Source of the DNA: Elusimicrobia bacterium RIFOXYA2_FULL_39_19
Lineage (GTDB): Bacteria > Elusimicrobiota > Endomicrobiia > CG1-02-37-114 > XYA2-FULL-39-19
NCBI GenBank assembly: GCA_001800285.1
Contig: MGVC01000001.1
Span: forward strand, 1-64,000
Direction of reading: 5' to 3'
DNA: 64,000 bases
Shown here: positions 1 through 64,000 of the stretch, one piece after another
How positions within the stretch are numbered: position 1 is the stretch's first letter
Layout: the number at the start of each line of letters is the position of its first letter
Program-made: the position numbers and the translations under genes
The notes under the pieces: model-generated
Seen by the model: only the letters and a program-made list of their open reading frames with translations
Told to the model about the DNA's origin: nothing
The model's database searches: none

Positions 1-2
1 AA

Positions 3-170
3 GTAACTGAAGAAGTTGCAAAAGGGAATTTTGATATAGAAATAAACTTAAGAAAAAACGATGAATTTAAAGACTTAGCAGAGAGTTTTAACAGTATGAT
101 AAAAGAGTTATCAGAAAAGGAAAGAAAAAATAAAAATATAACTAACGAATCAAGATATAAAGTAACGTGA
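3..170 (+). CDS. C-terminal end of a HAMP-domain protein (partial)
   Basis: The open frame runs in from the left edge and stops at 168-170. The 55 residues read like the second half of a HAMP linker (a conserved pattern around DEFKDLAESFNSMIKEL) followed by a short charged tail. HAMP domains connect membrane sensors to kinase, cyclase or methyl-accepting output domains. Here the protein stops directly after HAMP, so it is either a sensor without an output domain, like the two small membrane proteins near 50.6 and 51.8 kb, or a gene cut short. Everything upstream is outside the window. Confidence 0.6.
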   Translation, partial: VTEEVAKGNFDIEINLRKNDEFKDLAESFNSMIKELSEKERKNKNITNESRYKVT

Positions 171-410
171 AAAGACTATTTTCACCTTTACCCAACACTC
201 CTACCAAAAACTGTAAACCTGAAACTACCGCAACCCTTCGTTCCTGGTGCGTCATACCTATGTAAATTCCCTTATATTCCCAGCCCTAAACCCATCTTTT
301 GACCCAAATTCCCCTGTTTCGCAAAGTTAAAGAAAACGTGTTTTGTACTCGTTTGTATGTAAATGGAATAACTTGAATTATTTTGACTTTTGCATATATT
401 ATATATGTAG

Positions 411-425
411 AGGGCAAATTGCCCT
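411..425 (+). promoter_or_regulatory. Mini-hairpin before the ribosome site
   Basis: A perfect inverted repeat (AGGGCAA-A-TTGCCCT) lies about 12 bases before the AAGGAG ribosome site of the next gene. An AT-rich stretch just upstream (about 373-404) could hold its promoter. Similar hairpins precede other genes of the element at 5660, 11262, 17315, 26114 and 27076. Confidence 0.5.
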
Positions 426-446
426 TATTCCCAAGGAGCGTTAGTT

Positions 447-1022
447 ATGGGCAATATTATGGAAGATGGGTGCTCAATTAAGTTCTGGTTGCCGCGGGAC
501 CTCTATGGTAGTATCCTGGCACTTGCTTACCGCAAGAGAAGCAGTATGTCCAAAGTCCTGCGGACGCTCTGCAAGGCGGTCCAGGACACAAACAGGGAGT
601 ATTACATTAATCTCGAATTGGAGAAGCAAATTAACCCGCCTCGCGAAATTTCAAAAGAGGAGTGGGAAAAATGGCGGAAGGACTTCAAAAAATCCAGGCC
701 CGGACTGGATGACATGTTTGAGCAGGCAAAGGTCAATTTAAAGCTTGAATTAGAACCACAAAAGGAGGAAAAAAAGATGGAAGGAATGAAATCCGTAAAG
801 TTCTATTTAAAAAATGATGTATTTGAGTTTATCAAGATGGCTGCATTATTACAGAAAAAGAGTATGTCAGAGCTATTCCGCGAATATGCGGGTACTCTTG
901 CAGAGGATACCAGGAAGCTTGCCAGGGAGAGGTTTAAGGATATGGGCCAAAATGTGGCTAAGGCACCAGAAAAACCCGTAGATACCGTGAAAGCGGCTTC
1001 AAGCCTGGATGCCCTGGGATAA
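447..1022 (+). CDS. Tandem ribbon-helix-helix protein with internal start
   Basis: A 191-residue protein with two copies of a short strand-helix-helix unit: residues about 10-46 (SIKFWLPRDLYGSILALAYR onwards) and about 116-152 (SVKFYLKNDVFEFIKMAALL onwards), joined by a charged linker. Both copies have the hydrophobic pattern of ribbon-helix-helix DNA-binding domains, so a DNA-binding regulator or partition-type protein is likely; this is pattern recognition, not a search result. The start at 447 has AAGGAG upstream. Met111 (base 777) is preceded by AAAGGAGG about 8 bases upstream, so the second domain alone (777-1022, 81 residues) is probably also made as a separate product. Confidence 0.65.
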   Translation: MGNIMEDGCSIKFWLPRDLYGSILALAYRKRSSMSKVLRTLCKAVQDTNREYYINLELEKQINPPREISKEEWEKWRKDFKKSRPGLDDMFEQAKVNLKLELEPQKEEKKMEGMKSVKFYLKNDVFEFIKMAALLQKKSMSELFREYAGTLAEDTRKLARERFKDMGQNVAKAPEKPVDTVKAASSLDALG

Positions 1023-1065
1023 CCCTATTTTGGGCTATTTGAGGTCTAAAAAGGGCATTTAAAGC

Positions 1066-1737
1066 TTAAAAATCGACATATTTTGATATGTCAGCCATTC
1101 TTATTGCCATAGCAGGTTGGGCGGGATCATATTCTGATGGTATTACAAGGGACATCATTCCTATTACTTTTCCGCCCAAAATTAGCGGGCCACCAGAAAA
1201 ACCTCTCCGGGAGGTATAGCTTAGTTTTATCACCTGTTTACCGGTTATGTTTATATCATTTGAACTGAGCATCGCTATCGGGGTAGCCTTAATTGTACCG
1301 CTTTGTTGGAACGCTTTTACTCTCACCTTGTCAACCTTCAGTTTACCGTTAGATATCTTTAAATTAAACTTAACTAAACTTTCATCTTTTGGAAATCCGA
1401 TGTTGTAAACTTCATCGCCTACCTTGAATTCACTTTCCGTTGGCAAAACATCAGCATTTTCCTGGTTATTCAATCGCCCTACCGTTAGATCATATTCCGG
1501 AACCAACCTGTCTATCGCAATGTTTTCAATAATACGCCCGCTCTCATTTGTTAGGAATACCTTTACCTTGGAAAAACCCGGATTGGGGATAAATACAGGG
1601 CTGTTAAAACAATGGTGAGCCGAAATGAATGTGTTTTTACTTACAAAGAATGCTGTGCCACAAATCCCGCCCGCTGCCTGGTTCGTGCCTGGATTATAGC
1701 TGACCTTGATGATTGCCCATGTTTCCAATGGTCCCAT
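1066..1737 (-). CDS. Trypsin-like serine protease (S1 fold)
   Basis: A 223-residue protein with the three catalytic elements of the chymotrypsin fold in order: SAHHC (His42), EYDLTVGRL (Asp83) and GFSGGP (Ser181). It has no signal peptide or membrane segment, so it should act inside the cell. It is the second gene of a two-gene operon on the minus strand, 5 bases after the DUF3800 gene, against the direction of the surrounding genes. Cytosolic trypsin-like domains are known as effectors in several bacterial conflict systems, cleaving host or partner proteins after sensing. A defence role here is inference from the pairing and the location on a mobile element. Confidence 0.85.
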   Translation of the reverse strand: MGPLETWAIIKVSYNPGTNQAAGGICGTAFFVSKNTFISAHHCFNSPVFIPNPGFSKVKVFLTNESGRIIENIAIDRLVPEYDLTVGRLNNQENADVLPTESEFKVGDEVYNIGFPKDESLVKFNLKISNGKLKVDKVRVKAFQQSGTIKATPIAMLSSNDINITGKQVIKLSYTSRRGFSGGPLILGGKVIGMMSLVIPSEYDPAQPAMAIRMADISKYVDF

Positions 1738-1742
1738 AAAGT

Positions 1743-2717
1743 TTACTTAATTGAAGTAATATTATTGAATAGACCTAATTGATCTCTCAGCTCAATTAAT
1801 ATTTCTCTATTGCTATAAAAAGAATTGCTCCTAAACAATTCTTTTTTTATAAAATCATCTTCTTTTACCGTTCTTATGTCATTTTTTGGAAAAAATTCAA
1901 CTTTTTGTCTATTAAAACAATTATAATAACAATCTTTTTTGTTCGGTTGTTTAATAATTTCTCTTAAAATAGGATAGAATTGTTTCGATATATTAATTTT
2001 TTCTTGATTATTTGTACTGTTGTGTAGGCAATTCATCGTGCATCCTGTAATTAAATCAATAAGTTGTATTAAATGCGAGTTTAAATCATCAGACTTTTTG
2101 TGCGAAGATGAAATAAATTTTATTTCTTCGTTCTCAAACATTAATTTATCATCTTTATTGTTAATGAATTTTATTGAGTGCCACGGAAAATATTCATGGC
2201 TGCTTTTGCTTTCGTCAAAGTCATGATAAATATCTTTTATGCGTAATTTGTCGTACTTGTAAAAATAGCTTTTTGCTGATTTCAATATTGCTGTTCTGAA
2301 GAATCTGTTGTAGGCATTTACAGATGTGTTGTGATCTCCAAAATAATCAAGGTTTAATTTAGAATAATTTAATCCTAAGATATAAAAATATATGAGATTT
2401 TTATCATTTAATAGATAATCAACCCATCTTTTGGCTATATAATATTTCTCTGTATCATCAAGTTCGCTGTAATGAACTTCTTTATTGTTTTTCTCATGAT
2501 ATTTACAGTCATTAATTTTGCCGCAATTGCCCCATTCCCAATTTCTATTTTTATCGCCGCATCTTGCGTTTAAAAGATTGTTTAATAAGGTATCTAAACT
2601 GTCGACAGGTACCAGTAATATACCCATATATATCCATTTTTCTTGATTATTGCCGGAAAAGCTAACTTCGACTTGTTGTGCTTCGTCACAATATAGTTTT
2701 AAAGTGATTTCTTTCAT
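1743..2717 (-). CDS. DUF3800-family protein
   Basis: A 324-residue protein with the layout of the DUF3800 family, which has a predicted RNase-H-like fold: an early acidic pair (LYCDEA, Asp11/Glu12), a central HDFDES segment (Asp166, Asp168) and a late HLIQLIDLITG motif (Asp221). These acidic residues could form a metal-dependent nuclease site. An insertion around residues 53-74 has three cysteines and a histidine and may bind zinc. The gene is far more AT-rich than its neighbours, suggesting separate acquisition. It is the first gene of the operon with the protease, and the two are probably co-translated. Confidence 0.7.
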   Translation of the reverse strand: MKEITLKLYCDEAQQVEVSFSGNNQEKWIYMGILLVPVDSLDTLLNNLLNARCGDKNRNWEWGNCGKINDCKYHEKNNKEVHYSELDDTEKYYIAKRWVDYLLNDKNLIYFYILGLNYSKLNLDYFGDHNTSVNAYNRFFRTAILKSAKSYFYKYDKLRIKDIYHDFDESKSSHEYFPWHSIKFINNKDDKLMFENEEIKFISSSHKKSDDLNSHLIQLIDLITGCTMNCLHNSTNNQEKINISKQFYPILREIIKQPNKKDCYYNCFNRQKVEFFPKNDIRTVKEDDFIKKELFRSNSFYSNREILIELRDQLGLFNNITSIK

Positions 2718-2896
2718 TTTAAAATTCTATCTCTTTTAAGCAATCCTGTCAATCGAACTCGCCTTATATAACCCAAAAATCCCCAAAAATTCCTGCACCA
2801 GAAATTTGCCCCTATATGAATCCCAAAATTTGAAAATATTCACGGGACCCAGGTGTATGTAGATAGGAAAACAGTTCCGTTTTACGCCGGATAGGG

Positions 2897-2939
2897 GGTC
2901 CAGAAGGCAATCCGCTGTCAGGCTAACCTTGTCTGGACC
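2897..2939 (+). repeat. Inverted repeat leader before the small-gene island
   Basis: GGTCCAGA and TCTGGACC form an 8-base stem around a 27-base centre containing a further AGG/CCT pairing. It ends 29 bases before the first tiny gene. It could be a leader RNA hairpin, an operator or a nicking-type site; the sequence does not decide. Confidence 0.5.
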
Positions 2940-2967
2940 AATTCTAATAAAAAAGGAGGTGAGAAAC

Positions 2968-3195
2968 ATGAAGAAAATCATTCTAGTAGTTCTTGGTTTG
3001 TTTGGGTTTATCCTTTACAAACGCTACACAAACTTCAAGAAGGCAGAAAGAGCACTTGATGCTGCGATAGCGAGAATGAAGGGGATTCTTGAAGATGAAG
3101 CCATCGAGAGACATGATGATTGGATGCAGTTGGAAGTCCGTCACTTGGATGCAGAACACGAATGGGAAATGAATGGTTGTAGACACGATGACTGA
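2968..3195 (+). CDS. Small membrane-anchored protein
   Basis: A 75-residue protein beginning with a hydrophobic segment (residues 3-18, KIILVVLGLFGFILYKR) followed by an acidic, charged cytoplasmic helix. The start at 2968 is set by AAAAAGGAGGTGAG 8 bases upstream. First gene of the tiny-gene island. I do not recognise a family. A single membrane anchor with a charged tail suggests an inner-membrane accessory protein. Confidence 0.6.
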   Translation: MKKIILVVLGLFGFILYKRYTNFKKAERALDAAIARMKGILEDEAIERHDDWMQLEVRHLDAEHEWEMNGCRHDD

Positions 3196-3270
3196 CAAAC
3201 GGGTGACCACGACTTATGATGAGCATATCTGTCCGGTGGTGCAAACAGATAAAGGTGGGAGGTGATATTC

Positions 3271-3333
3271 ATGCAGAATGATGAAGGAATGAACATATTG
3301 GAGCAGATTCTCGTAGAAGCAATTGAAGGGTAA
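3271..3333 (+). CDS. Possible 20-residue microprotein
   Basis: A short frame (MQNDEGMNILEQILVEAIEG) with GGGAGGTGAT at proper distance before the ATG. It is supported mainly by the ribosome site, which matches those of its neighbours. No function can be inferred. Confidence 0.4.
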   Translation: MQNDEGMNILEQILVEAIEG

Positions 3334-3388
3334 TATGCCCGCCAAAAAAAGCAGGGGGAGAAATTCGTCAGTCAAGGAGGTGATTTCT

Positions 3389-3541
3389 ATGCTGTATAAG
3401 ATTTTCTACGGACCAGTAGTGAAGTTAGCAGCAATGTTGGTTGTTGTAGCCGGAAATTTGAGGTGTGCAGGTCATGGGAAGTGTGAGTACATGCAGGGCA
3501 GGGTTTTAGATGCAGTCCGCGAAAAATGCCTTGAGATATAG
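3389..3541 (+). CDS. Small hydrophobic protein
   Basis: A 50-residue protein with a hydrophobic stretch (about residues 8-22, GPVVKLAAMLVVVAG) and two cysteines (RCAGHGKC). The ATG at 3389 follows AAGGAGGTGATTTCT. A longer in-frame start upstream (TTG at 3323) lacks such a site. Unknown function; one of the tiny-gene island. Confidence 0.5.
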   Translation: MLYKIFYGPVVKLAAMLVVVAGNLRCAGHGKCEYMQGRVLDAVREKCLEI

Positions 3542-3590
3542 GGCATACGCGGAATATCAATAGCTATCGCGAAAAAAGGCGGTGATGCTT

Positions 3591-3689
3591 ATGATTTGGT
3601 GGTTGTTCAGGTTTATTAGTTTGTATTTTGTTTTACTCATCGTCGGAGCAGTTTGGTGGGTAATATGGCTGCTGTTTTATTTTAAGTAG
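3591..3689 (+). CDS. Single-membrane-span microprotein
   Basis: A 32-residue, almost entirely hydrophobic, tryptophan-rich peptide (MIWWLFRFISLYFVLLIVGA onwards) preceded by AAAGGCGGTGATGCTT. It is likely one membrane helix. No family recognised. Confidence 0.5.
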   Translation: MIWWLFRFISLYFVLLIVGAVWWVIWLLFYFK

Positions 3690-3731
3690 CCATAAGTAGT
3701 TTGTATTCTGCTCAAAAAGGCGGTGATATCG

Positions 3732-3980
3732 ATGGGAGTAGACATCTACAGAGTTAGCTATAAGAATGTTTATGACCATGTAACTGAAGAAGAAATCAGT
3801 TTCATTGAGAATTGCTTTAGCTTAAATGAAACTGGCAGTTACTATGTCAGCAAAGATTCTCTTAGCCAGGCATTAATCAGGGCAAAAGAGAAACGTATTA
3901 AGGTGCCAAGGGAACTTGTCACACGGCTCAAAAAAGAATTAAAAACTGCTGATGACAGTTTTGACATTCAAATCTTTTAA
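3732..3980 (+). CDS. Small unknown soluble protein
   Basis: An 82-residue protein, predicted soluble. The ATG at 3732 is positioned after AAAAAGGCGGTGAT; a GTG nine bases earlier overlaps the ribosome site and is not likely used. The sequence has mixed helix and strand content, with an acidic EEEISFIENCF segment and a basic C-terminal helix. No family recognised. Its product lies within the island of co-directional tiny genes and is probably on the same transcript. Confidence 0.6.
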   Translation: MGVDIYRVSYKNVYDHVTEEEISFIENCFSLNETGSYYVSKDSLSQALIRAKEKRIKVPRELVTRLKKELKTADDSFDIQIF

Positions 3981-3997
3981 AAGGGGAGGTGATACCA

Positions 3998-4177
3998 ATG
4001 GCTAAGATATTTGATTCAACCTGCAACTTAGTAGAAAGAATACCGACCATCGAACTGACAACCCATTTTTTCTGGTCAGTCATGTGCGAAGGCCTGGCTC
4101 CGGCAGACAGAGTGAAATTAGTTGAAAAGTTGATGGACAAAGTTACAGAAGACAACACGGAAAGTGAGGAAAAATGA
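3998..4177 (+). CDS. Small unknown protein
   Basis: A 59-residue protein with a GGGGAGGTGATACC ribosome site before the ATG at 3998. Its middle (TTHFFWSVMCEGL) is hydrophobic and its end strongly acidic. Its stop overlaps the next start (ATGA at 4174), indicating translational coupling. Function unknown. Confidence 0.55.
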   Translation: MAKIFDSTCNLVERIPTIELTTHFFWSVMCEGLAPADRVKLVEKLMDKVTEDNTESEEK

Positions 4178-4359
4178 ACAGGTTGCCGATTTTCAGGATT
4201 AAGGACAAGCTGTTTTTTGTAGATCTAAGGTTACGTCAGCTCAGGAATGTGCATAATCCGCATGAATATCTTGATTTCAAGGATGTTTATGCTCTATTGG
4301 ATTATTTGCACGAAAATAAAGCCAAACAGGAGGTGTCAGGTGAAAGATTTAAACATTAA
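4174..4359 (+). CDS. Small unknown protein
   Basis: A 61-residue soluble protein, coupled by an ATGA overlap to the previous gene. Two short predicted strands (LPIFRIKDKLFFVDLRLRQL) are followed by a helix. Such small strand-helix proteins are frequent in phages and integrative elements. I do not recognise a named family. Confidence 0.55.
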   Translation: MNRLPIFRIKDKLFFVDLRLRQLRNVHNPHEYLDFKDVYALLDYLHENKAKQEVSGERFKH

Positions 4360-4495
4360 GTTTAAGGTTCCGGAGAGCAAGACAGAGGCTGTGGAAGTAG
4401 CAAAGAAGTATTGGCAGAAGTTGAGCAAAATTGTTGACTGTGCTGCGGAAGTTATCGCAGAAACTATCAAAAAGGAGGTAAAAAAACATGGATGA
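4340..4495 (+). CDS. Small basic helical protein, GTG start
   Basis: A 51-residue protein starting at a GTG that follows AGGAGGTGTCAG inside the end of the previous gene. Its composition (KFKVPESKTEAVEVAKKYWQ onwards) suggests a single amphipathic helix. The ribosome site for the next gene is embedded in its last codons. Confidence 0.5.
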   Translation: MKDLNIKFKVPESKTEAVEVAKKYWQKLSKIVDCAAEVIAETIKKEVKKHG

Positions 4496-4613
4496 CCATT
4501 TTAATCCAGTTCTGTTGGTACTCAAGATTCTGTTCTGGTGCACAATTGGGCTAGTAGTTTGGTTAATAGTAAAAGTAGTCGAAAAATTGAGTGCAGAAAA
4601 TAAAACTTCATAG
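4488..4613 (+). CDS. Single-span membrane microprotein
   Basis: A 41-residue protein with one clear membrane helix (PVLLVLKILFWCTIGLVVWL) and a short charged tail. AAAAGGAGGTAAAAAAC precedes the ATG. It overlaps the previous gene by 8 bases. Unknown function. Confidence 0.55.
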   Translation: MDDHFNPVLLVLKILFWCTIGLVVWLIVKVVEKLSAENKTS

Positions 4614-4623
4614 GAGGCGTGGG

Positions 4624-4758
4624 ATGTGTACCAGAATTCTTAGTAGTAAGAAACTTGGAGTTAATTGCTGGCTTGCAGTACGGCTTCTCGGCGGCAAATG
4701 CGACAGGGTAAAACGCTGTAAATATCCTGAGAAGAAACGCTGCAAGGCAAGGAGGTGA
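4624..4758 (+). CDS. Small cysteine-rich basic protein
   Basis: A 44-residue protein with four or five cysteines and many Lys/Arg residues (GGKCDRVKRCKYPEKKRCKA), suggesting a zinc-binding nucleic-acid contact. The ATG follows TAGGAGGCGTGGG. Its final codons contain the GGAGGTGA ribosome site of the next gene. Confidence 0.5.
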   Translation: MCTRILSSKKLGVNCWLAVRLLGGKCDRVKRCKYPEKKRCKARR

Positions 4759-4765
4759 ACGGAAC

Positions 4766-4909
4766 ATGGTTTGCAGGATATGCGGTTGCAAGACTCTTGA
4801 AGTGGCGGGTTTTACAGTAAATAGACGGATAAAAGTAAAACGTTGCGTAAGCTGTGGCACGTGTTATTTAATCCGCAAAAAGGGGGTGAAAATATGCTGG
4901 GCTTCATAA
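4766..4909 (+). CDS. Mini zinc-ribbon protein
   Basis: A 47-residue protein with two CXXC knuckles (CRICGC near residue 3 and CVSCGTC near residue 27), the layout of a minimal zinc ribbon with basic residues between. Likely nucleic-acid or protein binding. The ATG at 4766 follows AAGGAGGTGAACGG. Confidence 0.55.
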   Translation: MVCRICGCKTLEVAGFTVNRRIKVKRCVSCGTCYLIRKKGVKICWAS

Positions 4910-5013
4910 CGAGCATAATAGGGTTGCAGGTTTTGCTGTTAGTAAAGCTTCTGTCCATAATAGGGGCTTTTGTTTTAGTGATTTACCTTGGTTGGTTCGT
5001 AGACAAATATTAA
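4894..5013 (+). CDS. Single-span membrane microprotein
   Basis: A 39-residue hydrophobic peptide overlapping the preceding gene by 16 bases. AAAGGGGGTGAAAAT is its ribosome site, located inside the upstream coding region. Nearly all residues from 2 to 35 could be one or two membrane helices. Confidence 0.5.
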   Translation: MLGFITSIIGLQVLLLVKLLSIIGAFVLVIYLGWFVDKY

Positions 5014-5030
5014 AAAGGGGGTGATGATAC

Positions 5031-5375
5031 ATGCTTTTTATGAGCGGATGGTTTTTCATGGGAATATCCATTGGATTCTTTATTATCCAATGGCTGGTGT
5101 TGAGATCTGTTCCGAAGTATTTGTTACGGGCATTCGCGTACTTTCCTTTGCTTGGATTCCTTGCCAACCTGGCCGCCAGTGGAAGTATAAGCATTTTCAC
5201 CGGGGTTGCCAGCTTCGTAGGCATTTGCAACATGATCTCAAGCATTGGTGTTTCTTTTTGGTTGATTGGATATGCCCGTTTTCACGGTGTTAAGCTGGTA
5301 TGGAAACGGTACGCGATTTTGTTAAAGTACCCGGATTTTGTGGAGGAGAATCCGGCGGACCATTGGTTGTTCTAA
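5031..5375 (+). CDS. Multi-span membrane protein
   Basis: A 114-residue protein with about three or four membrane helices (roughly residues 5-25, 38-55, 58-75 and 78-90) and a basic then acidic C-terminal tail. AAAAGGGGGTGATGATAC precedes the ATG at 5031. Layout and size resemble a small holin-like or superinfection-exclusion-type membrane protein, but no motif identifies it. It is the largest of the island's membrane proteins. Confidence 0.6.
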   Translation: MLFMSGWFFMGISIGFFIIQWLVLRSVPKYLLRAFAYFPLLGFLANLAASGSISIFTGVASFVGICNMISSIGVSFWLIGYARFHGVKLVWKRYAILLKYPDFVEENPADHWLF

Positions 5376-5435
5376 GGGTTTATTCCCGCGGAAGCTTTTA
5401 GCTTCAGCTAAACGCGAAAAAAGGAGGTGATATCA

Positions 5436-5624
5436 ATGCTTGCTAAAATCCCGATAAACTTTCTTGTTAGGAGTGCTTCTGTCCGCAAATTGGTTGTAGA
5501 AGCATTCCAGTGCCTGTTGGTAGTATTTCTTATCGGCCAGCATGTCGTTAAGAAAACACGCAGGTACTACAAGATAGTAAAAGAAAGCCAGAATTTGAGG
5601 TAAGAAACAGAAACGAGAAGTAAA
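5436..5624 (+). CDS. Small membrane-associated basic protein
   Basis: A 62-residue protein with a hydrophobic segment (about residues 19-34, EAFQCLLVVFLIG) and a strongly basic tail (HVVKKTRRYYKIVKRK). AAAAAGGAGGTGATATCA precedes the ATG. It is the last gene of the tiny-gene island and is followed directly by a terminator-like hairpin. Unknown function. Confidence 0.5.
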
Positions 5625-5630
5625 AATAAG

Positions 5631-5670
5631 CAATCTCAGAAAGGGGTTGCTATTTTTTTGCCCTAAGGGC
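5631..5670 (+). terminator. Terminator-like hairpin just before a start codon
   Basis: GCAATCTC and GGGGTTGC (5631-5638 and 5643-5650) form an 8-base stem with a 4-base loop, followed by TATTTTTTT. A second mini-hairpin GCCC-TAA-GGGC (5660-5670) follows and then AAAGGAG. The next ATG is at 5685, leaving no room for a promoter in between, so this is more likely a partial terminator or attenuator. Confidence 0.7.
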
Positions 5671-5684
5671 AAAGGAGAAACAAC

Positions 5685-6098
5685 ATGAACACAATTTCTA
5701 AAGAGGCCTTAAAACAAGCAGTAATTACCAGCCTGGAAGTATTTGAAGAAATTAAGAAGGAAAAAGGTGTCTCATTTTTATCAGAAGACTCTTTGATAAA
5801 AGTGGCCATATCGCTCTATATACAGGAGAGCAGAAATGGCAATGGACACAGTAACGGCAACGCTAACGGGTTTACAAAGGAGAAACCCAAGGCCGATGTT
5901 CCGCTCATAGTGAATTTCGGGAAGTACAAGGGCAAAACTTTGGAAGAGCTAGTCAAAATTGATCGCAGCTATGTCAATTGGCTAGCGGCAAAGTCTGAGA
6001 TTGAAAAGATTCGGCTTGAGGCAAAGAAACTTATTGAAGCAAACCCGGTTTCAACAGGGAATGTAACAATTCCTAAACCGAAGGCATTTCAGAAGTAA
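5685..6098 (+). CDS. Protein with exodeoxyribonuclease X C-terminal-like domain
   Basis: A 137-residue protein. Residues about 78-108 (VNFGKYKGKTLEELVKIDRS then YVNWL) match the short domain found at the C-terminus of exodeoxyribonuclease X and in many small phage proteins (Exodeox_X_C). That module is thought to assist DNA binding; no exonuclease catalytic domain is present here. The N-terminal 50 residues are helical, followed by a Gly/Asn/His-rich linker (about residues 52-62). It starts 15 bases after the mini-hairpin 5660-5670 and begins the DNA-processing block. Confidence 0.65.
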   Translation: MNTISKEALKQAVITSLEVFEEIKKEKGVSFLSEDSLIKVAISLYIQESRNGNGHSNGNANGFTKEKPKADVPLIVNFGKYKGKTLEELVKIDRSYVNWLAAKSEIEKIRLEAKKLIEANPVSTGNVTIPKPKAFQK

Positions 6099-6108
6099 AT
6101 CAGCAAAA

Positions 6109-6164
6109 GCAGGGCAGACATTAAGTCAGAGTCCTGATGGACTTCAAAGCCCTGCTATTTTTTT
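6109..6164 (+). terminator. Terminator-like hairpin just before a start codon
   Basis: GCAGGGC (6109-6115) pairs with GCCCTGC (6149-6155); an inner AGTC/GACT pairing is possible. TATTTTTTT follows, then GGAGG and the ATG at 6183, 18 bases after the T-run. Confidence 0.7.
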
Positions 6165-6182
6165 ATCCTTGGAGGATAATTT

Positions 6183-6950
6183 ATGGACAGAGATAACGGA
6201 AAAGAACTTCTTTCGGTTTCAAAAATCAAGATGTATTTGAGGTGCCCGCTCCAGTATTACTATCGATATTGCGAAGGCATCAAGATACCACCGGATGCAG
6301 GCTTGACTCTAGGAAAAGCGGTGCATTCTGGGATAGAGCAGAACTTCAGGCAGAAGATAACGAGCTTTTCTGACCTGCCTCTCAATGATGTTCTGGATAT
6401 TTACTCAACCGCGTTTGAAAGTTATCTCCAGGAGGAATTTAATTTTGGTGAAGATAAGCCCGGAGATGTGAAGGATTTGGGTGTTGGGCTTGTAAAAGTT
6501 TACCACGCAGAGTTGTCACCGAAAATCCAGCCGGTTAGTGTTGAAGAACATTTTATTTTGGAGTTCGAGGCACCGGTGGAATACGGATTTCAGGGATATA
6601 TGGATGTGATTGATGCTGAGTCAAATATCCGGGACAGCAAGACAGCCAAGCGATCCTATGCTCAGAATGCCGCGGAAAATGACCTTCAGCTCACTGCGTA
6701 TAACCTGGCGTACAAGTTTCTGAAGGGCAAAGAACCAAAGGCTTTAATCTTTGACGTGATGGTTAAGAACAAGACGCCAAAGGTTCAGACTATTTCTTCA
6801 CCGCCAAGAGGTGAAGCTCAACTTAACAGGTTGCTCAAGCTGATAGGGTTTGTTTCCAAGTCAATCAAGACAGGTGTATTTTACCCGTGTGAAAACGGTC
6901 AGGTGTGCAGCTGGTGCGGATATCGCAAGGACCATTGTTCGAGCTGGTAG
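6183..6950 (+). CDS. PD-(D/E)XK nuclease, RecB/Cas4-like, Fe-S type
   Basis: A 255-residue nuclease of the PDDEXK_1 type. Visible elements: SVSKIKMYLRCPLQYYYRY at the N-terminus (Cys21), GKAVHSGIE (His48), Asp141, the catalytic DSK (Asp151-Lys153), the QLTAY motif (Gln169) and a C-terminal cysteine group (Cys236, 242, 245, 252). Cys21 with the C-terminal cysteines is the typical 4Fe-4S cluster arrangement of Cas4/AddB-like nucleases. It probably degrades or trims DNA ends for the element's own recombination or replication. No cas genes or repeats are nearby, so it is not a CRISPR adaptation gene here. Confidence 0.85.
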   Translation: MDRDNGKELLSVSKIKMYLRCPLQYYYRYCEGIKIPPDAGLTLGKAVHSGIEQNFRQKITSFSDLPLNDVLDIYSTAFESYLQEEFNFGEDKPGDVKDLGVGLVKVYHAELSPKIQPVSVEEHFILEFEAPVEYGFQGYMDVIDAESNIRDSKTAKRSYAQNAAENDLQLTAYNLAYKFLKGKEPKALIFDVMVKNKTPKVQTISSPPRGEAQLNRLLKLIGFVSKSIKTGVFYPCENGQVCSWCGYRKDHCSSW

Positions 6951-6977
6951 GGTTAGATTCAAATGAAGCAAATAAAA

Positions 6978-7018
6978 GGGAGTGTCTTGTTGCTATACAG
7001 GTCACTCCCTAATTTTTA
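6978..7018 (+). terminator. Terminator-like hairpin just before a start codon
   Basis: GGGAGTG (6978-6984) pairs with CACTCCC (7003-7009), followed by TAATTTTTA and then AGGAGGTG. The next ATG is at 7033. Confidence 0.7.
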
Positions 7019-7032
7019 TCAGGAGGTGCAAT

Positions 7033-7347
7033 ATGTGTAAAAACATTTTTGATGATATGCCTATCATCAGTGCTTACACGCTCGAGCAAGCGATTTCTGA
7101 CGGAATCCTTGTGAAAGTTGGGCAGTGTGGCCGTTACGCCGTGATATTCACCGCTAACCTGTTTTATGACGGCGGTTACGAAGACAAGGACAAGCGGATG
7201 ATTCTTGTTCAAAAAGGGATTGAGATGCTTAAACAATCGGGCCCGGAGGATTCTGATTGTATGCGGTTACGTGTGGTCGAAAAGGACAAAATCTGGGTAA
7301 TCGCAGATGGCCAGGCAGTAACATTCATGAGACCTGAAGATTACTAA
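7033..7347 (+). CDS. DUF6573-like protein
   Basis: A 104-residue protein starting at the ATG after CAGGAGGTGCAAT. Its N-terminal pattern (PIISAYTLEQAISDGILVKV) matches the opening of DUF6573, a small family common in mobile elements and plasmids, often near ArdC and RadC as here. The function of the family is not known to me. The assignment is from memory of the motif and should be confirmed by a profile search. It opens a short run with two zinc-finger-like proteins. Confidence 0.6.
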   Translation: MCKNIFDDMPIISAYTLEQAISDGILVKVGQCGRYAVIFTANLFYDGGYEDKDKRMILVQKGIEMLKQSGPEDSDCMRLRVVEKDKIWVIADGQAVTFMRPEDY

Positions 7348-7358
7348 CGGAGGATGCC

Positions 7359-7556
7359 ATGAAAGATAACCGTTTCGTAATGGAAACTGCTGGTGGTGCA
7401 AGGATATGTAATCCCTGCGGCCGAAAAATCAGGATGGGAGAGAATTGCTTAGCATTTTCAAAAGGTTCCGGCCGATACAGTGTGTCAGGCAATGTTTGCA
7501 GACAGTGCCTGGTAAAATTCGTTGAAAAAACAAGGAATAAGGAGGTATCAATATGA
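7359..7556 (+). CDS. Small zinc-finger-like protein
   Basis: A 65-residue protein with two CXXC pairs (ICNPCGR near residue 16 and VCRQC near residue 47), suggesting one zinc-binding fold of the ribbon or treble-clef kind. Its start follows ACGGAGGATGCC. The end overlaps the next gene by 4 bases (ATGA). Confidence 0.55.
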   Translation: MKDNRFVMETAGGARICNPCGRKIRMGENCLAFSKGSGRYSVSGNVCRQCLVKFVEKTRNKEVSI

Positions 7557-7738
7557 AACTTAAATGTCCGAAAGGATGTAAGACAAAAATGAGATGTAAG
7601 TTCTATCGCGGCTGGTATGTGAATTTTCTTTACGATAGCAAAGGTAAAGAATTAAAGCTCGATGACACTTCATGGGAGCATTATGACAAAAGCTACCGGT
7701 GCAGATTGTGCCATGAACCTGCCGTAGAGGAGAAGTAA
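7553..7738 (+). CDS. Small cysteine-rich protein
   Basis: A 61-residue protein with CPKGCKTKMRC at the N-terminus and CRLCHE near the C-terminus; probably zinc-binding. It is translationally coupled to the previous gene, with AAGGAGGTATCAAT as ribosome site inside that gene. Function unknown. Confidence 0.55.
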   Translation: MKLKCPKGCKTKMRCKFYRGWYVNFLYDSKGKELKLDDTSWEHYDKSYRCRLCHEPAVEEK

Positions 7739-7761
7739 GGTTAGTGTTAAATTTAAGCAAA

Positions 7762-7806
7762 AGGGGAGCAATTCTGTGCTAATCGGAGTTGCTCCCCTAT
7801 TTTTTT
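7762..7806 (+). terminator. Terminator-like hairpin just before a start codon
   Basis: AGGGGAGCAA (7762-7771) pairs with TTGCTCCCCT (7789-7798), a 10-base stem extended inwards by G-U pairs, followed by ATTTTTTT and CGGAGG. The next ATG is at 7824, 17 bases after the T-run. Confidence 0.75.
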
Positions 7807-7823
7807 ATCGGAGGATAAAACAA

Positions 7824-8294
7824 ATGAACAACAAATTTAAAGACGTAAAGTTTATGACAGCAAAAGAAAAAGAGTTGGTGCTAAAAAACTGGATAAGATT
7901 TATTGAAACATTGGTTTCAAATCCAGGTAAAGACAAGCCGGACCTTTTCAGTAAATTTACCAAAAGGTTGTACGAGCATTTACATCTGCATTGTTCGTTC
8001 ATAGCCCACTATGACCGTTATGGCTTTTACACCACGTATTTTGATGACCCTGTCTATACGATAAAGTTCATCCAGCAGTTTGACAGTGATCTTGGGTGCA
8101 AGAGCGTTGAATACGGTTTTAATTGGTGGCAGGATGGCGACTTTGCAGATCTTAATCAGGCTATGTGTATAGCAATCGATGAACACAAGAAAACGCTATA
8201 CGAGAAATTGCGTAATAGCGAGAAAGAAAATGATGTAAATGCAGCTAAAGGTTTGGCTAATAAATGGGGTTACGTGCTTAAGGAGGTGAGATAA
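7824..8294 (+). CDS. Unknown 156-residue protein
   Basis: The start is set by CGGAGGATAAAACAA. The protein is rich in aromatic residues in its middle (SFIAHYDRYGFYTTYFDDPV) and helical at both ends, with no membrane segments. It resembles small mobile-element proteins of unknown role that sit beside ArdC/RadC; I do not recognise a family. Its last base overlaps the next start (8294), so the genes 7824-9841 form one overlapping unit. Confidence 0.6.
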   Translation: MNNKFKDVKFMTAKEKELVLKNWIRFIETLVSNPGKDKPDLFSKFTKRLYEHLHLHCSFIAHYDRYGFYTTYFDDPVYTIKFIQQFDSDLGCKSVEYGFNWWQDGDFADLNQAMCIAIDEHKKTLYEKLRNSEKENDVNAAKGLANKWGYVLKEVR

Positions 8295-8566
8295 TGAAAG
8301 TACTACAGGTAAAGTCACTGGAACACTTGAAGAAAATCTTGTTCAAGGGGCCGGGCGAGTTTTTTATAGCCCTTAACTATGACTGTAAATCCTCAAAAAC
8401 CGTGTCCTATGACAAGAAGTCCAAGGTTTTCTATGTGACAAATTGGATTGACGGCACAGAGCAGGAGTTATCCAGCAGGCAAATCATGAGTGTTGGCTGG
8501 ACAAACATCGGTAAGGCAATAAAAAAAGGAGCTTTCTATTATGAATGTTCCGGGAGGCAGCAATGA
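8294..8566 (+). CDS. Unknown 90-residue protein
   Basis: A small soluble protein with a strand-rich centre (GEFFIALNYDCKSSKTVSYD onwards). AAGGAGGTGAGATA precedes its ATG. The stop overlaps the RadC-like gene start (ATG at 8563). It has a similar size and setting to phage accessory proteins; unknown function. Confidence 0.55.
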   Translation: MKVLQVKSLEHLKKILFKGPGEFFIALNYDCKSSKTVSYDKKSKVFYVTNWIDGTEQELSSRQIMSVGWTNIGKAIKKGAFYYECSGRQQ

Positions 8567-9030
8567 AAAACAAGTTTAATCAATCGTTTGTTCATCTAGA
8601 GTTAGTACGGGATAAAAAGCCGGGGCCAGTTATCACTAAACCGATTGAGGCTATTGCGGTCATCAAGGCAATGCTTGGCAAAATGGACCGTGAATATTTT
8701 ATGTCAATCCATTTGTCTGCACGGAACAGCGTGACTGGCATAGAGGTTGTTTCTGTGGGCATACTTAATGCCAGCATGGTTCACCCGAGGGAAGTGTTTA
8801 AGGCTGCGATTTTGAATTCCTCGGCGAGCATTATACTGGTTCATAATCATCCAAGTTTTGATTTAACGCCAAGTGATGATGACCTTAAGCTCACAAAACG
8901 GCTGATTGAGTGTGGAAAATTGCTTGGCATTGAAGTTTTGGATCACATAATCACTGGAAATGCCGGCGATGAACATTTTTCGATGCAGTCAAAAGGTTTA
9001 ATTAAACAAGAGGAGGGGTCCTATGAATAA
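8563..9030 (+). CDS. RadC-like JAB/MPN-domain protein
   Basis: A 155-residue protein of the RadC family core (JAMM metal-binding domain). The signature HNHPSFDLTPSDDD gives the H-x-H...S...D metal ligands, and VHPREVFKAAILNSSASIIL is the usual segment just before it. The N-terminal helix-hairpin-helix of full-length chromosomal RadC is absent, as in most plasmid and element copies. Such short RadC proteins are linked with anti-restriction and mobile-element maintenance, though their biochemical role is unsettled. It overlaps the ArdC gene by 8 bases. A longer in-frame start (8545) exists but the GGGAGGCAGC site favours 8563. Confidence 0.85.
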   Translation: MKNKFNQSFVHLELVRDKKPGPVITKPIEAIAVIKAMLGKMDREYFMSIHLSARNSVTGIEVVSVGILNASMVHPREVFKAAILNSSASIILVHNHPSFDLTPSDDDLKLTKRLIECGKLLGIEVLDHIITGNAGDEHFSMQSKGLIKQEEGSYE

Positions 9031-9841
9031 CGTCACAGAAATTGTTACGAACAAGATTTTAGCTGAAATGGAAAAGGGAGTTGTGCCCTGGGAAAGGCCC
9101 TGGATTGTTATTCCTAAGCAAAACATGGTGAGCAAGAAGCCATATGGTGGAATTAACCGCCTATTGTTAGCCTTTGAGAATGAAGATTATTATCTTTCAT
9201 TCAACCAGGTTAAACAGCTTGGCGGAAAAATTAAGAAAGGTGCTAAAGCACAGATTGTGATATTCTGGAAACCGATTGAGAAACACAAAGCTGATGCAGA
9301 GAATAAAAAGCCTGAAGAAAAGCCGGAGTATTTTGTTCTCCTGAGGTATTACCGCGTGTTTAAACTCGCTGATACCGAAGGTATTTCCAGGCCGGAAAAG
9401 TTAAACAACAATCCCCGGCGGGAAGATATTGAGGCGTTTATCCAAAGAATCAATCCTAAAATTGAATTCGGCGGGTCGACTGCTTCATATAATCCTGAAA
9501 GCGACACAATCAATATGCCGGTAATTGAGCGGTTTAACGATTCGGATCATTATTATGCGACTTTTATGCACGAATTGCTGCATTGGACAGGTTCCAAAGG
9601 GAGGTTGGACCGGTTCAATGGTGATGGTATAAGCAATTACCATCAATCCTACGGCAAAGAGGAACTTGTCGCAGAGATAGGGAGTGCAATCCTGTGCCAC
9701 TATTTCGGGATATCCTTGCCCGCCCACAATGCTGCATACCTGGATAACTGGGTTAAGGCAATCAAGGGCGACAATAGGATGCTGCTGGGTGCTTCCGCCC
9801 GGGCAGAAAAAGCACTTGAGTTCCTGAAATTGGAAGTGTAA
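9023..9841 (+). CDS. ArdC-family antirestriction protein
   Basis: A 272-residue protein of the ArdC type: an N-terminal ssDNA-binding domain (residues about 1-115) with the VPWERPW motif, then a zincin metallopeptidase domain with HELLHWTG (His183, Glu184, His187) and a downstream Glu in GKEELVAEIG as third ligand. ArdC proteins protect incoming single-stranded DNA of plasmids and integrative elements from host nucleases or restriction. It is a strong marker that this region can transfer as DNA. GAGGAGGGGTCCT precedes the ATG inside the RadC-like gene. Confidence 0.9.
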   Translation: MNNVTEIVTNKILAEMEKGVVPWERPWIVIPKQNMVSKKPYGGINRLLLAFENEDYYLSFNQVKQLGGKIKKGAKAQIVIFWKPIEKHKADAENKKPEEKPEYFVLLRYYRVFKLADTEGISRPEKLNNNPRREDIEAFIQRINPKIEFGGSTASYNPESDTINMPVIERFNDSDHYYATFMHELLHWTGSKGRLDRFNGDGISNYHQSYGKEELVAEIGSAILCHYFGISLPAHNAAYLDNWVKAIKGDNRMLLGASARAEKALEFLKLEV

Positions 9842-9862
9842 AGGATAATGTTCAATGCAAAA

Positions 9863-9908
9863 GCGGGAGGTAATCTGTAAAAGGGTTGCCTCTCGCTATT
9901 TTTATTTT
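9863..9908 (+). terminator. Terminator-like hairpin just before a start codon
   Basis: GCGGGAGGTAAT (from 9863) pairs with GTTGCCTCTCGC (ending 9896) in a long stem with several G-U pairs, followed by TATTTTTATTTT and AGGAGG. The next ATG is at 9923. Confidence 0.65.
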
Positions 9909-9922
9909 AGGAGGTTAGTTTT

Positions 9923-11200
9923 ATGCAGATAACACTTGAAACAGTAAGAGAAACATTAAGGAAGGCACTCGGCTGGGAGTCCTATGTGGCAAGATTTATC
10001 AGTAAAACTATTGAAGCCAGGGATACTCCCACGGTTTGTATTACAAAAGAAGGGGTCCTTAGATTCAACCCTGATTTTCTTGAAGAGCATGTTAAAACCC
10101 AGGAAGATTTGTTTAGTGTGGTATTTCACGAACTGTTACACCCGATGTTCAACCATTTTATTTACCGTTGCGGTGACCTTGAAAACATTGCTACCGACAG
10201 CATAATCAATGCTGTGATAAGTAAACTGTATTGTGAGCAATCTGACGGTGGTAAGTTCTTCGCTAAACTCTACACTGCTACCGGCTTAACCGGGTTACTA
10301 AGGCCAAACAGCAACCTGCGGGAGACGCGGTTTGAGGGCTTGTATGGCAACCTATATTATTGCGGGCCAAAAATTACTACTGGCGATGTAATTCAGACGC
10401 TAAGGATACTTGCTGATACTGTACCTGCGGGTATAACGCTTATTGGCTCGCATTCCGGTGAAGGTAACATTCCTGCTGATATTGCGGAGAAAATTGCTAG
10501 CGAGCTAAAGGACAATATCTCAAAGCAGTACAGAAAGAACGCTGGAAGCAACAATAATCTTGCTGATTTGTTCATAGAGATTCTTAAAAGCAAGTTTACA
10601 CTAAGAAAGCAGATTCTTGAGCGGTATGTTTCAAATACAGTTAAAAGCAAATTTAAGTCGTTTGTGGGTAACGACGCAGAACGGGTTTCACCTGTGCTTA
10701 CATCAGGTTGCAGGCTCAGGCGTGCAGCGGTGTTACTATCTTGTGGTGTATATCCTGTAAGGTATTACATCCCCAAAAGCAGCCTTAAGCCAAAAAGCGG
10801 GATTGTAGTATATCTTGATGTCAGCGGTAGTTTTCAGGATTGCCTGCCGGATATTGTTGGCGTGCTTATGACAATCAAAGATAAACTCGGGAAAGTATAC
10901 GCGTTTTCTAATGTTGTTAAAGAAATCCCGTTTACTGACCTGGTGAAAGGCAAGACTTCAAGCACTGGCGGGACTGATTTTGATTGCATAGCATTATCAA
11001 TCCTTGAAAACAGGTATGAACATTCAATAGTAATTACCGATGGCTATGCTAATTTAAAGGATGACCTTGCAGAAAAGTTGAGGGTATTTAATCCAAGGAT
11101 ACTCACAATAATGTTTGACGGTAAAATGAGCTGCTCTGAGTTTCAACCCTTCGGGGATGTAGTGCAGCTTGACGATATCAAGGAGGTGGTCGGACAATAA
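9923..11200 (+). CDS. DUF2201-like metallopeptidase + VWA domain protein
   Basis: A 425-residue protein with two parts. The N-terminal part carries a zincin motif FHELLHPMFNHF (His69, Glu70, His73). The C-terminal part is a von Willebrand A-like domain starting near residue 290 with the metal-binding DVSGS motif and later SSTGGTDF and IVITDGYA. This is the architecture of DUF2201 proteins, which usually occur with a MoxR AAA+ ATPase, as here (next gene). MoxR-VWA pairs act as ATP-driven chaperone or activator complexes; the target on this element is unknown. The gene has its own hairpin-plus-ribosome-site leader. Confidence 0.8.
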   Translation: MQITLETVRETLRKALGWESYVARFISKTIEARDTPTVCITKEGVLRFNPDFLEEHVKTQEDLFSVVFHELLHPMFNHFIYRCGDLENIATDSIINAVISKLYCEQSDGGKFFAKLYTATGLTGLLRPNSNLRETRFEGLYGNLYYCGPKITTGDVIQTLRILADTVPAGITLIGSHSGEGNIPADIAEKIASELKDNISKQYRKNAGSNNNLADLFIEILKSKFTLRKQILERYVSNTVKSKFKSFVGNDAERVSPVLTSGCRLRRAAVLLSCGVYPVRYYIPKSSLKPKSGIVVYLDVSGSFQDCLPDIVGVLMTIKDKLGKVYAFSNVVKEIPFTDLVKGKTSSTGGTDFDCIALSILENRYEHSIVITDGYANLKDDLAEKLRVFNPRILTIMFDGKMSCSEFQPFGDVVQLDDIKEVVGQ

Positions 11201-11232
11201 GATTCAATTTCAGTTAAGTTTTAAGTTACAAA

Positions 11233-11274
11233 AGAGAGGAAATAAACCTCTCTATTTTTATGCCCAAAAAGGGC
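11233..11274 (+). terminator. Terminator-like hairpin just before a start codon
   Basis: AGAGAGG (11233-11239) pairs with CCTCTCT (11247-11253), followed by ATTTTTA. A mini-hairpin GCCC-AAAAA-GGGC (11262-11274) then leads into CAAGGAG and the ATG at 11288. The arrangement copies that at 5631-5670. Confidence 0.65.
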
Positions 11275-11287
11275 CAAGGAGAATACT

Positions 11288-12742
11288 ATGTTATTAGAAA
11301 AGTTAGGAATTTATGGTTGGACAGAGAAGGATGAGAATTTGTTGTTGGCATGTTTGCTTACCGGTGATCCGTTGTTACTTATTGGAAGCCACGGGACCGC
11401 AAAAACCCAGGTAATCTACAAACTTGCAGAATCCCTGGGCAAGAAATTTATTGCTTATGACGCTTCAAAAGCGTTGTTTGAAGATGTATTGGGCTATCCA
11501 AACATTCAGATGCTCAAGCAAGGCAGGGTTGAGTATATTCCGTCGACAGTCACAATCTGGGATAAGGAGTTTATCCTTATAGACGAACTAAACAGGGCAT
11601 TACCGGAAATGCAATCCAAATGGCTGGAGATAATCCGCTCTAGGAAAATCATGGGCATTCCAACAGCCGTGAAATGGTGTTTCAGTGCGATGAACTTTTC
11701 AAGCTATGCCGGTGCTCAGCAGTTGGACGAAGCATTGATTGGCAGGTTTGCATTGTTTCTTTATCCACCGGAAGCAATGAAAATGAGTGAAGAAAACAGG
11801 ATAAAGGTACTGACTCATATCAATGGTGACGATGGAATTGCAATCAGTGAATGGACTTCAGGCAAAAACTGTAAGACAATCACGCAGGAAGATACCACGC
11901 TTACCGGCGAAACTTTAAGCAAGGTTCTAAAGAAATCTGCTAAGCATTTCATGAAATTGCGGGAACATATGGATACATTACCGGTATTCCTGGCAAAATT
12001 CAGTGAGCTTGTGCTTAAAGAGACAAGCGGGACTCTTTCGCTTGATGGCCGCCGGTTAGGATTTATCTACAGGAACATAATTGCTAACCGTGCAGTTGAG
12101 CTGGCAAAAACAGAGATTTGTAGTGATACTACTCCAAATCTTACAGATAGTGCAAGGTATGTCATAGAATCCAGTATTCCAGTGGGATTAAATGACGCTT
12201 CAATAAAACGCGATGAAATCATGCACAAGTTTGAAATCTGTTTTGACCTGCTGGCAGACTATTTCAAGGATGACTCCGAACTGTCAAATGTAAATTTAGT
12301 GTATGAGCTATTTACTACGAACGATTTTATGCGAAAGGCAGAATTACTGATTAAGCATAATTTATCAGAGCTTGCCAAAACCAAAGCATGGAACGATCTC
12401 GTGAACAACGAAGAAGACATTACCTTGTTTGCATACAGTGCCTTGCAGGTTGAAACCAGGAGACCGGGAACTGTGCCAAAGGAAATGATCGAATCACTGA
12501 GCAAGAAAATTGATTTCAGTAAACTGTGTTCAGAGAGCATTCCTAGACTTAAGAATGACCAGATTGAGTTTATTGAAGAAATAGAAGATTTGTTTAACCA
12601 GGAAACTGACCTGGGCAGGATTGTTGCGTATGGGTGCATCAATAAGCTCACTGAGAAAGATATAATTACTCAGGAGGATATCGAAGAAACGAAAGTAAGA
12701 ATTCAGTCAGAGATTGAGACATTCAATAAACTTATAGCCTAA
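11288..12742 (+). CDS. MoxR-type AAA+ ATPase
   Basis: A 484-residue ATPase. Walker A is GSHGTAKT (residues 33-40), Walker B FILIDELNRA (Asp99, Glu100), followed by the MoxR-like segment PEMQSKWLEIIRSRKIMG and an Asn-sensor/arginine-finger region (SAMNFSS...LDEALIGRF). The C-terminal 250 residues are helical and of unknown fold. It lies directly after the DUF2201/VWA gene, its usual partner, and 12 bases before a third gene, suggesting a three-protein complex. MoxR ATPases usually remodel or activate a partner protein using the VWA protein as adaptor. Confidence 0.85.
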   Translation: MLLEKLGIYGWTEKDENLLLACLLTGDPLLLIGSHGTAKTQVIYKLAESLGKKFIAYDASKALFEDVLGYPNIQMLKQGRVEYIPSTVTIWDKEFILIDELNRALPEMQSKWLEIIRSRKIMGIPTAVKWCFSAMNFSSYAGAQQLDEALIGRFALFLYPPEAMKMSEENRIKVLTHINGDDGIAISEWTSGKNCKTITQEDTTLTGETLSKVLKKSAKHFMKLREHMDTLPVFLAKFSELVLKETSGTLSLDGRRLGFIYRNIIANRAVELAKTEICSDTTPNLTDSARYVIESSIPVGLNDASIKRDEIMHKFEICFDLLADYFKDDSELSNVNLVYELFTTNDFMRKAELLIKHNLSELAKTKAWNDLVNNEEDITLFAYSALQVETRRPGTVPKEMIESLSKKIDFSKLCSESIPRLKNDQIEFIEEIEDLFNQETDLGRIVAYGCINKLTEKDIITQEDIEETKVRIQSEIETFNKLIA

Positions 12743-12754
12743 AAGGAGGCCATC

Positions 12755-14131
12755 ATGTTTAGCGTATACAGATTATCTTTAAAATCAGACAAGAAAGTTA
12801 ATGGATTTAAAAGGTTGAATTTTACTAAAGTTGAAGTACCACTATCAAAGCTATTAAAAGAAGGTATTCACCCGGCGTATAGTTTTGGTAGTTATAAATG
12901 CCTAAGGGATAAACTCACGGATGCAATCAATCAGGAAAAGTTTATTCCGCCGGAATTAAAACAACTCGATTATACTAGAGAATTTAGTTCAGGCGTGAAT
13001 GACTATACAGAAAATGATAAGCTAAAGTTATTTCTTGAAGAAATAAAGGCGGTTATCTACTTTATAGATAGTGATATCAGGTTCCCGGACCTGCTTGAAA
13101 TAGCAAAGGAACAGCTTAAGAAAGACTGGACTCACTATAGTGTAAAAGAGATACTTAAAGCCTGCTACCACGATTTCAACGAACTGCGAACTTTTGTAAA
13201 AAGCAAGGATCCGGAAGTCAAAATGGTTGGTTATGAAAGTCTGGACAATATGCATCTTGATAAAATCCTGAAAATAGAGGATTTCAGTGCATTTGAAAAG
13301 ATGCTTATTTTATATGGGTTTGAAACACACAACTTCAGGTATGCCGATTATCTTAAAAGCATCACTACGGCAGAAGGTTTCCTTTCCCTAAAGCCGGAAA
13401 TAACAGAATTCCAGTTAAAATATCCTGCTTCAAAGGAGAAACCAATCATATACAACTGTAAACTTACAGGCGATGTTGTAAAGTGTTATCCTGAACTGGA
13501 TGAGTTTTCTGAGAAGAAAAGGCAGATTGCTAAGGAATTCAGCCGGCTATATGCAGTCAACAATGAGAAATACTGCCCTGCTGTTCCATTAAGCAAAATA
13601 GAAGAGCTTCAGGAACAAAAAATCGCGTATATCTATTTTGGAAGCCTCAGTTATAGGGAAGAAGCGGATGAATTGCCAACAAAATCCGAAGCGGGCCTTA
13701 AGAAAGAATCAGTTAGGTTCTATAAGATAGACAAGTTCCTGACTGAATCCGCTTCTAACAAGAAATTGCAGGAGATACTAAAGTATTTTGACGAAAAGAT
13801 TTCTGGCCGCAAGGAGGAGATTGTTGAAAGATATACAGATATTGCTGTGCAGGAATACAATAAATCCTTACCTAAGCTGGATAAGTATTTTGCTGACAGG
13901 AAATTTATCAAAGTCAGTATAGATAGTAGGGATGAAGATGGGCAGGAATTTGAGGTGCTTAAAGACAATCCGATTAAGAACCTGTTGCTGTCTATGTATT
14001 TTATCAAGCACTTACGCGGGAATATAGTATTTGATACTGGATATGAAAATGACACTTATCTCGTCAAGGAGCTGGCAAAGGCATTGATTGACAGAAAGGT
14101 ATTCCTGGATGGTGGATTTGTGGAGGCATAG
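12755..14131 (+). CDS. Unknown 458-residue partner of MoxR-VWA
   Basis: A large soluble protein, start set by AAAAGGAGGCCATC. No catalytic motif or known domain is visible; it is rich in Lys, Glu and Tyr, with mostly helical character and short strand-rich stretches near both ends. It follows the MoxR gene by 12 bases and probably belongs to the same transcript. Because MoxR-VWA modules often carry a dedicated target or adaptor gene, this is the likely substrate or third subunit; that is inference from position only. Confidence 0.65.
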   Translation: MFSVYRLSLKSDKKVNGFKRLNFTKVEVPLSKLLKEGIHPAYSFGSYKCLRDKLTDAINQEKFIPPELKQLDYTREFSSGVNDYTENDKLKLFLEEIKAVIYFIDSDIRFPDLLEIAKEQLKKDWTHYSVKEILKACYHDFNELRTFVKSKDPEVKMVGYESLDNMHLDKILKIEDFSAFEKMLILYGFETHNFRYADYLKSITTAEGFLSLKPEITEFQLKYPASKEKPIIYNCKLTGDVVKCYPELDEFSEKKRQIAKEFSRLYAVNNEKYCPAVPLSKIEELQEQKIAYIYFGSLSYREEADELPTKSEAGLKKESVRFYKIDKFLTESASNKKLQEILKYFDEKISGRKEEIVERYTDIAVQEYNKSLPKLDKYFADRKFIKVSIDSRDEDGQEFEVLKDNPIKNLLLSMYFIKHLRGNIVFDTGYENDTYLVKELAKALIDRKVFLDGGFVEA

Positions 14132-14220
14132 CCATGAACCTACTAATTGTATTGTGCTTTATGACCTGGGCATGTCGTTAAAAGGCCCTTGGTACCTATT
14201 TTTTGTAGTGTTAATATTGT

Positions 14221-14249
14221 TTGACTTATCGTCTATAAAAAGTTAGAAT
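14221..14249 (+). promoter_or_regulatory. Promoter of the AT-rich cargo gene
   Basis: TTGACT (14221-14226), a 17-base spacer and TAGAAT (14244-14249) form a good sigma-70-type promoter ahead of the gene at 14311. Confidence 0.65.
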
Positions 14250-14310
14250 TAATTTAGTAGTATTATTTTATAAGTCAACAATCAGAAGATGATATTGGGT
14301 AATTAGCAAA

Positions 14311-15513
14311 ATGAATGAACAAGGTGATGGTACATCAAATAACCAGACAAGGGTTGTTGAGGATGGAATAATAGACATAAATTTGTTGTATGAAAGCATT
14401 TCTTGTGCTGGCAATCCATTAGATTTTTATGCTAGTGGTATTTTCTTTCTTCAAGAACAAATAGTAGCTGTTGGTCATAAACCACAGTGGTTTAAAACAT
14501 TTTTAGAAGAGGTGGGTTATTCTTATGGCCATACTCGTGATGAAGATGTTCAAGATTCAATTCATAAAGCTTTTGAAGCTCTTCGACAAGGAGGTGTGTC
14601 GCAATTACCTGGGTGGAGCATAAATTGGAGCGAGTTTCTTGACATACTAAATGGTACGAAGCCCAAAAAGAGTTTCCCGATTTCACATTGCCTTAAGGTT
14701 CTTTCTGACAACGAAGATAAAATTCCTTTTCTAAATTGTCCCAAATTAATATTCGGAATGATTCTTGGAGATATTGGTGCTGCATTATGTAGAGCGAAGT
14801 CTCTTGGAGATGATTCTGGGTTTATTTGTGAATTAAATCAAGCTCTCAATGAGAAGGCGAAGGTTAAAGATCTTTTAGATTTATATTATATGTTCAATGA
14901 AGTAGGTGAATGTCTATTGGCTGGATATCAAGTAGAAATACTTGGAACTGCCAGTACTCCTACAGGTGGCCCTGATTTTTCTGTTTCATCAAGAATTGGA
15001 AGTAGTTGGAAATATTTTATAGAAGCAAATAGAAAAGAACCAATAAAAGATAAGCCTGAAGCAATTGCAATAAGCGAAGCAATTGACGAAAAAGCCAAAA
15101 AGTTTAGAGACAGCAGTGGCATTGCCACCAACAGTCCAGGTATTATTTATGTTGATATCACAAGTACATCAAGACCAAGCACCAAGGAAATATTAAAAAC
15201 ATTATTTTTGATCAATAAACCATGTAGATGTCGCATATATAAGGCTTATCTTGATAAAGAATTCATTAATCGGTTAAAAAAGATTGATGATGCATTAGCT
15301 GTTGCATCGGTTAAAATTGCACAACTTTCTGATAATGGTTCGGGAGTAGTAGGAGTTCTTTTAACAAGACGTCAATACCTAATGATAGATACAGAGAGTG
15401 TTGCTCAGGAAGAAGGTTCAATTTTGATTATTCATAGAAAGTATGAATCTTCGTTGCCCTTATGTATTGCAAAACAAACTTATCTTATTGATGAAAGTTG
15501 TTTGCTGGAATAG
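14311..15513 (+). CDS. Unknown AT-rich cargo protein
   Basis: A 400-residue soluble protein with its own promoter and no clear GGAGG site, AT-rich compared with flanking genes, so probably inserted later between 12755 and 15524. In the C-terminal half GGPDF followed by YFIEANRK resembles the spacing of a PD-(D/E)XK nuclease core, but the last residue pattern is imperfect and I would not call it a nuclease. The region after it (IIYVDITSTSRPS onwards) looks like alternating strands and helices. Function unknown; a stand-alone defence or addiction cargo is possible. Confidence 0.6.
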   Translation: MNEQGDGTSNNQTRVVEDGIIDINLLYESISCAGNPLDFYASGIFFLQEQIVAVGHKPQWFKTFLEEVGYSYGHTRDEDVQDSIHKAFEALRQGGVSQLPGWSINWSEFLDILNGTKPKKSFPISHCLKVLSDNEDKIPFLNCPKLIFGMILGDIGAALCRAKSLGDDSGFICELNQALNEKAKVKDLLDLYYMFNEVGECLLAGYQVEILGTASTPTGGPDFSVSSRIGSSWKYFIEANRKEPIKDKPEAIAISEAIDEKAKKFRDSSGIATNSPGIIYVDITSTSRPSTKEILKTLFLINKPCRCRIYKAYLDKEFINRLKKIDDALAVASVKIAQLSDNGSGVVGVLLTRRQYLMIDTESVAQEEGSILIIHRKYESSLPLCIAKQTYLIDESCLLE

Positions 15514-15523
15514 TAGTGCCAAC

Positions 15524-16096
15524 ATGACCTATCTCTGCTGTACTAAGAAACTTTTTAAGGAAATGGCGGTATCCCGGGACCAGATTGTCCCGCTTAACCC
15601 TGATAATTCCTTCCTGGGTGAATGGTATGCCAATCTATTCAAGATAGCCCAGTATAAATGCCTGATATTCACAAATAAGCTTACTTGCTTTACTGTTATC
15701 TGCCAGGGAATCAAGATTGATGATATAAGAAATCTTCCCGCGACTTTTAGGAAAGGCCTTGAAAAAACACTTAGGGATGAGAAAATTGAAGAGACAAATA
15801 TCCAGCGTATTCTTACTGACTGCCAGGAGATAAGGTATTCTGTACCATCAGACCGGGTTACGACCGGTGTTATGGTAAACCATACCCAAAATTTGCAGTA
15901 CATGGTAGGCTATGAAGGCGGGTTTTACCAGTGCAAATGGGATGAACTCAAACACCTTCTGAATCATACGCCGCTTTTGTGCGGCAGGCCTAACAGTGAT
16001 CCACTTAGTGGGAAGTATGCGATTGATAGGTTGAAGGAAAAACTGTGTTCATGGAACAATAAAAACGTGATAGAAAGATTAACGTATGGAGGTTAA
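15524..16096 (+). CDS. DUF6933-like protein
   Basis: A 190-residue protein. Its opening (MTYLCCTKKLFKEM...LGEWYANLF...CLIFTNKLTCFTVI) matches the pattern I know from DUF6933: a short cysteine-containing strand, then a WYANLF helix and two strands. The family occurs in many bacteria and phages and has no known function. The start at 15524 is the first Met that gives this motif; upstream in-frame starts lie inside the previous gene in another frame. Composition is less AT-rich than the genes on either side. Confidence 0.6.
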   Translation: MTYLCCTKKLFKEMAVSRDQIVPLNPDNSFLGEWYANLFKIAQYKCLIFTNKLTCFTVICQGIKIDDIRNLPATFRKGLEKTLRDEKIEETNIQRILTDCQEIRYSVPSDRVTTGVMVNHTQNLQYMVGYEGGFYQCKWDELKHLLNHTPLLCGRPNSDPLSGKYAIDRLKEKLCSWNNKNVIERLTYGG

Positions 16097-16097
16097 G

Positions 16098-16694
16098 ATG
16101 AATGATGGTGTAATGAAATTACTGAGCGAAGTGATTGATCTTCTTAAACTTATATTACCGATGGGTATAACTGGATTTGTGGGCTATTTCTATGGCAAAA
16201 AAAGCTTGAAAGAACAAAAGAAAATGGAATTTATTGAACGACAGATTAATGAGCTATATTCTCCTTTGCTTGGATATCATATGAAGATGCGTGCGGAGGG
16301 TGAATTAAGGGTAGAAATTCAAATTGGAGCTAAATCAGCTTGGCAAAAAATATGTGATAATCAACCAAAACCATTTAAAGACAGTGGGACCTATTATGAA
16401 CCCTTCAGAAAAATTATTGAACATGATAATAATAAATTTAGAACAGAAACCCTTCCTTTATATGATAAGATGCTTCAAATATTTACTGAAAAACAATGGC
16501 TTGCAGATCCATCAACCCAACAATATTATTCTGGGTTCTATAAATTCATTGATATATGGCATAGATGGCTTGATAAATCAATCCCAGCAGAAGTTCTTGA
16601 AGAAATTGATTATCAAGAAGAAAAATTACAACCATTTTATAATAATCTAGAAAATCAAGTTAAGTTACTAAAAAATATATTATCCGGAAAATGA
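16098..16694 (+). CDS. Membrane-anchored unknown protein
   Basis: A 198-residue protein with one N-terminal membrane segment (about residues 11-29, LKLILPMGITGFVGYFYGKK) and a long cytoplasmic helical domain beginning with ERQINELYSPLLGYHMKM. That arrangement occurs in many stand-alone bacterial proteins of unknown role, often in variable regions. TGGAGGTTAAG, overlapping the end of the previous gene, is its ribosome site. AT-rich, likely cargo. Confidence 0.6.
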   Translation: MNDGVMKLLSEVIDLLKLILPMGITGFVGYFYGKKSLKEQKKMEFIERQINELYSPLLGYHMKMRAEGELRVEIQIGAKSAWQKICDNQPKPFKDSGTYYEPFRKIIEHDNNKFRTETLPLYDKMLQIFTEKQWLADPSTQQYYSGFYKFIDIWHRWLDKSIPAEVLEEIDYQEEKLQPFYNNLENQVKLLKNILSGK

Positions 16695-16719
16695 GTTTCT
16701 GTAATGCACAAAAGCACAC

Positions 16720-16748
16720 TTGACACATACAAATGAATATTGTATAAA
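16720..16748 (+). promoter_or_regulatory. Near-consensus promoter giving a leaderless message
   Basis: TTGACA (16720-16725), 17 bases, then TATAAA (16743-16748). Transcription would start about 6-7 bases later, at or next to the ATG at 16755, so the regulator below is probably translated from a leaderless mRNA. Confidence 0.75.
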
Positions 16749-16754
16749 TTAGCC

Positions 16755-17009
16755 ATGGGAACGAAATTCCGGTCGGACATTGCTAAAGGGTTATTAAGGA
16801 TACCTTTGACCATCTCAAAAGAGATGGATGAATGGTTATATAAACTCAGCTCGGATATGAAAGCAAATGGTGGGTACAAACTGCCAAAAACCTACATTAT
16901 CCGTGCATTGATAAATGCTATCATGAAACTAAAGATAAACCTGAATGGAATCAGGGATGAGAAAGAACTTGAAAAAAGGGTAGAAGAAGCCATAAAGAAG
17001 TATAAATAG
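16755..17009 (+). CDS. Ribbon-helix-helix regulator, paralogue 1
   Basis: An 84-residue protein. LRIPLTISKEMDEWLYKLSS is followed by a helix ending in IIRALINAIMKL, the strand-helix-helix pattern of ribbon-helix-helix DNA-binding proteins. The tail DEKELEKRVEEAIKKYK is shared with the next gene, so the two are paralogues. It lacks a Shine-Dalgarno site and has a near-perfect promoter ending at its start codon. Likely an autoregulator of the genes that follow. Confidence 0.7.
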   Translation: MGTKFRSDIAKGLLRIPLTISKEMDEWLYKLSSDMKANGGYKLPKTYIIRALINAIMKLKINLNGIRDEKELEKRVEEAIKKYK

Positions 17010-17081
17010 GTATAATGATATATTTTTTTAATTATGTAAAGCACAAAACAGCATAACAGTAATACAAGGAGCAATTTAAAA

Positions 17082-17306
17082 ATGAATAATTTCCTGCGAA
17101 TGAACTTGAAACTAACCAAGAAACAGAACAGGTATATAAATCATAGTGTAGCAAAAGTCAGAAGTAACGGGGTTAACATAACATGCGGGAAATTTATAAA
17201 CAAACTGATGTCAGTAGCAATGAATCATGAAATTTCAGTTGAAAATATGAAGTCAGAGAAGGATGTAGAACAGGCATATTTAGAGGCATTCAAGAAATTC
17301 AAATAA
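17082..17306 (+). CDS. Ribbon-helix-helix regulator, paralogue 2
   Basis: A 74-residue protein with the same plan as the gene before it: LRMNLKLTKKQNRYINHSVA, then a helix (ITCGKFINKLMSVAM) and a C-terminal SEKDVEQAYLEAFKKFK. AAGGAGCAATTTAAAA is its ribosome site. It precedes the CsgG-like operon with only a hairpin between them, so it may control that operon. Confidence 0.65.
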   Translation: MNNFLRMNLKLTKKQNRYINHSVAKVRSNGVNITCGKFINKLMSVAMNHEISVENMKSEKDVEQAYLEAFKKFK

Positions 17307-17314
17307 ATTCAAAT

Positions 17315-17330
17315 CCCGTAATTTTACGGG
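17315..17330 (+). promoter_or_regulatory. Mini-hairpin before the CsgG-like operon
   Basis: CCCGTAA and TTACGGG form a perfect 7-base stem with a 2-base centre. GGAGGAGG follows at once, before the ATG at 17344. It may protect the transcript's 5' side or act as an operator. Confidence 0.5.
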
Positions 17331-17343
17331 GGAGGAGGCCTTT

Positions 17344-18198
17344 ATGCGTAAAATGTTGTTAGGTTTATTTGTGTTGTTTGTATTTTCAGGTGCGAGCTGG
17401 GCTAAGGATAAGATAGCGGTGTTTCAATTCAATGGTGTTCGTGATGATTATAACGTAACTTATGTAGCAGAAGAACAGATGGTAAGCCTGCTTGTGAATC
17501 AGAAAAGGTTCGATGTAATTGAAAGGAAACAGTTGCAGGCCATTATGGAAGAGCAAGCTTTCAGTCAATCCGGAGCAATTAATGATGGAGATGCGGTAAA
17601 AATCGGTAAAATTGCTGGTATTAAATATTGCGTGCTTGGATCTGTCACGAATGTAAACTATAGCAGAAGACAGGTATATAATGAATATTCACAAAAATAC
17701 CAGTGGGAAGTTGATGCCCTGATAGTACTTCAAATAAAAATTGTTGATGTACAAACTGCTGGAATTATTTTCAGTGAAACGTTTAATATGAAACCTGGCG
17801 GCGGTGGATTAGGTAGTTTATTCAGCTCAGACCAAGGCGATGCTTCTCTTGATGCTGATTCAACGCTTAGTTCAATGGTAAAACGTACTTATGAAAAAGA
17901 AATAACGAAAAAAATGTCAAATACTTTCCCTATTCAGGGATCAGTGATAAGTGTAGATGGTAAGGAAGTTACTATAGACCTTGGAAGCGGTTCAGGTGTT
18001 GAAGAAGGCATGAAATTTGATGTTATTTATCAGGAAGAAAAGGAACATCCGAAAACCAAGAAAAAAATAATTATAGAAAAGAAAATAGGTGTTTTACAGG
18101 TTAAAGAAGTGTCCGGCGAAGAATCTGCTATTTGCAAAATAAAGGAAGGAACTGAAATTGCTGAAGGAGATATTATAAAGCTTCAAAAGAAAAAATAA
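17344..18198 (+). CDS. CsgG-like secreted protein
   Basis: A 284-residue protein with an N-terminal signal peptide (MRKMLLGLFVLFVFSGASWA, cut after Ala20). The mature part begins with KIAVFQFNGV and continues with LVNQKRFDVIERKQLQAIME and KIAGIKYCVLGSVTNV, the hallmarks of the CsgG/LpoB nucleotide-binding-like fold. No lipobox is present, unlike true CsgG, so it is probably periplasmic. The C-terminal third (from about residue 190) is strand-rich (GSVISVDGKEVTIDLGSGSG), like a flagellar/CsgG-associated beta domain. It heads a three-gene operon with two lipoproteins. Confidence 0.8.
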   Translation: MRKMLLGLFVLFVFSGASWAKDKIAVFQFNGVRDDYNVTYVAEEQMVSLLVNQKRFDVIERKQLQAIMEEQAFSQSGAINDGDAVKIGKIAGIKYCVLGSVTNVNYSRRQVYNEYSQKYQWEVDALIVLQIKIVDVQTAGIIFSETFNMKPGGGGLGSLFSSDQGDASLDADSTLSSMVKRTYEKEITKKMSNTFPIQGSVISVDGKEVTIDLGSGSGVEEGMKFDVIYQEEKEHPKTKKKIIIEKKIGVLQVKEVSGEESAICKIKEGTEIAEGDIIKLQKKK

Positions 18199-18224
18199 TT
18201 ATAAAAGTAATAATTGGAGGGTTT

Positions 18225-18866
18225 ATGAGAAAAACATTTATGGTTGTGTTATGTGCAATGGCATTAATGTCTGGTTGTGCTAATAAGCAGATGATAAAAC
18301 CAGCTGCTGAACCCAATGAAACGCTTATCTGGTCAAGCCATACTGGCCGGCCAACATGGACAGTAAACGAGCCCGAAATGATAAATGACTATTTTGTATT
18401 TGTTGGCCTTTCAAGCAAGTATGCCGTAGAGAAGGATGCCCGGGACGATGCCCAACGGGAATCAATGACAAACGCGACAAGATATGTCAGCACATACGTA
18501 AATGACAGGTTTCAGAAGATCCAGACAAGTTATAATCTGTCTTCGGATATTGTTGACCCAACCAATGTTACTCGCAAGTTCCAGGAAATCATTTCCTCAG
18601 CATTTGTATCAAAAATTAAAGCCGATGAATGGTACATGGAAAAATGGCAGAGAAATGACACAAAACAGACGTATTATGCCGTATATTTAAAAGCTAAAGT
18701 ACCAAAATCTGAGATTGACAAATCAATTAAAGAGCTTGCAGATTCATCCATTGCCGATTTAAAGGCACGCAAAGATAAAGTAAACGAAGAAAAAGCCAAA
18801 ACGCAGTATGATAACGCCATGAAAGCGTTTCAGGATCTTAAGACACAGGGCCTGGATATAAAATAG
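18225..18866 (+). CDS. Outer-membrane-type lipoprotein, LPP20-like
   Basis: A 213-residue lipoprotein with signal peptide and lipobox LMSGC (Cys19). It shares a block with the next gene: WSSHTGRPTWTVNEP, then FVFVGLSSKYAVEKDARDDA, then QTSYNLSSDIVDPTNVT. This is the kind of domain found in LPP20/DUF4384-type lipoproteins that accompany CsgG-like proteins. The C-terminus is a coiled-coil-like helix. It follows the CsgG-like gene by 26 bases, with AATTGGAGGGTTT as ribosome site, and probably assembles with it at the outer membrane. Confidence 0.7.
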   Translation: MRKTFMVVLCAMALMSGCANKQMIKPAAEPNETLIWSSHTGRPTWTVNEPEMINDYFVFVGLSSKYAVEKDARDDAQRESMTNATRYVSTYVNDRFQKIQTSYNLSSDIVDPTNVTRKFQEIISSAFVSKIKADEWYMEKWQRNDTKQTYYAVYLKAKVPKSEIDKSIKELADSSIADLKARKDKVNEEKAKTQYDNAMKAFQDLKTQGLDIK

Positions 18867-18869
18867 CCA

Positions 18870-20069
18870 GTGAAAAAGCTTTTTTTGTTTGTTTTACTAT
18901 TATTTGCCAGCGGTTGTGCTACCGCTCCAAGGATAAAGTCAACAGGTATAGAAAAGCCTCTTGAAGAGAAACTAACCTGGAGTTCGCACAAAGAGAGGCC
19001 TTCCTGGACCATAAACGAACCCTATTCCGAGGGCGAATTCCTGTTATTTGTGGGATTATCCGACAAGCTTGACACAGAAAAGAAATCCAGGGATAATGCC
19101 CTTAGTTCTGCGATTACAAATGTTGTCAAATTTATCGGCACGGACACAAAAAGCAGGTTTGAAAGAATCCAGACAGCCCACGGTTTAAGTACCGACATTC
19201 TTGATCCCACCATTACTACCCAAAAACTCGAAGACCAGCTATCAAAAGCACTCACAAGACAGATAAAGGCCAGGGATTGGTACCTAGAGAAATGGAAAGC
19301 AAAATATAGAAGCTATTCTGAAGACTATTTCCTGGTTTACGCGTTGTGCCTGGTGCCTAAAGCTGAAATTGATAAGATAATTCAGGAGCAGATAGTATAC
19401 CAACAGAAAGTAGGGACAGCCGCGGAAGCGGCGAATAAGAAATTAGTTGAAATAAATAGCAGTTTGCTTGAAACGAAGCAAAAAAAGATTTCTGAATACA
19501 CAGAAAGAATCAGTGCGTTAAATCAGGTATTAAAACCAGCAATTGAGTTGAAAACAGAGGTTGATGCTTACGAAGAATTAGCCCCAATTTCAAAAAAGGT
19601 TGAAGCGGTAATAAATGAGCTTCAATCCGGAATAGAAAAAGCCAGGGAGCGGTATAAAAAGACAGTGGCTATAAACCTGACTTCGCAGGACTTAGGGTCA
19701 GACGCAGTAAAGGTTACTATCACGGAATTAGCTTCCAAATTGGCTGAAAAAGGGTATGAGGCTGTCATAGTAGAATCAACTGAAACAAACCAGCTCAGAA
19801 ATAAAGCAAGTAAACTCATAATTGGAACACTATCCGCAGAATACATGGGAAACAGAATAGAACTGCCTGGGGGGAAGGTCATGAAGAGCCTTGAACAAAC
19901 CCGGGCAACAATTGAAGTTAAAGTAATTGATGTTGAAACTGATACAGCTGTAACGAGTAAGAATGTTTCCGAAAAAGACTTTGGTAAAAGCTTGTCAGAA
20001 TCCAAAGAAAAAGCATTAAAGAAAGCCGCAGGAAGTACTGCTGAATACATTTCTAACCAGTTGAAGTAA
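18870..20069 (+). CDS. Outer-membrane-type lipoprotein, longer paralogue
   Basis: A 399-residue lipoprotein starting at GTG 18870, with lipobox ASGC (Cys16). Residues about 35-175 are clearly paralogous to the preceding lipoprotein. A long helical or coiled-coil segment follows (about 190-270), and then a C-terminal domain (ITELASKLAEKGYEAVIVES onwards) with the look of the CsgG/LpoB fold. So it combines the domains of both upstream genes. The 3-base gap to the previous gene implies coupling. Function unknown; an envelope-modifying cargo is inferred. Confidence 0.7.
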   Translation: MKKLFLFVLLLFASGCATAPRIKSTGIEKPLEEKLTWSSHKERPSWTINEPYSEGEFLLFVGLSDKLDTEKKSRDNALSSAITNVVKFIGTDTKSRFERIQTAHGLSTDILDPTITTQKLEDQLSKALTRQIKARDWYLEKWKAKYRSYSEDYFLVYALCLVPKAEIDKIIQEQIVYQQKVGTAAEAANKKLVEINSSLLETKQKKISEYTERISALNQVLKPAIELKTEVDAYEELAPISKKVEAVINELQSGIEKARERYKKTVAINLTSQDLGSDAVKVTITELASKLAEKGYEAVIVESTETNQLRNKASKLIIGTLSAEYMGNRIELPGGKVMKSLEQTRATIEVKVIDVETDTAVTSKNVSEKDFGKSLSESKEKALKKAAGSTAEYISNQLK

Positions 20070-20106
20070 ATCGCACTTCACTAATTTAAGTTTAAATACT
20101 TCCGGG

Positions 20107-20135
20107 TTGTTTTTCCATCAAAAAAAATGTAAAAT
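20107..20135 (+). promoter_or_regulatory. TTGTTT-type promoter of the sigma-like gene
   Basis: TTGTTT (20107-20112), 17 bases, TAAAAT (20130-20135). The expected start of transcription is within a few bases of the ATG at 20146, again a (nearly) leaderless message. The GGTTGTTTTT core recurs at 22191 and 25066. Confidence 0.55.
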
Positions 20136-20145
20136 ATTTTCCATC

Positions 20146-22026
20146 ATGGATTTTAAAAATAAAAATATGAATGCTACTATTACCTTCCAAGATTTAAAAT
20201 CTCGGAAAGTAACAACCATTTGGGGTGACAGTGTTATAAATGTAAAAAGTGTTACTATTAGCCTTAATAAACACAAATACACTCTAAAACATTATTCACT
20301 TGAAGAACCCGAAAACCAATTGCTTACAATCATCAAGTATTTTGATAAAGTCTTTAATGATTTAAGAGATCAACAAAAGGATTTTGATTACCAAGAAAAT
20401 CCTGAAGAGAGTTTTATTGATATTAATAATATTAGAGCTCTTGACGAAGACGCTGTTAGTGTAAAGTCATATATAAACTCAAAAAGATACATGTTGAAAT
20501 TGTATAATTACTTAAACATGAATATTGACAGGGTTACAAGACGCGAATTTAAACTCGATTACTTAGATAGCCAATATTATCCTTCTATGCAAGAGCTTTT
20601 TAAAGCACACCCGATAAAAAACATAAACCCCATAGATAAACTAGATGAATTAGTGCCAGAAGTAGCAGACGAATTAAGTGAATTACTTATGGGTGTTGTA
20701 TATGAAGAGGACATATTAGAATTAACAAAAAATCTCCCTGAAGCATTTGACCCTATGCTCCTTAATTATGTATTTGCTGAATTCACTAATATCATTCAAA
20801 AAGGAGAAATAAAAGAGCATTTTAGTTTCAAAGAATTTAAGGAAAAGTACTTGGATAGCACCGAGAATGCAAGTAAATCTTTTGAAGATTTACAGAAATT
20901 AATAATCAAACACATAGATGGGAAACGGAATACAGTCATCCCTGAAGATCAAATAAAGAAATCTATGGAGCAAATTTATAGCAAGATTCAGAAAATGGAA
21001 GAGGAAATACATGAGCAAGATAAAATAGTTAAATCCTGCAATATAAAAGAAAGAGTTGAGGGTCTAATAAGAGATTATAGCAGGGACAGATATGAGGATC
21101 TGTTGAATGATTTAGTAGAATGCAAATTAATAAAAAAAGAACTCAAAGAATTAAAAGTAAAACAACTTGGAGAGATTGAATCAGGGGAAGGATTGTTGGA
21201 TTTTGAATTAAACTATATGAGAACAACTTTTACTCAAAGGTCTGTGTATTATGAATTACTACGGAGCATTGTTGATATAAACTACTTTGAAACAATGCAT
21301 TTTGTCAATACATCTATTTATAGAGAGTTCTCAAAAGACATGAATAAGTACGAAAAAAGATTATTCCAACTAATTTATTTTAGGCAAAAAATATTTTTAA
21401 ATAGAATATTTGGATTAGACGAATCGAGAGGTATTACTAGCTTTTATAGTGGAATGCCTGATTATATTAAAGTGTATATAATATTAGTTACTGTGTTTAA
21501 GCTAAAGAAAATTGACGACAGTCCGATTCAAGAATATTTTAACCTTCCTCCAATTGAGCAACTGTATAAAAAATATCTAAAAATATATCCTTTATGGACA
21601 TATTTTGCCCGAGAAGACCAACACGATAGGTATTATAAGGAATCATTTACAAGCGGTACGCCCTGTGCAGAAAATGGAAAATTAGTAGAAAAATTACCTG
21701 AGAAAGGAATACATGTGCCACTTGATAAACGCGAACTCAATCGAGACGGCAATTTAGAAAGACCATTTCATGAAACTGTAGCTAAAAAAGAAAAAAATAT
21801 TTTAGAGTACATGATTTTAGGAGATATCTGGAAAATTGTGGATAAGTACTGTACAAAACCCCAAGCAGATTGTCTTAAACTTAAATATAATCCAGATATT
21901 GGGAAAAAATTGACTGATAAGGAAATTGCTGAAAAAATAGGTTTAACACAACAAAATGTTCAAAAACATATAAACAAAGCATATGAAAGATTACGTGAAG
22001 AAATTGACAAGATAGATAACATATAG
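20146..22026 (+). CDS. Large protein with sigma-like C-terminal HTH
   Basis: A 626-residue, very AT-rich gene. The last 60 residues (KPQADCLKLKYN...LTDKEIAEKIGLTQQNVQKH...AYERLREEID) form a helix-turn-helix of the sigma-70 region 4/LuxR kind. The rest is long, helical and charged, with no recognised domain, and is far larger than a usual sigma factor. The start codon is uncertain: 20146 has no Shine-Dalgarno but lies just after a plausible promoter; 20167 is another possibility. It may be an element-specific transcription factor. A terminator follows at 22098. Confidence 0.65.
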   Translation: MDFKNKNMNATITFQDLKSRKVTTIWGDSVINVKSVTISLNKHKYTLKHYSLEEPENQLLTIIKYFDKVFNDLRDQQKDFDYQENPEESFIDINNIRALDEDAVSVKSYINSKRYMLKLYNYLNMNIDRVTRREFKLDYLDSQYYPSMQELFKAHPIKNINPIDKLDELVPEVADELSELLMGVVYEEDILELTKNLPEAFDPMLLNYVFAEFTNIIQKGEIKEHFSFKEFKEKYLDSTENASKSFEDLQKLIIKHIDGKRNTVIPEDQIKKSMEQIYSKIQKMEEEIHEQDKIVKSCNIKERVEGLIRDYSRDRYEDLLNDLVECKLIKKELKELKVKQLGEIESGEGLLDFELNYMRTTFTQRSVYYELLRSIVDINYFETMHFVNTSIYREFSKDMNKYEKRLFQLIYFRQKIFLNRIFGLDESRGITSFYSGMPDYIKVYIILVTVFKLKKIDDSPIQEYFNLPPIEQLYKKYLKIYPLWTYFAREDQHDRYYKESFTSGTPCAENGKLVEKLPEKGIHVPLDKRELNRDGNLERPFHETVAKKEKNILEYMILGDIWKIVDKYCTKPQADCLKLKYNPDIGKKLTDKEIAEKIGLTQQNVQKHINKAYERLREEIDKIDNI

Positions 22027-22097
22027 GCATCCCGCTACTAAAATTACCCCACCAAATAAAAAAGTAAAACCCTAGTCAGAACTATTTAAGTTGTTTT

Positions 22098-22136
22098 AAG
22101 CTTCTATGTTGACACATATACATAGGAGCTTTTTTA
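22098..22136 (+). terminator. Rho-independent terminator
   Basis: AAGCTTCTATG (22098-22108) pairs with CATAGGAGCTT (22121-22131), one mismatch, followed by TTTTTAT. It closes the transcript of the sigma-like gene. Confidence 0.8.
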
Positions 22137-22191
22137 TTTATAAATACCGTATTTATTAATAAAAGTATCTCACTATTTTAGGGAGTGTAGG

Positions 22192-22220
22192 TTGTTTTTT
22201 TGCAAACTCATTAGCATATA
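22192..22220 (+). promoter_or_regulatory. TTGTTT-type promoter of the replication genes
   Basis: TTGTTT (22192-22197), 17-base spacer, CATATA (22215-22220). It shares AGGTTGTTTTTT and CATATATA with the promoter at 25067. It lies directly before the ribosome site of the 22242 gene. Confidence 0.55.
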
Positions 22221-22241
22221 TAGGTGAGGAGGAAGACGAAA

Positions 22242-22460
22242 ATGACAATACACAAAACAGAATTGAACAAACGCTTAAACAAGATTTTAAGTGTGAATAT
22301 TATGTTCTTACTCGTTCCTTTGATGAGATATTTATCAATAGCAGGAAAAGAGGATTCAGTCAGATTCATGAAACATGTAATAAAAATCATAAAAAACGAC
22401 TGCAAAAGCACACTAGATGATTATGAAATAAAGAGGAAAGACCATGAAGATTTGCCTTGA
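22242..22460 (+). CDS. Small helical protein before the primase
   Basis: A 72-residue basic helical protein with a short hydrophobic stretch (IMFLLVPLMRYLSIAG). Its ATG follows GAGGAGGAAGACGAAA. Its end overlaps the start of the primase-helicase gene by 17 bases, so the two are translated together. No family recognised. Confidence 0.55.
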   Translation: MTIHKTELNKRLNKILSVNIMFLLVPLMRYLSIAGKEDSVRFMKHVIKIIKNDCKSTLDDYEIKRKDHEDLP

Positions 22461-25062
22461 TCACGAACGGTTTATAGTAAAACCCAAGAAGGAATACAGG
22501 AGAGTCGTTTCTGCGAGAATAGCAACTCAAGAAACTGATATGTCCCTTGAAGAATTAACTCGTGAAATCATCATCCCAAATGGGCGGACTTGGACCCCAG
22601 CGATATTTGATCCTCAATATAGAGAAAATGACAATTGGAAGGCTCAGCAGCTGTTTGTTTTGGATATAGACCATGAGATAACCTCAGATATAGCTTTAGA
22701 ACGCTGTAGAAGAACAGGCTTAAAGCCGGCTTTGGTTTATACTACATTCAGCAGCATAACAAATGAACGTTTTAGAATGGTTTTTGCCTTGGATTATGAG
22801 ATAACTGACGAAAGGGTTCGGGATGTAATACAGACTGCTCTTATGACCATTTTAAAGGAATGCGATCCAGGGTGTAAGGACCCTGCCAGGATGTTCTTTG
22901 GGGGCAAAGCGGTGTTACATACAGACTATTCCGCTAGGATTGGTATCCCGGAACTTATAGAAAGCATGTGTTTGTACCTATGTGACCAAGATAAGTCCCA
23001 TGCAGCCAGGGAAATAGAGAGGTTTTGCAATATAGTGGGTTTAGATATGGTAGATGGTTTACCTTATATTGAGGTTTTAAATGGGCAATCTCCTGATTAT
23101 AGTAGTGGTGATAGTGCTATTTTGGCGAAAAAACCGCAAATCCATTATATATATATTAATAAAGGACTTGCTGTAAAATCGCCAAAAACCATAATGTTAC
23201 ATTTCGCGGGAAATATAACCACACCTACTAAATCAGGAAATAGCCGAAAAAGTGATATATCACCTATAAGAAACCTTGGTTTTAAGAAATTGTCCAAAAA
23301 ATGCCAACTATATAGGAAATTTATAAATGGCCGCTATTGGGCCTATTATCCTGAGTTATTTGGGATGATTACAAATCTCTGGAATGTCCAGGGAGCAAGA
23401 AAGAAGTTTATGAAAGCAATAGAAAGATATAAGATGCCTTTCCGGAGCTATGCCAAATATGATTGGGAATCAAGATTCACTTATTGCAGGAAAAGCGGGT
23501 ATAAGCCTACGGGGTGTGACAAGTTTTGCCCATTTACCCAAGACTGTAAGCACCGCAGAAATATGATTGACCATGTTAGGTTGTGCCGGGGAATGGTGAA
23601 TGTGATAGAAGAGCCCAAACTTATAAGTTGCAGACAGGCTGAACAGGAACTCGCAGATCTTGTAATAGAGGCAATTGCGAAAAAGGACAATGGTATCTAT
23701 GTCATAAAAGCTCCCGCCGGCCTGGGTAAAACTGAAGAGTTTGTTAAACAAACGAAGCATTTCACTTTAGCGGCACCAACCCACAAACTTAAAGATGAAA
23801 TTCATACGCGTATGAAAAACGAAGGGAAAGAGGTCATTACTTCTCCGAAACTGCCGGAATTGGGACCGGAATATCAGGAGGAAATGGCTTATATCGATAG
23901 GCTTTACGACATAGGAGCACCTAAAGAGGCAGCTGAATACATGAAATCAATTGCTCAGAAGAAAGGTATCCCGGAACTGGCGACATATCTGGATGACTTG
24001 GATAAATTCAGTAAAGCTGAAGGAACAGTGATAACCACTCACGAGCGATTAATGAGTCTGGAAACAAAAAACGACACCGTTATTATTGACGAAGACATCC
24101 TGCCTACACTTTTAAAACAAGGGAGTATGAAAATTAGCGATTTTCGAGAGTTTGAGACCGTAATAAAACCCGAGGAAAGAACTAGATATTACGCACTGCT
24201 TAATGCTGTTGTTGATTTAGAACCAGAAACTTGTATGGGTAGAAATGTGGGCATAAGAGGACCAGATGCCGCGGATGAAATACTTACTGAAACTCAAATC
24301 AATACAGACGTTCTGGGGTTTCTTAAATGCGATTTCTTTATTAAATCCAGAGGGAATAGAAATATTATTCATTACATAAGACGGAGATTCTTACCTGAAA
24401 ACAAAAACATAATAATTCTTTCTGCAACCGCTAACAAGTTTATTTATGAACAATTGTTTGGAAACAGAGTTCATTTTTCTGAGGTTGAACGGTGTGAAAC
24501 TGTTGGCAGGATAATTCAATACCCGCAGAAATCATTTTCTAGGGACTGCATAAATAAGAACCTTGAACTCATGGAGTTTGCGAAGAGTTTTGCCGGTAAT
24601 AAGCCAGTGATAACGTATAAAGCTACAAGGCAAGCTTTCGGTAATCCTATTGCACATTTCGGTGCATTGAATGGTCTGGACAGTTTTTCAGGAAACAACA
24701 TTGTCATAGTTGGAACACCTCATGTTAATCCTACGGTGTATTCGCTTTATGCAGCAGCCCTTGGGCTAGATACCAGGTTGGGGAGAACTAGCGAAAGGCC
24801 TGAGTATATCCCGATTGAAAGGAATGGCATGGAATTCTATTTCAATACGTTCTCAAAAGGTTCGGCATTACGTGAGATACAGCTATTCCTTATAGAATCC
24901 GAACTTGAGCAGGCCATAGGGCGGGCCAGGGTACTAAGACAGCCATGTGAAGTAACTGTATTATCAAATTGCCCCATAGTAGGGGCTGAATTTAGGTATT
25001 TTTCAAAGGAAAACCGCGAAAAAATGAGTTTAAAGGCTGTTTTTCAAAAAAGTGATAAATGA
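22444..25062 (+). CDS. Primase-helicase-like replication protein
   Basis: An 872-residue protein. The N-terminal part resembles an archaeo-eukaryotic-type primase: LFVLDID (Asp74, Asp76) supplies the metal-binding D-x-D, followed by ERFRMVFAL and DPARMFFGG, which is typical of primase-polymerase cores. A cysteine cluster (Cys348, 358, 362, 368) looks like a zinc or Fe-S site. The C-terminal part is a helicase-type ATPase with Walker A APAGLGKT (423-430), DED (549-551) and late motifs ending in EQAIGRARVLRQ. It probably primes and unwinds DNA for replication of the excised element. Its own promoter-linked leader includes the preceding small gene. Confidence 0.8.
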   Translation: MKICLDHERFIVKPKKEYRRVVSARIATQETDMSLEELTREIIIPNGRTWTPAIFDPQYRENDNWKAQQLFVLDIDHEITSDIALERCRRTGLKPALVYTTFSSITNERFRMVFALDYEITDERVRDVIQTALMTILKECDPGCKDPARMFFGGKAVLHTDYSARIGIPELIESMCLYLCDQDKSHAAREIERFCNIVGLDMVDGLPYIEVLNGQSPDYSSGDSAILAKKPQIHYIYINKGLAVKSPKTIMLHFAGNITTPTKSGNSRKSDISPIRNLGFKKLSKKCQLYRKFINGRYWAYYPELFGMITNLWNVQGARKKFMKAIERYKMPFRSYAKYDWESRFTYCRKSGYKPTGCDKFCPFTQDCKHRRNMIDHVRLCRGMVNVIEEPKLISCRQAEQELADLVIEAIAKKDNGIYVIKAPAGLGKTEEFVKQTKHFTLAAPTHKLKDEIHTRMKNEGKEVITSPKLPELGPEYQEEMAYIDRLYDIGAPKEAAEYMKSIAQKKGIPELATYLDDLDKFSKAEGTVITTHERLMSLETKNDTVIIDEDILPTLLKQGSMKISDFREFETVIKPEERTRYYALLNAVVDLEPETCMGRNVGIRGPDAADEILTETQINTDVLGFLKCDFFIKSRGNRNIIHYIRRRFLPENKNIIILSATANKFIYEQLFGNRVHFSEVERCETVGRIIQYPQKSFSRDCINKNLELMEFAKSFAGNKPVITYKATRQAFGNPIAHFGALNGLDSFSGNNIVIVGTPHVNPTVYSLYAAALGLDTRLGRTSERPEYIPIERNGMEFYFNTFSKGSALREIQLFLIESELEQAIGRARVLRQPCEVTVLSNCPIVGAEFRYFSKENREKMSLKAVFQKSDK

Positions 25063-25066
25063 CAGG

Positions 25067-25095
25067 TTGTTTTTTAGGTTACTTGTTGACATATA
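25067..25095 (+). promoter_or_regulatory. TTGTTT-type promoter
   Basis: TTGTTT (25067-25072), 17 bases, CATATA (25090-25095), close in sequence to the promoter at 22192. A 150-base leader follows to the gene at 25252, with two AGGAGG-like sites and no convincing open frame in between. Confidence 0.5.
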
Positions 25096-25251
25096 TAAGT
25101 AGAGGGGCAAAGTAGAGCAGGAAAATCAGAAGAAGGAGGTAGCATTAAATCCCGGCAAAGACTTTGGATCACCGGTTTGAAATAGCGGGATTGCTGAATT
25201 GAAACAGGTGAATATTAAACCAATAGCCTCAACTGAGGCCAGGAGGATAAG

Positions 25252-25980
25252 ATGAAAAGATATTTAGATGAAGAACGCAACAAAGATGAGCAGTACTGGT
25301 TTGTCGAAAGTAAGAGCAAAGGGCTTCTTTTACGTACAGGTTTCGAGAGGGATATGGTGATGACCAGCATATCAGAAGATCTGAATCCCATATTTTTCAT
25401 GAGCGAAAAAGATGCTCTGAAGGCGGTCAAGGCAGGAGACATGTTCAAGGATGTTCCCAAAGACATGTTTGTTTCGATGTATAAGGTAGGAGAACTATGC
25501 AAAGAACTAAACAAAAGGGTTGCCAAATATCGCAATATGCTTGTTAAGAAGCATATTGAAATTGATGGTGTGCAGGTCCCTTATACGGTTGCTGAATTCT
25601 CCGATAAGATCGGGATTTATCCAGATGGTGATCCTGAAGTAGGTATGGTAACGGTGACTGGTGGAGTTGATAAATTACCTTATAAAGTCAAGCAAGGATT
25701 GATAGCTCATGCTCTGGGGCAGGTTTGTATTTATCAAGACAATGAGGGTAAGCCATTGACATTCACCCAAGAGGAAAAACGTAAAGCTGATGAATATGGG
25801 GTCAATTTTGTCGGAGCCCATACTATGAGACTTGCTTTAAGGTATATGTTGGCAAAAACTCATAAACATCAAAGTAAGCCTTCAACAAAAGACATAAGAA
25901 ATAGAATATCCGGGTTGCTGAAACTCGAAAATATTGAGAAAACAGGAGGTGGGCAAGAAAAAGTAGCTGTTATGGCGTGA
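25252..25980 (+). CDS. Unknown protein with degenerate zincin-like motif
   Basis: A 242-residue soluble protein. GLIAHALGQV (His153, Gln157) and, 23 residues on, KADEYGVNFVGA look like the HExxH...EADxxA pattern of M48/M78-type metallopeptidases, with the catalytic Glu replaced by Ala and the second His by Gln. If the fold is right, the enzyme is inactive and the protein would act as a binding partner. The N-terminal half is unrecognised. The start follows CAGGAGGATAAG. Confidence 0.6.
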   Translation: MKRYLDEERNKDEQYWFVESKSKGLLLRTGFERDMVMTSISEDLNPIFFMSEKDALKAVKAGDMFKDVPKDMFVSMYKVGELCKELNKRVAKYRNMLVKKHIEIDGVQVPYTVAEFSDKIGIYPDGDPEVGMVTVTGGVDKLPYKVKQGLIAHALGQVCIYQDNEGKPLTFTQEEKRKADEYGVNFVGAHTMRLALRYMLAKTHKHQSKPSTKDIRNRISGLLKLENIEKTGGGQEKVAVMA

Positions 25981-26060
25981 GGTTAAAAAGAAACCGGAAA
26001 CAAGCTGTAAACATGGAAATTTCCATAAGGTAGCATAGTGTGAAGTGCAGTAAAGTAACG

Positions 26061-26125
26061 GGTGAGGATTCTGGGGTTTGTTACCGCCCCAGAACTCACC
26101 AAAAAATAAAAATGCCCCAAGGGGC
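26061..26125 (+). ncRNA. Structured leader RNA, copy 1
   Basis: GGTGAG-GA-TTCTGGGG pairs with CCCCAGAA-CTCACC (26061-26100), a 14-base stem with a GA bulge and a loop containing TTGTTACC. AAAAAATAAAAAT and the perfect mini-hairpin GCCCC-AA-GGGGC (26114-26125) follow, ending in the GGAGG of the gene at 26140. A near copy lies at 27024. It is likely a cis-acting leader. It is not a terminator, since no T-run follows the stem. Confidence 0.7.
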
Positions 26126-26139
26126 GGAGGAAAACTAAG

Positions 26140-26664
26140 ATGATTAACTATCAAAACGTTGAAGATGCAAAAGTAGTGAATTATGAAGATTACGATATTA
26201 CATTCAATGAGAATTCTGAAACATGGGCAGTGCGTTTAGGACCGGAACTGCTTTATGCAAACGCTTCGTTTAAATCTGTCAAAAATTATATAGATAGATT
26301 TGAAAAAAACAAGAGAAAATTCGAAAGAATAAAGATCCTGGTTTTAAATGAATGGGGTTCTTGGGTAAAAGATACTGAAAAGTATACTCAGGGATGGTTG
26401 GAAGGAGAAATAACTTCCATCACGGAAGAGGGGGATGTTTGGAAATGTTATAAGGATGTTGATGGCAAGACGGAAAGACGCAAGTATGACCATGAATGGT
26501 TGAATAAGCACGGTTTTTACGAACTAAACGACAAAAATAAAGAGATAGCTAATGAAATAATGCGGCTCAAAAAAGAAGCAGATTCACTTAATAAAAAAGC
26601 AGAGGAATTAGAAAAACAATTAGCAACAATTCGTTTGAAAAAAAATAAAAAGGAGGTGAAATAA
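26140..26664 (+). CDS. Unknown protein with C-terminal coiled coil
   Basis: A 174-residue protein under the first structured leader. The N-terminal 130 residues are a mixed alpha/beta domain without known motif; residues about 133-168 (IANEIMRLKKEADSLNKKAE onwards) form a coiled coil. A ribosome site for the next gene (AAAAGGAGGTGAAATAA) lies at its end, 3 bases before the next ATG. Confidence 0.6.
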   Translation: MINYQNVEDAKVVNYEDYDITFNENSETWAVRLGPELLYANASFKSVKNYIDRFEKNKRKFERIKILVLNEWGSWVKDTEKYTQGWLEGEITSITEEGDVWKCYKDVDGKTERRKYDHEWLNKHGFYELNDKNKEIANEIMRLKKEADSLNKKAEELEKQLATIRLKKNKKEVK

Positions 26665-26667
26665 ATC

Positions 26668-26961
26668 ATGGTAGAAACAAAAAATAAATTTTCAAGGAAA
26701 AAGCTTTCGGCAGCAGCTCATCAGTATAGACTTCAGCAAGCCAGAGTCTTATTAAATAGCTTTGCAGCCGAGTTGACTGATGGTAAGAGCACATGGACTG
26801 GTCCAGCTTTCTGTGAAATCAAGAATGATTCTTTTTTACCGATTAAGGAAATTCTGACAAATCCAAAATACAAGGGTATAAAAGCAAAAGTTCTAAAAGA
26901 AGAATTCATTCATGAGTCTGTGACAGATTTAGAAAAAGTAAAGTTTGTTAGATTATTTTAA
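26668..26961 (+). CDS. Small basic unknown protein
   Basis: A 97-residue protein with a basic N-terminus (KNKFSRKKLSAAAHQYRLQQ) that could contact nucleic acid. AAGGAGGTGAAATAA precedes the ATG. It ends just before the second structured leader. No family recognised. Confidence 0.55.
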   Translation: MVETKNKFSRKKLSAAAHQYRLQQARVLLNSFAAELTDGKSTWTGPAFCEIKNDSFLPIKEILTNPKYKGIKAKVLKEEFIHESVTDLEKVKFVRLF

Positions 26962-27023
26962 GGTAGCGTAAAGTACGGTAATGCGATGTAAGGCACAGTA
27001 AAGTGTAGCGAAGCAAAGCGAAG

Positions 27024-27087
27024 GGTGAGGATTCTGGGGTTGCTACCACCCCAGAACTCACCAAAAAATAAAAATGCCCCAAGGGGC
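27024..27087 (+). ncRNA. Structured leader RNA, copy 2
   Basis: The same architecture as 26061-26125: a GGTGAG-GA-TTCTGGGG stem with CCCCAGAA-CTCACC, a loop with TTGCTACC, the same AAAAAATAAAAAT linker and the same GCCCC-AA-GGGGC mini-hairpin before GGAGG. The region just upstream (26961-27023) holds imperfect GTAAAGT-type repeats, also related to those before copy 1. The conserved stem and variable loop argue for an RNA-level role. Confidence 0.7.
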
Positions 27088-27100
27088 GGAGGGTAAGAAA

Positions 27101-28084
27101 ATGATTAAAAACAGAGAATACAAGAAGAAGAAAGTAAGAATCCTAGATTTCAACGGGACAAAGTTAGAAATAAAGGATACATGGGATTATAACAGGGGAT
27201 TTACCTTAACAGTTAAAACCAAGGTAAAACCAGGGGTTAAAATTGAAGATCTAAAAGCAGGTGATTTAATATTCATTTCGGATAAGGGCCGTTATTCCTA
27301 TCTATATGCATGTTCCTTTATTGAATACAGTAAGGGTATTGTTCATGCAAAAGTGATGGCCACAGAACGAAATTGGACTCCATTAAAAGTTGGAGAAATA
27401 ATACGTACCAGGAAAAAGTACTGTCGTATTCATACGACAAGTGGTGTTCAAATGTTTAAGTCAGACGAATCATCAATAAAACAAAGAGAAAACCCAAATA
27501 TTCTTAGCAAAACCCAGAAAGAAGTCTTGGGATTGATGTCCGAAGGATGGGAATTGCGACGTTATAGTGACAGATTTTCTGAGTTGCCATGGCTTCGTAA
27601 AAAAGATACGACTAATATGGAGCAGCCTAAAAGTCTAAGTAGAGCAACGCTTTTTGCTTTGTTAAACAAGAGTCTAATAAGTCAAGTCAGAGATACTAAT
27701 TATCCGGTTAGATACAAGCTTGGAGAAGAAGACCGATTAATTAAAACAAAGACACTAAGTAATGGATTGTCGCGAGAAGATGGCTACAGGATACTTGTAT
27801 CAAGATATAAACCCAAAGGTTTTGATAAACCCTTTGAACCCTGGAGCATATGGGTTCCTTCGCTTGCCCCGAATAGGAAGTTGCATAATCAATGGCAGAA
27901 TAAAGAAATTTCTTTGGAGGAATTTAAGAGTAGGTATCTCGAAGAAATGAAGAAGCAAGAAGAAAAAATAAGATACTATGCAGAACATAGTAGAGTACAG
28001 AGAGTAACCTTAGTCTGTTCTTGTAAAGATAAGGACAGATGTCACACGTCTCTGTTGAAAACATTGATGGAGAAGGTGAAATAA
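27101..28084 (+). CDS. DUF488-domain protein with N-terminal extension
   Basis: A 327-residue protein. The C-terminal about 115 residues match DUF488: EDGYRILVSRYKPKG, then WVPSLAPNRKLHNQW and VTLVCSCKDKDRCHTSLL with its conserved Cys/His/Arg block. The N-terminal 200 residues are unrecognised, with a strand-rich first half (VRILDFNGTKLEIKD onwards). The start at 27101 is chosen over 27074, which lies inside the mini-hairpin. The next gene is a stand-alone DUF488 paralogue, 1 base downstream. Confidence 0.75.
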   Translation: MIKNREYKKKKVRILDFNGTKLEIKDTWDYNRGFTLTVKTKVKPGVKIEDLKAGDLIFISDKGRYSYLYACSFIEYSKGIVHAKVMATERNWTPLKVGEIIRTRKKYCRIHTTSGVQMFKSDESSIKQRENPNILSKTQKEVLGLMSEGWELRRYSDRFSELPWLRKKDTTNMEQPKSLSRATLFALLNKSLISQVRDTNYPVRYKLGEEDRLIKTKTLSNGLSREDGYRILVSRYKPKGFDKPFEPWSIWVPSLAPNRKLHNQWQNKEISLEEFKSRYLEEMKKQEEKIRYYAEHSRVQRVTLVCSCKDKDRCHTSLLKTLMEKVK

Positions 28085-28085
28085 G

Positions 28086-28490
28086 ATGATTAGAATTAAA
28101 GCGTTAAGCGATCCGGTAAGTAAGGAAGATGGCCTGCGGGTGCTTGTCACCCGCTACAGGCCCAGGTATATAAGGAAGCAAGATGAGACATGGCAGGAAT
28201 GGGACATTTCTGTTGCTCCCAGCCGGGAGTTGCACGCAGACTTCTATGGTAAAAATGGCAGGAAGGTCTCCTGGCAGGAGTATAAAGGTCGATACCTCAC
28301 AGAGATGCGGGCACAAAAGGATCGTATCAGGTACTGGGCAGAAAGAAGCAAGAAGGAGAATATAACCCTTCTGTGTTTTTGCAAAGATGAAAACAGATGT
28401 CATAGGACACTGTTAAAAAAATTAATTATGGAGGATAAAAGTCATGAAAAATCACATGTACGGCAACACAAAGACGTGGAATCCGTTTAA
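28086..28490 (+). CDS. DUF488-family protein
   Basis: A 134-residue protein homologous to the C-terminus of the preceding gene: EDGLRVLVTRYRPRY, WDISVAPSRELHADFYG, ITLLCFCKDENRCHRTLL. DUF488 proteins are small, of uncertain function, and often occur near radical-SAM-like or DNA-processing genes in mobile elements. The start follows GAGAAGGTGAAATAAG. Its end overlaps the next gene by 47 bases. Confidence 0.8.
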   Translation: MIRIKALSDPVSKEDGLRVLVTRYRPRYIRKQDETWQEWDISVAPSRELHADFYGKNGRKVSWQEYKGRYLTEMRAQKDRIRYWAERSKKENITLLCFCKDENRCHRTLLKKLIMEDKSHEKSHVRQHKDVESV

Positions 28491-29136
28491 AGGATGCGAA
28501 TTTAGCTGTATCTATTGCAAGCCAAGCTTTCAGGGGCAGGCAAAAAGGCAAAAGCATAACTGTTTAGATTGCTATGCTTTCAAGCCGCATGAACATAAAA
28601 TTGAAGACAGGGCTATGCCGAGTAGTCCTACAGTCTTTTTCTGCGGGAATGCGGATATCTCATTTGCCCGGCCGGATTTTATCAGGCTGGCAATTGCCCG
28701 GGTAAAGGATCATCTAAAAAGATGCCCGTACAAGCAGTTTTATTTCCAGTCCAAGAATCCAAAGTGCTTTGAACAATACCTGGGCGATTTTCCAAAGGGT
28801 AATTCTATCCTGCTTACAACCCTGGAAACTAACCGAGATGAAGGCTACAACCTGGTATCCCAATCACCAGTCCCTTCACAGAGGTATGAAGCTTTCAAAG
28901 CCATAGACTGGCCGCGGAAGATAGTCACCATCGAGCCAATCATGGACTTTGACCATGATATATTCCTGGAATGGATAACAAGTATAAAGCCTGAAGCAGT
29001 CTGGATAGGATACAATTCCCATCCGGATAAGGTACAGCTCCCAGAGCCATCTTTGGAAAAGACTCAGAAATTCATCGCTGCACTCAAATCGGCGGGGATT
29101 GAGGTAAAAGAAAAAGATATACGGGAGGCCATATGA
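28444..29136 (+). CDS. Radical-SAM-like protein (DUF5131/Gp37-Gp68 type)
   Basis: A 230-residue protein. KTWNPFKGCEFSCIYC carries a CX3CX2C motif (Cys18, 22, 25), the radical-SAM Fe-S ligand pattern, with CLDCYA (Cys40, Cys43) downstream. Later elements include VFFCGNADISFA, YFQSKNPKCFEQYLG, ILLTTLETNRDEGY and IVTIEPIMDFDHD, the pattern I associate with phage Gp37/Gp68 and DUF5131 proteins. Substrate unknown. Its place between DUF488 genes and a GIY-YIG protein suggests a nucleic-acid modification or repair module. Confidence 0.75.
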   Translation: MKNHMYGNTKTWNPFKGCEFSCIYCKPSFQGQAKRQKHNCLDCYAFKPHEHKIEDRAMPSSPTVFFCGNADISFARPDFIRLAIARVKDHLKRCPYKQFYFQSKNPKCFEQYLGDFPKGNSILLTTLETNRDEGYNLVSQSPVPSQRYEAFKAIDWPRKIVTIEPIMDFDHDIFLEWITSIKPEAVWIGYNSHPDKVQLPEPSLEKTQKFIAALKSAGIEVKEKDIREAI

Positions 29137-29576
29137 AAGGAATCTACTGTTTAATTATCACGTTACAAAAGATGCAAACGATTAAGGTTGGTAAATCCGG
29201 CACCAGGGAATTTAAAGCAGGCAACTATATTTATACAGGCTCTGCTATGGGGCCCGGAGGGCTTGAAGCAAGGATCGGGCGGCATATGAAAAAGGCCAAG
29301 AAGCTCAAGTGGCATATTGACTACCTGCGGGTGCAGGCAGGTTCAGTGCTCCCAATTTTCGCGGAAACAGGGAATGGTAACAACGAATGCAGGGTTGCCA
29401 GTATGCTATGCGACAAGTTTGAGCCTGTGGAAGGCTTTGGCAACAGCGACTGCAAGAATGGCTGCCCTGCTCACCTTGTTTTCGCGGGGGATACATCCCA
29501 AAAGCGGTTGAAAAATATAGTCAGGGCTATATTAAAAACCAGGGGGCTAAATAAATTTTCGCGGGAGGTGATATAA
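29133..29576 (+). CDS. DUF123-type GIY-YIG protein
   Basis: A 147-residue protein with the GIY-YIG nuclease-like layout of DUF123: MKGIYCLIIT at the start, GNYIYTGSAMGPGGLEARIG (Arg47) and HMKKAKKLKWHIDYL. DUF123 proteins are stand-alone GIY-YIG domains found in archaea and some bacteria, presumed DNA-acting. The gene overlaps the radical-SAM-like gene by 4 bases (ATGA), so the two are coupled. A CKNGCPAHLV segment (around residue 110) may bind metal. Confidence 0.85.
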   Translation: MKGIYCLIITLQKMQTIKVGKSGTREFKAGNYIYTGSAMGPGGLEARIGRHMKKAKKLKWHIDYLRVQAGSVLPIFAETGNGNNECRVASMLCDKFEPVEGFGNSDCKNGCPAHLVFAGDTSQKRLKNIVRAILKTRGLNKFSREVI

Positions 29577-29577
29577 G

Positions 29578-30009
29578 ATGGACAACGTAAAACAAGTTTT
29601 TCAGGAAGAATTAAGTACAGATTATCACGTATGCACCATCAAAGTTGTAGATGTAGAAGGAAAAGGTCGGTGGCTTGAAATCAAGCGTAAACCTAAAACA
29701 GGTACGGGTCCTGTAGAATCCATCAAGATTCCAGAGAAATACATTGATGAGTTCAATGTGAAATACAGGAACGCCTACATAGAGGTATTACGGAAGAAAA
29801 CACCCCGGGCTTGGATGCCATGGAAAGAAGAAGAAAAGTTAAAGATCCAAAGCGAATTCAAGCAAAGCAAGACCATCGAACAGATTGCAAGTGAATTACA
29901 GAGAACTCCAGGTGCAGTATTCATTCAACTGAAACTGCTTAAGTTGGTTGATGAAAAAGCGAATTACAGTGAGTTTATAAGTAAAAAAGTAGACGATGAG
30001 CCGTTTTAA
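29578..30009 (+). CDS. Protein with C-terminal SANT/Myb-like HTH
   Basis: A 143-residue protein with a strand-rich N-terminus. A C-terminal helix-turn-helix-like segment (residues about 82-122, PWKEEEKLKIQSEFKQSKTI onwards then TPGAVFIQLKLLKL) resembles SANT/Myb-type or small HTH domains that bind DNA. TTTTCGCGGGAGGTGATATAAG is its ribosome-site region. It is the last gene before the xis-int pair and lies 1 base after the GIY-YIG gene. Confidence 0.6.
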   Translation: MDNVKQVFQEELSTDYHVCTIKVVDVEGKGRWLEIKRKPKTGTGPVESIKIPEKYIDEFNVKYRNAYIEVLRKKTPRAWMPWKEEEKLKIQSEFKQSKTIEQIASELQRTPGAVFIQLKLLKLVDEKANYSEFISKKVDDEPF

Positions 30010-30216
30010 GTAAAAAGTGATGCCAGATCAATTTTCGCGGGAGGTGATGAACTATAAAAAACCAAGTATTGATATAAACATTACGGAAAAACAATAGAAA
30101 CAAAATAAGATTCACAGCCTAAAAACCCTTAAATGGGTTCTCTGGGGCAGTAAGAACTAGATTCTCTCCCTAGATTTTTTAAAATTGCGACCTTTTAAAT
30201 AAAGAGGTCAAAAAAG

Positions 30217-30408
30217 ATGGAAAGAAGACTTTTAAGCTTGAAAGAAGCCGCATACATGCTCGATATTAAAACAGGGACTCTGTATAATTGGGTGTGGCAG
30301 CGAAAAATAACCTTCGTAAAACAGGGTAGTTTGGTAAAGTTTGATGTTAAAGATTTAGAAAAATGGATTGAAAAAAATAAGGTAGATATCACAAAATATG
30401 AGGTCTAA
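30217..30408 (+). CDS. xis: Excisionase-type HTH protein
   Basis: A 63-residue protein with the excisionase/MerR-type winged helix: LLSLKEAAYMLDIKTGTLYN, then WVWQRKITFVKQGSLVKFDV and a closing helix DLEKWIEKN. Immediately before the integrase, it most likely directs excision by binding DNA near the attachment site. A hairpin GACCT...AGGTC (about 30190-30209) lies before its start. Confidence 0.85.
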   Translation: MERRLLSLKEAAYMLDIKTGTLYNWVWQRKITFVKQGSLVKFDVKDLEKWIEKNKVDITKYEV

Positions 30409-30413
30409 ATTTA

Positions 30414-30442
30414 TTGACTAGATTCTTATAAAAACGTATAAT
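30414..30442 (+). promoter_or_regulatory. Integrase promoter with perfect -10
   Basis: TTGACT (30414-30419), 17 bases, TATAAT (30437-30442). The expected start (about 30449) falls inside the integrase's AAGGAGG site (30444-30450), so this promoter would give a message with a broken ribosome site, unlike read-through from xis. Confidence 0.75.
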
Positions 30443-30457
30443 TAAGGAGGTAATATT

Positions 30458-31576
30458 ATGAGCCAAAATAATTGGAAAAAACGTAAATATCGTGGCATGT
30501 CGGAGAAGAATGGTATATGGCATTTGGATTACTATGTCTCTGGAAAAAGAGTCAGGGAAAAGATAGGAACTGACAGAAAGTTAGCGGAAATAGTTCTTAA
30601 AAAACGGAAGGTTGAGGTTGCAGAATGTAAGTTTCTTAATAAAAAGAAGAAATATAGGTTCTTTAAATTATGTGACACCTATCTGAAAAATTATTCCCTG
30701 CCCAACAAAAGGTCCTATGACTCTGATGTAGGATTTGTGAAATGTTTTAAAGAGCATTTTAAAGACATATATTTGGATCAATTTACGCCTTTGCTTATTG
30801 AAAAATATAAATCCGAAAGGTGTTGTAGTGTTAAACCGTCAAGTGTCAACAGAGCACTGGTTGTATTGAAATCTATGTTTAGCCGGGCTGTTGAGTGGGG
30901 AATAACAGAAGCAAATCCAGTAAAAAAGGTTAAATTGTTTTCAGTAGATAACGGAAGGTTAAGATTTTTATCAACTGAAGAAATCAAGAGATTGCTGGAC
31001 AACTGTTCAGGATACTTGTATGATATAGTAGTGCTTGCGTTAACCACCGGTATGCGAAGAGGCGAAATATTGAATATGAAGTGGGAAGACGTTGATCTTA
31101 AGAATGGTACCATCTTCATACCTTTTGGTAACTCAAAAAATAAGCACAGTCGCGAGATTCCAATGAATAGTATTTTAATGCATACCTTCAATAATATAAA
31201 GCGGAATCCTAAGAGTCTATATGTTTTTTGTCACAGTGATGGCAGAATGATACTTGATATTAAAAAGTCATTTGGTACAGCATTAAGGAAAGCAGAAATT
31301 CAAGAAGCAACTTTTCATACCATGAGGCATACATTTTGCTCTCAATTGGCCTTGGCAGGCGTTGATATTTTCACAATAAAAGAGCTGGTAGGGCACCGGA
31401 AGATTGAAATGACTATGAGATATGCCCATTTAACCCCAAATCACAAGAAAGCAGCCCTTGAGATATTGAATAACAAGATAGTACCATTGCTAGCAACGGA
31501 CACTTTAACGGACACTCCTGATTTGGGGACGATAATAAGAGAACAGAAAGCATTGTATTTATCGACGGTAAATTGA
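30458..31576 (+). CDS. int: Tyrosine recombinase (integrase)
   Basis: A 372-residue tyrosine integrase. The N-terminal part (residues 1-60) is an AP2-like/arm-binding domain, then a SAM-like core-binding domain (about 70-150). The catalytic residues are visible: Arg200 in TTGMRRGE, HTMRH (His287, Arg290), His313 in LVGHRK and Tyr322 in MRYAHL. It ends 34 bases before the tRNA-Val 3' fragment it presumably recognises and catalyses insertion at that tRNA gene. Full length, no frameshift. Confidence 0.95.
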   Translation: MSQNNWKKRKYRGMSEKNGIWHLDYYVSGKRVREKIGTDRKLAEIVLKKRKVEVAECKFLNKKKKYRFFKLCDTYLKNYSLPNKRSYDSDVGFVKCFKEHFKDIYLDQFTPLLIEKYKSERCCSVKPSSVNRALVVLKSMFSRAVEWGITEANPVKKVKLFSVDNGRLRFLSTEEIKRLLDNCSGYLYDIVVLALTTGMRRGEILNMKWEDVDLKNGTIFIPFGNSKNKHSREIPMNSILMHTFNNIKRNPKSLYVFCHSDGRMILDIKKSFGTALRKAEIQEATFHTMRHTFCSQLALAGVDIFTIKELVGHRKIEMTMRYAHLTPNHKKAALEILNNKIVPLLATDTLTDTPDLGTIIREQKALYLSTVN

Positions 31577-31610
31577 ATTATTTAGGTACAAAAAAATTTT
31601 ATTGCCTCGG

Positions 31611-31658
31611 TCCCTTACAAGGAAGAGGTCGCAGGTTCGAATCCTGCATTGCCCACCA
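31611..31658 (+). other. attR-type site: 3' part of tRNA-Val(TAC)
   Basis: Bases 31611-31658 carry the anticodon loop (CTTACAA, anticodon TAC), variable region, T-arm GCAGG...CCTGC, acceptor strand ATTGCCC, and ACCA. The two bases upstream that should complete the anticodon stem do not pair, so homology starts inside the stem, as expected for an integrase crossover. It is not a complete tRNA. The reconstituted full gene should lie at the other end of the element. Confidence 0.85.
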
Positions 31659-31702
31659 TTTGATAATATTTGCCGAAAGTTTGACATAGAAACAGCAGTA
31701 AA

Positions 31703-31784
31703 TATCGGGGTGGTTACACAAACCGTGTGATCTGAGAGATACCCGCAGAACCTGATCTGGCTAATACCAGCGTAGGGAGGTGAT
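31703..31784 (+). promoter_or_regulatory. TPP riboswitch
   Basis: The conserved THI-box segments are present in order: GGGGTG, CTGAGAGATACCC, GAACCTGATCTGG, CTAATACCAGCGTAGGGAGG. It senses thiamine pyrophosphate and controls thiM-thiE. GCGTAGG (31770-31776) can pair with CCTACGC (31801-31807) of the following terminator, providing an anti-terminator alternative. Confidence 0.95.
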
Positions 31785-31799
31785 AAAGTATTTTTTTAA

Positions 31800-31826
31800 T
31801 CCTACGCCTCCGCAGTAGGATTTTTT
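31800..31826 (+). terminator. Riboswitch-controlled terminator
   Basis: TCCTAC (31800-31805) pairs with GTAGGA (31815-31820), followed by TTTTTT. It ends 43 bases before thiM and is the OFF structure of the TPP riboswitch. Confidence 0.85.
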
Positions 31827-31868
31827 GTTTTATAGCGGAAAAAAACTGAATTCTTGTAAGGAGGCTGC

Positions 31869-32660
31869 ATGTTTGAAGTTTATCCTGTTTTAGAAAAAGT
31901 AAGGACACAAAAACCCGTAGTGCATCATTTAACCAATTGGGTGACAATTTATGATTGCGCAAATGTAGTTAAAGTATTCGGTGCTTCACCGGTAATGGCG
32001 CACGCCCAGGAAGAGGCAGCAGATATGGCAAATATTGCTTCTGCTTTGGTATTAAATATCGGTACGCTTACGACAGAATTTATAGAATCCATGAAAATTG
32101 CGGCAAAAAGCGCAAATATAAAAGGCATACCGGTTATTCTGGATGTTTGCGGTGCCGGTGCAACAAAATTACGCGATGATAAGTGTTTTGAATTGTTAAA
32201 TCAGGTAAAAATAAACGTAATAAAGGGCAATGCTTCAGAAATAGCGCGCATAGCAGGGTTGGAAGTGCACACCAAAGGCGTAGATTCTGCAGACGTGTCC
32301 GGTGACTTAACAACTATTGCAAAAAACCTTTCAGTAAAAAAGAACGCAGTAGTGGTAATAACCGGAAAACAAGACATTGTTACTGATGGGAAGGCTATCT
32401 ATTTAATAAATAACGGGCATCCGATGATGGCAAATATTGTAGGCACGGGGTGTATGGCGGCGTCGGTTATAGGCACGTTTTGTGCTGTAGAAAAGGACTT
32501 AGCCAAAGCGTCAGCGGCAGGGTTGGTATGCTATGAAGTTGCCGCAGAGCTTGCTGCCGCACAGTCAAGCGGGCCGGGAACGTTTAAAGAGAAATTCTTT
32601 GATGCTATATTTAATCTTGACCGCGCAACAGTGGAAAAGATGAAAAAGATAGGATGCTAA
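31869..32660 (+). CDS. thiM: Hydroxyethylthiazole kinase
   Basis: A 263-residue enzyme that phosphorylates 4-methyl-5-(hydroxyethyl)thiazole with ATP, a thiamine salvage step. Typical segments: VHHLTNWVTIYDCANVVKV near the N-terminus, VLNIGTL, PVILDVCGAGATKLR (the active-site region), VIKGNASEIARIAG, and the GTGCMAASVIGTF anion-hole motif near residue 195. Length matches the family. It is under the TPP riboswitch and followed by thiE, so the two make thiamine phosphate from salvaged thiazole and HMP-PP. AAGGAGGCTGC is the ribosome site. Confidence 0.97.
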   Translation: MFEVYPVLEKVRTQKPVVHHLTNWVTIYDCANVVKVFGASPVMAHAQEEAADMANIASALVLNIGTLTTEFIESMKIAAKSANIKGIPVILDVCGAGATKLRDDKCFELLNQVKINVIKGNASEIARIAGLEVHTKGVDSADVSGDLTTIAKNLSVKKNAVVVITGKQDIVTDGKAIYLINNGHPMMANIVGTGCMAASVIGTFCAVEKDLAKASAAGLVCYEVAAELAAAQSSGPGTFKEKFFDAIFNLDRATVEKMKKIGC

Positions 32661-32681
32661 ACAGGTTTCAGGTGACTAAAA

Positions 32682-33299
32682 ATGAATAAAAACAAAATCC
32701 GCGGGTATTACTTTATTACTGATTCCGGGCTGAGCAAAAAAGGAAACCTGAGTGATGTAAAAAATGCTGTAAAAGCCGGGGTAAGCGTAGTGCAATATAG
32801 AAACAAATCCGGCTCAAGCCGCGAATTGTTTGACGAAGCCCTGGAACTTAAGAAAATTTGTGCCGGGAAAGCCCTTTTTATAATAAATGACCGCATAGAT
32901 ATTGCCCTGGCAGTGAACGCGGACGGCGTGCACCTGGGCCTGGAAGACATGTATTATAAGGAAGCACGCAAAATACTGGGAAAAGGCAAAATTATCGGCC
33001 TTACGGTACATAATATAAAAGAAGCCCTGCAGGCCCGGCGGTGGGGGGCAGATTATTTGGGTTTTTCACCGGTTTTTGCAACAAATACCAAAGCAGATGC
33101 CGGTAAACCTGCCGGAACCAAACTGTTAGCGGCAGTAAAAAGCGGGGTTAATATACCTGTAGTTGCTATTGGCGGAATAAACCTGTCAAACGCAGGCGAG
33201 GTGGTTCGTGCCGGGGCAGACAGCCTGTGCGCCATATCTGCGGTTATAACATCAAATGACGTAGTAAAAGAAATCAAAAAATTCCAGAAAATGTTTTAA
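32682..33299 (+). CDS. thiE: Thiamine-phosphate synthase
   Basis: A 205-residue TIM-barrel enzyme that joins hydroxyethylthiazole phosphate and HMP-PP into thiamine phosphate. Visible landmarks: VQYRNKSGSSRELFDEA (pyrophosphate site), FIINDRIDIALAVNADGVHL, IIGLTVHNIKEA, YLGFSPVFATNTKADAG and PVVAIGGINLSNAGEVVRAG. Usual length, intact. The second gene of the riboswitch-controlled operon, 21 bases after thiM. Confidence 0.97.
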   Translation: MNKNKIRGYYFITDSGLSKKGNLSDVKNAVKAGVSVVQYRNKSGSSRELFDEALELKKICAGKALFIINDRIDIALAVNADGVHLGLEDMYYKEARKILGKGKIIGLTVHNIKEALQARRWGADYLGFSPVFATNTKADAGKPAGTKLLAAVKSGVNIPVVAIGGINLSNAGEVVRAGADSLCAISAVITSNDVVKEIKKFQKMF

Positions 33300-33339
33300 A
33301 AATATCTGTGCGCCAAAATCACACGCAAAATCATCGCTA

Positions 33340-33368
33340 TTGATATAAATCTCAATATTTTATAGAAT
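33340..33368 (+). promoter_or_regulatory. Promoter of tRNA-Asp
   Basis: TTGATA (33340-33345), 17 bases, TAGAAT (33363-33368), about 67 bases before the tRNA. Confidence 0.55.
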
Positions 33369-33435
33369 AACTAATCCAAAATAGAATTTTTGTTCTTTTG
33401 GAAGGTTTTACTAATAACCAATCATTGAATTTTCT

Positions 33436-33511
33436 GGGGACGTGGTGTAGCCTGGTTTAACACATCGGCCTGTCAAGTCGAAGATCGCGAGTTCGAATCT
33501 CGTCGTCCCCG
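33436..33511 (+). tRNA. tRNA-Asp(GTC)
   Basis: GGGGACG (33436-33442) pairs with CGTCCCC (33504-33510) as acceptor stem; anticodon loop CTGTCAA with anticodon GTC; T-loop GAG-TTCGAAT-CTC; discriminator G. No encoded CCA. A T-run follows directly, serving as terminator. Confidence 0.95.
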
Positions 33512-33597
33512 TTTTTTTTCCTTTCTTGAATAAATTTTTATTAGCAGTAATAATAAACCTGAGTTACCCAAATCTTTTTAAAATTTCAACTAAAAAA

Positions 33598-34074
33598 ATG
33601 CCCGACAAAATTGACCCCAGAGACAAAAAAATACTAATTGTAGATGATGATGACACCGTACTGGATTTTGTATCTTTCACAGTTGCCAGAGACGGTTTTC
33701 AGGTATATACCGCCAAAGACGGTGACGAAGCATTTAATAAAATTACTGAAATTAAGCCGGACCTGATAGTGCTGGATATGATGATTCCTAAAAAGGGCGG
33801 TTTTGAAATTATTAAAATGATTCAAACCGGCGATTACTGGAAAATTCCTGTAATAGTGGTTACCGGCAGATATACGGATGACAAGTTTAGAAATAATGTT
33901 TTATTTGAACCGAACGTAAAAGATTTTATAGTAAAACCTGCCAAAGCGCCTTACCTGATGAGTAAAATTCATACTCTTTTAAACACCATTTCTCCTGAAG
34001 AGAAATCAGCAGATGAAAAAAGGCGTCAGCTGGAAGAACGCCTAAAGCCAAAGCAGGATACGGGTGATAACTAA
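33598..34074 (+). CDS. Stand-alone response regulator receiver
   Basis: A 158-residue single-domain receiver. ILIVDDDDTVLDF gives the acidic pocket, PDLIVLDMMIPKKGG the phosphoacceptor Asp (around residue 60), PVIVVTGR the Thr/switch strand, and FIVKPAKAPYL the conserved Lys. A short charged tail follows; there is no output domain, so it acts through partner proteins. I chose the ATG at 33598, which starts directly before the receiver. No histidine kinase lies nearby. The stop overlaps the next start. Confidence 0.9.
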   Translation: MPDKIDPRDKKILIVDDDDTVLDFVSFTVARDGFQVYTAKDGDEAFNKITEIKPDLIVLDMMIPKKGGFEIIKMIQTGDYWKIPVIVVTGRYTDDKFRNNVLFEPNVKDFIVKPAKAPYLMSKIHTLLNTISPEEKSADEKRRQLEERLKPKQDTGDN

Positions 34075-34547
34075 TGAAAGAAATGTTAAATAAAAAATGG
34101 GTAAAAATAGCAGCAACCGTGCTGGCAATAATTATATTAATGTACGCTATGGTTTACGTAGATGTTATGCTAAGAGCCAGGACCGCGTATAATGAGGCGG
34201 AAAAGTACTATTATTGGCATGAAAACCCGGAAGCAAAAAAACAGGATTTAAAAACAAAATATGATAATGAAATTAAAGCCCTGGATGCCCGGCTGTCAAA
34301 AAATAAAATAAAAAAAGAAGAATATGACCGCGAAATAGAAGTGTCAAAATTTAATTATGACCGCGAAATGGAAGAAAGTTCAATAAAGTATGCTTATGTC
34401 TGGTATCAGACCGTAGTAGAACTTTTCAGCCCCCCGGAAACCAAATGGGTAAAACTATCACGCCAAAAACTTCCTCAGGCCAGAGAGCTCTGGAAAAAAG
34501 AGCTTGAAGGCAAAGGCATTAAAGTAGAAGACTACATGCTTGACTAA
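34074..34547 (+). CDS. Membrane-anchored helical protein
   Basis: A 157-residue protein with one N-terminal membrane helix (IAATVLAIIILMYAMVYVDV) and a long charged, coiled-coil-like helical region (residues about 45-110), probably periplasmic. It overlaps the response regulator gene by one base (TAATG) and the next gene slightly. No family recognised; the operon position suggests a link with signalling or envelope assembly. Confidence 0.7.
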   Translation: MKEMLNKKWVKIAATVLAIIILMYAMVYVDVMLRARTAYNEAEKYYYWHENPEAKKQDLKTKYDNEIKALDARLSKNKIKKEEYDREIEVSKFNYDREMEESSIKYAYVWYQTVVELFSPPETKWVKLSRQKLPQARELWKKELEGKGIKVEDYMLD

Positions 34548-34572
34548 ATCCGGCCGGTATAAAAAACACACA

Positions 34573-35283
34573 ATGTTCGGCAATATAATTACGTTTTTAT
34601 TAAGTTTAGTTCTTTTTCCGGTTTGTTTTGGTGCTGGAAAAAGTTTTTTTTATGTTCTTGTAGAGCTATTTAAAGTTTCGGCATCTTATTCGCTGTGGAC
34701 TTATTTTATCTGCGGGTTTATAAGTTATGTAGTGCTTCAGTTGATTTTTTTTAAACCGCTTAAACTGTATGTGTTCGGGCATGAACTTACCCATGCGCTG
34801 GTAGGCCTGATTTCCGGGGCAAGGCTGAAATCTTTTAAAGTAAAACAATCTTCCGGAAGTGTAACTTTATCAAAAGTTAATCTGTTAACAGTTCTTTCAC
34901 CTTATTTTGTGCCGCTTTATACACTTTTATTGATGCTCTGCTATGTGCTTTTCGGATTTTTTGCAAAGAAAGCATACGGTATTCACCATTATTTTGTTTT
35001 TTTACTTGGCATGAGCATTGCTTTTCATATAGCTTTGACTATATTTGCTATTTTTCAGGGGCAGAGTGATTTTCAGAGATACGGAATAATTTATTCGCTT
35101 ATTATAGTATTTCTGGCAAACTGTATTTTTCTTGCTTTTTTGTTTTCTTTGTTTTTTCCGGTTTCTTTTTGGATTTTTCTAAAAAGTACGGTAAAAAATT
35201 CAGCAGATGCATATGTTTGGATTTATGATATAATAAAGGAATTATGGATACTCAAGCCGGCAGCTCAAACTGTAACAAAGTAG
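34573..35283 (+). CDS. Membrane metallopeptidase-like protein
   Basis: A 236-residue membrane protein with about six helices. VFGHELTHALVGLISGARLK carries an HExxH zinc motif (HELTH) at the start of a membrane-associated segment, as in M50-type intramembrane peptidases and related families. The second metal ligand is not obvious to me. Start codon uncertain: ATG 34573 is used here, and a TTG at 34540 would add 11 residues and overlap the previous gene. Confidence 0.7.
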   Translation: MFGNIITFLLSLVLFPVCFGAGKSFFYVLVELFKVSASYSLWTYFICGFISYVVLQLIFFKPLKLYVFGHELTHALVGLISGARLKSFKVKQSSGSVTLSKVNLLTVLSPYFVPLYTLLLMLCYVLFGFFAKKAYGIHHYFVFLLGMSIAFHIALTIFAIFQGQSDFQRYGIIYSLIIVFLANCIFLAFLFSLFFPVSFWIFLKSTVKNSADAYVWIYDIIKELWILKPAAQTVTK

Positions 35284-35864
35284 AAACTAATAACTATTCG
35301 GAATTGAAAAGAAAGTTAATGCACTTTCTTACTATTTTGTATCCGATACTGTATAATATTTTGCCTATTAAAGTCACTCTGGTAGTTTCGGGCAGTATAG
35401 TTATTGCAGATATTATTGTAGAGTCTATGCGGTTTGTTTTCCCGTCATTTAATAAGGCTACCCTGAAGTTTTTTGAAGGTACTTACAGAGAACACGAATC
35501 AAAAAATATCAGCACTCTTATCTGGACTTTTTCCGGTTCTTTCCTTACCATGCTTTTATTTAATGATCATCCAGCTATTGTAACTGCCTCCCTGCTTTAT
35601 ATGGTTTTTGGAGACAGTATAGCCTGTTTAGTGGGCATAAACTACGGCAAGATAAAAATACTGGGCCCAAAAACCCTTGAAGGAAGCCTTGCAGGATTTG
35701 TAGTATGTTTTCTTTGCGGGATAATTTTTCTTCCGTGGCAGTTAGCTTTAATAGGCGCTTTCGTGGCGGTTATTATCGAACTTCTGCCGTTACCCTTAAA
35801 TGATAATTTCTGGGTGCCGGTTGCTTCCGGTTTTGCGCTTACCTTCTTTAAAAGTATAATATAG
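35244..35864 (+). CDS. Dolichol/phytol kinase-like membrane protein
   Basis: A 206-residue polytopic membrane protein with six or more helices. RKLMHFL near the N-terminus and GDSIACLVGINYGK...KTLEGSLAGF near the middle are the hallmarks of the dolichol kinase/phytol kinase/CTP-cytidylyltransferase-like family, which transfers phosphate or nucleotidyl groups to lipid alcohols. The exact lipid substrate cannot be told. It overlaps the previous gene by 40 bases, so the start may be internal. Confidence 0.8.
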   Translation: MDTQAGSSNCNKVETNNYSELKRKLMHFLTILYPILYNILPIKVTLVVSGSIVIADIIVESMRFVFPSFNKATLKFFEGTYREHESKNISTLIWTFSGSFLTMLLFNDHPAIVTASLLYMVFGDSIACLVGINYGKIKILGPKTLEGSLAGFVVCFLCGIIFLPWQLALIGAFVAVIIELLPLPLNDNFWVPVASGFALTFFKSII

Positions 35865-35902
35865 TTAATTCCGGAAAATCCGGCAATAATTCACTCCCCT
35901 TT

Positions 35903-36661
35903 ATGGAAAATAATTTAAGCATAAAAACAGAAAACCTTACAAAATCATTCGGCGGTATTACTGCCGTAAAAAATGTAAACCTGGAAATCAAACAGGGTGA
36001 AATATTTGCATTTTTAGGGCCTAACGGTGCGGGTAAAACCACTACCGTAAAAATGCTCTGCGGGCTTATAAGCCCCACATCCGGTAAAATGGTAATTTGC
36101 GGCAATGACGCAAAGGACAGCCAGCTGGAAATAAAAAAAATTATCGGATTGGTGCCTGACCATCCGTTTATTTACCCGAAGTTAAAAGGCGTAGAGTTTA
36201 TGCAGCTGGTGGGGGATGTTTATAAGGTTGATATTCAGAAACAGCGCGAGCGTATACCGGAACTGCTGAAAATGTTCGGTCTGGATGAAGCCGCGCAGGA
36301 CCTGATAGAAACTTATTCGCTGGGTATGAGGCAGAAACTGATAATTGCCAGCGTGCTTTTACATAATCCGAAAGTGCTGATTCTTGATGAGCCGCTGGTA
36401 GGGCTGGACCCGAAAAGCGCACGCCTGGTAAAAGATATATTTTTAGGGCTTTCACAAAAAGGCGTAACAGTGTTTATGTGCACGCATATCCTGGAAATAG
36501 CGGAAAAACTTGCCACGAAAATAGGTATTATCCATAAAGGCGAGCTGATAGCTGTAGGAACCAAAGAAGAAATAAGGTCCAATAAAACCGGTACCCTGGA
36601 AGATATTTATCTTGAGCTTACCGGAGGTATTGAATATATGGAAATACTAAAGTATTTATAA
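35903..36661 (+). CDS. ABC transporter ATP-binding protein
   Basis: A 252-residue ABC ATPase. Walker A GPNGAGKTT, signature YSLGMRQKL (variant of LSGGQ), Walker B VLILDEPLVGLDP and the switch His in MCTHILE. The C-terminal tail is typical of ABC-2-type exporters. The permease gene follows by 4 bases. Substrate unknown. Confidence 0.95.
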   Translation: MENNLSIKTENLTKSFGGITAVKNVNLEIKQGEIFAFLGPNGAGKTTTVKMLCGLISPTSGKMVICGNDAKDSQLEIKKIIGLVPDHPFIYPKLKGVEFMQLVGDVYKVDIQKQRERIPELLKMFGLDEAAQDLIETYSLGMRQKLIIASVLLHNPKVLILDEPLVGLDPKSARLVKDIFLGLSQKGVTVFMCTHILEIAEKLATKIGIIHKGELIAVGTKEEIRSNKTGTLEDIYLELTGGIEYMEILKYL

Positions 36662-36665
36662 AAAC

Positions 36666-38330
36666 ATGTTTCTTCTTCAAGTAAAACTAAAATCCTTTCT
36701 AAATTCTGTTCAAAAACTTACTTTTCTTGATTTATTTAAACTTACAATAGGTATGGCGCTTGGTGCCGGGTTTCTTTATCTGCTCTATATTGGTTTTTAC
36801 CGGCTTTTTGTTTATGTGCAGGAAATCCAGCTGATAGGTTCTTTACTGCTTTTGAAATTTCTGGGTATTGCTTTTTTCTCTTCCTTTATGATGGTGGCCT
36901 TGTCTGCGGTAATCTCTTCATTCTCTACTATTTATTTTTCAAGCGATTTAAACCTGATTCTTACTATGCCGGTACGGGCATGGAAAGTGTTTTTGGTAAA
37001 AACTTTTGAAACAGTGTTTCAGTCTTCCTGGATGATTGTGGTAACGCTTATTCCGTTTTTAGCGGCCTTTGCGCAGGTAAAAAATACGGGTCTGAGCTTT
37101 TTCATAATATTCGGTGTGTTGTCAATTCCATTTTTTATTATCAGTGCTTCTGTTGGAATTATAATAAGCATGATTATTATGAAAATGTTTCCTACCTCAA
37201 AATCCCGGGATATTATATTGTTTATAGCAATATTTTTCGGTTCCTTAGGGTACGTGCTGTTTCGTTTTCTGGAACCCGAAAAGCTGGCCAACCCGGATGC
37301 TTTTTATGACGCTATGGGCTACATTGCCTATTTAAATGCACCCGTTGCGCAATATTTCCCGTCCTGGTGGCTGACAGAATCTCTTAACGCCATAATAACA
37401 GCAGACCGGCAGTTACTGCTGAAAAATACGCTAAAGATTTTTTTAACAGCAGGCGGTATTTTAACAGTGCTTGCTTTTATAGCAGAAAAGGTTTATTACC
37501 CTATTTTAACAGGCATCCAGCTCGGGTCTGTGCGCAGAAATAAAAAGCAGACAGGTCTGAAACTTAAAAAACTGAACTTTCTTAACAAAGATATAAATAT
37601 TTTTTTCCGCGACACCAAACAATGGTCGCAGGTTCTGCTGGTAGTTTCGCTGGTTTTGGTATATCTTTTCAGCATACACAAACTCCCGCAGAGTTTTACG
37701 GGGGAAAAATACCCTGTTTTCTATATCACAAATTTCCTGGCTTTTTTTAATATCGGAGCTGCGGGGTTTATTCTGGCGTCGCTGGCTTTACGCTTTGTTT
37801 TTCCGCAAATCAGCCTGGAAAGAGGCACGCTCTGGTTTATTTTAAGTATTCCGGTTTCTGTAGAAAAAATGTTTTTTAAGAAGTTCATTGTTAGCGCTGT
37901 CCCGATGCTTGTGTTAGGCGTAATTATGGGCGTGTTTTCAAATATTTTATTACAGGTTTCCTCCTGGACTGTTTTTATTGTTTCAAGTTTAACTATTATA
38001 CTGCTGTCATTCGGGTTGCTGTGCATGGCGCTGGGCTTAGGCGCGGTGTATCCAAAATTTGATACAGATAATATTGCAGAAATTGAATCCTCCTACGGTG
38101 GTGTTTTTTATATGGCGTGCGCGCTTCTTTATATAGGGCTTACACTGGCTATTGAAGCCAGGCCTATGCAGATATTTATAAAACATCATTTGGGCGGAGG
38201 CAATCATTCCGGTGAATTGCTGTGGTATGCTATTGACCTGTTGGTTTTAAACGCAATGGTAATTATCCTGCCTGTCTGGCGCGGTATTAAACACCTGAAA
38301 TCCTACGAATTGCGCGAGTGGAGCTATTAG
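36666..38330 (+). CDS. ABC-2-type exporter permease
   Basis: A 554-residue membrane protein with about twelve predicted helices in two halves, typical of the single-chain permeases that pair with a separate ATPase of the preceding gene's type. No SDR-like or catalytic domain. Clear aromatic-rich loops lie between helices 5 and 6. Substrate unknown, export likely. The gene ends before a nested inverted repeat. Confidence 0.85.
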   Translation: MFLLQVKLKSFLNSVQKLTFLDLFKLTIGMALGAGFLYLLYIGFYRLFVYVQEIQLIGSLLLLKFLGIAFFSSFMMVALSAVISSFSTIYFSSDLNLILTMPVRAWKVFLVKTFETVFQSSWMIVVTLIPFLAAFAQVKNTGLSFFIIFGVLSIPFFIISASVGIIISMIIMKMFPTSKSRDIILFIAIFFGSLGYVLFRFLEPEKLANPDAFYDAMGYIAYLNAPVAQYFPSWWLTESLNAIITADRQLLLKNTLKIFLTAGGILTVLAFIAEKVYYPILTGIQLGSVRRNKKQTGLKLKKLNFLNKDINIFFRDTKQWSQVLLVVSLVLVYLFSIHKLPQSFTGEKYPVFYITNFLAFFNIGAAGFILASLALRFVFPQISLERGTLWFILSIPVSVEKMFFKKFIVSAVPMLVLGVIMGVFSNILLQVSSWTVFIVSSLTIILLSFGLLCMALGLGAVYPKFDTDNIAEIESSYGGVFYMACALLYIGLTLAIEARPMQIFIKHHLGGGNHSGELLWYAIDLLVLNAMVIILPVWRGIKHLKSYELREWSY

Positions 38331-38331
38331 A

Positions 38332-38410
38332 AAGCTTGTAAACAAACAATGTGCGTGATAATTAAATAAATTTTAACCGCACAAGTAATCACCTGATTTA
38401 TTTCAAGCTT
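38332..38410 (+). repeat. Nested inverted repeat after the ABC exporter
   Basis: AAGCTTG (38332-38338) pairs with CAAGCTT (38404-38410), enclosing GTGCG (38351-38355) with CGCAC (38378-38382). No T-run follows, so it may be a cruciform or processing site rather than a simple terminator. Confidence 0.45.
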
Positions 38411-38452
38411 AAAACACAGGTATTTTCACTAAAATTCCGTATATAAGCACCC

Positions 38453-38481
38453 TTGATTTTTAAAATAATATCTGCTAAACT
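38453..38481 (+). promoter_or_regulatory. Promoter of the parvulin-pdxA-ispE operon
   Basis: TTGATT (38453-38458), 17 bases, TAAACT (38476-38481), preceded by TGC as in the secE promoter. A leader of about 65 bases with GGGAGG leads to the TTG start at 38554. Confidence 0.6.
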
Positions 38482-38553
38482 ATTCAAACAAAATAATTAT
38501 TAACCAACCTTAAAGAAATCCAAAAAAATACAGGTTAATATCCGGGAGGAAAA

Positions 38554-39429
38554 TTGTTAAAAACAAAACATCTGAAAATATCATTATTATTGTGCGGTAT
38601 GTTTTTTATTCTGTCTTCATGCGGTAAAAATGCTGACAATAGAGTTGTTGCAAAAGTAGGCGGAGAAAAAATAACTTTAAAAGACGTGGCAAGCCGTATA
38701 AAAAGCCTGCCGTTTGGCTATCAGGAATATCTGGCCACGGAATCCGGCCAGAAACAGTTTGTAGACATTATTGTCCGCCAGAAGATAATTCTTGCCGCTG
38801 CAAGAAAGGGCAATGTGCATAAAAGAAAAGAAGTAGCCCAGGCGCTTAAAGATTTCAGGCAGGAATATGAAAGCAAAATAAAGCAATATGAAGAAGAACT
38901 TATCATAGAAACATACCTGAAAGAGATAGAAAGTTCTATGAATGTAACTGATGATGATGTTCAGAAATACTACCTCAGTCATAAGCGGGATTTTCTTCAG
39001 CCCAGTGAAGTTAAATTAAGCCATATCCTGCTTTCTACAAAAGAAGATGCCCTGAAAGCGGTAAAACAGCTAAAATCAGGAAAAGATTTTGAAGACCTGG
39101 CAAAAGAAATATCCCTGGATCCCGCAACCAGCAAACAGGGCGGGGATTTAGGTGCTTTTAAGTCAGCGGAACTGCTTCCGGACTTTGTGGAACCGGTAAA
39201 GAAACTCAATGTCGGTGCAGTAACGGAAGAACCGGTATCTACCAACTATGGTTTTCATATCTTAAAGAAAACATCACAGAAAATACTGCCAGCCCAGTCT
39301 TTTGAACAGGCAAAAGAAGAAATAAGAAGGCTGTTATTAAAAACTAATTTTGACAAATGGATAGAAGAACAGAAAAAAGGTTTAAAAGTAAAAGTTGATT
39401 ATTCTGCTTTAAACACAGCAGTAAAATAA
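38554..39429 (+). CDS. Parvulin-type peptidyl-prolyl isomerase lipoprotein
   Basis: A 291-residue lipoprotein: TTG start after CCGGGAGGAAAA, lipobox SSC (Cys23), then a SurA/PrsA-like N-terminal helical domain and a parvulin domain (SHILLSTKEDALKAVKQL, FEDLAKEISLDPATSKQGGD, GYG-type NYGFHILK). It probably catalyses proline isomerisation and chaperones exported proteins at the outer face of the membrane. The second parvulin gene follows directly. Confidence 0.9.
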   Translation: MLKTKHLKISLLLCGMFFILSSCGKNADNRVVAKVGGEKITLKDVASRIKSLPFGYQEYLATESGQKQFVDIIVRQKIILAAARKGNVHKRKEVAQALKDFRQEYESKIKQYEEELIIETYLKEIESSMNVTDDDVQKYYLSHKRDFLQPSEVKLSHILLSTKEDALKAVKQLKSGKDFEDLAKEISLDPATSKQGGDLGAFKSAELLPDFVEPVKKLNVGAVTEEPVSTNYGFHILKKTSQKILPAQSFEQAKEEIRRLLLKTNFDKWIEEQKKGLKVKVDYSALNTAVK

Positions 39430-39453
39430 AAATTATTTTTAGGAGAGGATTAT

Positions 39454-40503
39454 ATGAAAAGACTTGGTTTTTTAGTTTTTGCATTATTTGTATCTTACGG
39501 TATTGTAAATGCAGCGGAAGTAATTGATAAACCGATTGCGGTAGTAAACGGAGAGCATATATTGAAATCCGAGTATAGCAAGATTGCTGAGCCTATAATA
39601 GAGCAGTACAGGTTAGTAACGCCCAAAGCAGAATTTACGGAAGAAAAACTGAAAGAACTTAAGATAAAAGTCCTGGATCAGATGATAGACGATAAATTAA
39701 TTCTTCAGGAAGCGAACAAACAGAAAATCCGCGCATTCAAAAAAGATATTGAAGACGGTGTAAACCAGATAAAGAAAAGATTTAAAACCGATGAAGAATT
39801 TAAAAGCGAGCTTAAAAAAGAGGGTTTAACCGAAGAAAAGTTTACAAAAAGAATTGAAGACCAGTTAAAGCAGATTAAATTGATTGATTCTGAGATAAAG
39901 GCGAAAGTAGCAGTACCTAAAGATGAAAGTGTAAAAGCCCTTTTTGAAGATATCAAGTCAGCAATAGATGGCAAAGAACTTAAAGAAAAAACCGAAGAGG
40001 AAAAGAAAAATATTGATACACTTTCAAAAATGATACAAAGGGAATACGGAGAAAAAGTAAAAGCCAAACATATACTTATCAGAAGCTCAAAAGATGATGC
40101 AATGACAGACCAGATTGCCGCAAAAAAGAAAATTGAAGAAATTCAGGCAAAACTTAAAAAGGATGCTGAGTTTGAGGACCTGGCAAAAGAATATTCTGAA
40201 GATACGGGCAGTGCAGATAAAGGCGGAGACCTGGGTACTTTTGGAAAAGGCGAAATGGTAAAAGAATTTGATGATGTTGTTTTTGCCATGCAGCTTGGAG
40301 ACATTTCAGGTATTATTAAATCAGAATTCGGATATCATATAGTTAAACTTGAAGGCAAAGAAATTGGCAGAAAACTTACTTATGATAGCATCAAAGCCTA
40401 CTTAGCTGATTTTTTGCGCCAGAAAGATGCAGAAAAACTGTATTCTCAATGGTTGAAAGAACTTCGCGCAAAAGCAGCCATAACAACAAATCCTATTGAA
40501 TGA
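39454..40503 (+). CDS. SurA-like periplasmic parvulin
   Basis: A 349-residue protein with signal peptide (MKRLGFLVFALFVSYGIVNA), SurA-type N-domain (IAVVNGEHILKSEYSK...VLDQMIDDKLILQE) and one parvulin domain (AKHILIRSSKDDAM, FEDLAKEYSEDTGSADKGGD, EFGYHIVKLEG). SurA proteins escort outer-membrane proteins, further support for a diderm envelope. It overlaps pdxA by 4 bases. Confidence 0.92.
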   Translation: MKRLGFLVFALFVSYGIVNAAEVIDKPIAVVNGEHILKSEYSKIAEPIIEQYRLVTPKAEFTEEKLKELKIKVLDQMIDDKLILQEANKQKIRAFKKDIEDGVNQIKKRFKTDEEFKSELKKEGLTEEKFTKRIEDQLKQIKLIDSEIKAKVAVPKDESVKALFEDIKSAIDGKELKEKTEEEKKNIDTLSKMIQREYGEKVKAKHILIRSSKDDAMTDQIAAKKKIEEIQAKLKKDAEFEDLAKEYSEDTGSADKGGDLGTFGKGEMVKEFDDVVFAMQLGDISGIIKSEFGYHIVKLEGKEIGRKLTYDSIKAYLADFLRQKDAEKLYSQWLKELRAKAAITTNPIE

Positions 40504-41492
40504 AACAACTGCCTTATGTAATTGTAACCATCGGGGATCCGGCAGGAATAGGCCCTGAAATTACAATTAAGTCTTTTATTAAAGAACCATCCTTATTAAA
40601 CAAATGCCATCCGGTAATTGTTGGAGATTACTCTGTATTACAGTGTTTTTTAAAGAAAACAAAACTGAAATACTGTGTTACTTCCGAATTTTTACCAGAA
40701 AATATTTTACCAAAAACACTAAACATAATTGACCCGGCACAAACAAAAAACCCGGGCATTTACGCTTCTCCGGGCGTTAATTCCGGCCGCGCCTCCTTAG
40801 CATACATTAATCTTGCCCTGGAAATAATAAACAAGCTGAAACATAATAGTAATACAAAATGCTCTCTGGTTACTGCACCGGTATCCAAAGAATTAATTTC
40901 TGGAACCGGTATGATTTTTAACGGCCATACAGAATATTTGGCTGAAAAGACGAATACAAAAACTGTTGCAATGCTTATGATTTCAGAAAAATATAGAGTT
41001 TTGCTTGCAACCAGGCATATACCGTTAATTAATGTTGCAGAAAACCTGACACAAGAGCTATTAATTGAACAATGTTCTATCGCTTATAAAGCAATGAATG
41101 ATATTTTAAAAATAAAAAACCCGGAAATATTTGTATGCGGTTTAAACCCTCATTGCGGTGAAAACGGGAAAATAGGCACTGAAGAAAAAACTATAGTAGT
41201 ACCTGCAATTAAAAAAATGAAAGCCGTTGGAATGAACATTTCAGGACCAATGCCGTCGGAATATGCTTTTTTAAGGGCAGATAAAAATTCGCTTATTGTT
41301 ACTTTGTATCATGACCAGGCTATGCAGCCTTTGCGGTTAATGTGCGGTATGAAGTTTGTAAATGCCACCTGCGGATTATCGTTTCTGCGTGTATCCCCGG
41401 CACACGGTACTGCTTTTGATATAGCCGGTAGAAACCGTGCAAATCCGGACAGTATGATTGAGGCAATTAAATTTGCAGCAGCTTATAATTGA
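40500..41492 (+). CDS. pdxA: 4-hydroxythreonine-4-phosphate dehydrogenase
   Basis: A 330-residue enzyme of pyridoxal 5'-phosphate synthesis that oxidises 4-hydroxythreonine phosphate. Family motifs: VTIGDPAGIGPEI at the start, GHTEYLAEKTN, VCGLNPHCGENG, LIVTLYHDQAMQPLRL and VSPAHGTAFDIAGRNRAN (metal/NAD site). Intact, usual length. It overlaps both neighbours. Confidence 0.95.
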   Translation: MKQLPYVIVTIGDPAGIGPEITIKSFIKEPSLLNKCHPVIVGDYSVLQCFLKKTKLKYCVTSEFLPENILPKTLNIIDPAQTKNPGIYASPGVNSGRASLAYINLALEIINKLKHNSNTKCSLVTAPVSKELISGTGMIFNGHTEYLAEKTNTKTVAMLMISEKYRVLLATRHIPLINVAENLTQELLIEQCSIAYKAMNDILKIKNPEIFVCGLNPHCGENGKIGTEEKTIVVPAIKKMKAVGMNISGPMPSEYAFLRADKNSLIVTLYHDQAMQPLRLMCGMKFVNATCGLSFLRVSPAHGTAFDIAGRNRANPDSMIEAIKFAAAYN

Positions 41493-41913
41493 ACCATTAA
41501 ACCGTTCGCATATACCCCAGATTATTGAGATTGAAAAACAATCGTTTCCTGACCCCTGGACAGAAGAAAAGTTCATTCAGGAAATTGATTTGAAATTTTC
41601 ACACTTTTACGTTGCAAAAGTAAATGATGAAATAGCAGGTTATGCCGGTTTCTGGCACATTACGGAAGAAGCCAATATAGTAAATATAGCTGTAAAGAAA
41701 GCTTATCGCAGGCAGGGAATAGGAAAGAACCTGCTTGAATACCTTATAGAATCCGCAAAACAAAAAAAAATATCAGATATGTATCTTGAGGTCAGGCTGA
41801 AAAACACAACGGCGCAGGAATTATATAAAAAGTACGGTTTTGAAGTTTGTTTTACAAGAAAGAAGTATTATAATGATGATGACGGCCTGATAATGTATAA
41901 AAAAATATCATGA
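41458..41913 (+). CDS. rimI: Ribosomal protein S18 alanine N-acetyltransferase
   Basis: A GNAT acetyltransferase of about 146-151 residues. EIEKQSFPDPW near the N-terminus, NIAVKKAYRRQGIGKNLLEY (acetyl-CoA loop) and LEVRLKNTTAQELYKKYGFE are the RimI pattern. It overlaps the end of pdxA by 35 bases with a TTG start at 41458; a second TTG at 41473 would also do. It modifies the N-terminus of ribosomal protein S18 or related targets. Confidence 0.85.
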   Translation: MRQLNLQQLIIEPLNRSHIPQIIEIEKQSFPDPWTEEKFIQEIDLKFSHFYVAKVNDEIAGYAGFWHITEEANIVNIAVKKAYRRQGIGKNLLEYLIESAKQKKISDMYLEVRLKNTTAQELYKKYGFEVCFTRKKYYNDDDGLIMYKKIS

Positions 41914-43475
41914 AAACAAAAATTGGTTTAATTATTGTGTTGTTTATTGCGGTTATTTCAATCCCGGGTTTTTCATTAGAATCCGGCGCGAAAAAATATG
42001 AATCATACCTGCATTACCTGCAGGGCATAATATTTTTGCGCAATAATGAAATTGCTAAAGCCCAGTATGAACTTGAAAAAACAATTGATTTTGATAAAAA
42101 TGCCGCTCCTGCCTACAAAGAATTGATATCCATCTATATTAATATAGGAAACGTTTCAAAGGCTCAGATGCTGGCGAAACGGCTGAAAAACATATCTGAA
42201 AACCAGGATACAAAAATGTTTTTGGGCGGATATTATGTCTATGCCGGGGATACTACGAGTGCAATAACCCAGTATGAAGAAATATTAAAAAAAAGTCCCG
42301 ATAATATAGACTCAATTCTAATGCTGGCAGGAATATATTCTGAAATAAATCCGGAAAAGTCTTTAAATTTCTGGGATAAATTTATTTCATATAAGCCGGA
42401 TTCAAGCGAAGCTTATTTAAGAAAGTCAGTAGTACAGCGTAAATTAAAATTATTGGAAGATGCTAAAAAAAGCCTGATAAAAGCGATAGAAATAAAACCA
42501 GATGACTTGTTAACGCATGTTGCATTATCGGAAATATATCAGGATGAACAACAGTATGCTTTAGCCGGAGAAGAACTATATAAATGTACCGTATTTGAAA
42601 ATGAAAATTATGCGTTATATATACGTGCAGGAGAGATGTTTGTCCTTGCAAATGATATGGAGCGCGCAGAGTCAATTTTCAAGGAATCACTGAAGGTTTC
42701 CAAGGATGACCCGCTGGTATATTATTGGCTCGGTTTATTGTATGAAAGCAGAAAAGACTGGGGTAAAGCTGTTGAATACATGGAAAAATCTATATCCGGA
42801 AAACCAGACGTTACCAGTTTTTTAAAACTAAGTTATTTCTATACGCAAAAAAATGATTCAAAAAAAGCAATCAAAGCTCTTGAAAGAGCGCAGAAATTTG
42901 ACCCTAAAAGCCCGGAAATACAGTTTTTTCTGGGTCTTGGCTATTTGGACAAAAAACAAAGAAGTAAATCAATAAAACATTTAAAGAAAGCTCTTGAACT
43001 AAACCCGGAATTAGTAGATGCCTATTATTATCTTGGCACGATTTACGAACAAAACAATAAAATAGACGAATCGATAAAATGTTTTATAACACTTTTGCAA
43101 TATGACCCTAAAAATGCGGTAGCAATGAATTATTTAGGCTATACAATGGCAGACAGGAACATGAATCTTGATGAATCTGAAGAGCTTATAAAAAAAGCTC
43201 TGGCCCAAGACCCTGAAAACGGGGCTTATCTGGACTCTCTTGGCTGGGTTTATTTTAAAAAGGGCAAATATGCTGAAGCAAAAGCTGAGATATTGAAAGC
43301 TTCTGAAAAGGTAAAAGACCCGGTAATCTTTGAACATCTGGGTGACATAGAAGAAGTATTAGGTAATATTGAAAGTGCAATTGAAAATTATAAAAAAGCA
43401 ATTTTTTTTACTCCTCAAAGTAAAATCCTGAAAAAGAAAATAAAAAAACTCGAAAAAAAGATAAACAGTAAATAG
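41910..43475 (+). CDS. TPR-repeat protein
   Basis: A 521-residue protein with a signal peptide (IGLIIVLFIAVISIPGFS) and at least ten tetratricopeptide repeats, for example PAYKELISIYINIGNVSKAQ, VDAYYYLGTIYEQNNKIDES and GAYLDSLGWVYFKKGKYAEA. It is likely periplasmic and used as a protein-interaction scaffold. No catalytic domain. It overlaps rimI by 4 bases. Confidence 0.85.
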   Translation: MKTKIGLIIVLFIAVISIPGFSLESGAKKYESYLHYLQGIIFLRNNEIAKAQYELEKTIDFDKNAAPAYKELISIYINIGNVSKAQMLAKRLKNISENQDTKMFLGGYYVYAGDTTSAITQYEEILKKSPDNIDSILMLAGIYSEINPEKSLNFWDKFISYKPDSSEAYLRKSVVQRKLKLLEDAKKSLIKAIEIKPDDLLTHVALSEIYQDEQQYALAGEELYKCTVFENENYALYIRAGEMFVLANDMERAESIFKESLKVSKDDPLVYYWLGLLYESRKDWGKAVEYMEKSISGKPDVTSFLKLSYFYTQKNDSKKAIKALERAQKFDPKSPEIQFFLGLGYLDKKQRSKSIKHLKKALELNPELVDAYYYLGTIYEQNNKIDESIKCFITLLQYDPKNAVAMNYLGYTMADRNMNLDESEELIKKALAQDPENGAYLDSLGWVYFKKGKYAEAKAEILKASEKVKDPVIFEHLGDIEEVLGNIESAIENYKKAIFFTPQSKILKKKIKKLEKKINSK

Positions 43476-43490
43476 CCTGTATAAAAAATC

Positions 43491-44363
43491 ATGAAGTTAA
43501 AAGCTCCCGCAAAAGTAAACCTTTTTCTTGAAATAACCGGCAAAAGAAAAGACGGTTATCACACCCTCAACACGGTATTTCAAACCATTTCACTATTTGA
43601 TGAAATACAGATTAGCAAAAACGGTACAGGAAAAATTGAACTAATCTGCAAATGGCTAAAAAATGAACCTGTAAATGAGCTGCCTCCAGAAAAAAATATT
43701 TGTTACAAAGCGGCTTCACTTCTAAAAGAAACGCTTAAAGAAAAAAACGGAGCAAAAATTAAACTAATAAAACGAATTCCTTCAGGTGCCGGCCTTGGCG
43801 GCGGGTCATCTGATGCCGGTGTTTTATTAAAGGGCCTTTTAAATTTCTGGAAAAGAAAATTGTCTCAGAAAAAACTCAACAGTCTTGCTTTAAAATTTGG
43901 CGCAGATGTGCCATTTTTTTTAAAAGGAGGATGTTGCCTGGCCTCCGGAATAGGTGAAAAACTTACTTCTTTAAAGACAAAATGGGACCGTGACCCGCTA
44001 TTTCTGGTTCTGGTAAAACCCAATTACTCAAAATCCACACAAAATATATATTCAAAATATGATGATTTAACTAATAAAAGTGATTTGACTTATGTCAATA
44101 ATATTTCTAAAATAAAAGAACACGACCGGGTGGGTTTAGACGATATTGTATTAGTAAATCACCTGGAAAATGTAGTTTTTAATGAGCATCCTGATCTTAG
44201 AAAAATAAAACGATTCCTCCAATCTTCGGGAGCAGTTAAAAGTTTAATGTCTGGCAGCGGAACAACGGTTTTCGGTATATATCGCAGGGAAGTTATTGCA
44301 CGGAAAGCGGCAAGGGAGCTTAAGGATAACAAACTCAGTACATGGGTAGTGCATACTATTTAG
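43491..44363 (+). CDS. ispE: 4-diphosphocytidyl-2-C-methyl-D-erythritol kinase
   Basis: A 290-residue GHMP kinase of the non-mevalonate isoprenoid pathway. APAKVNLFLEITGKRKDGYH at the N-terminus, PSGAGLGGGSSDAG (ATP loop), and late SLMSGSGTTVFGIY define it. Intact. It sits before spoVG, as in several Firmicutes and other lineages. Confidence 0.95.
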   Translation: MKLKAPAKVNLFLEITGKRKDGYHTLNTVFQTISLFDEIQISKNGTGKIELICKWLKNEPVNELPPEKNICYKAASLLKETLKEKNGAKIKLIKRIPSGAGLGGGSSDAGVLLKGLLNFWKRKLSQKKLNSLALKFGADVPFFLKGGCCLASGIGEKLTSLKTKWDRDPLFLVLVKPNYSKSTQNIYSKYDDLTNKSDLTYVNNISKIKEHDRVGLDDIVLVNHLENVVFNEHPDLRKIKRFLQSSGAVKSLMSGSGTTVFGIYRREVIARKAARELKDNKLSTWVVHTI

Positions 44364-44374
44364 CGGAGGTAGCC

Positions 44375-44638
44375 ATGGAAATAACTGAAGTTAGGATTAC
44401 TCCAAGACCTGAAGAAAAGCTTAAGGCCTACGTAGACATTACACTTGATAGTTGTTTTGTTGTGCACAACATACGTATAGTTAAACTGGAAAAAGGGCTC
44501 CGTGTATTTATGCCAGCAAGAAAAAAAGAAGACGGAACTTATAAAGAAATTGCCCACCCGATAACCAGCGATTTCCGCAAAAGACTTGAAGAGAAAATAC
44601 TTGCGGCCTACGAAACCAAAAGCAAGGAAATTGCTTGA
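44375..44638 (+). CDS. spoVG: SpoVG-family RNA/DNA-binding regulator
   Basis: An 87-residue protein, the whole conserved SpoVG core: MEITEVRITPRPEEKLKAY, VDITLDSCFVVHNIRIVK, FMPARKKEDGTYKEIAHPI, then RKRLEEKILAAYE. SpoVG proteins bind nucleic acids and regulate gene expression. The start at 44375 follows GCGGAGGTAGCC. Its stop overlaps the -35 box of the secE promoter. Confidence 0.95.
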   Translation: MEITEVRITPRPEEKLKAYVDITLDSCFVVHNIRIVKLEKGLRVFMPARKKEDGTYKEIAHPITSDFRKRLEEKILAAYETKSKEIA

Positions 44639-44663
44639 CATCCACGAATTTATTTGCTAAATT
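44635..44663 (+). promoter_or_regulatory. Promoter of secE-nusG-rplK-rplA
   Basis: TTGACA (44635-44640), 17 bases, TAAATT (44658-44663) with an upstream TGC. The start of transcription should be only a few bases before the secE ATG at 44675. Confidence 0.75.
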
Positions 44664-44674
44664 CTTAACTCATT

Positions 44675-44872
44675 ATGGAATATATTAATAAGGCTATTCA
44701 ATTTCTTAAAGAAGTTATAAATGAATTTAGAAAGGTCAGTTGGCTTTCTAAAAAAGAGGTTGTGGCAACTACTATTGTTGTTATAATTTTTATGCTGGTA
44801 GTGTCGTTATATGTCGGTGTAATTGATTTTATTCTTTCACGTATATTGGGAATTTTTCTTGGAGGTAGGTAA
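44675..44872 (+). CDS. secE: Protein translocase subunit SecE
   Basis: A 65-residue membrane protein with the SecE core: FLKEVINEFRKVSWLSKKEV followed by one membrane helix. It stabilises SecY in the export channel. It ends at the first base of the nusG start codon. Confidence 0.93.
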   Translation: MEYINKAIQFLKEVINEFRKVSWLSKKEVVATTIVVIIFMLVVSLYVGVIDFILSRILGIFLGGR

Positions 44873-45396
44873 TGAGCCGGGGTTGGTATATTATCAGAAC
44901 ACGCTCTGAATACGAAAAAAAAGTTAAGCAGGCAATAGATAAAACCGTTGAAAATTTAGGTTTGGGTTCAAGAATATTTCAGGTTGTAGTTCCGCATGAA
45001 GAAGTGGTAGAACTTCGCAGAAATAAAAAGTATGTTAAAACCAGGCCCTTTTTTACGGGTTATGTTTTTATAGATATGGATTTAGACCAAGATACTTACT
45101 GGGTAGTAAAAAATACTTCCGGAGTAAGTGGATTTCTTGGCGGAACAGCACCGATCCCCATGCCGGAAGATGAAGTAAAAAACCTCATCACCGTTATGGA
45201 AAGCCCCATGCAGGTCAAACCGGCAATTACCTTTGAAAAAGATGAAACAGTAAGAATAATAGACGGTCCATTTGCTCATTTTATGGGTGTAGTTGAAGAA
45301 ATAAATGAAGAAAAAGGCAAATTGAAAGTTATGGTAACAATATTTGGTCGTTCCACACCGGTCGAATTGAATTTCTTCCAGGTTGAAAAAATATAG
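44872..45396 (+). CDS. nusG: Transcription termination/antitermination factor NusG
   Basis: A 174-residue NusG: N-terminal NGN domain (WYIIRTRSEYEKKVKQAID...RPFFTGYVFIDMDLD, WVVKNTSGVSGFLGG) and a KOW domain (GPFAHFMGVVEEINEEKGKL). Complete. It links RNA polymerase to elongation, Rho and the ribosome. Confidence 0.97.
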   Translation: MSRGWYIIRTRSEYEKKVKQAIDKTVENLGLGSRIFQVVVPHEEVVELRRNKKYVKTRPFFTGYVFIDMDLDQDTYWVVKNTSGVSGFLGGTAPIPMPEDEVKNLITVMESPMQVKPAITFEKDETVRIIDGPFAHFMGVVEEINEEKGKLKVMVTIFGRSTPVELNFFQVEKI

Positions 45397-45414
45397 ATAT
45401 TACGGAGACAGTAT

Positions 45415-45846
45415 ATGGCATCAAAAAAAGTTAAAACGCAAATTAAACTGCAAATTCCAGCAGGCGCTGCAAACCCTGCCCCACCGGTAGGTCCTGCCCT
45501 CGGCCAGCATGGTGTAAACATAATGGAATTCTGCAATCAGTTTAATGCAAGAACAAAAACCATGGAAGCAGGCATGGTTATACCAGCCGTTATAACAATA
45601 TTTGAAGACAGGACTTTTACCTTCATCTTAAAGATGCCTCCTGTGTCAGCATTGCTTAAAAAAGCTGTAGGTATCGCAAAGGCCAGCGGAACACCAAACA
45701 AGAATAAAGTAGGTAAAATTACAAAGAAACAGGTTAAAGAAATAGCAAAACAGAAAATGCCGGATTTAAATGCTGATACTGAAGAAGCAGCAATGAACAT
45801 TGTTGCCGGCACAGCACGCAGTATGGGAATAGATGTAGTAGAATAA
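45415..45846 (+). CDS. rplK: 50S ribosomal protein L11
   Basis: A 143-residue L11: [20 protein letters not shown] at the N-terminus, [16 protein letters not shown], and the C-terminal rRNA-binding domain with [12 protein letters not shown]. Complete; GTPase-associated centre of the ribosome. Confidence 0.98.
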
Positions 45847-45881
45847 AAAATCAAGAATAATGATAGAATTGGAGAAATTAA

Positions 45882-46565
45882 ATGGGTAAGAGAATAGCAG
45901 AATTGAATAAACTTGTTGATAAAACTAAACTATACACAGTAGAAGAAGCTGTGGATGTTATTAAAAAGACGGCCAAAGCAAAGTTTGATGAAACCATTGA
46001 GATACATGTAAAACTTGGTATTGATACAAAAAAAAGTGAACAGCTGATAAGAAGCACGGTTGTCCTCCCGCACGGTACCGGAAAAACCAGAAAAGTAGTA
46101 GTTATCGCAAAAGGCGAGAAAATCAAAGAAGCTGAAGCAGCAGGTGCAGATTTAGCCGGAGCGGAAGATCTTATTGAAAAAATAGGAAAAGGCTGGATGG
46201 ATTTTGATATATTGGTAGCGACCCCAGATATCATGAAAGAGCTTTCTAAATTAGGTAAGGTATTAGGGCCTAAAGGTCTTATGCCCAACCCTAAATCAGG
46301 AACAGTAACATTTGAAGTTGCCAAGGCTATAAATGAACTCAAAGGCGGCCGTATTGAATATAAAAATGATGATGCAGGCATAATTCACAGTCTGGTAGGA
46401 AAAGCATCGTTTGAAAAGAATAATCTGATTGAAAACATAAAAACATTTGTTTCAACGGTTATCAAATCAAAACCATCTTCAGTAAAAGGTATTTACTTAC
46501 AGAGTATCAGCATCTCTTCAACAATGGGTCCGGGGTTAAAACTTAATTTAACGCAGAAGTTCTAA
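45882..46565 (+). CDS. rplA: 50S ribosomal protein L1
   Basis: A 227-residue L1: FDETIEIHVKLGIDTKKSEQ, VVLPHGTGKTRKV, LGPKGLMPNPKSGTVT and the C-terminal VKGIYLQSISISSTMGPG. Complete. In most bacteria rplJ-rplL-rpoB-rpoC follow; here they do not. Confidence 0.98.
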   Translation: MGKRIAELNKLVDKTKLYTVEEAVDVIKKTAKAKFDETIEIHVKLGIDTKKSEQLIRSTVVLPHGTGKTRKVVVIAKGEKIKEAEAAGADLAGAEDLIEKIGKGWMDFDILVATPDIMKELSKLGKVLGPKGLMPNPKSGTVTFEVAKAINELKGGRIEYKNDDAGIIHSLVGKASFEKNNLIENIKTFVSTVIKSKPSSVKGIYLQSISISSTMGPGLKLNLTQKF

Positions 46566-46796
46566 ACGGTTAAAAATTTCCGGCAGTATTACCACCTTTA
46601 TAAAACCATCAATTCACAACTCTGTCATGTGTCATGTTTATGTGTAAGGTAGATGTTACAGATTGTTTTAATTCATTATTTTTCAGCAGTATTTTGTCCG
46701 TCATTAGTGACATATTATAAATATTTTGGTAAACTATGTGTATAAGTACAACAAGCGGTCTGTTAAATACGTGTGTTATACTTAAGGATGCATAAA
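46566..46796 (+). other. Gene-free gap after rplA
   Basis: 231 bases without a supported gene, part of a 396-base stretch up to hisG. TTGTCC (16-base spacer) TATAAA near 46697-46724 could be a promoter for the downstream genes. No rplJ-type leader or tRNA was seen. Confidence 0.4.
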
Positions 46797-46961
46797 ATGC
46801 AGGCAAGAAATTCATTTAAAAATATAAATATTTTGCAGAGAAAAGCCGGGAAAAACAAATTTCCACATCTACAGCAAAATAAAAACACCAAAACGGGTAT
46901 TTTCGGCAATAACGGAAAAAAAATAGAATTCAGTAATTTTTTATCAAAGAAAGGAAAATAA
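46797..46961 (+). CDS. Possible small basic protein before hisG
   Basis: A 54-residue frame, rich in Lys, Asn and Phe (MQARNSFKNINILQRKAGKN onwards). AAGGA lies 8 bases before the ATG, and the stop directly abuts the hisG start codon, which would allow coupling. It could also be a chance frame. No recognised family. Confidence 0.3.
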   Translation: MQARNSFKNINILQRKAGKNKFPHLQQNKNTKTGIFGNNGKKIEFSNFLSKKGK

Positions 46962-47834
46962 ATGAATAAACTAAAAATTGGTTTACCAAAAGGAAGTCTT
47001 CAGGAATCAACCTTTGAATTATTTCGTAAGGCAGGTATAAAGATTTATGCAGATTCCCGCTCCTACAGGCCTTCGTGCGATGATAGCGAACTTGATATTA
47101 CCCTGGTGCGCGCACAGGAAATCCCTAGATATGTTGATGAAAAAGTATTTGACTGCGGGGTAACCGGCTTGGACTGGATAGTGGAAACAGATGCCAAGGT
47201 AAAGGAAATCTGTGAATTGCTTTATGCAAAAAGCGGTTTCCGTCCAGTAAGATGGGTTCTTGCCGTGCCGGAAAACTCAAAAATAAAATCAGTAAAAGAC
47301 CTTAAAGGAAAAAGAATCGCAACAGAACTGGTTAACGTGGTAAAAAAATATCTGAAAAAAAACAAAGTGAGCGCTGATGTAGAGTTTTCCTGGGGAGCAA
47401 CAGAAGTTAAAGCCCCGGACCTTTGCGACGCTATAGTAGAATTAACAGAAACCGGCAGTTCTTTAAGAGCAAACAAACTGCGTATTGTTGAAGAAGTGCT
47501 TGTTTCTACAACACGCCTGATTGCAAATAACGATTCCATAAAAGATGCCTGGAAAAGAGATAAAATTGAAAATTTGGCGATCCTGCTTAAAGGTGCCTTG
47601 GCAGCAGAGAGCATGGTAGGCCTTAAAATGAACATCCAGGAAAATACTTTAGATAAGATTCTTGATATATTACCAGCATTAAAAAGACCTACAATCAGCC
47701 ATTTGACATTAAAAGGCTGGGTTGCACTGGAAGTAATACTAGATGAAAGCGAAGTAAAAGTAATAATTCCCAAACTTAAAAGAGCTGGCGCACAGGGTAT
47801 TATTGAATATCCTTTGAATAAAGTTATACCATAA
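46962..47834 (+). CDS. hisG: ATP phosphoribosyltransferase, long form
   Basis: A 290-residue enzyme for the first step of histidine synthesis. [20 protein letters not shown] at the N-terminus, [28 protein letters not shown] (PRPP loop) and a C-terminal regulatory ACT-like domain (from about residue 215) that senses histidine, so this is the long, HisZ-independent form. No other his genes are in the window. Confidence 0.93.
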
Positions 47835-47873
47835 CAAATGTTCTATAAAATACTTTCCTAAATAAGAGGTATA

Positions 47874-50597
47874 ATGGGAAAAAACAACTGTTATCCCATA
47901 ATATCAACTGCATTTCTTTTTTTAACACTATTATGTGTCATTAGTGTTAACCCTGTTACGGCCCAAAACTTCATTGATGATTTAAGGTACGGTTCTCCGG
48001 AATTGCGTATGAAAGCAATAGATACAATAGGGAGAACCAAAGAATCCCGCTATATAGGCCTCCTTATTGAAAACTTCAAGGACCCGGACCCGGGTGTAAG
48101 AACCAGCGTAATAAAAGCACTCCACTTAATGCAGGTAAAAAGTTATACAGACAATTATATAGCCGGCCTTTCAGATAACTCACCGGAAGTCTGTGAAGCA
48201 ATAAGAAAAATGCTTATTGATTTTATGGAACCCAAGCTCCTGGAAAGATTAAAAGAAGAAGTTGTAAAAAATGAAAATCCTCAGATACGTCAACAAGTAG
48301 CCATGCTTTTTGGAGAAGCAAAAGAAAAAACCTCAGTTGAGGTATTAATAAAAGCGCTGAAAGATAATGATTTCATAAGATTTGCCGCGGTAAAGTCGCT
48401 TGGCCAGATTGGAGACAAAACAGCTGTTTCAAACCTTATCAGCACGTTATCTGATCCGTTAGGTGAAGTAAAAATACAGGCAGCCCGTTCCCTGGCAGAC
48501 CTTAAAATTTCAAATGCAGTTCCATATATGTTTAATCAGCTGGATGAAAAGGACCCCGCTGTTAGAGTAGAGATGGAAAAAGTGCTGGAAAAATTTGTTT
48601 CAAAGGAAACAATACTGTATTTTACCGAAGCTCTATTGAAAGACCAGCGTATAAGCGTAAGGAAGTTTTCAGCAAAGGCCCTAGGCATATTGGGTGATAA
48701 ATCAGCAGCACCTGTTTTATTTGAAGCCTTAAAAGATAAAGATGCAACCACAAGAGAAGAAGTGATGCGGTCAATAAGCATGCTTTCGGATAAAACATTG
48801 GTATTTAATTATTGTCTTACTTTAAAAAACAAAGATTCTGTTATTAAAACGTTCATACTTACAGAATTGGAAAAACTTAAAGATCCTCGTGCTTTACCGT
48901 CACTCATTGATGCCTTGAAAAGGGAAAAATCACCGGAATTTCGTGAAATGATACAAAAAACCATGATGGAGGTGGCAGATCCTGCTGTGCTTGATGTTAT
49001 TTCAAAAGGCATGTCAGATTCAAACCTGTTAGTAAGAGTTGCCTGTGTCAATATAGCCGGAAAACTAAAAATAAAAGAACTATTGCCGGAACTTAGCAAA
49101 TCTCTAAAGAATGAAAAAAGTTTCGAATTAAAATTTGCCATTATAGCTACCATAAAAAATTATTCCGATAAATCTGTCCTGCCGGAACTTCATGATGCGC
49201 TGGTAAAAGAAAAGAATATAGAAATAAAAATAGCTATCATTGATGCCCTGAAAGATTTTCAGGATTACTCATCTATTCCGTCTCTTTTACAGTGTTTAAA
49301 AGTTGGTGATGAAATGTTAAGAATGGAAGCAGAAGGACTGTTAAATAAACTTGCTGATGTGAAATCAGTTAATTACTTTCTCGAAGCGGCAAAAGATAGA
49401 GACCTTGTAGTCCGCTCCTATGCAATGAAAGTAGTCAAAGAATACCCGACAGCCAGTGCGGTGCCTATTGCCCTGGCAGGTTTAAATGATAAAGATGTTT
49501 ACATCAGGCTTGATGCCGTAAAAACATTGGGCCAGATAGGAGATAAAACCGTTATACCGGAACTGGCAAAAAAACTGGATGATAATGAGGAAGAAATAAA
49601 AATTGAAACCATAAAATCCCTTGCACAGCTGGGGGATCCGGCCATAGCGGATTATGTGCTCAAGGCGCTAAAAGATAAATCTGCTCAGGTGCGCATAGAA
49701 GCTATAAAACTGCTGGGAACCTATTACGATGAAGAAATGACAGGAGATTTTATAAAAGCACTCAAAAAATCTTCTGAACCGGAAGTAAAAGAACAGATAA
49801 TACTTGTATTAAGCAAATCAACCGATAAAAATGCAAAAAATATTTTAAAGAAAACTCTCAGGGACACAGACCCTGCCATAAGAAAGGCTGTGGTTACTGC
49901 CCTCGGCGAAATGGATGACCCTGCAATAATCCCTGAATTAAAAGACTTGTATGCAAAGGAGTTTGCCGGAGAAGTAAGAATAGAAATTATAATTGCCCTG
50001 GCAAAACTAAAAGCCCGTGAAATGATACCTGATTTTATAAACGGTTTATATGACCAGTCGAAAGAGTTTAGCGATGCTTCTAAAGTTGCCCTGGATTTGG
50101 TGATAAATCAGTCTGATGCCAGGTACCTGGCTGCAACTATTCAGAACGAACATAAGGAAGTAAGAAATTATTGCATAACAGCGCTGACAAAGCTTAATAA
50201 CAAGGAATGTGTCCCTGAGCTGTTTCAGACTCTGAAAAACCTGCAGGGCCCCGTAAGGCCCCAGGTAATGAAGCTTATAGACACGCTTAATGATAATAAA
50301 ACGCCCGCAGAATACCTGTCGCTTATAGAAAAACCGTCAACAAGTAATGATAAGGAATTATTGATATGGATTGTTCGCAATCTTGCCAGGTACAAAGATA
50401 ATTCAGCAATAGAATACCTGGCTCTTTCAATAAGAAATGGAAACGATGAAATTAGAAAAGAAACCGTAATATCTCTAAATAAAATAGGCGGTGCAAAGTC
50501 CAGGGAAATATTGATATATGTTTCAAATAATGATGTTTCATTGACTTTAAGAAATTTCACAAAAAAAACATTAGAAGGAGGGGGTGTTGTTAAATGA
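47874..50597 (+). CDS. Large HEAT-repeat protein, secreted
   Basis: A 907-residue protein with a signal peptide (FLFLTLLCVISVNPVTAQ) and about 25 HEAT/PBS-lyase-like repeats, each near 31 residues, for example FIRFAAVKSLGQIGDKTAVS, VYIRLDAVKTLGQIGDKTVI and PAIRKAVVTALGEMDDPAII. HEAT solenoids bind other proteins; this one should be exported. It heads a run of overlapping genes, sharing 4 bases with the next. Confidence 0.9.
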   Translation: MGKNNCYPIISTAFLFLTLLCVISVNPVTAQNFIDDLRYGSPELRMKAIDTIGRTKESRYIGLLIENFKDPDPGVRTSVIKALHLMQVKSYTDNYIAGLSDNSPEVCEAIRKMLIDFMEPKLLERLKEEVVKNENPQIRQQVAMLFGEAKEKTSVEVLIKALKDNDFIRFAAVKSLGQIGDKTAVSNLISTLSDPLGEVKIQAARSLADLKISNAVPYMFNQLDEKDPAVRVEMEKVLEKFVSKETILYFTEALLKDQRISVRKFSAKALGILGDKSAAPVLFEALKDKDATTREEVMRSISMLSDKTLVFNYCLTLKNKDSVIKTFILTELEKLKDPRALPSLIDALKREKSPEFREMIQKTMMEVADPAVLDVISKGMSDSNLLVRVACVNIAGKLKIKELLPELSKSLKNEKSFELKFAIIATIKNYSDKSVLPELHDALVKEKNIEIKIAIIDALKDFQDYSSIPSLLQCLKVGDEMLRMEAEGLLNKLADVKSVNYFLEAAKDRDLVVRSYAMKVVKEYPTASAVPIALAGLNDKDVYIRLDAVKTLGQIGDKTVIPELAKKLDDNEEEIKIETIKSLAQLGDPAIADYVLKALKDKSAQVRIEAIKLLGTYYDEEMTGDFIKALKKSSEPEVKEQIILVLSKSTDKNAKNILKKTLRDTDPAIRKAVVTALGEMDDPAIIPELKDLYAKEFAGEVRIEIIIALAKLKAREMIPDFINGLYDQSKEFSDASKVALDLVINQSDARYLAATIQNEHKEVRNYCITALTKLNNKECVPELFQTLKNLQGPVRPQVMKLIDTLNDNKTPAEYLSLIEKPSTSNDKELLIWIVRNLARYKDNSAIEYLALSIRNGNDEIRKETVISLNKIGGAKSREILIYVSNNDVSLTLRNFTKKTLEGGGVVK

Positions 50598-50971
50598 TTA
50601 AATCCGGAAGAAGGATTAAGCTTGAACTGATAAGATTTACTGTGTATGTGGTATTAGCAGTTATGATGGCAATATCGGTTAATTTTTACTGGTTTCTCTC
50701 AACGGTTCTGCCGCCAACCATGCTGGCCCAGAGTTTAATGAGAATCGTTATGTTTTCAGTCATTGAACTGATATTAATCCTGGGTATTACCGTGCTTCTT
50801 GTAAAATGGTTTACTTTTACTGTAATAGGCCCGCTTCCGCGGCTCCAGGAAGAAATAAATGACATGGTAAGCAAGGATGAATTTCGTGATTTAGTAGTAC
50901 GAAATAGCGATAAAATAAAAGAATTTGTTGATTCAGTAAATCTCATAATACAGAGATTAAATAAAAAATGA
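50594..50971 (+). CDS. Two-membrane-span protein with HAMP-like tail, copy 1
   Basis: A 125-residue protein with two membrane helices (about residues 14-32 and 48-68) and a HAMP-like cytoplasmic segment (VIGPLPRLQEEINDMVSKDE onwards). No output domain. It overlaps the next SUMF1-like gene by 4 bases. The pair is repeated at 51849-53011. Confidence 0.7.
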   Translation: MIKSGRRIKLELIRFTVYVVLAVMMAISVNFYWFLSTVLPPTMLAQSLMRIVMFSVIELILILGITVLLVKWFTFTVIGPLPRLQEEINDMVSKDEFRDLVVRNSDKIKEFVDSVNLIIQRLNKK

Positions 50972-51729
50972 AAAAAATAACAGCAGTATTACTATTACTA
51001 TGTCTTGCCGCTGTAAGCGGTATTTGCGCAGATAAAAAAGCCAAAACCGAAGCTCCGCAGGTACAACAGATTTTAGGTATGGTTTATATTCCTGCAGGAG
51101 AATTTTTAATGGGAACCGAAGAAGGTTTTGAATATGAATACCCGTTAAGAAAAGTTGTGCTTCAAGGATTTTATATTGATAAATATGAAATTACCAACAG
51201 CCAATATAAAAGATTTATTGAATCTACCGACACAACTCCTCCGTCGCATTGGAAAAACAATACTTATTCAAAAGGCGAAGATAATTTGCCTGTCACTAAC
51301 GTAAGTTATTACGATGCCTTAGCCTATGCTAAATGGGCAGGCAAGCGCATTCCAACAGAAGAAGAGTGGGAGCGCGCCGCCAGGGGCACAGGTGGAAGTT
51401 ATTATCCATGGGGAAACACCTGGGATAAGAATAACGCAAACGTAAGGCCTATGTTTGGTTTTGGCAAGGCAAAAAATGTTGGCAGTTTTCCTGAAGGTGC
51501 GTCGGTTGAAGGTGCCTGTGATATGTGCGGTAATGTATGGGAGTGGACCACTTCCTGGTTTCTGCCATATTCTGGGAATACCAAGCCTGACCCGAACTAT
51601 GGTGAAAAGTATAAAATCATCCGTGGAGGCAGTTACAGGCAGTCTGAAGTAATAGCCCAAACCATGAGACGGGACTACTTAGATCCAAATTCAACGCGCA
51701 TAGATGTTGGCTTTCGCTGTGTAAAATAA
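50968..51729 (+). CDS. SUMF1/FGE-like protein, copy 1
   Basis: A 253-residue protein with signal peptide and a formylglycine-generating-enzyme-like domain: GMVYIPAGEFLMGTEEGFEY, YEITNSQYKRFIE, VSYYDALAYAKWAGKRIPTE, CGNVWEWTTSW, IIRGGSY, DVGFRCVK. The two catalytic cysteines of true FGE that follow RGGSY are absent (RQSEVIAQ), so it is not expected to make formylglycine. Likely an exported binding protein. Confidence 0.85.
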   Translation: MKKITAVLLLLCLAAVSGICADKKAKTEAPQVQQILGMVYIPAGEFLMGTEEGFEYEYPLRKVVLQGFYIDKYEITNSQYKRFIESTDTTPPSHWKNNTYSKGEDNLPVTNVSYYDALAYAKWAGKRIPTEEEWERAARGTGGSYYPWGNTWDKNNANVRPMFGFGKAKNVGSFPEGASVEGACDMCGNVWEWTTSWFLPYSGNTKPDPNYGEKYKIIRGGSYRQSEVIAQTMRRDYLDPNSTRIDVGFRCVK

Positions 51730-51733
51730 AAAT

Positions 51734-51805
51734 AGGGACACTTCCCATAATTTTCAAACAGGTGAAAAAGCAATTGTTTTGAAATAAAATATGGGAAGTG
51801 TCCCT
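51734..51805. repeat. 16-base inverted repeat with GGGACACTTCCC arms
   Basis: AGGGACACTTCCCATA (51734-51749) and its exact complement TATGGGAAGTGTCCCT (51790-51805) flank 40 bases. Such palindromes are often mobile hairpins dispersed by REP-associated transposases; no transposase is next to it. It separates the two duplicated gene pairs. Confidence 0.7.
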
Positions 51806-51848
51806 GGATATCTATATCACTTCGCAATTATAAAAAAATGGGGGCCAT

Positions 51849-52262
51849 ATGATTTGGGACGGCAAAGAAAGAAGAAGACGTATCCTGGTAGAAAGAAAAG
51901 TACAGCTGCAATACCTTACCTTAATATTTGCATCCTATTTAACCGTTTTAATACTTATTGAAATCCAGCTTTATTCATTTTTAAAAAGTATACTGCCGAA
52001 AATACAATTTGCTACAGATCATTCTTATATATTAGGTCTGGGAATTACCATAATGGTAGAAATGCTGGTAGTTGTATGCATAGTGGGGTTTGCTATTGCT
52101 GTGCATTCACAGAGAATTGTGGGGCCCATACCAAGAATTACCAGGGAAATTGACTCCATGTTAAAGACCGGTAATTATCATCACGTACAAATAAGAAAGA
52201 AAGATTACATTTTCGGGCTTACAGAAAAAATTAATGGACTTGTTGACAAAGTTCAAAAATGA
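51849..52262 (+). CDS. Two-membrane-span protein with HAMP-like tail, copy 2
   Basis: A 137-residue paralogue of the 50594 gene: two membrane helices (about residues 22-42 and 56-78) and a HAMP-like end (IVGPIPRITREIDSMLKTGN onwards). GGGGGCCAT precedes the ATG. It overlaps the following SUMF1-like gene by 4 bases (ATGA), as in the first copy. Confidence 0.7.
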   Translation: MIWDGKERRRRILVERKVQLQYLTLIFASYLTVLILIEIQLYSFLKSILPKIQFATDHSYILGLGITIMVEMLVVVCIVGFAIAVHSQRIVGPIPRITREIDSMLKTGNYHHVQIRKKDYIFGLTEKINGLVDKVQK

Positions 52263-53011
52263 AAACAAAAAGTGTAATAATATTTCTGGCAAGTTTATGG
52301 CTGAACACTGCGTTTTGTGCTGAAAAGTCACAAGAAAACAGATATATAGGCATGGTGTATGTTCCGGCTGGAGTTGCGCTGATAGGCACCGATGAGGGTT
52401 TTGTTTGCGAAAAACCAAGACACGTTCTTTTCATAAAAGGATTTTATATTGATAAGAATGAAGTAACCAACAGCCAATATAAAATATTTATAGATGCCAC
52501 AAAACGCAGTATCCCTGCACACTGGATTAACGGAACATATCCCCAGGGTTACGAATTGTATCCGGTAACTAATGTAACTTATTATGACGCTTTTGCATAC
52601 GCCAAATGGGCAGGAAAACGCCTGCCAAAAGAAGAAGAATGGGAAAAAGCCGCAAAAGGCAAAAAAAATTATATTTATCCTTGGGGAGAACAATGGGAAG
52701 ATGAATGTGCAAATGTACGGTCATTATTCCAGTTCTTTGACGGTTTAATGCCGGTTGGAAGCTACCCTCTCGGGAAAAGCGTGTGCGGCGCATTTGATAT
52801 GGCAGGCAATGCCCGGGAATGGACAGCTTCCTGGTTTATTCCATATAAAGAAAGTTTTAATTGGAACGAAAATATGAAAGAATATTATAAAGTAATTCGT
52901 GGCGGAAGCTACAAAACAACGAAAGGTATGTCGCAGGTTTTCAGAAGAGATATGTTGGAACCGGATGGTTATTCTGAAGACCTGGGCTTCAGGTGTGTAA
53001 AAGATGAGTGA
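52259..53011 (+). CDS. SUMF1/FGE-like protein, copy 2
   Basis: A 250-residue paralogue of the 50968 gene, with signal peptide, GMVYVPAGVALIGTDEGFV, NEVTNSQYKIFIDATKR, VTYYDAFAYAKWAGKRLPKE, MAGNAREWTASW, VIRGGSYKTTK and DLGFRCVKDE. It also lacks the catalytic cysteine pair. Its last 8 bases overlap the gltX start, so glutamyl-tRNA synthetase is translationally linked to it. Confidence 0.85.
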   Translation: MKTKSVIIFLASLWLNTAFCAEKSQENRYIGMVYVPAGVALIGTDEGFVCEKPRHVLFIKGFYIDKNEVTNSQYKIFIDATKRSIPAHWINGTYPQGYELYPVTNVTYYDAFAYAKWAGKRLPKEEEWEKAAKGKKNYIYPWGEQWEDECANVRSLFQFFDGLMPVGSYPLGKSVCGAFDMAGNAREWTASWFIPYKESFNWNENMKEYYKVIRGGSYKTTKGMSQVFRRDMLEPDGYSEDLGFRCVKDE

Positions 53012-54488
53012 CACAAAAATCAGAGTAAGATTTGCCCCGTCCCCTACGGGTTATCTGCACATAGGTGGAGCCAGAACGGCTCTTTTTAACTGGCTTTTTG
53101 CCAAAAAGACCGGCGGTACATTTATCCTGAGGATAGAAGATACGGACGAAGCGCGCTCAACGGATGAGTCTGTAAATGCTATTTTTGAAAGCATGCAGTG
53201 GCTGGGCCTTGACTGGGATGAAGGCCCTGTACCAGGTGCCAGTTTGCAGGAAATAAAAAGCAAAGGAAATTACGGCCCCTATTTCCAGATGCAGAGAATT
53301 GATATTTATCAGAAGTATGCACAGCAGTTGCTCAAAGACGGCAAGGCGTATCATTGTTACTGCAGTTCCGAAGAACTGGAACAGGCAAGAAAAGACCAAT
53401 TGGAAAACAAAGGTTCCTTAAAATACAGCGGTAAATGCAAGAAGTTATCACAGGAAGAAAAAAACAGTTTTGAAGCGCAAGGGAAAAAACCGGTAATACG
53501 TTTTAATATGCCAGCCGAAGGCAAAACAGGTTTTGATGACCTGGTAAGAGGCCGGATAGATTTTGAAAATGCCCAGCTGGATGATTTTGTAATATTAAAA
53601 GCCAGCGGCATACCTACATATAATTTTGCATGTACGGTAGATGACCATTTAATGGAAATTACGCACATTTTACGCGGTGATGACCATTTGTCCAATACCC
53701 CAAGGCAGATACAGCTTTATAACGCACTTGGTTTTAAAAATATCCCGCTGTTTGGCCATTTATCAATGATTTTAGGGCCAGACGGGGCGCGACTGTCAAA
53801 ACGTCACGGCGCAACCAGTATTATGGAATACAGACAGCAGGGCTATTTACCGGAAACAATTGTTAATTATTTGGTTTTGCTCGGCTGGTCTACTGTTGAC
53901 AGCCAGCAGTTGTTTGAAAAAGAGGAAATGATACAGAAATTTTCTGCAGACCGTTGTTCAAAAGCTGCTGCTGTTTTTGACCCGCAGAAATTATTATGGA
54001 TGAACGGCGAGTACGTAAGGAAAACACCGGTAGAACGTTTACTGGAGCTTGCCTCAAAAAGCGGGTTCATAGATATAAGCAATGATATGAAATATAACTT
54101 AATGAAATCAGCAGTAAGCCTTGAACAGGAAAAAATAAAACTGCTGACCGACATAGCGTATAAAACTGAATTCTTTTTCAAAGAAGTAGTTGAATATGAC
54201 CCTAAAGCCGTAGAGAAAACGCTTAAAACACCTGTTGCCAGGGATATTTTAACCGGTATAAAAACAAAATTCAGCGAAACGCAGGATTTTACCAAAGAAA
54301 ACCTGGAAAAACTCTGTAGAGAACTTGCTATAGAAAAAGGTATTAAGCCGGGGCAGATATTTCACCCTGTAAGGGTGGCAGTAAGCGGGCGCACCGAAGG
54401 CCCGTGCCTATTTGGTATGTTAGCACTACTGGCAAAAGAAAGGGTAATGCAGAGAATTGATTACACTCTTAAAAATTTGGTACAATAG
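53004..54488 (+). CDS. gltX: Glutamyl-tRNA synthetase
   Basis: A 494-residue class I synthetase: PTGYLHIGGARTALFNWLFA (HIGH-type motif), a complete Rossmann core and ARLSKRHGATSI (KMSKS-type), followed by the anticodon-binding helical domain. It charges tRNA-Glu. glnS is also present 1.7 kb on, so this lineage appears to use direct glutamine charging, and a non-discriminating role is not needed. It overlaps the previous gene by 8 bases. Confidence 0.97.
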   Translation: MSDTKIRVRFAPSPTGYLHIGGARTALFNWLFAKKTGGTFILRIEDTDEARSTDESVNAIFESMQWLGLDWDEGPVPGASLQEIKSKGNYGPYFQMQRIDIYQKYAQQLLKDGKAYHCYCSSEELEQARKDQLENKGSLKYSGKCKKLSQEEKNSFEAQGKKPVIRFNMPAEGKTGFDDLVRGRIDFENAQLDDFVILKASGIPTYNFACTVDDHLMEITHILRGDDHLSNTPRQIQLYNALGFKNIPLFGHLSMILGPDGARLSKRHGATSIMEYRQQGYLPETIVNYLVLLGWSTVDSQQLFEKEEMIQKFSADRCSKAAAVFDPQKLLWMNGEYVRKTPVERLLELASKSGFIDISNDMKYNLMKSAVSLEQEKIKLLTDIAYKTEFFFKEVVEYDPKAVEKTLKTPVARDILTGIKTKFSETQDFTKENLEKLCRELAIEKGIKPGQIFHPVRVAVSGRTEGPCLFGMLALLAKERVMQRIDYTLKNLVQ

Positions 54489-54496
54489 GGACTATT

Positions 54497-54781
54497 ATGG
54501 AAGATAAAAATATTGATAAAAACTTTATAGGCCTGATTATTTCTCTTTCTGCTTCCGCCTGGCAGCATTTAGGCAAGCTGGAAAACCCGGTAACGGGTAA
54601 AGTAGAAAAAAGCATGGAAAATGCAAAGATGTCTATTGATATGCTTGAAATGCTGAAGGACAAAACAAAAGGCAATCTAACAAATGAAGAAGAAAAGTTA
54701 GTGGACAATACTTTAGCTGACCTGAAACTTAACTACGTAGAAGAAATACGCCACGGGGATGCACCCAGTACCTCAAACTAA
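54497..54781 (+). CDS. DUF1844-family protein
   Basis: A 94-residue protein: FIGLIISLSASAWQHLGKLE, then NAKMSIDMLEMLKDKTKGNL and EEKLVDNTLADLKLNYVEE, the DUF1844 pattern. The family is common in diderm bacteria and has no known function. It ends just before tRNA-Gln. Confidence 0.85.
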   Translation: MEDKNIDKNFIGLIISLSASAWQHLGKLENPVTGKVEKSMENAKMSIDMLEMLKDKTKGNLTNEEEKLVDNTLADLKLNYVEEIRHGDAPSTSN

Positions 54782-54789
54782 AACACAAT

Positions 54790-54861
54790 TGCCGGGTAGT
54801 GTAATGGCAACACGCCTGCCTCTGGAGCAGGTTACTCTAGGTTCGACTCCTAGCCCGGCAG
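54790..54861 (+). tRNA. tRNA-Gln(CTG)
   Basis: TGCCGGG (54790-54796) pairs with CCCGGCA (54854-54860); anticodon loop CTCTGGA with anticodon CTG; T-loop TTCGACT; discriminator G; no encoded CCA. It lies between gltX and glnS. Confidence 0.95.
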
Positions 54862-54897
54862 AATAAAAAAACCGTCTTTATGGCGGTTTTTTTATTT
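54845..54897 (+). repeat. 53-base direct repeat, copy 1 (tRNA 3' end + terminator)
   Basis: Identical to 55028-55080. It contains the last 17 bases of tRNA-Gln, a 4-base linker and the terminator AACCGTC-TTTAT-GGCGGTT with TTTTTTT. Confidence 0.9.
54866..54892 (+). terminator. tRNA-Gln terminator
   Basis: AACCGTC pairs with GGCGGTT around a TTTAT loop, followed by a T-run. A second identical copy lies at 55049-55075 within the repeat. Confidence 0.85.
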
Positions 54898-55027
54898 TAG
54901 GCTGTCAGGAGTCGAAGCCGACCCGAGCGCTGCATTGAATTGCAGAAGAGCTTAACAGATAAATAGTTAGAAAGCGGAAGCGAGGGCGGCAGGGGATGGA
55001 GGAGAAGCGATAGCGACGGGGGAAGAG
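54898..55027 (+). other. 130-base insert between the tRNA repeats
   Basis: No open frame. It is richer in G and C than its surroundings, with CTGCA-TTGAAT-TGCAG (about 54931-54947) as a palindrome and AGGAGTCGAAGCC resembling the reverse complement of the tRNA T-arm. It looks like a small inserted element or the product of a local duplication. Confidence 0.5.
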
Positions 55028-55080
55028 GACTCCTAGCCCGGCAGAATAAAAAAACCGTCTTTATGGCGGTTTTTTTATTT
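55028..55080 (+). repeat. 53-base direct repeat, copy 2
   Basis: An exact copy of 54845-54897, beginning with the tRNA-Gln 3' end and including its terminator, but with no tRNA 5' part. Confidence 0.9.
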
Positions 55081-55187
55081 ATAAATATAATTTAGCAAAC
55101 GCATTGCAATCCAATACAGAAAAAACATAATAATTAGTTTCGGTTTTACAAACCACTAATCACAAATAACTTAATCACTTCTTAATG

Positions 55188-56123
55188 TTATTTAATTATC
55201 TGGACTTCGGGTATCATTTTGATGCGGAATTTCTGAAGGGCTTTGCTTTTTATAAGGTTTGCAAGCAATAAAACGCTTTTAAAGGAAGCGTTTTTTTTGT
55301 TTATAAGGAAGTTCGGGTGTTTGGGCGAAATCTGCGCACCTTTATACAATTTGCCTTTCAAGCCCAGCCGGTCCGTTACTGCGGCGGCCGGAATAAGGGG
55401 AAACGGGTCATTTTTTATTACTGAAGAGAATTCTTTTTTAACCGCAGCAGAAACACTTTTTAAAGGAATGTTTTTAAAAAAACTTCCTGCGCTCGGGTAT
55501 TCAAGTGGCTGGTATTTATTTCTGTACGCTTTACAACTTTTTATTTTTTCTGTTATTTTATTTTTTTTGCCCTTTTCAGCCTTAAACCAGACAGCTGTGA
55601 TAATTTCGTCATTATGCTTGAATATACTGTCGCGATAGGCAAATTTGCACTCTTTATTTGTACGGGTTACTAAAACAGGAGGTGTTTTCATGCAATTCAG
55701 GCTTTCTACTTTTGCTACACTGTCTTTTATTTCACCAAGAAAAGCGCCGGCATTGCCTCTTACGGCGCCTCCGGCAGTACCGGGAAGCCCGCCAGCCCAT
55801 TCAATCCCGGCAAAACTATTTTTGGAAAAGAAATTTACCGCTCTTTTCATTTCAGTGCCGGCAGAGCAATAGATATACCCGTCATTTGTTTTACCTATTT
55901 TCTGCCTGAATATTTTTACAATAAGCCCGTTATAACCTTTTTCGCTGAAAAGCACGTTGGTTCCGGACCCCAGGACAAAGTAACGGGTTTTATTTGTTTT
56001 TGCCCAAGTAATAGCATCAATGATGTCTTTATTTGATTTAGCTTTAACGAAGTGTTTTGCTTTTCCGCCGATTTTAAAGGAAGTGTGTTTTTTAAGCGGT
56101 ATGTTTTTAAGGATTTTTATCAT
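55188..56123 (-). CDS. murB: UDP-N-acetylenolpyruvoylglucosamine reductase
   Basis: A 311-residue FAD enzyme of peptidoglycan synthesis. FKIGGKAKHFV, RYFVLGSGTNVLFSEKGYNG (FAD), AGGLPGTAGGAVRGNAGAFLG, FAYRDSIF (active-site Tyr/Ser region) and YPSAGSFFKN (catalytic Ser) are all visible. Type II MurB length. Alone on the minus strand, converging with the tRNA-Gln side. Confidence 0.95.
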   Translation of the reverse strand: MIKILKNIPLKKHTSFKIGGKAKHFVKAKSNKDIIDAITWAKTNKTRYFVLGSGTNVLFSEKGYNGLIVKIFRQKIGKTNDGYIYCSAGTEMKRAVNFFSKNSFAGIEWAGGLPGTAGGAVRGNAGAFLGEIKDSVAKVESLNCMKTPPVLVTRTNKECKFAYRDSIFKHNDEIITAVWFKAEKGKKNKITEKIKSCKAYRNKYQPLEYPSAGSFFKNIPLKSVSAAVKKEFSSVIKNDPFPLIPAAAVTDRLGLKGKLYKGAQISPKHPNFLINKKNASFKSVLLLANLIKSKALQKFRIKMIPEVQIIK

Positions 56124-56153
56124 AACTGAAGATAATATTGCGGGAAATGTGCT

Positions 56154-57842
56154 TTAATTTTTCTTTTCTACTTTGGCCCAGGTATCTTTTAGCGTTACTA
56201 TGCGGTTAAAAACCAAATTTCCCGTGGTTGAGTCAGTGTCAGTGCAAAAATAGCCGTTACGCAGAAACTGGTATCTGTTTCCGGGTTTTGTGCCTAAAAG
56301 TGCGGGTTCTGCTTTAGCATTTGAAAGTACTTTTAAGGAAGCGGGATTAATAAAACTTTTAAAATCTTCGCCTTCTTTTATATTATCCGGGTCAGCTTTA
56401 GTGAAAAGATTTTCATAAACCATGACTTCTGCATTCACGGCATCTTTTACGGATACCCAGTGAAGCGTGCCCTGCACCCTTCTATTGTCCGGCGTACTGC
56501 CCCCGCGGGATTGCGGGTCTAACTTGCAGTGAATTTCAGTTATTTCACCGGTTACAGTATCTTTAATTACGTTTTCACAGGTTATGTAATAGGCATGTTT
56601 CAAACGCACTTCCTGGCCTGGCGCTAAACGGAAATACTTTTTCGGCGGCACTTCGCGGAAATCATCCCTTTCTATGTATATTTCTTTTGAAAACATGATT
56701 TTTCTTTTTCCTGCCGAAGGGTCTTCAGGGTTGTTATCTGCCTCAAATTCTTCGGTTTGATTATCAGGATAGTTTGTTATAACTACTTTCACGGGGTCAA
56801 GCACTACCATGACTCTATGTGCATTTTTGTTTAAGTCTTCCCTGATGCAATGTTCAAGAAGCGCCAGGTCTACCGTACTGTTAGCCTTGGCTACGCCGAT
56901 GCGTTCACAGAAATTTCTTATGGCTTCCGGCGTGTAACCTCTGCGGCGCAGTCCGGAAATAGTGGGCAGGCGCGGGTCATCCCAGCCGTTTACCAGTTTT
57001 TCCTGTACAAGAGTAAGCAGTTTCCTTTTACTCATTACGGTGTAGGTTATATTAAGCCGGGCAAATTCTATCTGCTGAGGGTGGCAGTCTATGGTAATGT
57101 TTTCAATTACCCAGTTATATAACGGGCGGTGGTCTTCAAATTCAAGAGTACAGATTGAATGGGTGATTTTTTCCAGAGCATCAGAAACGGGATGTGCATA
57201 ATCATAAGTAGGGTAGATGCACCATTTATTTCCTGTGCGGTGATGAGCGGTATGTTTTATACGGTAAATTACCGGGTCGCGCATGTTAAGGTTCGGGTGC
57301 GCCATATCAATTTTGGCACGCAGGGCACATTGCCCGTCTTTGAATTCGCCGTTTTTCATTTTTTCAAAAAGGTTTAGGTTTTCTTCAGCAGTGCGGTTTC
57401 TGAAAGGGCTGTTTTTGCCCGGCTCGGTTAAAGTGCCGCGGTATTGGCGTATTTCATCTGTATTTAAATCACAGACATAGGCCTTATTTTTTTCAATCAG
57501 CTCTATGGCGAACTTATATAACTGTTCATAATAGTCAGAAGCGTAGTAGAAATGCTTGCCCCAGTCAAAACCCAGCCATTTAACATCCTGCATAATGGAA
57601 TCAACGTATTCCACCTCTTCTTTTGCGGGGTTTGTATCATCCATTCTTAAATGGCAGGCGCCGTTATATTCATTGGCAATCCCGAAATCTATGCAGATAG
57701 CTTTGGCATGGCCTATGTGCAGGTAGCCGTTTGGTTCCGGGGGGAAGCGGGTTTCTACACGATTGCCGTTTTTACCCGTTTTCAGGTCTTCTTCAATGAT
57801 GGTTCTTATAAAATCCTTGGATTTTTCTGCCGGGTTTTCCAT
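56154..57842 (-). CDS. glnS: Glutaminyl-tRNA synthetase
   Basis: A 562-residue class I synthetase: [20 protein letters not shown] (HIGH), [13 protein letters not shown] (KMSKS-type), HCIREDLN, and the two-lobed beta-barrel anticodon domain of GlnRS (from about residue 340). It charges tRNA-Gln with glutamine; the matching tRNA-Gln(CTG) is 1.3 kb away. The start at 57842 (MENPAEKSK) gives the normal family length; a longer upstream frame to 57917 lacks support. Confidence 0.95.
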
Positions 57843-57935
57843 AGCGTATTTAGTTGACTTATCCTCAATAAAATTGAATAATATCATATAACAAAAATGG
57901 TTGATTGTCAAAAACACTATTGAAAGGAAAAAAAA

Positions 57936-60900
57936 ATGAAAGAACAGGAAAAAATCACACAGGAAAGGCTTTGGGCTTTTACAAGTGACGGCAGGTCAAT
58001 GTGGTACGAGGCAAAAATACCGCTTACCGCAGAGTATGTGCACACAAAAGAACCCTTGCCATTTAAAGAATTAAAACATAAAAACTGGCAGAAAATAACT
58101 GCAGGAAGGCGCTGGGGCGGTAACTGGGAATCTGCCTGGTTTAAGTTTACAGGCACCATACCAAAAGAATGGAAAGGCAAAGAAATATTCTTTTTGATAG
58201 ATACAGGCAGTGAAGCGTGTGTGTTTTCAGAAAAAGGCGAGCCTCTTGCCGGCCTTACTTCACAGGAAACCAGGCCGGACCAGCTTTTTAGGAAAAGTCT
58301 ATTCCCGGTAAAAAATACACCCGGAGCAAAAGTATCTCTTTTAGTAGAAGCAGCGGCGAATATGATAACGGGTTACAGCAAAGACTGTTTTTTGAAAGAA
58401 GCTTCTCTGGTAATATTAAACAGAGAAAAATGGAATCTCTGGCACGATATATATTTTCTTGTGAATTTGCATGACCACCTTCCGGAAAACCACCCGAAAA
58501 GAAAACAGCTGATGTATGCTGTAAATAATGCGCTAAACTGTTATGGCGCAGGCAGTCAAAAAGAAGTAACTGCCGCACGCGCTGTTTTAAAACCAAAGAT
58601 AAACAACAGAGTAAATTATTCAAGCCATAAAGTTTCTGCCGTGGGCCATGCGCACATAGACGTAGCCTGGTTGTGGCCGTTACGGGAAACTGTGCGCAAA
58701 GTCAGCAGGACATTTTCTACCGCGCTTAAACTTATGGAAGAATATCCGGAATATAAGTTTGGCGCCAGCCAGCCCCAGCTGTATGAATACGCTAAAAAAC
58801 ATTACCCGTCATTGTATGAAAAAATAAAAAAGGCGGTAAAAGCCGGCCGCTGGGAACCCCAAGGTGCCATGTGGGTAGAAGCAGACTGCAATTTGATAAG
58901 CGGTGAATCAATGGTAAGACAGATAATATACGGGAAAAGGTTTTTTAAAGAAGAATTCGGCAAGGACGTGGATAATCTCTGGCTGCCGGATGTGTTTGGC
59001 TACAGCGCTTCTATGCCGCAAATACTTAAACTTTCAGGTGTAAATTACTTCATGACCCAGAAAATATCCTGGAGCCAGTTTAACAAATTCCCTTACAGCA
59101 CTTTTATGTGGCAGGGTATAGACGGCACAAAAATATTTTCGCATTTTCTTCCTACAAATGATTATAACGGATACGGCAAACCTAAAGAACTGCTGTTTGG
59201 CATGCAGAACTTTGCAGAGAAAGACCGTGCCGGCAGGTGGCTTTACCTTTTTGGTATTGGTGACGGGGGCGGCGGGCCGTCAAGGCACCATTTGGAACTA
59301 TTGCAAAGAAGCAAAAACTGCGAAGAATTGCCGCAGGTTAAAATGGAGTTTGCTTCCGAATATTTTAAACAGGCACAAAAAGATATAAAAGACATACCGT
59401 TGTGGGTAGGAGAACTCTACCTGGAGTTTCACCGCGGCACGTACACTTCACAGGCAAGAAATAAAAAGTATAACCGCAAAAGCGAATATGCGTTAAGGGA
59501 TTTGGAACTGCTTTCCTGCCTGGGTATGAAAGCGTACCCGCAAACAGAATTAAATGAAATGTGGAAAACTGTGCTGTTAAACCAGTTTCATGATATTATA
59601 CCGGGCTCTTCCATAGCATGGGTTTATAAAGACAGCTTAAAACAGTATGCCGAAGTGCTGGCAAAAGCAGGGGAATTAATTAAACGTGCAAATAAAAGCC
59701 TGGCTGATAAAATAAATACATCAGGCCCTGGCAGTCCGGTAGTTTTATTTAACACGCTATCATGGAAAAGAAACGGGACTATTGAAATACCGTTAAATAA
59801 AAATGAAAAAAATATAACTATTAGCAGTTCACAGGGAAATATTCTGCCGGCACAGTTAGTAAATGACAATGGTATCCGCCGGGCCTTAATTAAAACAGAA
59901 CTGCCGCCGGTGGGGTATAGCGTAGTGTTTGTATCAGCTTCACAAAAGGCGCCGTATCTTTCATCTTTAAAAGTGACAGAGAAAACGCTGGAAAATGATT
60001 TAATAAAAGTAGAATTAAATAAAGACGGATTTATTTCAAGGATTTATGATAAGGAAGCACGAAAAGAAGTAATTCCTACGGGCAAAACAGCAAATGTGTT
60101 GTCTTTATATAAAGATACACCTACTGAATATGATGCCTGGGAAATAGATATTTCTTATGAAGAGCAGGTGCCCAAACTGGCAAGACTGCTTAATGCCTAT
60201 ATAAAGGAAGCGGGGCCCATAAGAATTTCTATAGTTCAGGAGTTTGAAATATCTTCATCAAAGATAATCCAGGAAATAAAACTAACAGAAGGCAGTAAAC
60301 TTATAGAGTTTTCAACCCGTGTAAACTGGAAAGAAGTACATAAAATGCTAAGAACTGCATTTCCGGTTAACGTTATGTCAGATTTTGCTACCTATGAAAT
60401 CCAGTACGGCAATGTGCGCAGAAACACACACAGAAACACATCCTGGGATATGGCAAAGTTTGAAGTTGTAGCCCATAAGTGGGCAGACCTGTCTGAGCCC
60501 GGGTATGGAGCGGCACTGCTCAATGACAGCAAGTATGGCCACAAAATACTGGGTAATGTGATAGATTTAAACCTTTTAAGGTCACCTAAAAACCCGGACC
60601 CTACGGCAGACATGTGCGAACATACCTTTTCTTATGCGCTTTTTCCACACAAAGGAAACGTGCATGAATCACATGTTATAAAGGAAGGTTATTGTTTCAA
60701 TGTGCCCGTACAGATTATAGAAACAGGTATCCATAAAGGCACATTGCCGCAGCAGCAAAGCTTTATAAGTATTGCTAAGGAAAATGTTATTCTTGAAGTT
60801 ATGAAAAAAGCAGAAGATGACAATTCAATAATACTAAGGTTTTATGAAGCTTCCGGCAGTGCCACAGAAACAGAAATTACATTTGGCATGGAAGTTAAAA

Positions 60901-61025
60901 ATGCGGTTGTAACAGATTTATTGGAAAACCAGTTGCAAAAACTTACCCTAACCGGCAACAAGCTGAAACTAAGTTTCCATCCTTTTGAAATAAAAACAAT
61001 TAAACTTCCCGGAGTAAGAATATAA
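57936..61025 (+). CDS. Alpha-mannosidase, GH38
   Basis: A 1029-residue glycosidase. [14 protein letters not shown] (zinc ligands His238, His240/Asp242 region), [17 protein letters not shown] (nucleophile Asp near 352) and the later HDIIPGSS (zinc His) define family GH38. The C-terminal half is the beta-sandwich typical of the family. No signal peptide, so it probably degrades mannose-containing oligosaccharides in the cytoplasm. It is divergent from glnS with a shared 93-base promoter region. Confidence 0.93.
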
Positions 61026-61108
61026 TTAAATAAGCCACTTAAAAACTTGTATTTTACAGTTCAAATAAGTATAACTTATGATAAATAAACTGAAAGGAAA
61101 CACAGAAA

Positions 61109-62266
61109 ATGTCTAAAAAGAAAATAGCATTGGTAACAGGTGACGGTTCAGCGCCGGAAATGATGGCGCAGGCAGTAAAGATAGCTGTAGAAGCGGCAAA
61201 AAAAGATGGTATTGAGATTGAATTTGTAGAAACGCCCATGGGGTGGAACGCTTACAATAAATCAGGGGATACCCTGCCGGCTGAATCACTTGAACAAACA
61301 CTGAAACTTGGGATAATATTTTTCGGCGGAGTGGGTGACCCGAAGTATGACAACACTATCGGAGCAGAAAAACCTGCCCTTGCACCTGAAACCAGGGCGC
61401 TTACAACATTAAGAAGCAAAATGGGTTTATTGTTAAATTTCAGGCCGATTGTTTATTACAAATCATTAGCACATCTGGCAAAAGTAAAACCGGAAGCTAT
61501 TCCGGATGCGGGTATACAGCAGATTTGGATAAGAATGCTTCTTGAAGACAGTTATTTTGGAAACAAGGATTTTATTCCGGAACTTCCCGCAGATACTATT
61601 TTGAAAATGGGTTTAAAACTTAAAAGCGAAGTAAAAGGGGATGAAGAACTGGTAGGTGATTTTGCCTATTACAGAAAAAGCACTTTGGAAAAGTATTTCA
61701 GGGCTGTATTTGCCTACGCAAAAGAAGCCGATTTGCCCGTGATTTCAATAGATAAATCAAATATTATGGCGCGTTATGTTTTATGGCGCAAAACGGCAAT
61801 TAAAATATGGAAAGAAGAATTTCCGGAAGTTAAGCTTACGCATCAGCTGGTAGATTCAGCCAATTCCATGCTTTTTACGCCGGCGGCGTTTCACAGTGTA
61901 ATAGCCTGCGGAAATGAACACGGAGATATCCTGTCTGACGGCGCAGCTGCGGCTTTGGGAAGTATGGGCATGATGTCGAGCTCGTCAATTAATCCTGATA
62001 CAAAGGCGGCATTGTTTGAAAGCGGTGCCGGTACCGCCCCTACACTGGCAGGCACAGATAAGGCAAACCCTATAGGCAGAATTCTCACCGCTGCGCTTAT
62101 GCTCAGGCATATCGGTGCTTTTAAAGGTGCGGAAGCAATAGAAAACTCAGTAAATAAAATGTTACGTGAAGGTTATCGCACCGGAGACCTGCTACGAACC
62201 ACTGACAAGGATATTAAGCTTATCGGTACCTCCGAAACCGGAAAACTGATATTGGGAAATCTATAA
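61109..62266 (+). CDS. Isopropylmalate/isocitrate dehydrogenase-family enzyme
   Basis: A 385-residue member of the beta-decarboxylating dehydrogenase family. KIALVTGDGSAPEMM, LLLNFRPIVYYKSL, ISIDKSNIMARYVLWR, LVDSANSMLFTPAAFHSVIACGN, GDILSDGAAAALGSM and ESGAGTAPTLAGTDKANPIG correspond to the LeuB/Icd core. The usual EPVHGSAPDIAG is here ESGAGTAPTLAG, and an extra segment is present near 130, so it is a divergent branch; substrate not certain. 3-isopropylmalate dehydrogenase is the best guess. Confidence 0.8.
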   Translation: MSKKKIALVTGDGSAPEMMAQAVKIAVEAAKKDGIEIEFVETPMGWNAYNKSGDTLPAESLEQTLKLGIIFFGGVGDPKYDNTIGAEKPALAPETRALTTLRSKMGLLLNFRPIVYYKSLAHLAKVKPEAIPDAGIQQIWIRMLLEDSYFGNKDFIPELPADTILKMGLKLKSEVKGDEELVGDFAYYRKSTLEKYFRAVFAYAKEADLPVISIDKSNIMARYVLWRKTAIKIWKEEFPEVKLTHQLVDSANSMLFTPAAFHSVIACGNEHGDILSDGAAAALGSMGMMSSSSINPDTKAALFESGAGTAPTLAGTDKANPIGRILTAALMLRHIGAFKGAEAIENSVNKMLREGYRTGDLLRTTDKDIKLIGTSETGKLILGNL

Positions 62267-62291
62267 AACAATTATTAACAGGATAAAGGGG

Positions 62292-62855
62292 ATGAAAAAA
62301 GTATTAATTTCATTGTTTACAGTAATGATATTATTAAATTCAAATATTTATGCGCAGGAGGCAAAGAAAATGGAAACAGGAAAGAAAATTCTTATTGTTT
62401 ATTATTCAAGAAGCGGTAATACGCAGAGGGTATCAAACGACGTAGCAAAAGAACTAGGCGCAGATACTGAAAAACTGACAGATAAAACAAGCAGAAGCGG
62501 GTTCTGGGGTTTTATAACCGGTGGCCGTGACGCAATGAAAGAAAGAGAAACAGTAATTGAACCGGTACAGAAGGACCCGTCAAAGTATGATATTGTAATA
62601 TTAGGTACGCCAATATGGGCAGGCAAAATGGCTCCGGCGATAAGAACCTATATTAACCAGAATAAAACAAAAATCAGCAAAACAGCCTACATTATTACAT
62701 CTGGCGGTACGGATGCGGGTAAGGTAGCGACAAAAATGGATGAATTAACCGGAAAACAGGCGTTAGGTTATCTGGGTGTACTAGAAAAAGAATTGAAAAA
62801 AGAAGTTGTTTATAAAGAGAAGTTAAATAAGTTTGTTGAAGTGTTAAAGAAGTAA
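62292..62855 (+). CDS. Flavodoxin with optional signal peptide
   Basis: A 187-residue flavodoxin-like protein: KILIVYYSRSGNTQRVSNDV (FMN phosphate loop), PSKYDIVILGTPIWAGKMAP and YIITSGGTDAG. Residues 1-21 (MKKVLISLFTVMILLNSNIYA) look like a signal peptide. A second ATG at 62370 (METGKK) has AGGAGG 9 bases upstream and would give a cytoplasmic form. Both starts appear usable. Confidence 0.85.
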   Translation: MKKVLISLFTVMILLNSNIYAQEAKKMETGKKILIVYYSRSGNTQRVSNDVAKELGADTEKLTDKTSRSGFWGFITGGRDAMKERETVIEPVQKDPSKYDIVILGTPIWAGKMAPAIRTYINQNKTKISKTAYIITSGGTDAGKVATKMDELTGKQALGYLGVLEKELKKEVVYKEKLNKFVEVLKK

Positions 62856-63020
62856 CAAAATTTTCGTGTGTTGCGCCCGCAGGGCACAACAGATGCCTCG
62901 TGCAGTTTTCAAATAAAACAATTTGAAAACTATCGCAGGGGTAAAGTGAAAACGATATCCTGTGAACAATAATGTTTGGGGCACAGGATAAACGACAGTT
63001 GCTTTATTCGTATCTGCCGT

Positions 63021-63923
63021 TTAAAACAGTTTTTCCATCACAGGATTAGCTGATTCATACACATCAAAATAATAAATAACTGCAGTAACTATAATAATTG
63101 CCGCAAAACCTGCCAGGCCGGTTATTCCTACTGTTAAATCATTTCCGCCTTTAATTAAAATAAGCGCCAGTCCATACGTGGCATTTAAAGTACCATGCAT
63201 AATACTTGTTGCTATTACAGACCCGGACTTAATACGTACATAATTAAAAAGCGGCGCCAGCAGAATACACCATGCCGCCATCATTAGCACGCCTACTATG
63301 GGATGCTGGTAATAATTGTGTCCTTTAATTACAAGCGGTGCATGCCAAATACCCCATATAAGCCCGGTAATTAAAGACATTTTCCAGAAACCAAGACTTT
63401 TTAATTCATTGTATAAAAAACCGCGCCAGCCCAGCTCTTCGCCAAAACCGGCAATAGCATTTATAGAAGCACCCGCCAACAAACCCTGTATTACTCCAAT
63501 CCATACCGGATGAACAGGCGCCAGCGCATAAGAACTTTTCAGTTTTTCAATTTCATCTGCTTTCATTAAACCGCTTAATCTTTCAAACATTCCTTCCATG
63601 CCGGGTGAATACGTAACTCCCGGGATAAGCAGGCTAATCAATAATGTTAAGAAAACAAGCAACAGCGGAATTATCCAGCCAATAAAAAACCAGGCATTTA
63701 CTTTAAATGATATGCCCAAAGGCAGTTTCAATGGTTCTTTACTTATAATTTTCTGCACCAAAAATGCCATTATTGCAGGCATAAACATATAATCAATACC
63801 CAGTATAAAATAACCCCTGGAATTAACCGACCCGCCAAAAGAAAAAAACAATATAGCCAGAGTCCAGCTGAAAATATAAGTTAAAGCAGTAAATAACTGT
63901 ACTTTCTTATTATTAAAAAGCAT
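63021..63923 (-). CDS. CPBP-family intramembrane metalloprotease
   Basis: A 300-residue polytopic membrane protein with about eight helices. GFGEELGWRGFLYNEL (EExxxR motif), LIWGIWHAPLVIKG (FxxxH-type) and VIATSIMHGTLNA (late His) are the CPBP/CAAX-protease signature. The start at 63923 follows CGGGAGGGTT; an in-frame Met further upstream (63983) lacks a site. Substrate unknown; the family acts in prenyl-protein processing and bacteriocin self-protection. Confidence 0.9.
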   Translation of the reverse strand: MLFNNKKVQLFTALTYIFSWTLAILFFSFGGSVNSRGYFILGIDYMFMPAIMAFLVQKIISKEPLKLPLGISFKVNAWFFIGWIIPLLLVFLTLLISLLIPGVTYSPGMEGMFERLSGLMKADEIEKLKSSYALAPVHPVWIGVIQGLLAGASINAIAGFGEELGWRGFLYNELKSLGFWKMSLITGLIWGIWHAPLVIKGHNYYQHPIVGVLMMAAWCILLAPLFNYVRIKSGSVIATSIMHGTLNATYGLALILIKGGNDLTVGITGLAGFAAIIIVTAVIYYFDVYESANPVMEKLF

Positions 63924-64000
63924 TAACCCTCCCGAAAATAATTTTGGAACTTTTACAATAAACCCGCGTCCATATTGTAGCAAAAAATAAAAAACAACAT

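What the first reader, a model, noticed from the sequence alone, without database searches (positions are those of the whole stretch)
5631..11274. Six terminator-like hairpins, each ending just before the next start codon
At 5631, 6109, 6978, 7762, 9863 and 11233 a stem plus T-run (often CTATTTTT) is followed within about 15-30 bases by GGAGG and an ATG. There is no space for a promoter after the hairpin. So the downstream genes must depend on read-through, processive antitermination or graded termination along the operon. The six stems differ in sequence but keep the same plan.
Basis: partly seen in the sequence, partly recalled or inferred. Interest (0 to 1): 0.8.

Follow-up and report, generated by a model that had tools for sequence, protein, structure and literature searches.

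The report
Leaky-terminator hairpins hugging start codons
A mobile DNA element has six terminator-like RNA hairpins inside one gene string, each pressed against the next gene's ribosome-binding site; relatives keep the same layout, so they probably meter or punctuate transcription along the operon, as in some phages and conjugative plasmids, but nobody has measured it here.

Summary
All six hairpins are at the stated places, each with a 5-7 base T-run and then a Shine-Dalgarno and ATG within 22-34 bases. A strict scan finds 6 in the element's + strand, 0 in its - strand, 2 in 384 kb of other sequence from the genome (both strands), and 0.015 per shuffle. They fill every spacer longer than 12 bases between 5603 and 12755. 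The spacers are all 81-87 bases.

A related element in another family of the same class (G038) keeps hairpins at these junctions, and an Omnitrophica element (L082) has three in 1 kb. Hairpin 2 is a three-way junction with compensatory changes in four elements. The spacer holding hairpin 6 is 95% identical between two elements whose flanking genes are 73-77% identical. So the structures appear to be under selection.

Best reading: leaky intrinsic terminators punctuating a long mobile-element operon, passed by partial read-through and possibly by processive antitermination. The precedents are phiX174, pLS20 and Tn916. Not shown: any RNA 3' end, promoter or antiterminator. The genome's single NusG and single NusB lie outside the element. 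Four of six hairpins score below the usual terminator cut-off, so mRNA processing or stabilisation remains a live rival.

The parts
5629..5659 (+). hairpin 1 + T7, then a second small hairpin GCCC-TAA-GGGC and AGGAG before the ExoX-like gene 5685
   Evidence: same plan incl. second hairpin in relative R1
6104..6164 (+). hairpin 2: three-way junction (P1, A, P2, A, P3, AAA) + T7, upstream of the PDDEXK nuclease gene 6183
   Evidence: compensatory changes in 4 elements
6977..7017 (+). hairpin 3 + T5 before gene 7033
7762..7806 (+). hairpin 4 + T7 before gene 7824; homologous stem lies before the VWA gene in G038 and a similar one after the same 61-aa gene in G000 contig 24
9862..9903 (+). hairpin 5 + T5 before the VWA/peptidase-like gene 9923
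11201..11262 (+). hairpin 6 (11233-11253) + T5 with its 32-nt upstream block; second small hairpin GCCC-AAAAA-GGGC follows
   Evidence: 61/64 identical in G038 from stop codon to T-run, against 73-77% in flanking genes
5685..6098 (+). 137-aa protein with ExoX-like C-terminal domain
   Evidence: PF20600
6183..6950 (+). PD-(D/E)XK nuclease
   Evidence: PF12705
7033..7347 (+). conserved 104-aa protein, found in five related element fragments
7359..7738 (+). two small ORFs (65 and 61 aa); the 61-aa gene is 88% identical in contig 24 and followed there by a hairpin like hairpin 4
7824..9841 (+). 156-aa, 90-aa, RadC-like and ArdC-like genes, packed without hairpins
9923..12742 (+). VWA-type putative metallopeptidase gene and MoxR-type AAA ATPase gene, separated by hairpin 6
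   Evidence: 'VWA-type' is inferred from sequence motifs (HELLHP, DVSGS)
30458..31576 (+). tyrosine integrase near the right end of the element
   Evidence: PF00589

Best explanation
The six hairpins are intrinsic terminators, mostly leaky ones, placed at the junctions of gene blocks in one long operon of an integrative mobile element. Polymerase coming from upstream partly terminates at each T-run. The part that reads through transcribes the next block, whose SD starts right after the T-run. This grades mRNA along the operon and stops spurious transcripts. A processive antitermination device may cancel the terminators when the element is induced. Shown: the structures, their strict placement, and their conservation with changed sequences. 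Inferred: that they terminate, that read-through is how downstream genes are expressed, and any antitermination.
For: Hairpin + T-run + SD + ATG is far above chance and only on the coding strand. The plan is kept at the same junctions in G038 (h1, h2, h4, h5, h6), in contig 41 (h2), and three times in an Omnitrophica element with a TraG-like coupling ATPase and a Replic_Relax protein; the three in L082 score as strong terminators. The approximate d-scores of the window's hairpins are low (-33.6 to +4.7), as expected for leaky ones. A hairpin like hairpin 4 follows the same 61-aa gene in contig 24 although the next gene differs, as for a 3'-end signal. Precedents: phiX174 intercistronic terminators of about 40-60% efficiency (PMC11527146); [quoted passage not shown] Tn916 terminators with canT (PMC11658703).
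Against: No RNA data. Four of six score clearly below zero on the approximate d-score, partly because an A interrupts the U-tract start. T-runs shorten to 4 in relatives R3, R4, R5 and C56 while the stem stays, and in C56 the Ts are paired inside the stem. The 32 nt upstream of hairpin 6 are as conserved as the hairpin, which a plain terminator does not need. No antiterminator was identified.
Confidence: 0.5

Rival explanations
1. mRNA punctuation: the hairpins are not mainly terminators. They are stable 3' and 5' ends around an RNase cut in the U-rich strip, so the polycistron is cut into segments of different stability.
For: Stems are better conserved than T-runs. In C56 the T-run is absorbed into the stem. 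Differential decay guided by RNA structures is common in E. coli operons (PMC5927463).
Against: T-runs of 5-8 sit directly at or near the stem base in the window, in R1/R2/R6 and (4-5) in L082, which processing does not need.
Confidence: 0.22
2. Separate transcription units: each block has its own promoter inside the 3' end of the gene before it, and each hairpin is a full terminator or a 5' leader hairpin followed by a U-rich, S1-type translation enhancer and the SD.
For: The stop-to-T-run block at h6 is 95% conserved, including 32 nt upstream of the hairpin. Hairpin, U-rich strip, SD is also the anatomy of known 5' leaders such as T7 gene 10 (own knowledge).
Against: No sigma-70-like site in five of six spacers. 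Hairpin 2 begins 9 nt after the stop codon, so its promoter would lie in coding sequence. No shared upstream motif was found by eye.
Confidence: 0.15
3. Attenuators: each hairpin senses a ligand, protein or ribosome and switches its own downstream gene; hairpin 2 with its conserved junction is a small riboswitch or protein-binding RNA.
For: Hairpin 2 keeps unpaired A / A / AAA and a three-way fold in four elements, with 6 of 17 pairs showing a change on both sides, always before the PDDEXK gene.
Against: No Rfam match. The other five hairpins are plain stems. No alternative antiterminator fold is evident. Only four sequences are known.
Confidence: 0.1
4. Recombination or cassette boundaries: the hairpins mark where gene blocks are exchanged, without a role in expression.
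For: The hairpin 4 stem occurs before a different gene in G038 (E = 4e-9), and DNA homology between the two elements begins or ends at or next to hairpins 4 and 5.
Against: Stems vary freely in sequence, so a common recombinase site is unlikely. The six are strand-biased and T-tailed.
Confidence: 0.03

Closest known systems
pLS20-type conjugation operons with conAn processive antitermination (PMC8955417)
   Same: many intrinsic terminators inside one long mobile-element operon
   Different: no ConAn1-like protein or conAn2-like RNA identified here; the host is an unnamed draft genome outside the Gram-positive groups described; hairpins hug the next SD in a fixed-length spacer
Tn916 terminators T1-T3 with canT antiterminator RNA (PMC11658703)
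   Same: integrative element with internal intrinsic terminators
   Different: few terminators and a mapped antiterminator in Tn916; none mapped here
phiX174 intercistronic terminators TJ, TF, TG, TH (PMC11527146)
   Same: leaky terminators between consecutive genes that grade transcript levels
   Different: lytic ssDNA phage; terminators measured there, only predicted here
Differential-decay operons with protective structures (PMC5927463)
   Same: stable hairpins at segment boundaries within operons
   Different: protective structures there are often inside coding sequence; no processing data here

Membership tests
Intrinsic (Rho-independent) terminator | GC-rich stem directly followed by a T-rich tract | tested here: met
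Intrinsic (Rho-independent) terminator | score above zero on the d'Aubenton-Carafa-type index (approximate re-implementation from memory) | tested here: inconclusive
   +4.7 and -1.2 for hairpins 4 and 5, -13.9 to -33.6 for the other four; L082 copies +33 to +40
Intrinsic (Rho-independent) terminator | RNA 3' ends at the T-run | not testable with these tools
   no RNA data
Operon with processive antitermination (conAn, canT, put, EAR, LoaP) | several intrinsic terminators inside one operon | tested here: met
   (as predicted structures; that the string is one operon is inferred from the packing)
Operon with processive antitermination (conAn, canT, put, EAR, LoaP) | NusG paralog (LoaP type) or extra NusB-type factor in the element | tested here: not met
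   single NusG and single NusB in the genome, both outside the element; this excludes the LoaP type, not RNA-based or unknown protein types
Operon with processive antitermination (conAn, canT, put, EAR, LoaP) | antiterminator RNA near the operon start | tested here: inconclusive
   no Rfam hit; unknown RNAs not excluded
Known riboswitch or leader RNA | match to an Rfam family | tested here: not met
phiX174-type graded terminators | measured partial read-through and stepwise mRNA levels | not testable with these tools
   no RNA data

The most novel reading that the evidence does not exclude
The hairpins are the target side of an undescribed regulatory system of mobile elements in uncultured bacteria. 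Hairpin 2 would be a new small three-way-junction RNA, and the conserved block before hairpin 6 a new cis signal, that together with an element protein set which gene blocks are read through.
Probability: 0.15. Interest if true: 0.7.

Novelty: new variant of a known kind. Interest (0 to 1): 0.47.

Why it matters
Terminators inside an operon are regarded as a good sign of a processive antitermination system (PMC8955417). A conserved series of them in elements of uncultured bacteria would point to such a system outside the groups where it is known, and gives exact sites to test. The three-way-junction hairpin is a concrete new RNA candidate.

Tried and rejected
Promoters between hairpin and SD: no room, no consensus. 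Known RNA family: none. Hairpin 2 model over 341 genomes of the phylum: only the four known copies score high; the remaining eight hits are weak (24-27 bits against 69-84) and look like plain terminators. Relatives in phages and viral contigs: none useful. The 18-mer before hairpin 6 elsewhere in the two genomes: two inexact hits without hairpins, chance-like. Remnant of the 61-aa gene before R5 in G038: suggestive only, p about 0.06-0.08. More distant MoxR/VWA loci lack the series; in two of them a hairpin precedes metK, which may be a riboswitch terminator.

Full report
WHAT IS THERE. The window is the start of contig 1 of an unnamed 3.1-Mb draft genome. Its left 31.6 kb looks like an integrative element. 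A tyrosine integrase lies at 30458-31576. RadC-like, ArdC-like, PD-(D/E)XK, ExoX-like and MoxR-type genes lie in one same-strand string, with a weak sigma-like protein at 20107-22026. To the right follow chromosomal genes, including nusG at 44884.

OBSERVATION. All six hairpins are present. Each lies in a spacer of 81-87 nt. Every other gene junction from 5603 to 12755 is at most 12 nt or overlaps. Stem to ATG is 22-34 nt, T-run to SD 3-17 nt. The spacers fold much better than shuffles, with z from -2.3 to -6.0. Other long gaps of the element mostly do not, although 25980, 26961 and 3541 are also structured without long T-runs. A strict search for hairpin, T-run, SD and ATG together gives 6 on the element's + strand, 0 on its - strand, 2 in 384 kb of the rest of the genome sample, and 0.015 per shuffle.

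CONSERVATION. The VWA-type protein has a 77% identical homolog in G038, another family of the same class. That element keeps hairpins at the junctions of h1, h2, h4, h5 and h6, plus one at a different gene, with mostly different stem sequences. Three more fragments of related elements lie in the same genome on contigs 41, 24 and 56. A wider search with the 104-aa protein found an Omnitrophica element (L082) with a TraG-like coupling ATPase and a Replic_Relax protein, carrying three such hairpins in 1 kb. So the layout is shared by several elements.

HAIRPIN 2. It is a three-way junction: P1, A, P2 (GA(C)...(G)TC), A, P3 (G...TC), AAA, P1'. In four elements 95% of cells pair and 6 of 17 pairs change on both sides. 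The shuffled mean is 2.1, and 1 of 500 shuffles reaches 6. Sliding the partner columns destroys the pairing. The alignment has only four rows and the structure was drawn on it by hand, so this is good but not final evidence. The model finds no other strong copy in 341 genomes.

HAIRPIN 6. From the stop codon to the T-run, 61 of 64 positions are identical in G038. The flanking genes are 73% and 77% identical, and third codon positions of the AAA gene 56%. The constraint covers the block upstream of the hairpin too, so this spacer carries more than a stem. Recent exchange of just this spacer is an alternative.

SHUFFLING. Hairpin 4's stem recurs before the VWA gene in G038, where hairpin 5 would be (BLAST E = 4e-9). 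A similar hairpin follows the same 61-aa gene in contig 24, where the next gene is RadC instead of the 156-aa gene. This fits a 3'-end signal that stays with the upstream gene while downstream blocks change.

MECHANISM. The anatomy is that of intrinsic terminators: stem, T-run, same strand. No promoter fits behind them, and sigma-70-like sites are absent around five of six. On an approximate d'Aubenton-Carafa-type score, hairpins 4 and 5 are near zero and the other four negative, whereas the three L082 hairpins and two in G038 are clearly positive. I therefore expect leaky termination in this element. Partial intercistronic terminators that grade mRNA are known in phiX174 (efficiencies of about 40-60% for TJ, TF and TG; PMC11527146). 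[quoted passage not shown] Tn916 uses internal terminators and the canT RNA (PMC11658703). An antiterminator here is possible but unproven: one NusG and one NusB in the genome, both outside the element, and no known RNA family.

ALTERNATIVES. Stems outlast T-runs in some relatives (R3, R4, R5, C56). That keeps mRNA processing and stability alive as a rival (PMC5927463). Separate promoters inside upstream genes, attenuators, and pure recombination boundaries are less likely, for the reasons in the rival list.

VERDICT. A real, conserved and unusual layout, best filed as a new variant of terminator-punctuated mobile-element operons. No step of the expression mechanism has been measured.

Noticed in passing
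window 5660-5677, 11262-11280; G038 R1: A second small hairpin (GCCC...GGGC) lies between T-run and AGGAG at hairpins 1 and 6 and in the G038 copy of hairpin 1; several SDs (e.g. 6168-6180, 7805-7817) also sit in small predicted stems.
   Followed up: partly
window 7762-7798; L034 about 9115-9153 (-); G038 C5 (L007/L008) copies R4, R5: Straight stems of 13-16 bp with 7-nt loops such as TTCAAYY resembling a tRNA T-loop.
   Followed up: partly
G000 contigs 24, 41, 56 (L034, L018, L035): Three more fragments of related elements in the same genome.
   Followed up: partly
L056 8196-8269, L058 8586-8643: In other genomes of the phylum a hairpin with T-run hugs the start of metK, which precedes MoxR/VWA genes; possibly a riboswitch terminator.
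   Followed up: no
window 20107-22026: 639-aa protein with only a C-terminal sigma-70 region 4 match: possible element sigma factor.
   Followed up: no
window 3542-3722, 25981-26139 and 26962-27073: Three other long gaps of the element fold better than shuffles (z -2.5, -3.0 and -4.2) but have no T-run of 5 or more.
   Followed up: no
window 5376-5435: Spacer with inverted repeats and an A-run instead of a T-run before GGAGG; fold not significant (z -1.1).
   Followed up: partly

Follow-up and report, generated by a model that had tools for sequence, protein, structure and literature searches.

Two near-identical stretches of DNA, lying before two neighboring but unrelated genes of an integrated element, raise the question of whether they encode a shared leader RNA, what such a leader might do and whether it belongs to a wider family. 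The window, that is, the whole stretch of 64,000 nucleotides that was analysed, had initially been interpreted in a sequence-only reading as holding two leaders 960 bases apart that share a 14-base bulged stem, a TTGYTACC loop, an A-rich linker and an identical GCCCC-AA-GGGGC hairpin next to the Shine–Dalgarno sequence (SD), and that may represent a new cis-regulatory RNA family. The stem, loop and linker are indeed present in both copies, and the start-to-start spacing is 963 nucleotides.

Copy 1 (26060–26130) and copy 2 (27023–27092), both on the + strand, are 96% identical over 71 nt and have the same 5' to 3' layout: a bulged 14-bp hairpin, an A-rich linker, a GCCCC-AA-GGGGC mini-hairpin and the SD, GGAGG. 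The stem comprises 6 + 8 bp with a GA bulge on the 5' side (GGTGAG-(GA)-TTCTGGGG pairing with CCCCAGAA-CTCACC). The apical loops of the two copies are TTTGTTACC and TTGCTACC, the whole loop stretch being TTTGTTACCG or TTGCTACCA depending on the copy; there follow, in both, the linker AAAAAATAAAAAT 3' of the first hairpin, and GCCCCAAGGGGC immediately 5' of GGAGG. In leader 1, pattern matching and folding place the first hairpin at 26061–26100 (−23.3 kcal/mol), the linker at 26101–26113, the mini-hairpin at 26114–26125 and the SD at 26126–26130; the corresponding elements of leader 2 lie at 27024–27062 (−22.5 kcal/mol), 27063–27075, 27076–27087 and 27088–27092. Patterns for either half of the leader match at these two sites alone in the window (0.00 matches in shuffled sequences).

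Predicted folding energies of the 75-nt cores are −32.9 and −32.1 kcal/mol, whereas the means for shuffled sequences are near −21 (z = −3.9 and −3.3). In both leaders the second hairpin is predicted to have 4–5 bp closing a CAAG tetraloop; because a loop of two nucleotides is impossible, the mini-hairpin proposed at the outset stands in its sequence and its place beside the SD, but not in its AA loop. The linker is predicted to be unpaired with a probability near 1 across nearly all positions in both leaders. The SD is predicted to be largely open in leader 2; in leader 1 it is only in part open, with two or three of its bases about half paired. Prediction thus places a single-stranded patch 5' of an accessible SD, as in structured standby sites, with the SD of leader 1 partly paired.

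The leaders occupy gaps of ~160 and ~140 bases (25981–26139 and 26962–27100) between same-strand genes. No sigma-70-like promoter is listed on the + strand in either gap, and the leaders therefore look intercistronic. Leader 1 precedes a gene for a 174-residue protein with no significant family (26140–26664, + strand), and leader 2 a gene for a 327-residue protein with a C-terminal DUF488 domain (27101–28084, + strand; PF22751, E = 6.3e-28). The two proteins share no homology (best E = 1.7), in agreement with the initial description of the genes as unrelated. Two adjacent DUF488 domains, 44% identical, occupy 27101–28490, in the fused gene and the gene that follows it. The element has a phage-type integrase gene (30458–31576), just behind which 31632–31658 resembles a tRNA gene at its 3' end, and no complete tRNA is called at this place by ARAGORN. 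This sequence is likely to be the attachment site; a partner copy is absent from the window. A 37-nt direct repeat (76%) lies before two further genes of the element (22189–22225 and 25064–25100), possibly as a common promoter or operator, and an ordinary TPP riboswitch (31696–31796) precedes an apparent thiazole kinase gene.

The two copies differ by one deleted U, a U to C and a G to A, all within the 10 columns of the apical loop, and no difference is seen at the other 61 positions, which cover the stem, the linker, the mini-hairpin and the SD. Had changes fallen evenly, all three would be found in the loop with a probability of (10/71)^3 = 0.003. The G to A replacement, which turns a closing U-G into U-A and so leaves a possible pair with U, is the sole pair-keeping change between the copies. 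The confinement of the differences to the loop suggests constraint on all these other parts, although recent copying alone could equally leave the stems identical. As there are only two copies, which differ in the loop only, the 71-nt leader offers no covariation.

Further copies of the leader sequence were sought widely. In its own 3.09-Mb genome only the two known places match well, blastn of the 71-nt leader gave no real match in 149 genomes and none in phages and plasmids, and a pattern search of viral contigs yielded no genuine copy. Rfam returned no match at the gathering threshold for the whole window, nor at E values up to 1 for 24900–27200. A covariance-model search, the check that the sequence-only reading had proposed, gave matches at E up to 0.1 in 31 of 247 genomes (own genome included), of which 10 alignments were viewed and selected loci read; no real homolog was found among the matches inspected, which we attribute to chance. 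Seven of the 10 alignments (L027, L028, L030, L032, L033, L034 and L035) have a run of 12 A and CAAG in common. At L028, most of which was read, the match corresponds on the opposite strand to promoters (TTGACT, T12, TGATAAAT) of genes that we take, from their N-terminal letters, to be pilin-like; judging from this locus and from their mutual likeness, all seven look like promoters of this kind. Such TTGACT-T12-TGATAAAT promoters are repeated before pilin-like genes at L028 and similar loci of the f13 genomes. The match at L029 appears by eye to lie within coding sequence, and that at L031 (genome G235) is unrelated in sequence, though alike in layout: a gene of a phage-tail-like operon (L031:1300–1640, − strand) does have a hairpin, an A-rich linker and an SD before it, an arrangement that apparently arose independently. 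Exact-pattern matches (two in the genome contig collection and two in relatives) were also chance on inspection, as were 13 16-mer matches in viral contigs, at whose loci there was no covariance match.

Related leaders were also sought by way of the proteins. The 174-residue protein has no relative in viral contigs, phages or plasmids and, in 294 genomes, only one match apart from its own, a weak one (E = 0.005); for the DUF488 gene there are domain matches only, in 9 of 198 genomes including its own, and none in viral contigs. A gene for 242 residues has two weak matches in 247 genomes and none in phages, and one for 872 residues matches only itself. With no further copies and no covariation, the proposal of a new RNA family fails within the sequence searched. 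A cis-acting leader RNA, the other half of that proposal, is plausible: only the loop differs between the copies, and leaders of like design are found elsewhere in the element and in a related one.

This recurrence, which the sequence-only reading had missed, emerged from a comparison of gene starts, called automatically by a simple ORF caller and counted by script, between the element and a chromosomal control from the same genome (31.6–64 kb of the window plus 20 further stretches). A hairpin with a U-run lies within 25 nt of the SD in 6 of 35 element genes (5685, 6183, 7033, 7824, 9923 and 11288) versus 4 of 157 chromosomal genes (p = 0.003), and a mini-hairpin touches the SD in another set of six of the 35 (5685, 11288, 17344, 25252, 26140 and 27101) versus 3 of 157, these window-element tests being post hoc in that the pattern had been noticed at gene starts beforehand. 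None of the 157 chromosomal starts has an SD mini-hairpin with at least four GC pairs. A looser count (any hairpin at or below −8 kcal/mol that carries an A/T tail) gives 15/35 for the window element, 13/22 for a related element in the genome G037 and 32/157 for the chromosome, and the 60-nt upstream regions have mean folding values of −12.1 (n = 35), −10.9 (n = 22) and −6.7 (n = 157), respectively.

Individually, all on the + strand, these leaders vary on the theme. Before gene 5685 a hairpin, ATTTTTTT and the mini-hairpin GCCCTAAGGGC precede the SD (5629–5670), a layout kept in the G037 ortholog; before gene 11288 the order is hairpin, ATTTTTAT and GCCCAAAAAGGGC (11233–11274), and the G037 ortholog has the hairpin and U-run without the mini-hairpin. 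Gene 6183 is preceded by a terminator-like hairpin with a U-run and then by a hairpin that holds the SD (6108–6177); this SD lies inside the short hairpin ATCCTTGGAGGAT (6165–6177), and may therefore be sequestered. Terminator-like hairpins with a U-run or U-rich run also stand before the SDs of genes 7033 (6977–7018; scan and folding), 7824 (7762–7806) and 9923 (9862–9905; scan and folding), and the scan places SD-adjacent hairpins before genes 17344 (17315–17330) and 25252 (25226–25239, the mini-hairpin GCCTCAACTGAGGC). A GC-rich hairpin followed by a U-run, the hallmark of an intrinsic terminator, is found at 5629, 6108, 6977, 7762, 9862 and 11233. From 5629 to 11274, U-run hairpins abut the SD of the next gene serially in one long row of genes, a series conserved in the G037 element.

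G037 belongs to the same class but another family, and its element has orthologs of 5031, 5685, 6183, 7033, 7824, 9923, 11288 and 12755 (29–83% identity). U-run hairpins precede the SD at 7 of its 22 starts (p = 4e-5 against the chromosomal control of the window genome; p = 3e-4 once a weak case, 21504, is removed). At the eight orthologous starts, compared by eye, both elements have the hairpin at 5685, 6183, 7824, 9923 and 11288, the window alone has it at 7033, and neither has it at 5031 and 12755. At 6183 the stems of the two elements have changed on both sides and stay paired (A-T to G-C; G-C to C-G). In G037 the counterpart of the 7824 hairpin of the window stands before another gene, 9923, and shows three differences: a loop change and two one-sided changes that leave pairing intact. 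Since stems at 6183 have changed on both sides and the 7824 hairpin stands before a different gene, comparison of the two elements indicates that U-run hairpins are conserved as structures and that leader modules appear to move between genes. The 37-nt hairpin at 7762–7798 has a near-identical counterpart before the non-orthologous gene at reverse-complement position 22933 of G037 (L098, − strand). The mini-hairpin is not significantly enriched in the G037 element (1 of 22 starts, p = 0.41), being present at the 5685 ortholog and absent at that of 11288. Six distant relatives of the gene-11288 region (L130–L135) do not show the leader series, which is thus limited, within the sequence searched, to the window element and G037.

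For the two copies at 26 kb, the reading that we favor, at a probability of roughly 0.4, is that of an intercistronic 5' leader through which the integrative element influences, in cis, how the following gene is translated. In this view the 14-bp hairpin with its bulge would insulate the leader from the cistron before it, the A-rich linker would remain unpaired so that the 30S subunit can land there (a standby site), and the mini-hairpin would keep the SD presented beside it; duplication of one copy onto an unrelated neighbor could then bring both genes to matching expression levels. Ribosome standby, transcription through the leader and the effect on expression are what we infer from an anatomy, a duplication, a loop-only divergence, a predicted open linker and a recurrence of hairpins before SDs that are themselves observed. 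Structured standby sites can change translation more than 100-fold, as reported in PMC3936740. Counting against the favored reading are the lack of mini-hairpin enrichment in the G037 element, the half-paired bases in the SD of leader 1, the absence of homologs and so of covariation, and the pentamer arrays described below, for which it does not account.

The strongest competitor, still unlikely, is termination and antitermination across the whole operon, in which genes of the element would be silent unless a modified polymerase reads through terminators abutting their SDs, the 26-kb copies being variants of these or antiterminators like the put RNAs of phage HK022. The U-rich leaders of the element do look like operon-internal terminators, with their excess close to SDs in both elements (6/35 and 7/22, against 4/157), and antitermination would be needed; as the start codon follows the U-run hairpin too closely to leave room for a promoter, they would have to be read through for the next gene to be expressed. 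pLS20 and Tn916 provide known cases of multiple operon-internal terminators coupled to antitermination (PMC8955417, PMC11658703), and put RNAs are likewise ~70 nt long, two per genome and built of two stem-loops (PMC9378689). The 26-kb copies, however, carry the A-rich linker AAAAAATAAAAAT after the hairpin in place of a U-run and were rejected as intrinsic terminators or attenuators on the + strand. The strong hairpins of terminator type are found upstream of these copies, at 5.6–11.3 kb, and a consensus scan finds only weak + strand candidates at 27.1–31.6 kb; the position of the copies relative to the SD is also unlike that of put, and no antiterminator gene was identified. Because they are not terminators and have only weak terminator-like sites behind them, the A-linker copies most likely serve translation.

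Somewhat less likely is a role in mRNA processing or stability, in which cleavage in the linker would separate the cistrons, leaving an upstream 3' end shielded by the first hairpin and a new 5' end shielded by the mini-hairpin. An AU-rich single strand flanked by two hairpins in an intercistronic gap would suit such a role, and the host genome has a match to RNase Y. It has no match to RNase E/G, for which the same search was positive in 6 of 14 control genomes, and RNase E processing is unlikely on that account; the first stem is, we presume, short for RNase III.

On a par with processing, and similarly doubtful, is a regulatory target, with the hairpin or a pentamer array binding a regulator encoded by the element that controls both genes together. 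Directly before both leaders, and in phase with the hairpin, stand arrays of GYRNN pentamers (consensus GTAAA), which the sequence-only reading had likewise missed: six units at 26030–26059 (+ strand), five of them beginning with G and keeping the phase of GGGTG at 26060, and 12 units at 26963–27022 (+ strand), all GYRNN, with an autocorrelation of 0.6 at lags 5 and 10. Runs of at least five such units are otherwise absent from the 64-kb window and from the further sequence scanned (364 kb from this genome, 60 kb from G037 and 158 kb from other loci), and Markov sequences gave a run of five once in 60 made. Against a regulatory target, the array differs two-fold in length between the leaders, there is no Rfam match even at E = 1 and no candidate regulator was identified. 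The loops of both copies are also complementary to an upstream GGTAGC, but about 8% of chance trials give this complementarity, and the resulting pseudoknot was for that reason not counted.

A leader that provides a standby site leaves these arrays unexplained. The TRAP-binding trp leader has an array of about 11 short repeats with a period near 5 upstream of a hairpin, its target being 11 or so (G/U)AG triplets with 2–3-nt spacers, that is, KAGNN units. The present arrays resemble it as short repeats of period near 5 lying 5' of a hairpin; with GYRNN units and a GTAAA consensus rather than KAGNN, they were rejected as a TRAP target. It is conceivable, at long odds, that they are binding tracks for a ring-shaped RNA-binding protein encoded by the element, TRAP-like in principle but different in recognition, which would toggle access to hairpin and standby site and so co-regulate both genes in an element that uses leader structures for many of its genes. 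Equally improbable is a DNA-level feature without RNA function, a repeat or recombination site that has shifted from one gene border to another: a 71-nt direct repeat does flank two genes, and a near-identical leader hairpin precedes different genes in the window and G037 elements, but the copies always end at the SD in the same orientation with changes in the loop only, and the leader design recurs with different sequences.

Taken as intercistronic translational leaders, the two copies resemble the structured standby sites of PMC3936740 in having hairpins and single-stranded patches 5' of the SD; tisB is likewise reported to use a single-stranded region and a 5' structure (PMC7708055). They differ from these sites, including tisB, in being intercistronic, in occurring on two genes and in having a mini-hairpin that touches the SD, and they are known here from sequence. 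The U-run leaders at 5.6–11.3 kb, as opposed to the two A-linker copies, share with the conAn operon of pLS20 and the canT operon of Tn916, as sketched in PMC8955417 and PMC11658703, a mobile-element operon with several hairpins like intrinsic terminators between genes; unlike those, the terminator-like hairpins of the window element abut the next SD, and no antiterminator was found. Likeness to HK022 put extends to the ~70-nt size, the two similar copies per genome and the two stem-loops, whereas put, as described in PMC9378689, lies near early promoters and acts on downstream terminators; the window copies abut SDs with no strong terminators behind. Since the gaps lack a listed promoter and the consensus scan shows no strong site of terminator type on the + strand at 27.1–31.6 kb, they were rejected by position as put-like antiterminators.

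At its most modest, the finding is an ordinary structured intercistronic leader. If the proposed reading is correct, a compact duplicated leader would be at hand in two natural copies that can be compared directly, and a mobile element of a little-studied lineage would tune its genes singly by portable leader structures, in which U-run hairpins should stop polymerase and A-linker hairpins should guide ribosomes. Operon-internal termination and antitermination, described for conjugative elements of Gram-positive bacteria in PMC8955417 and PMC11658703, would then extend to another lineage.
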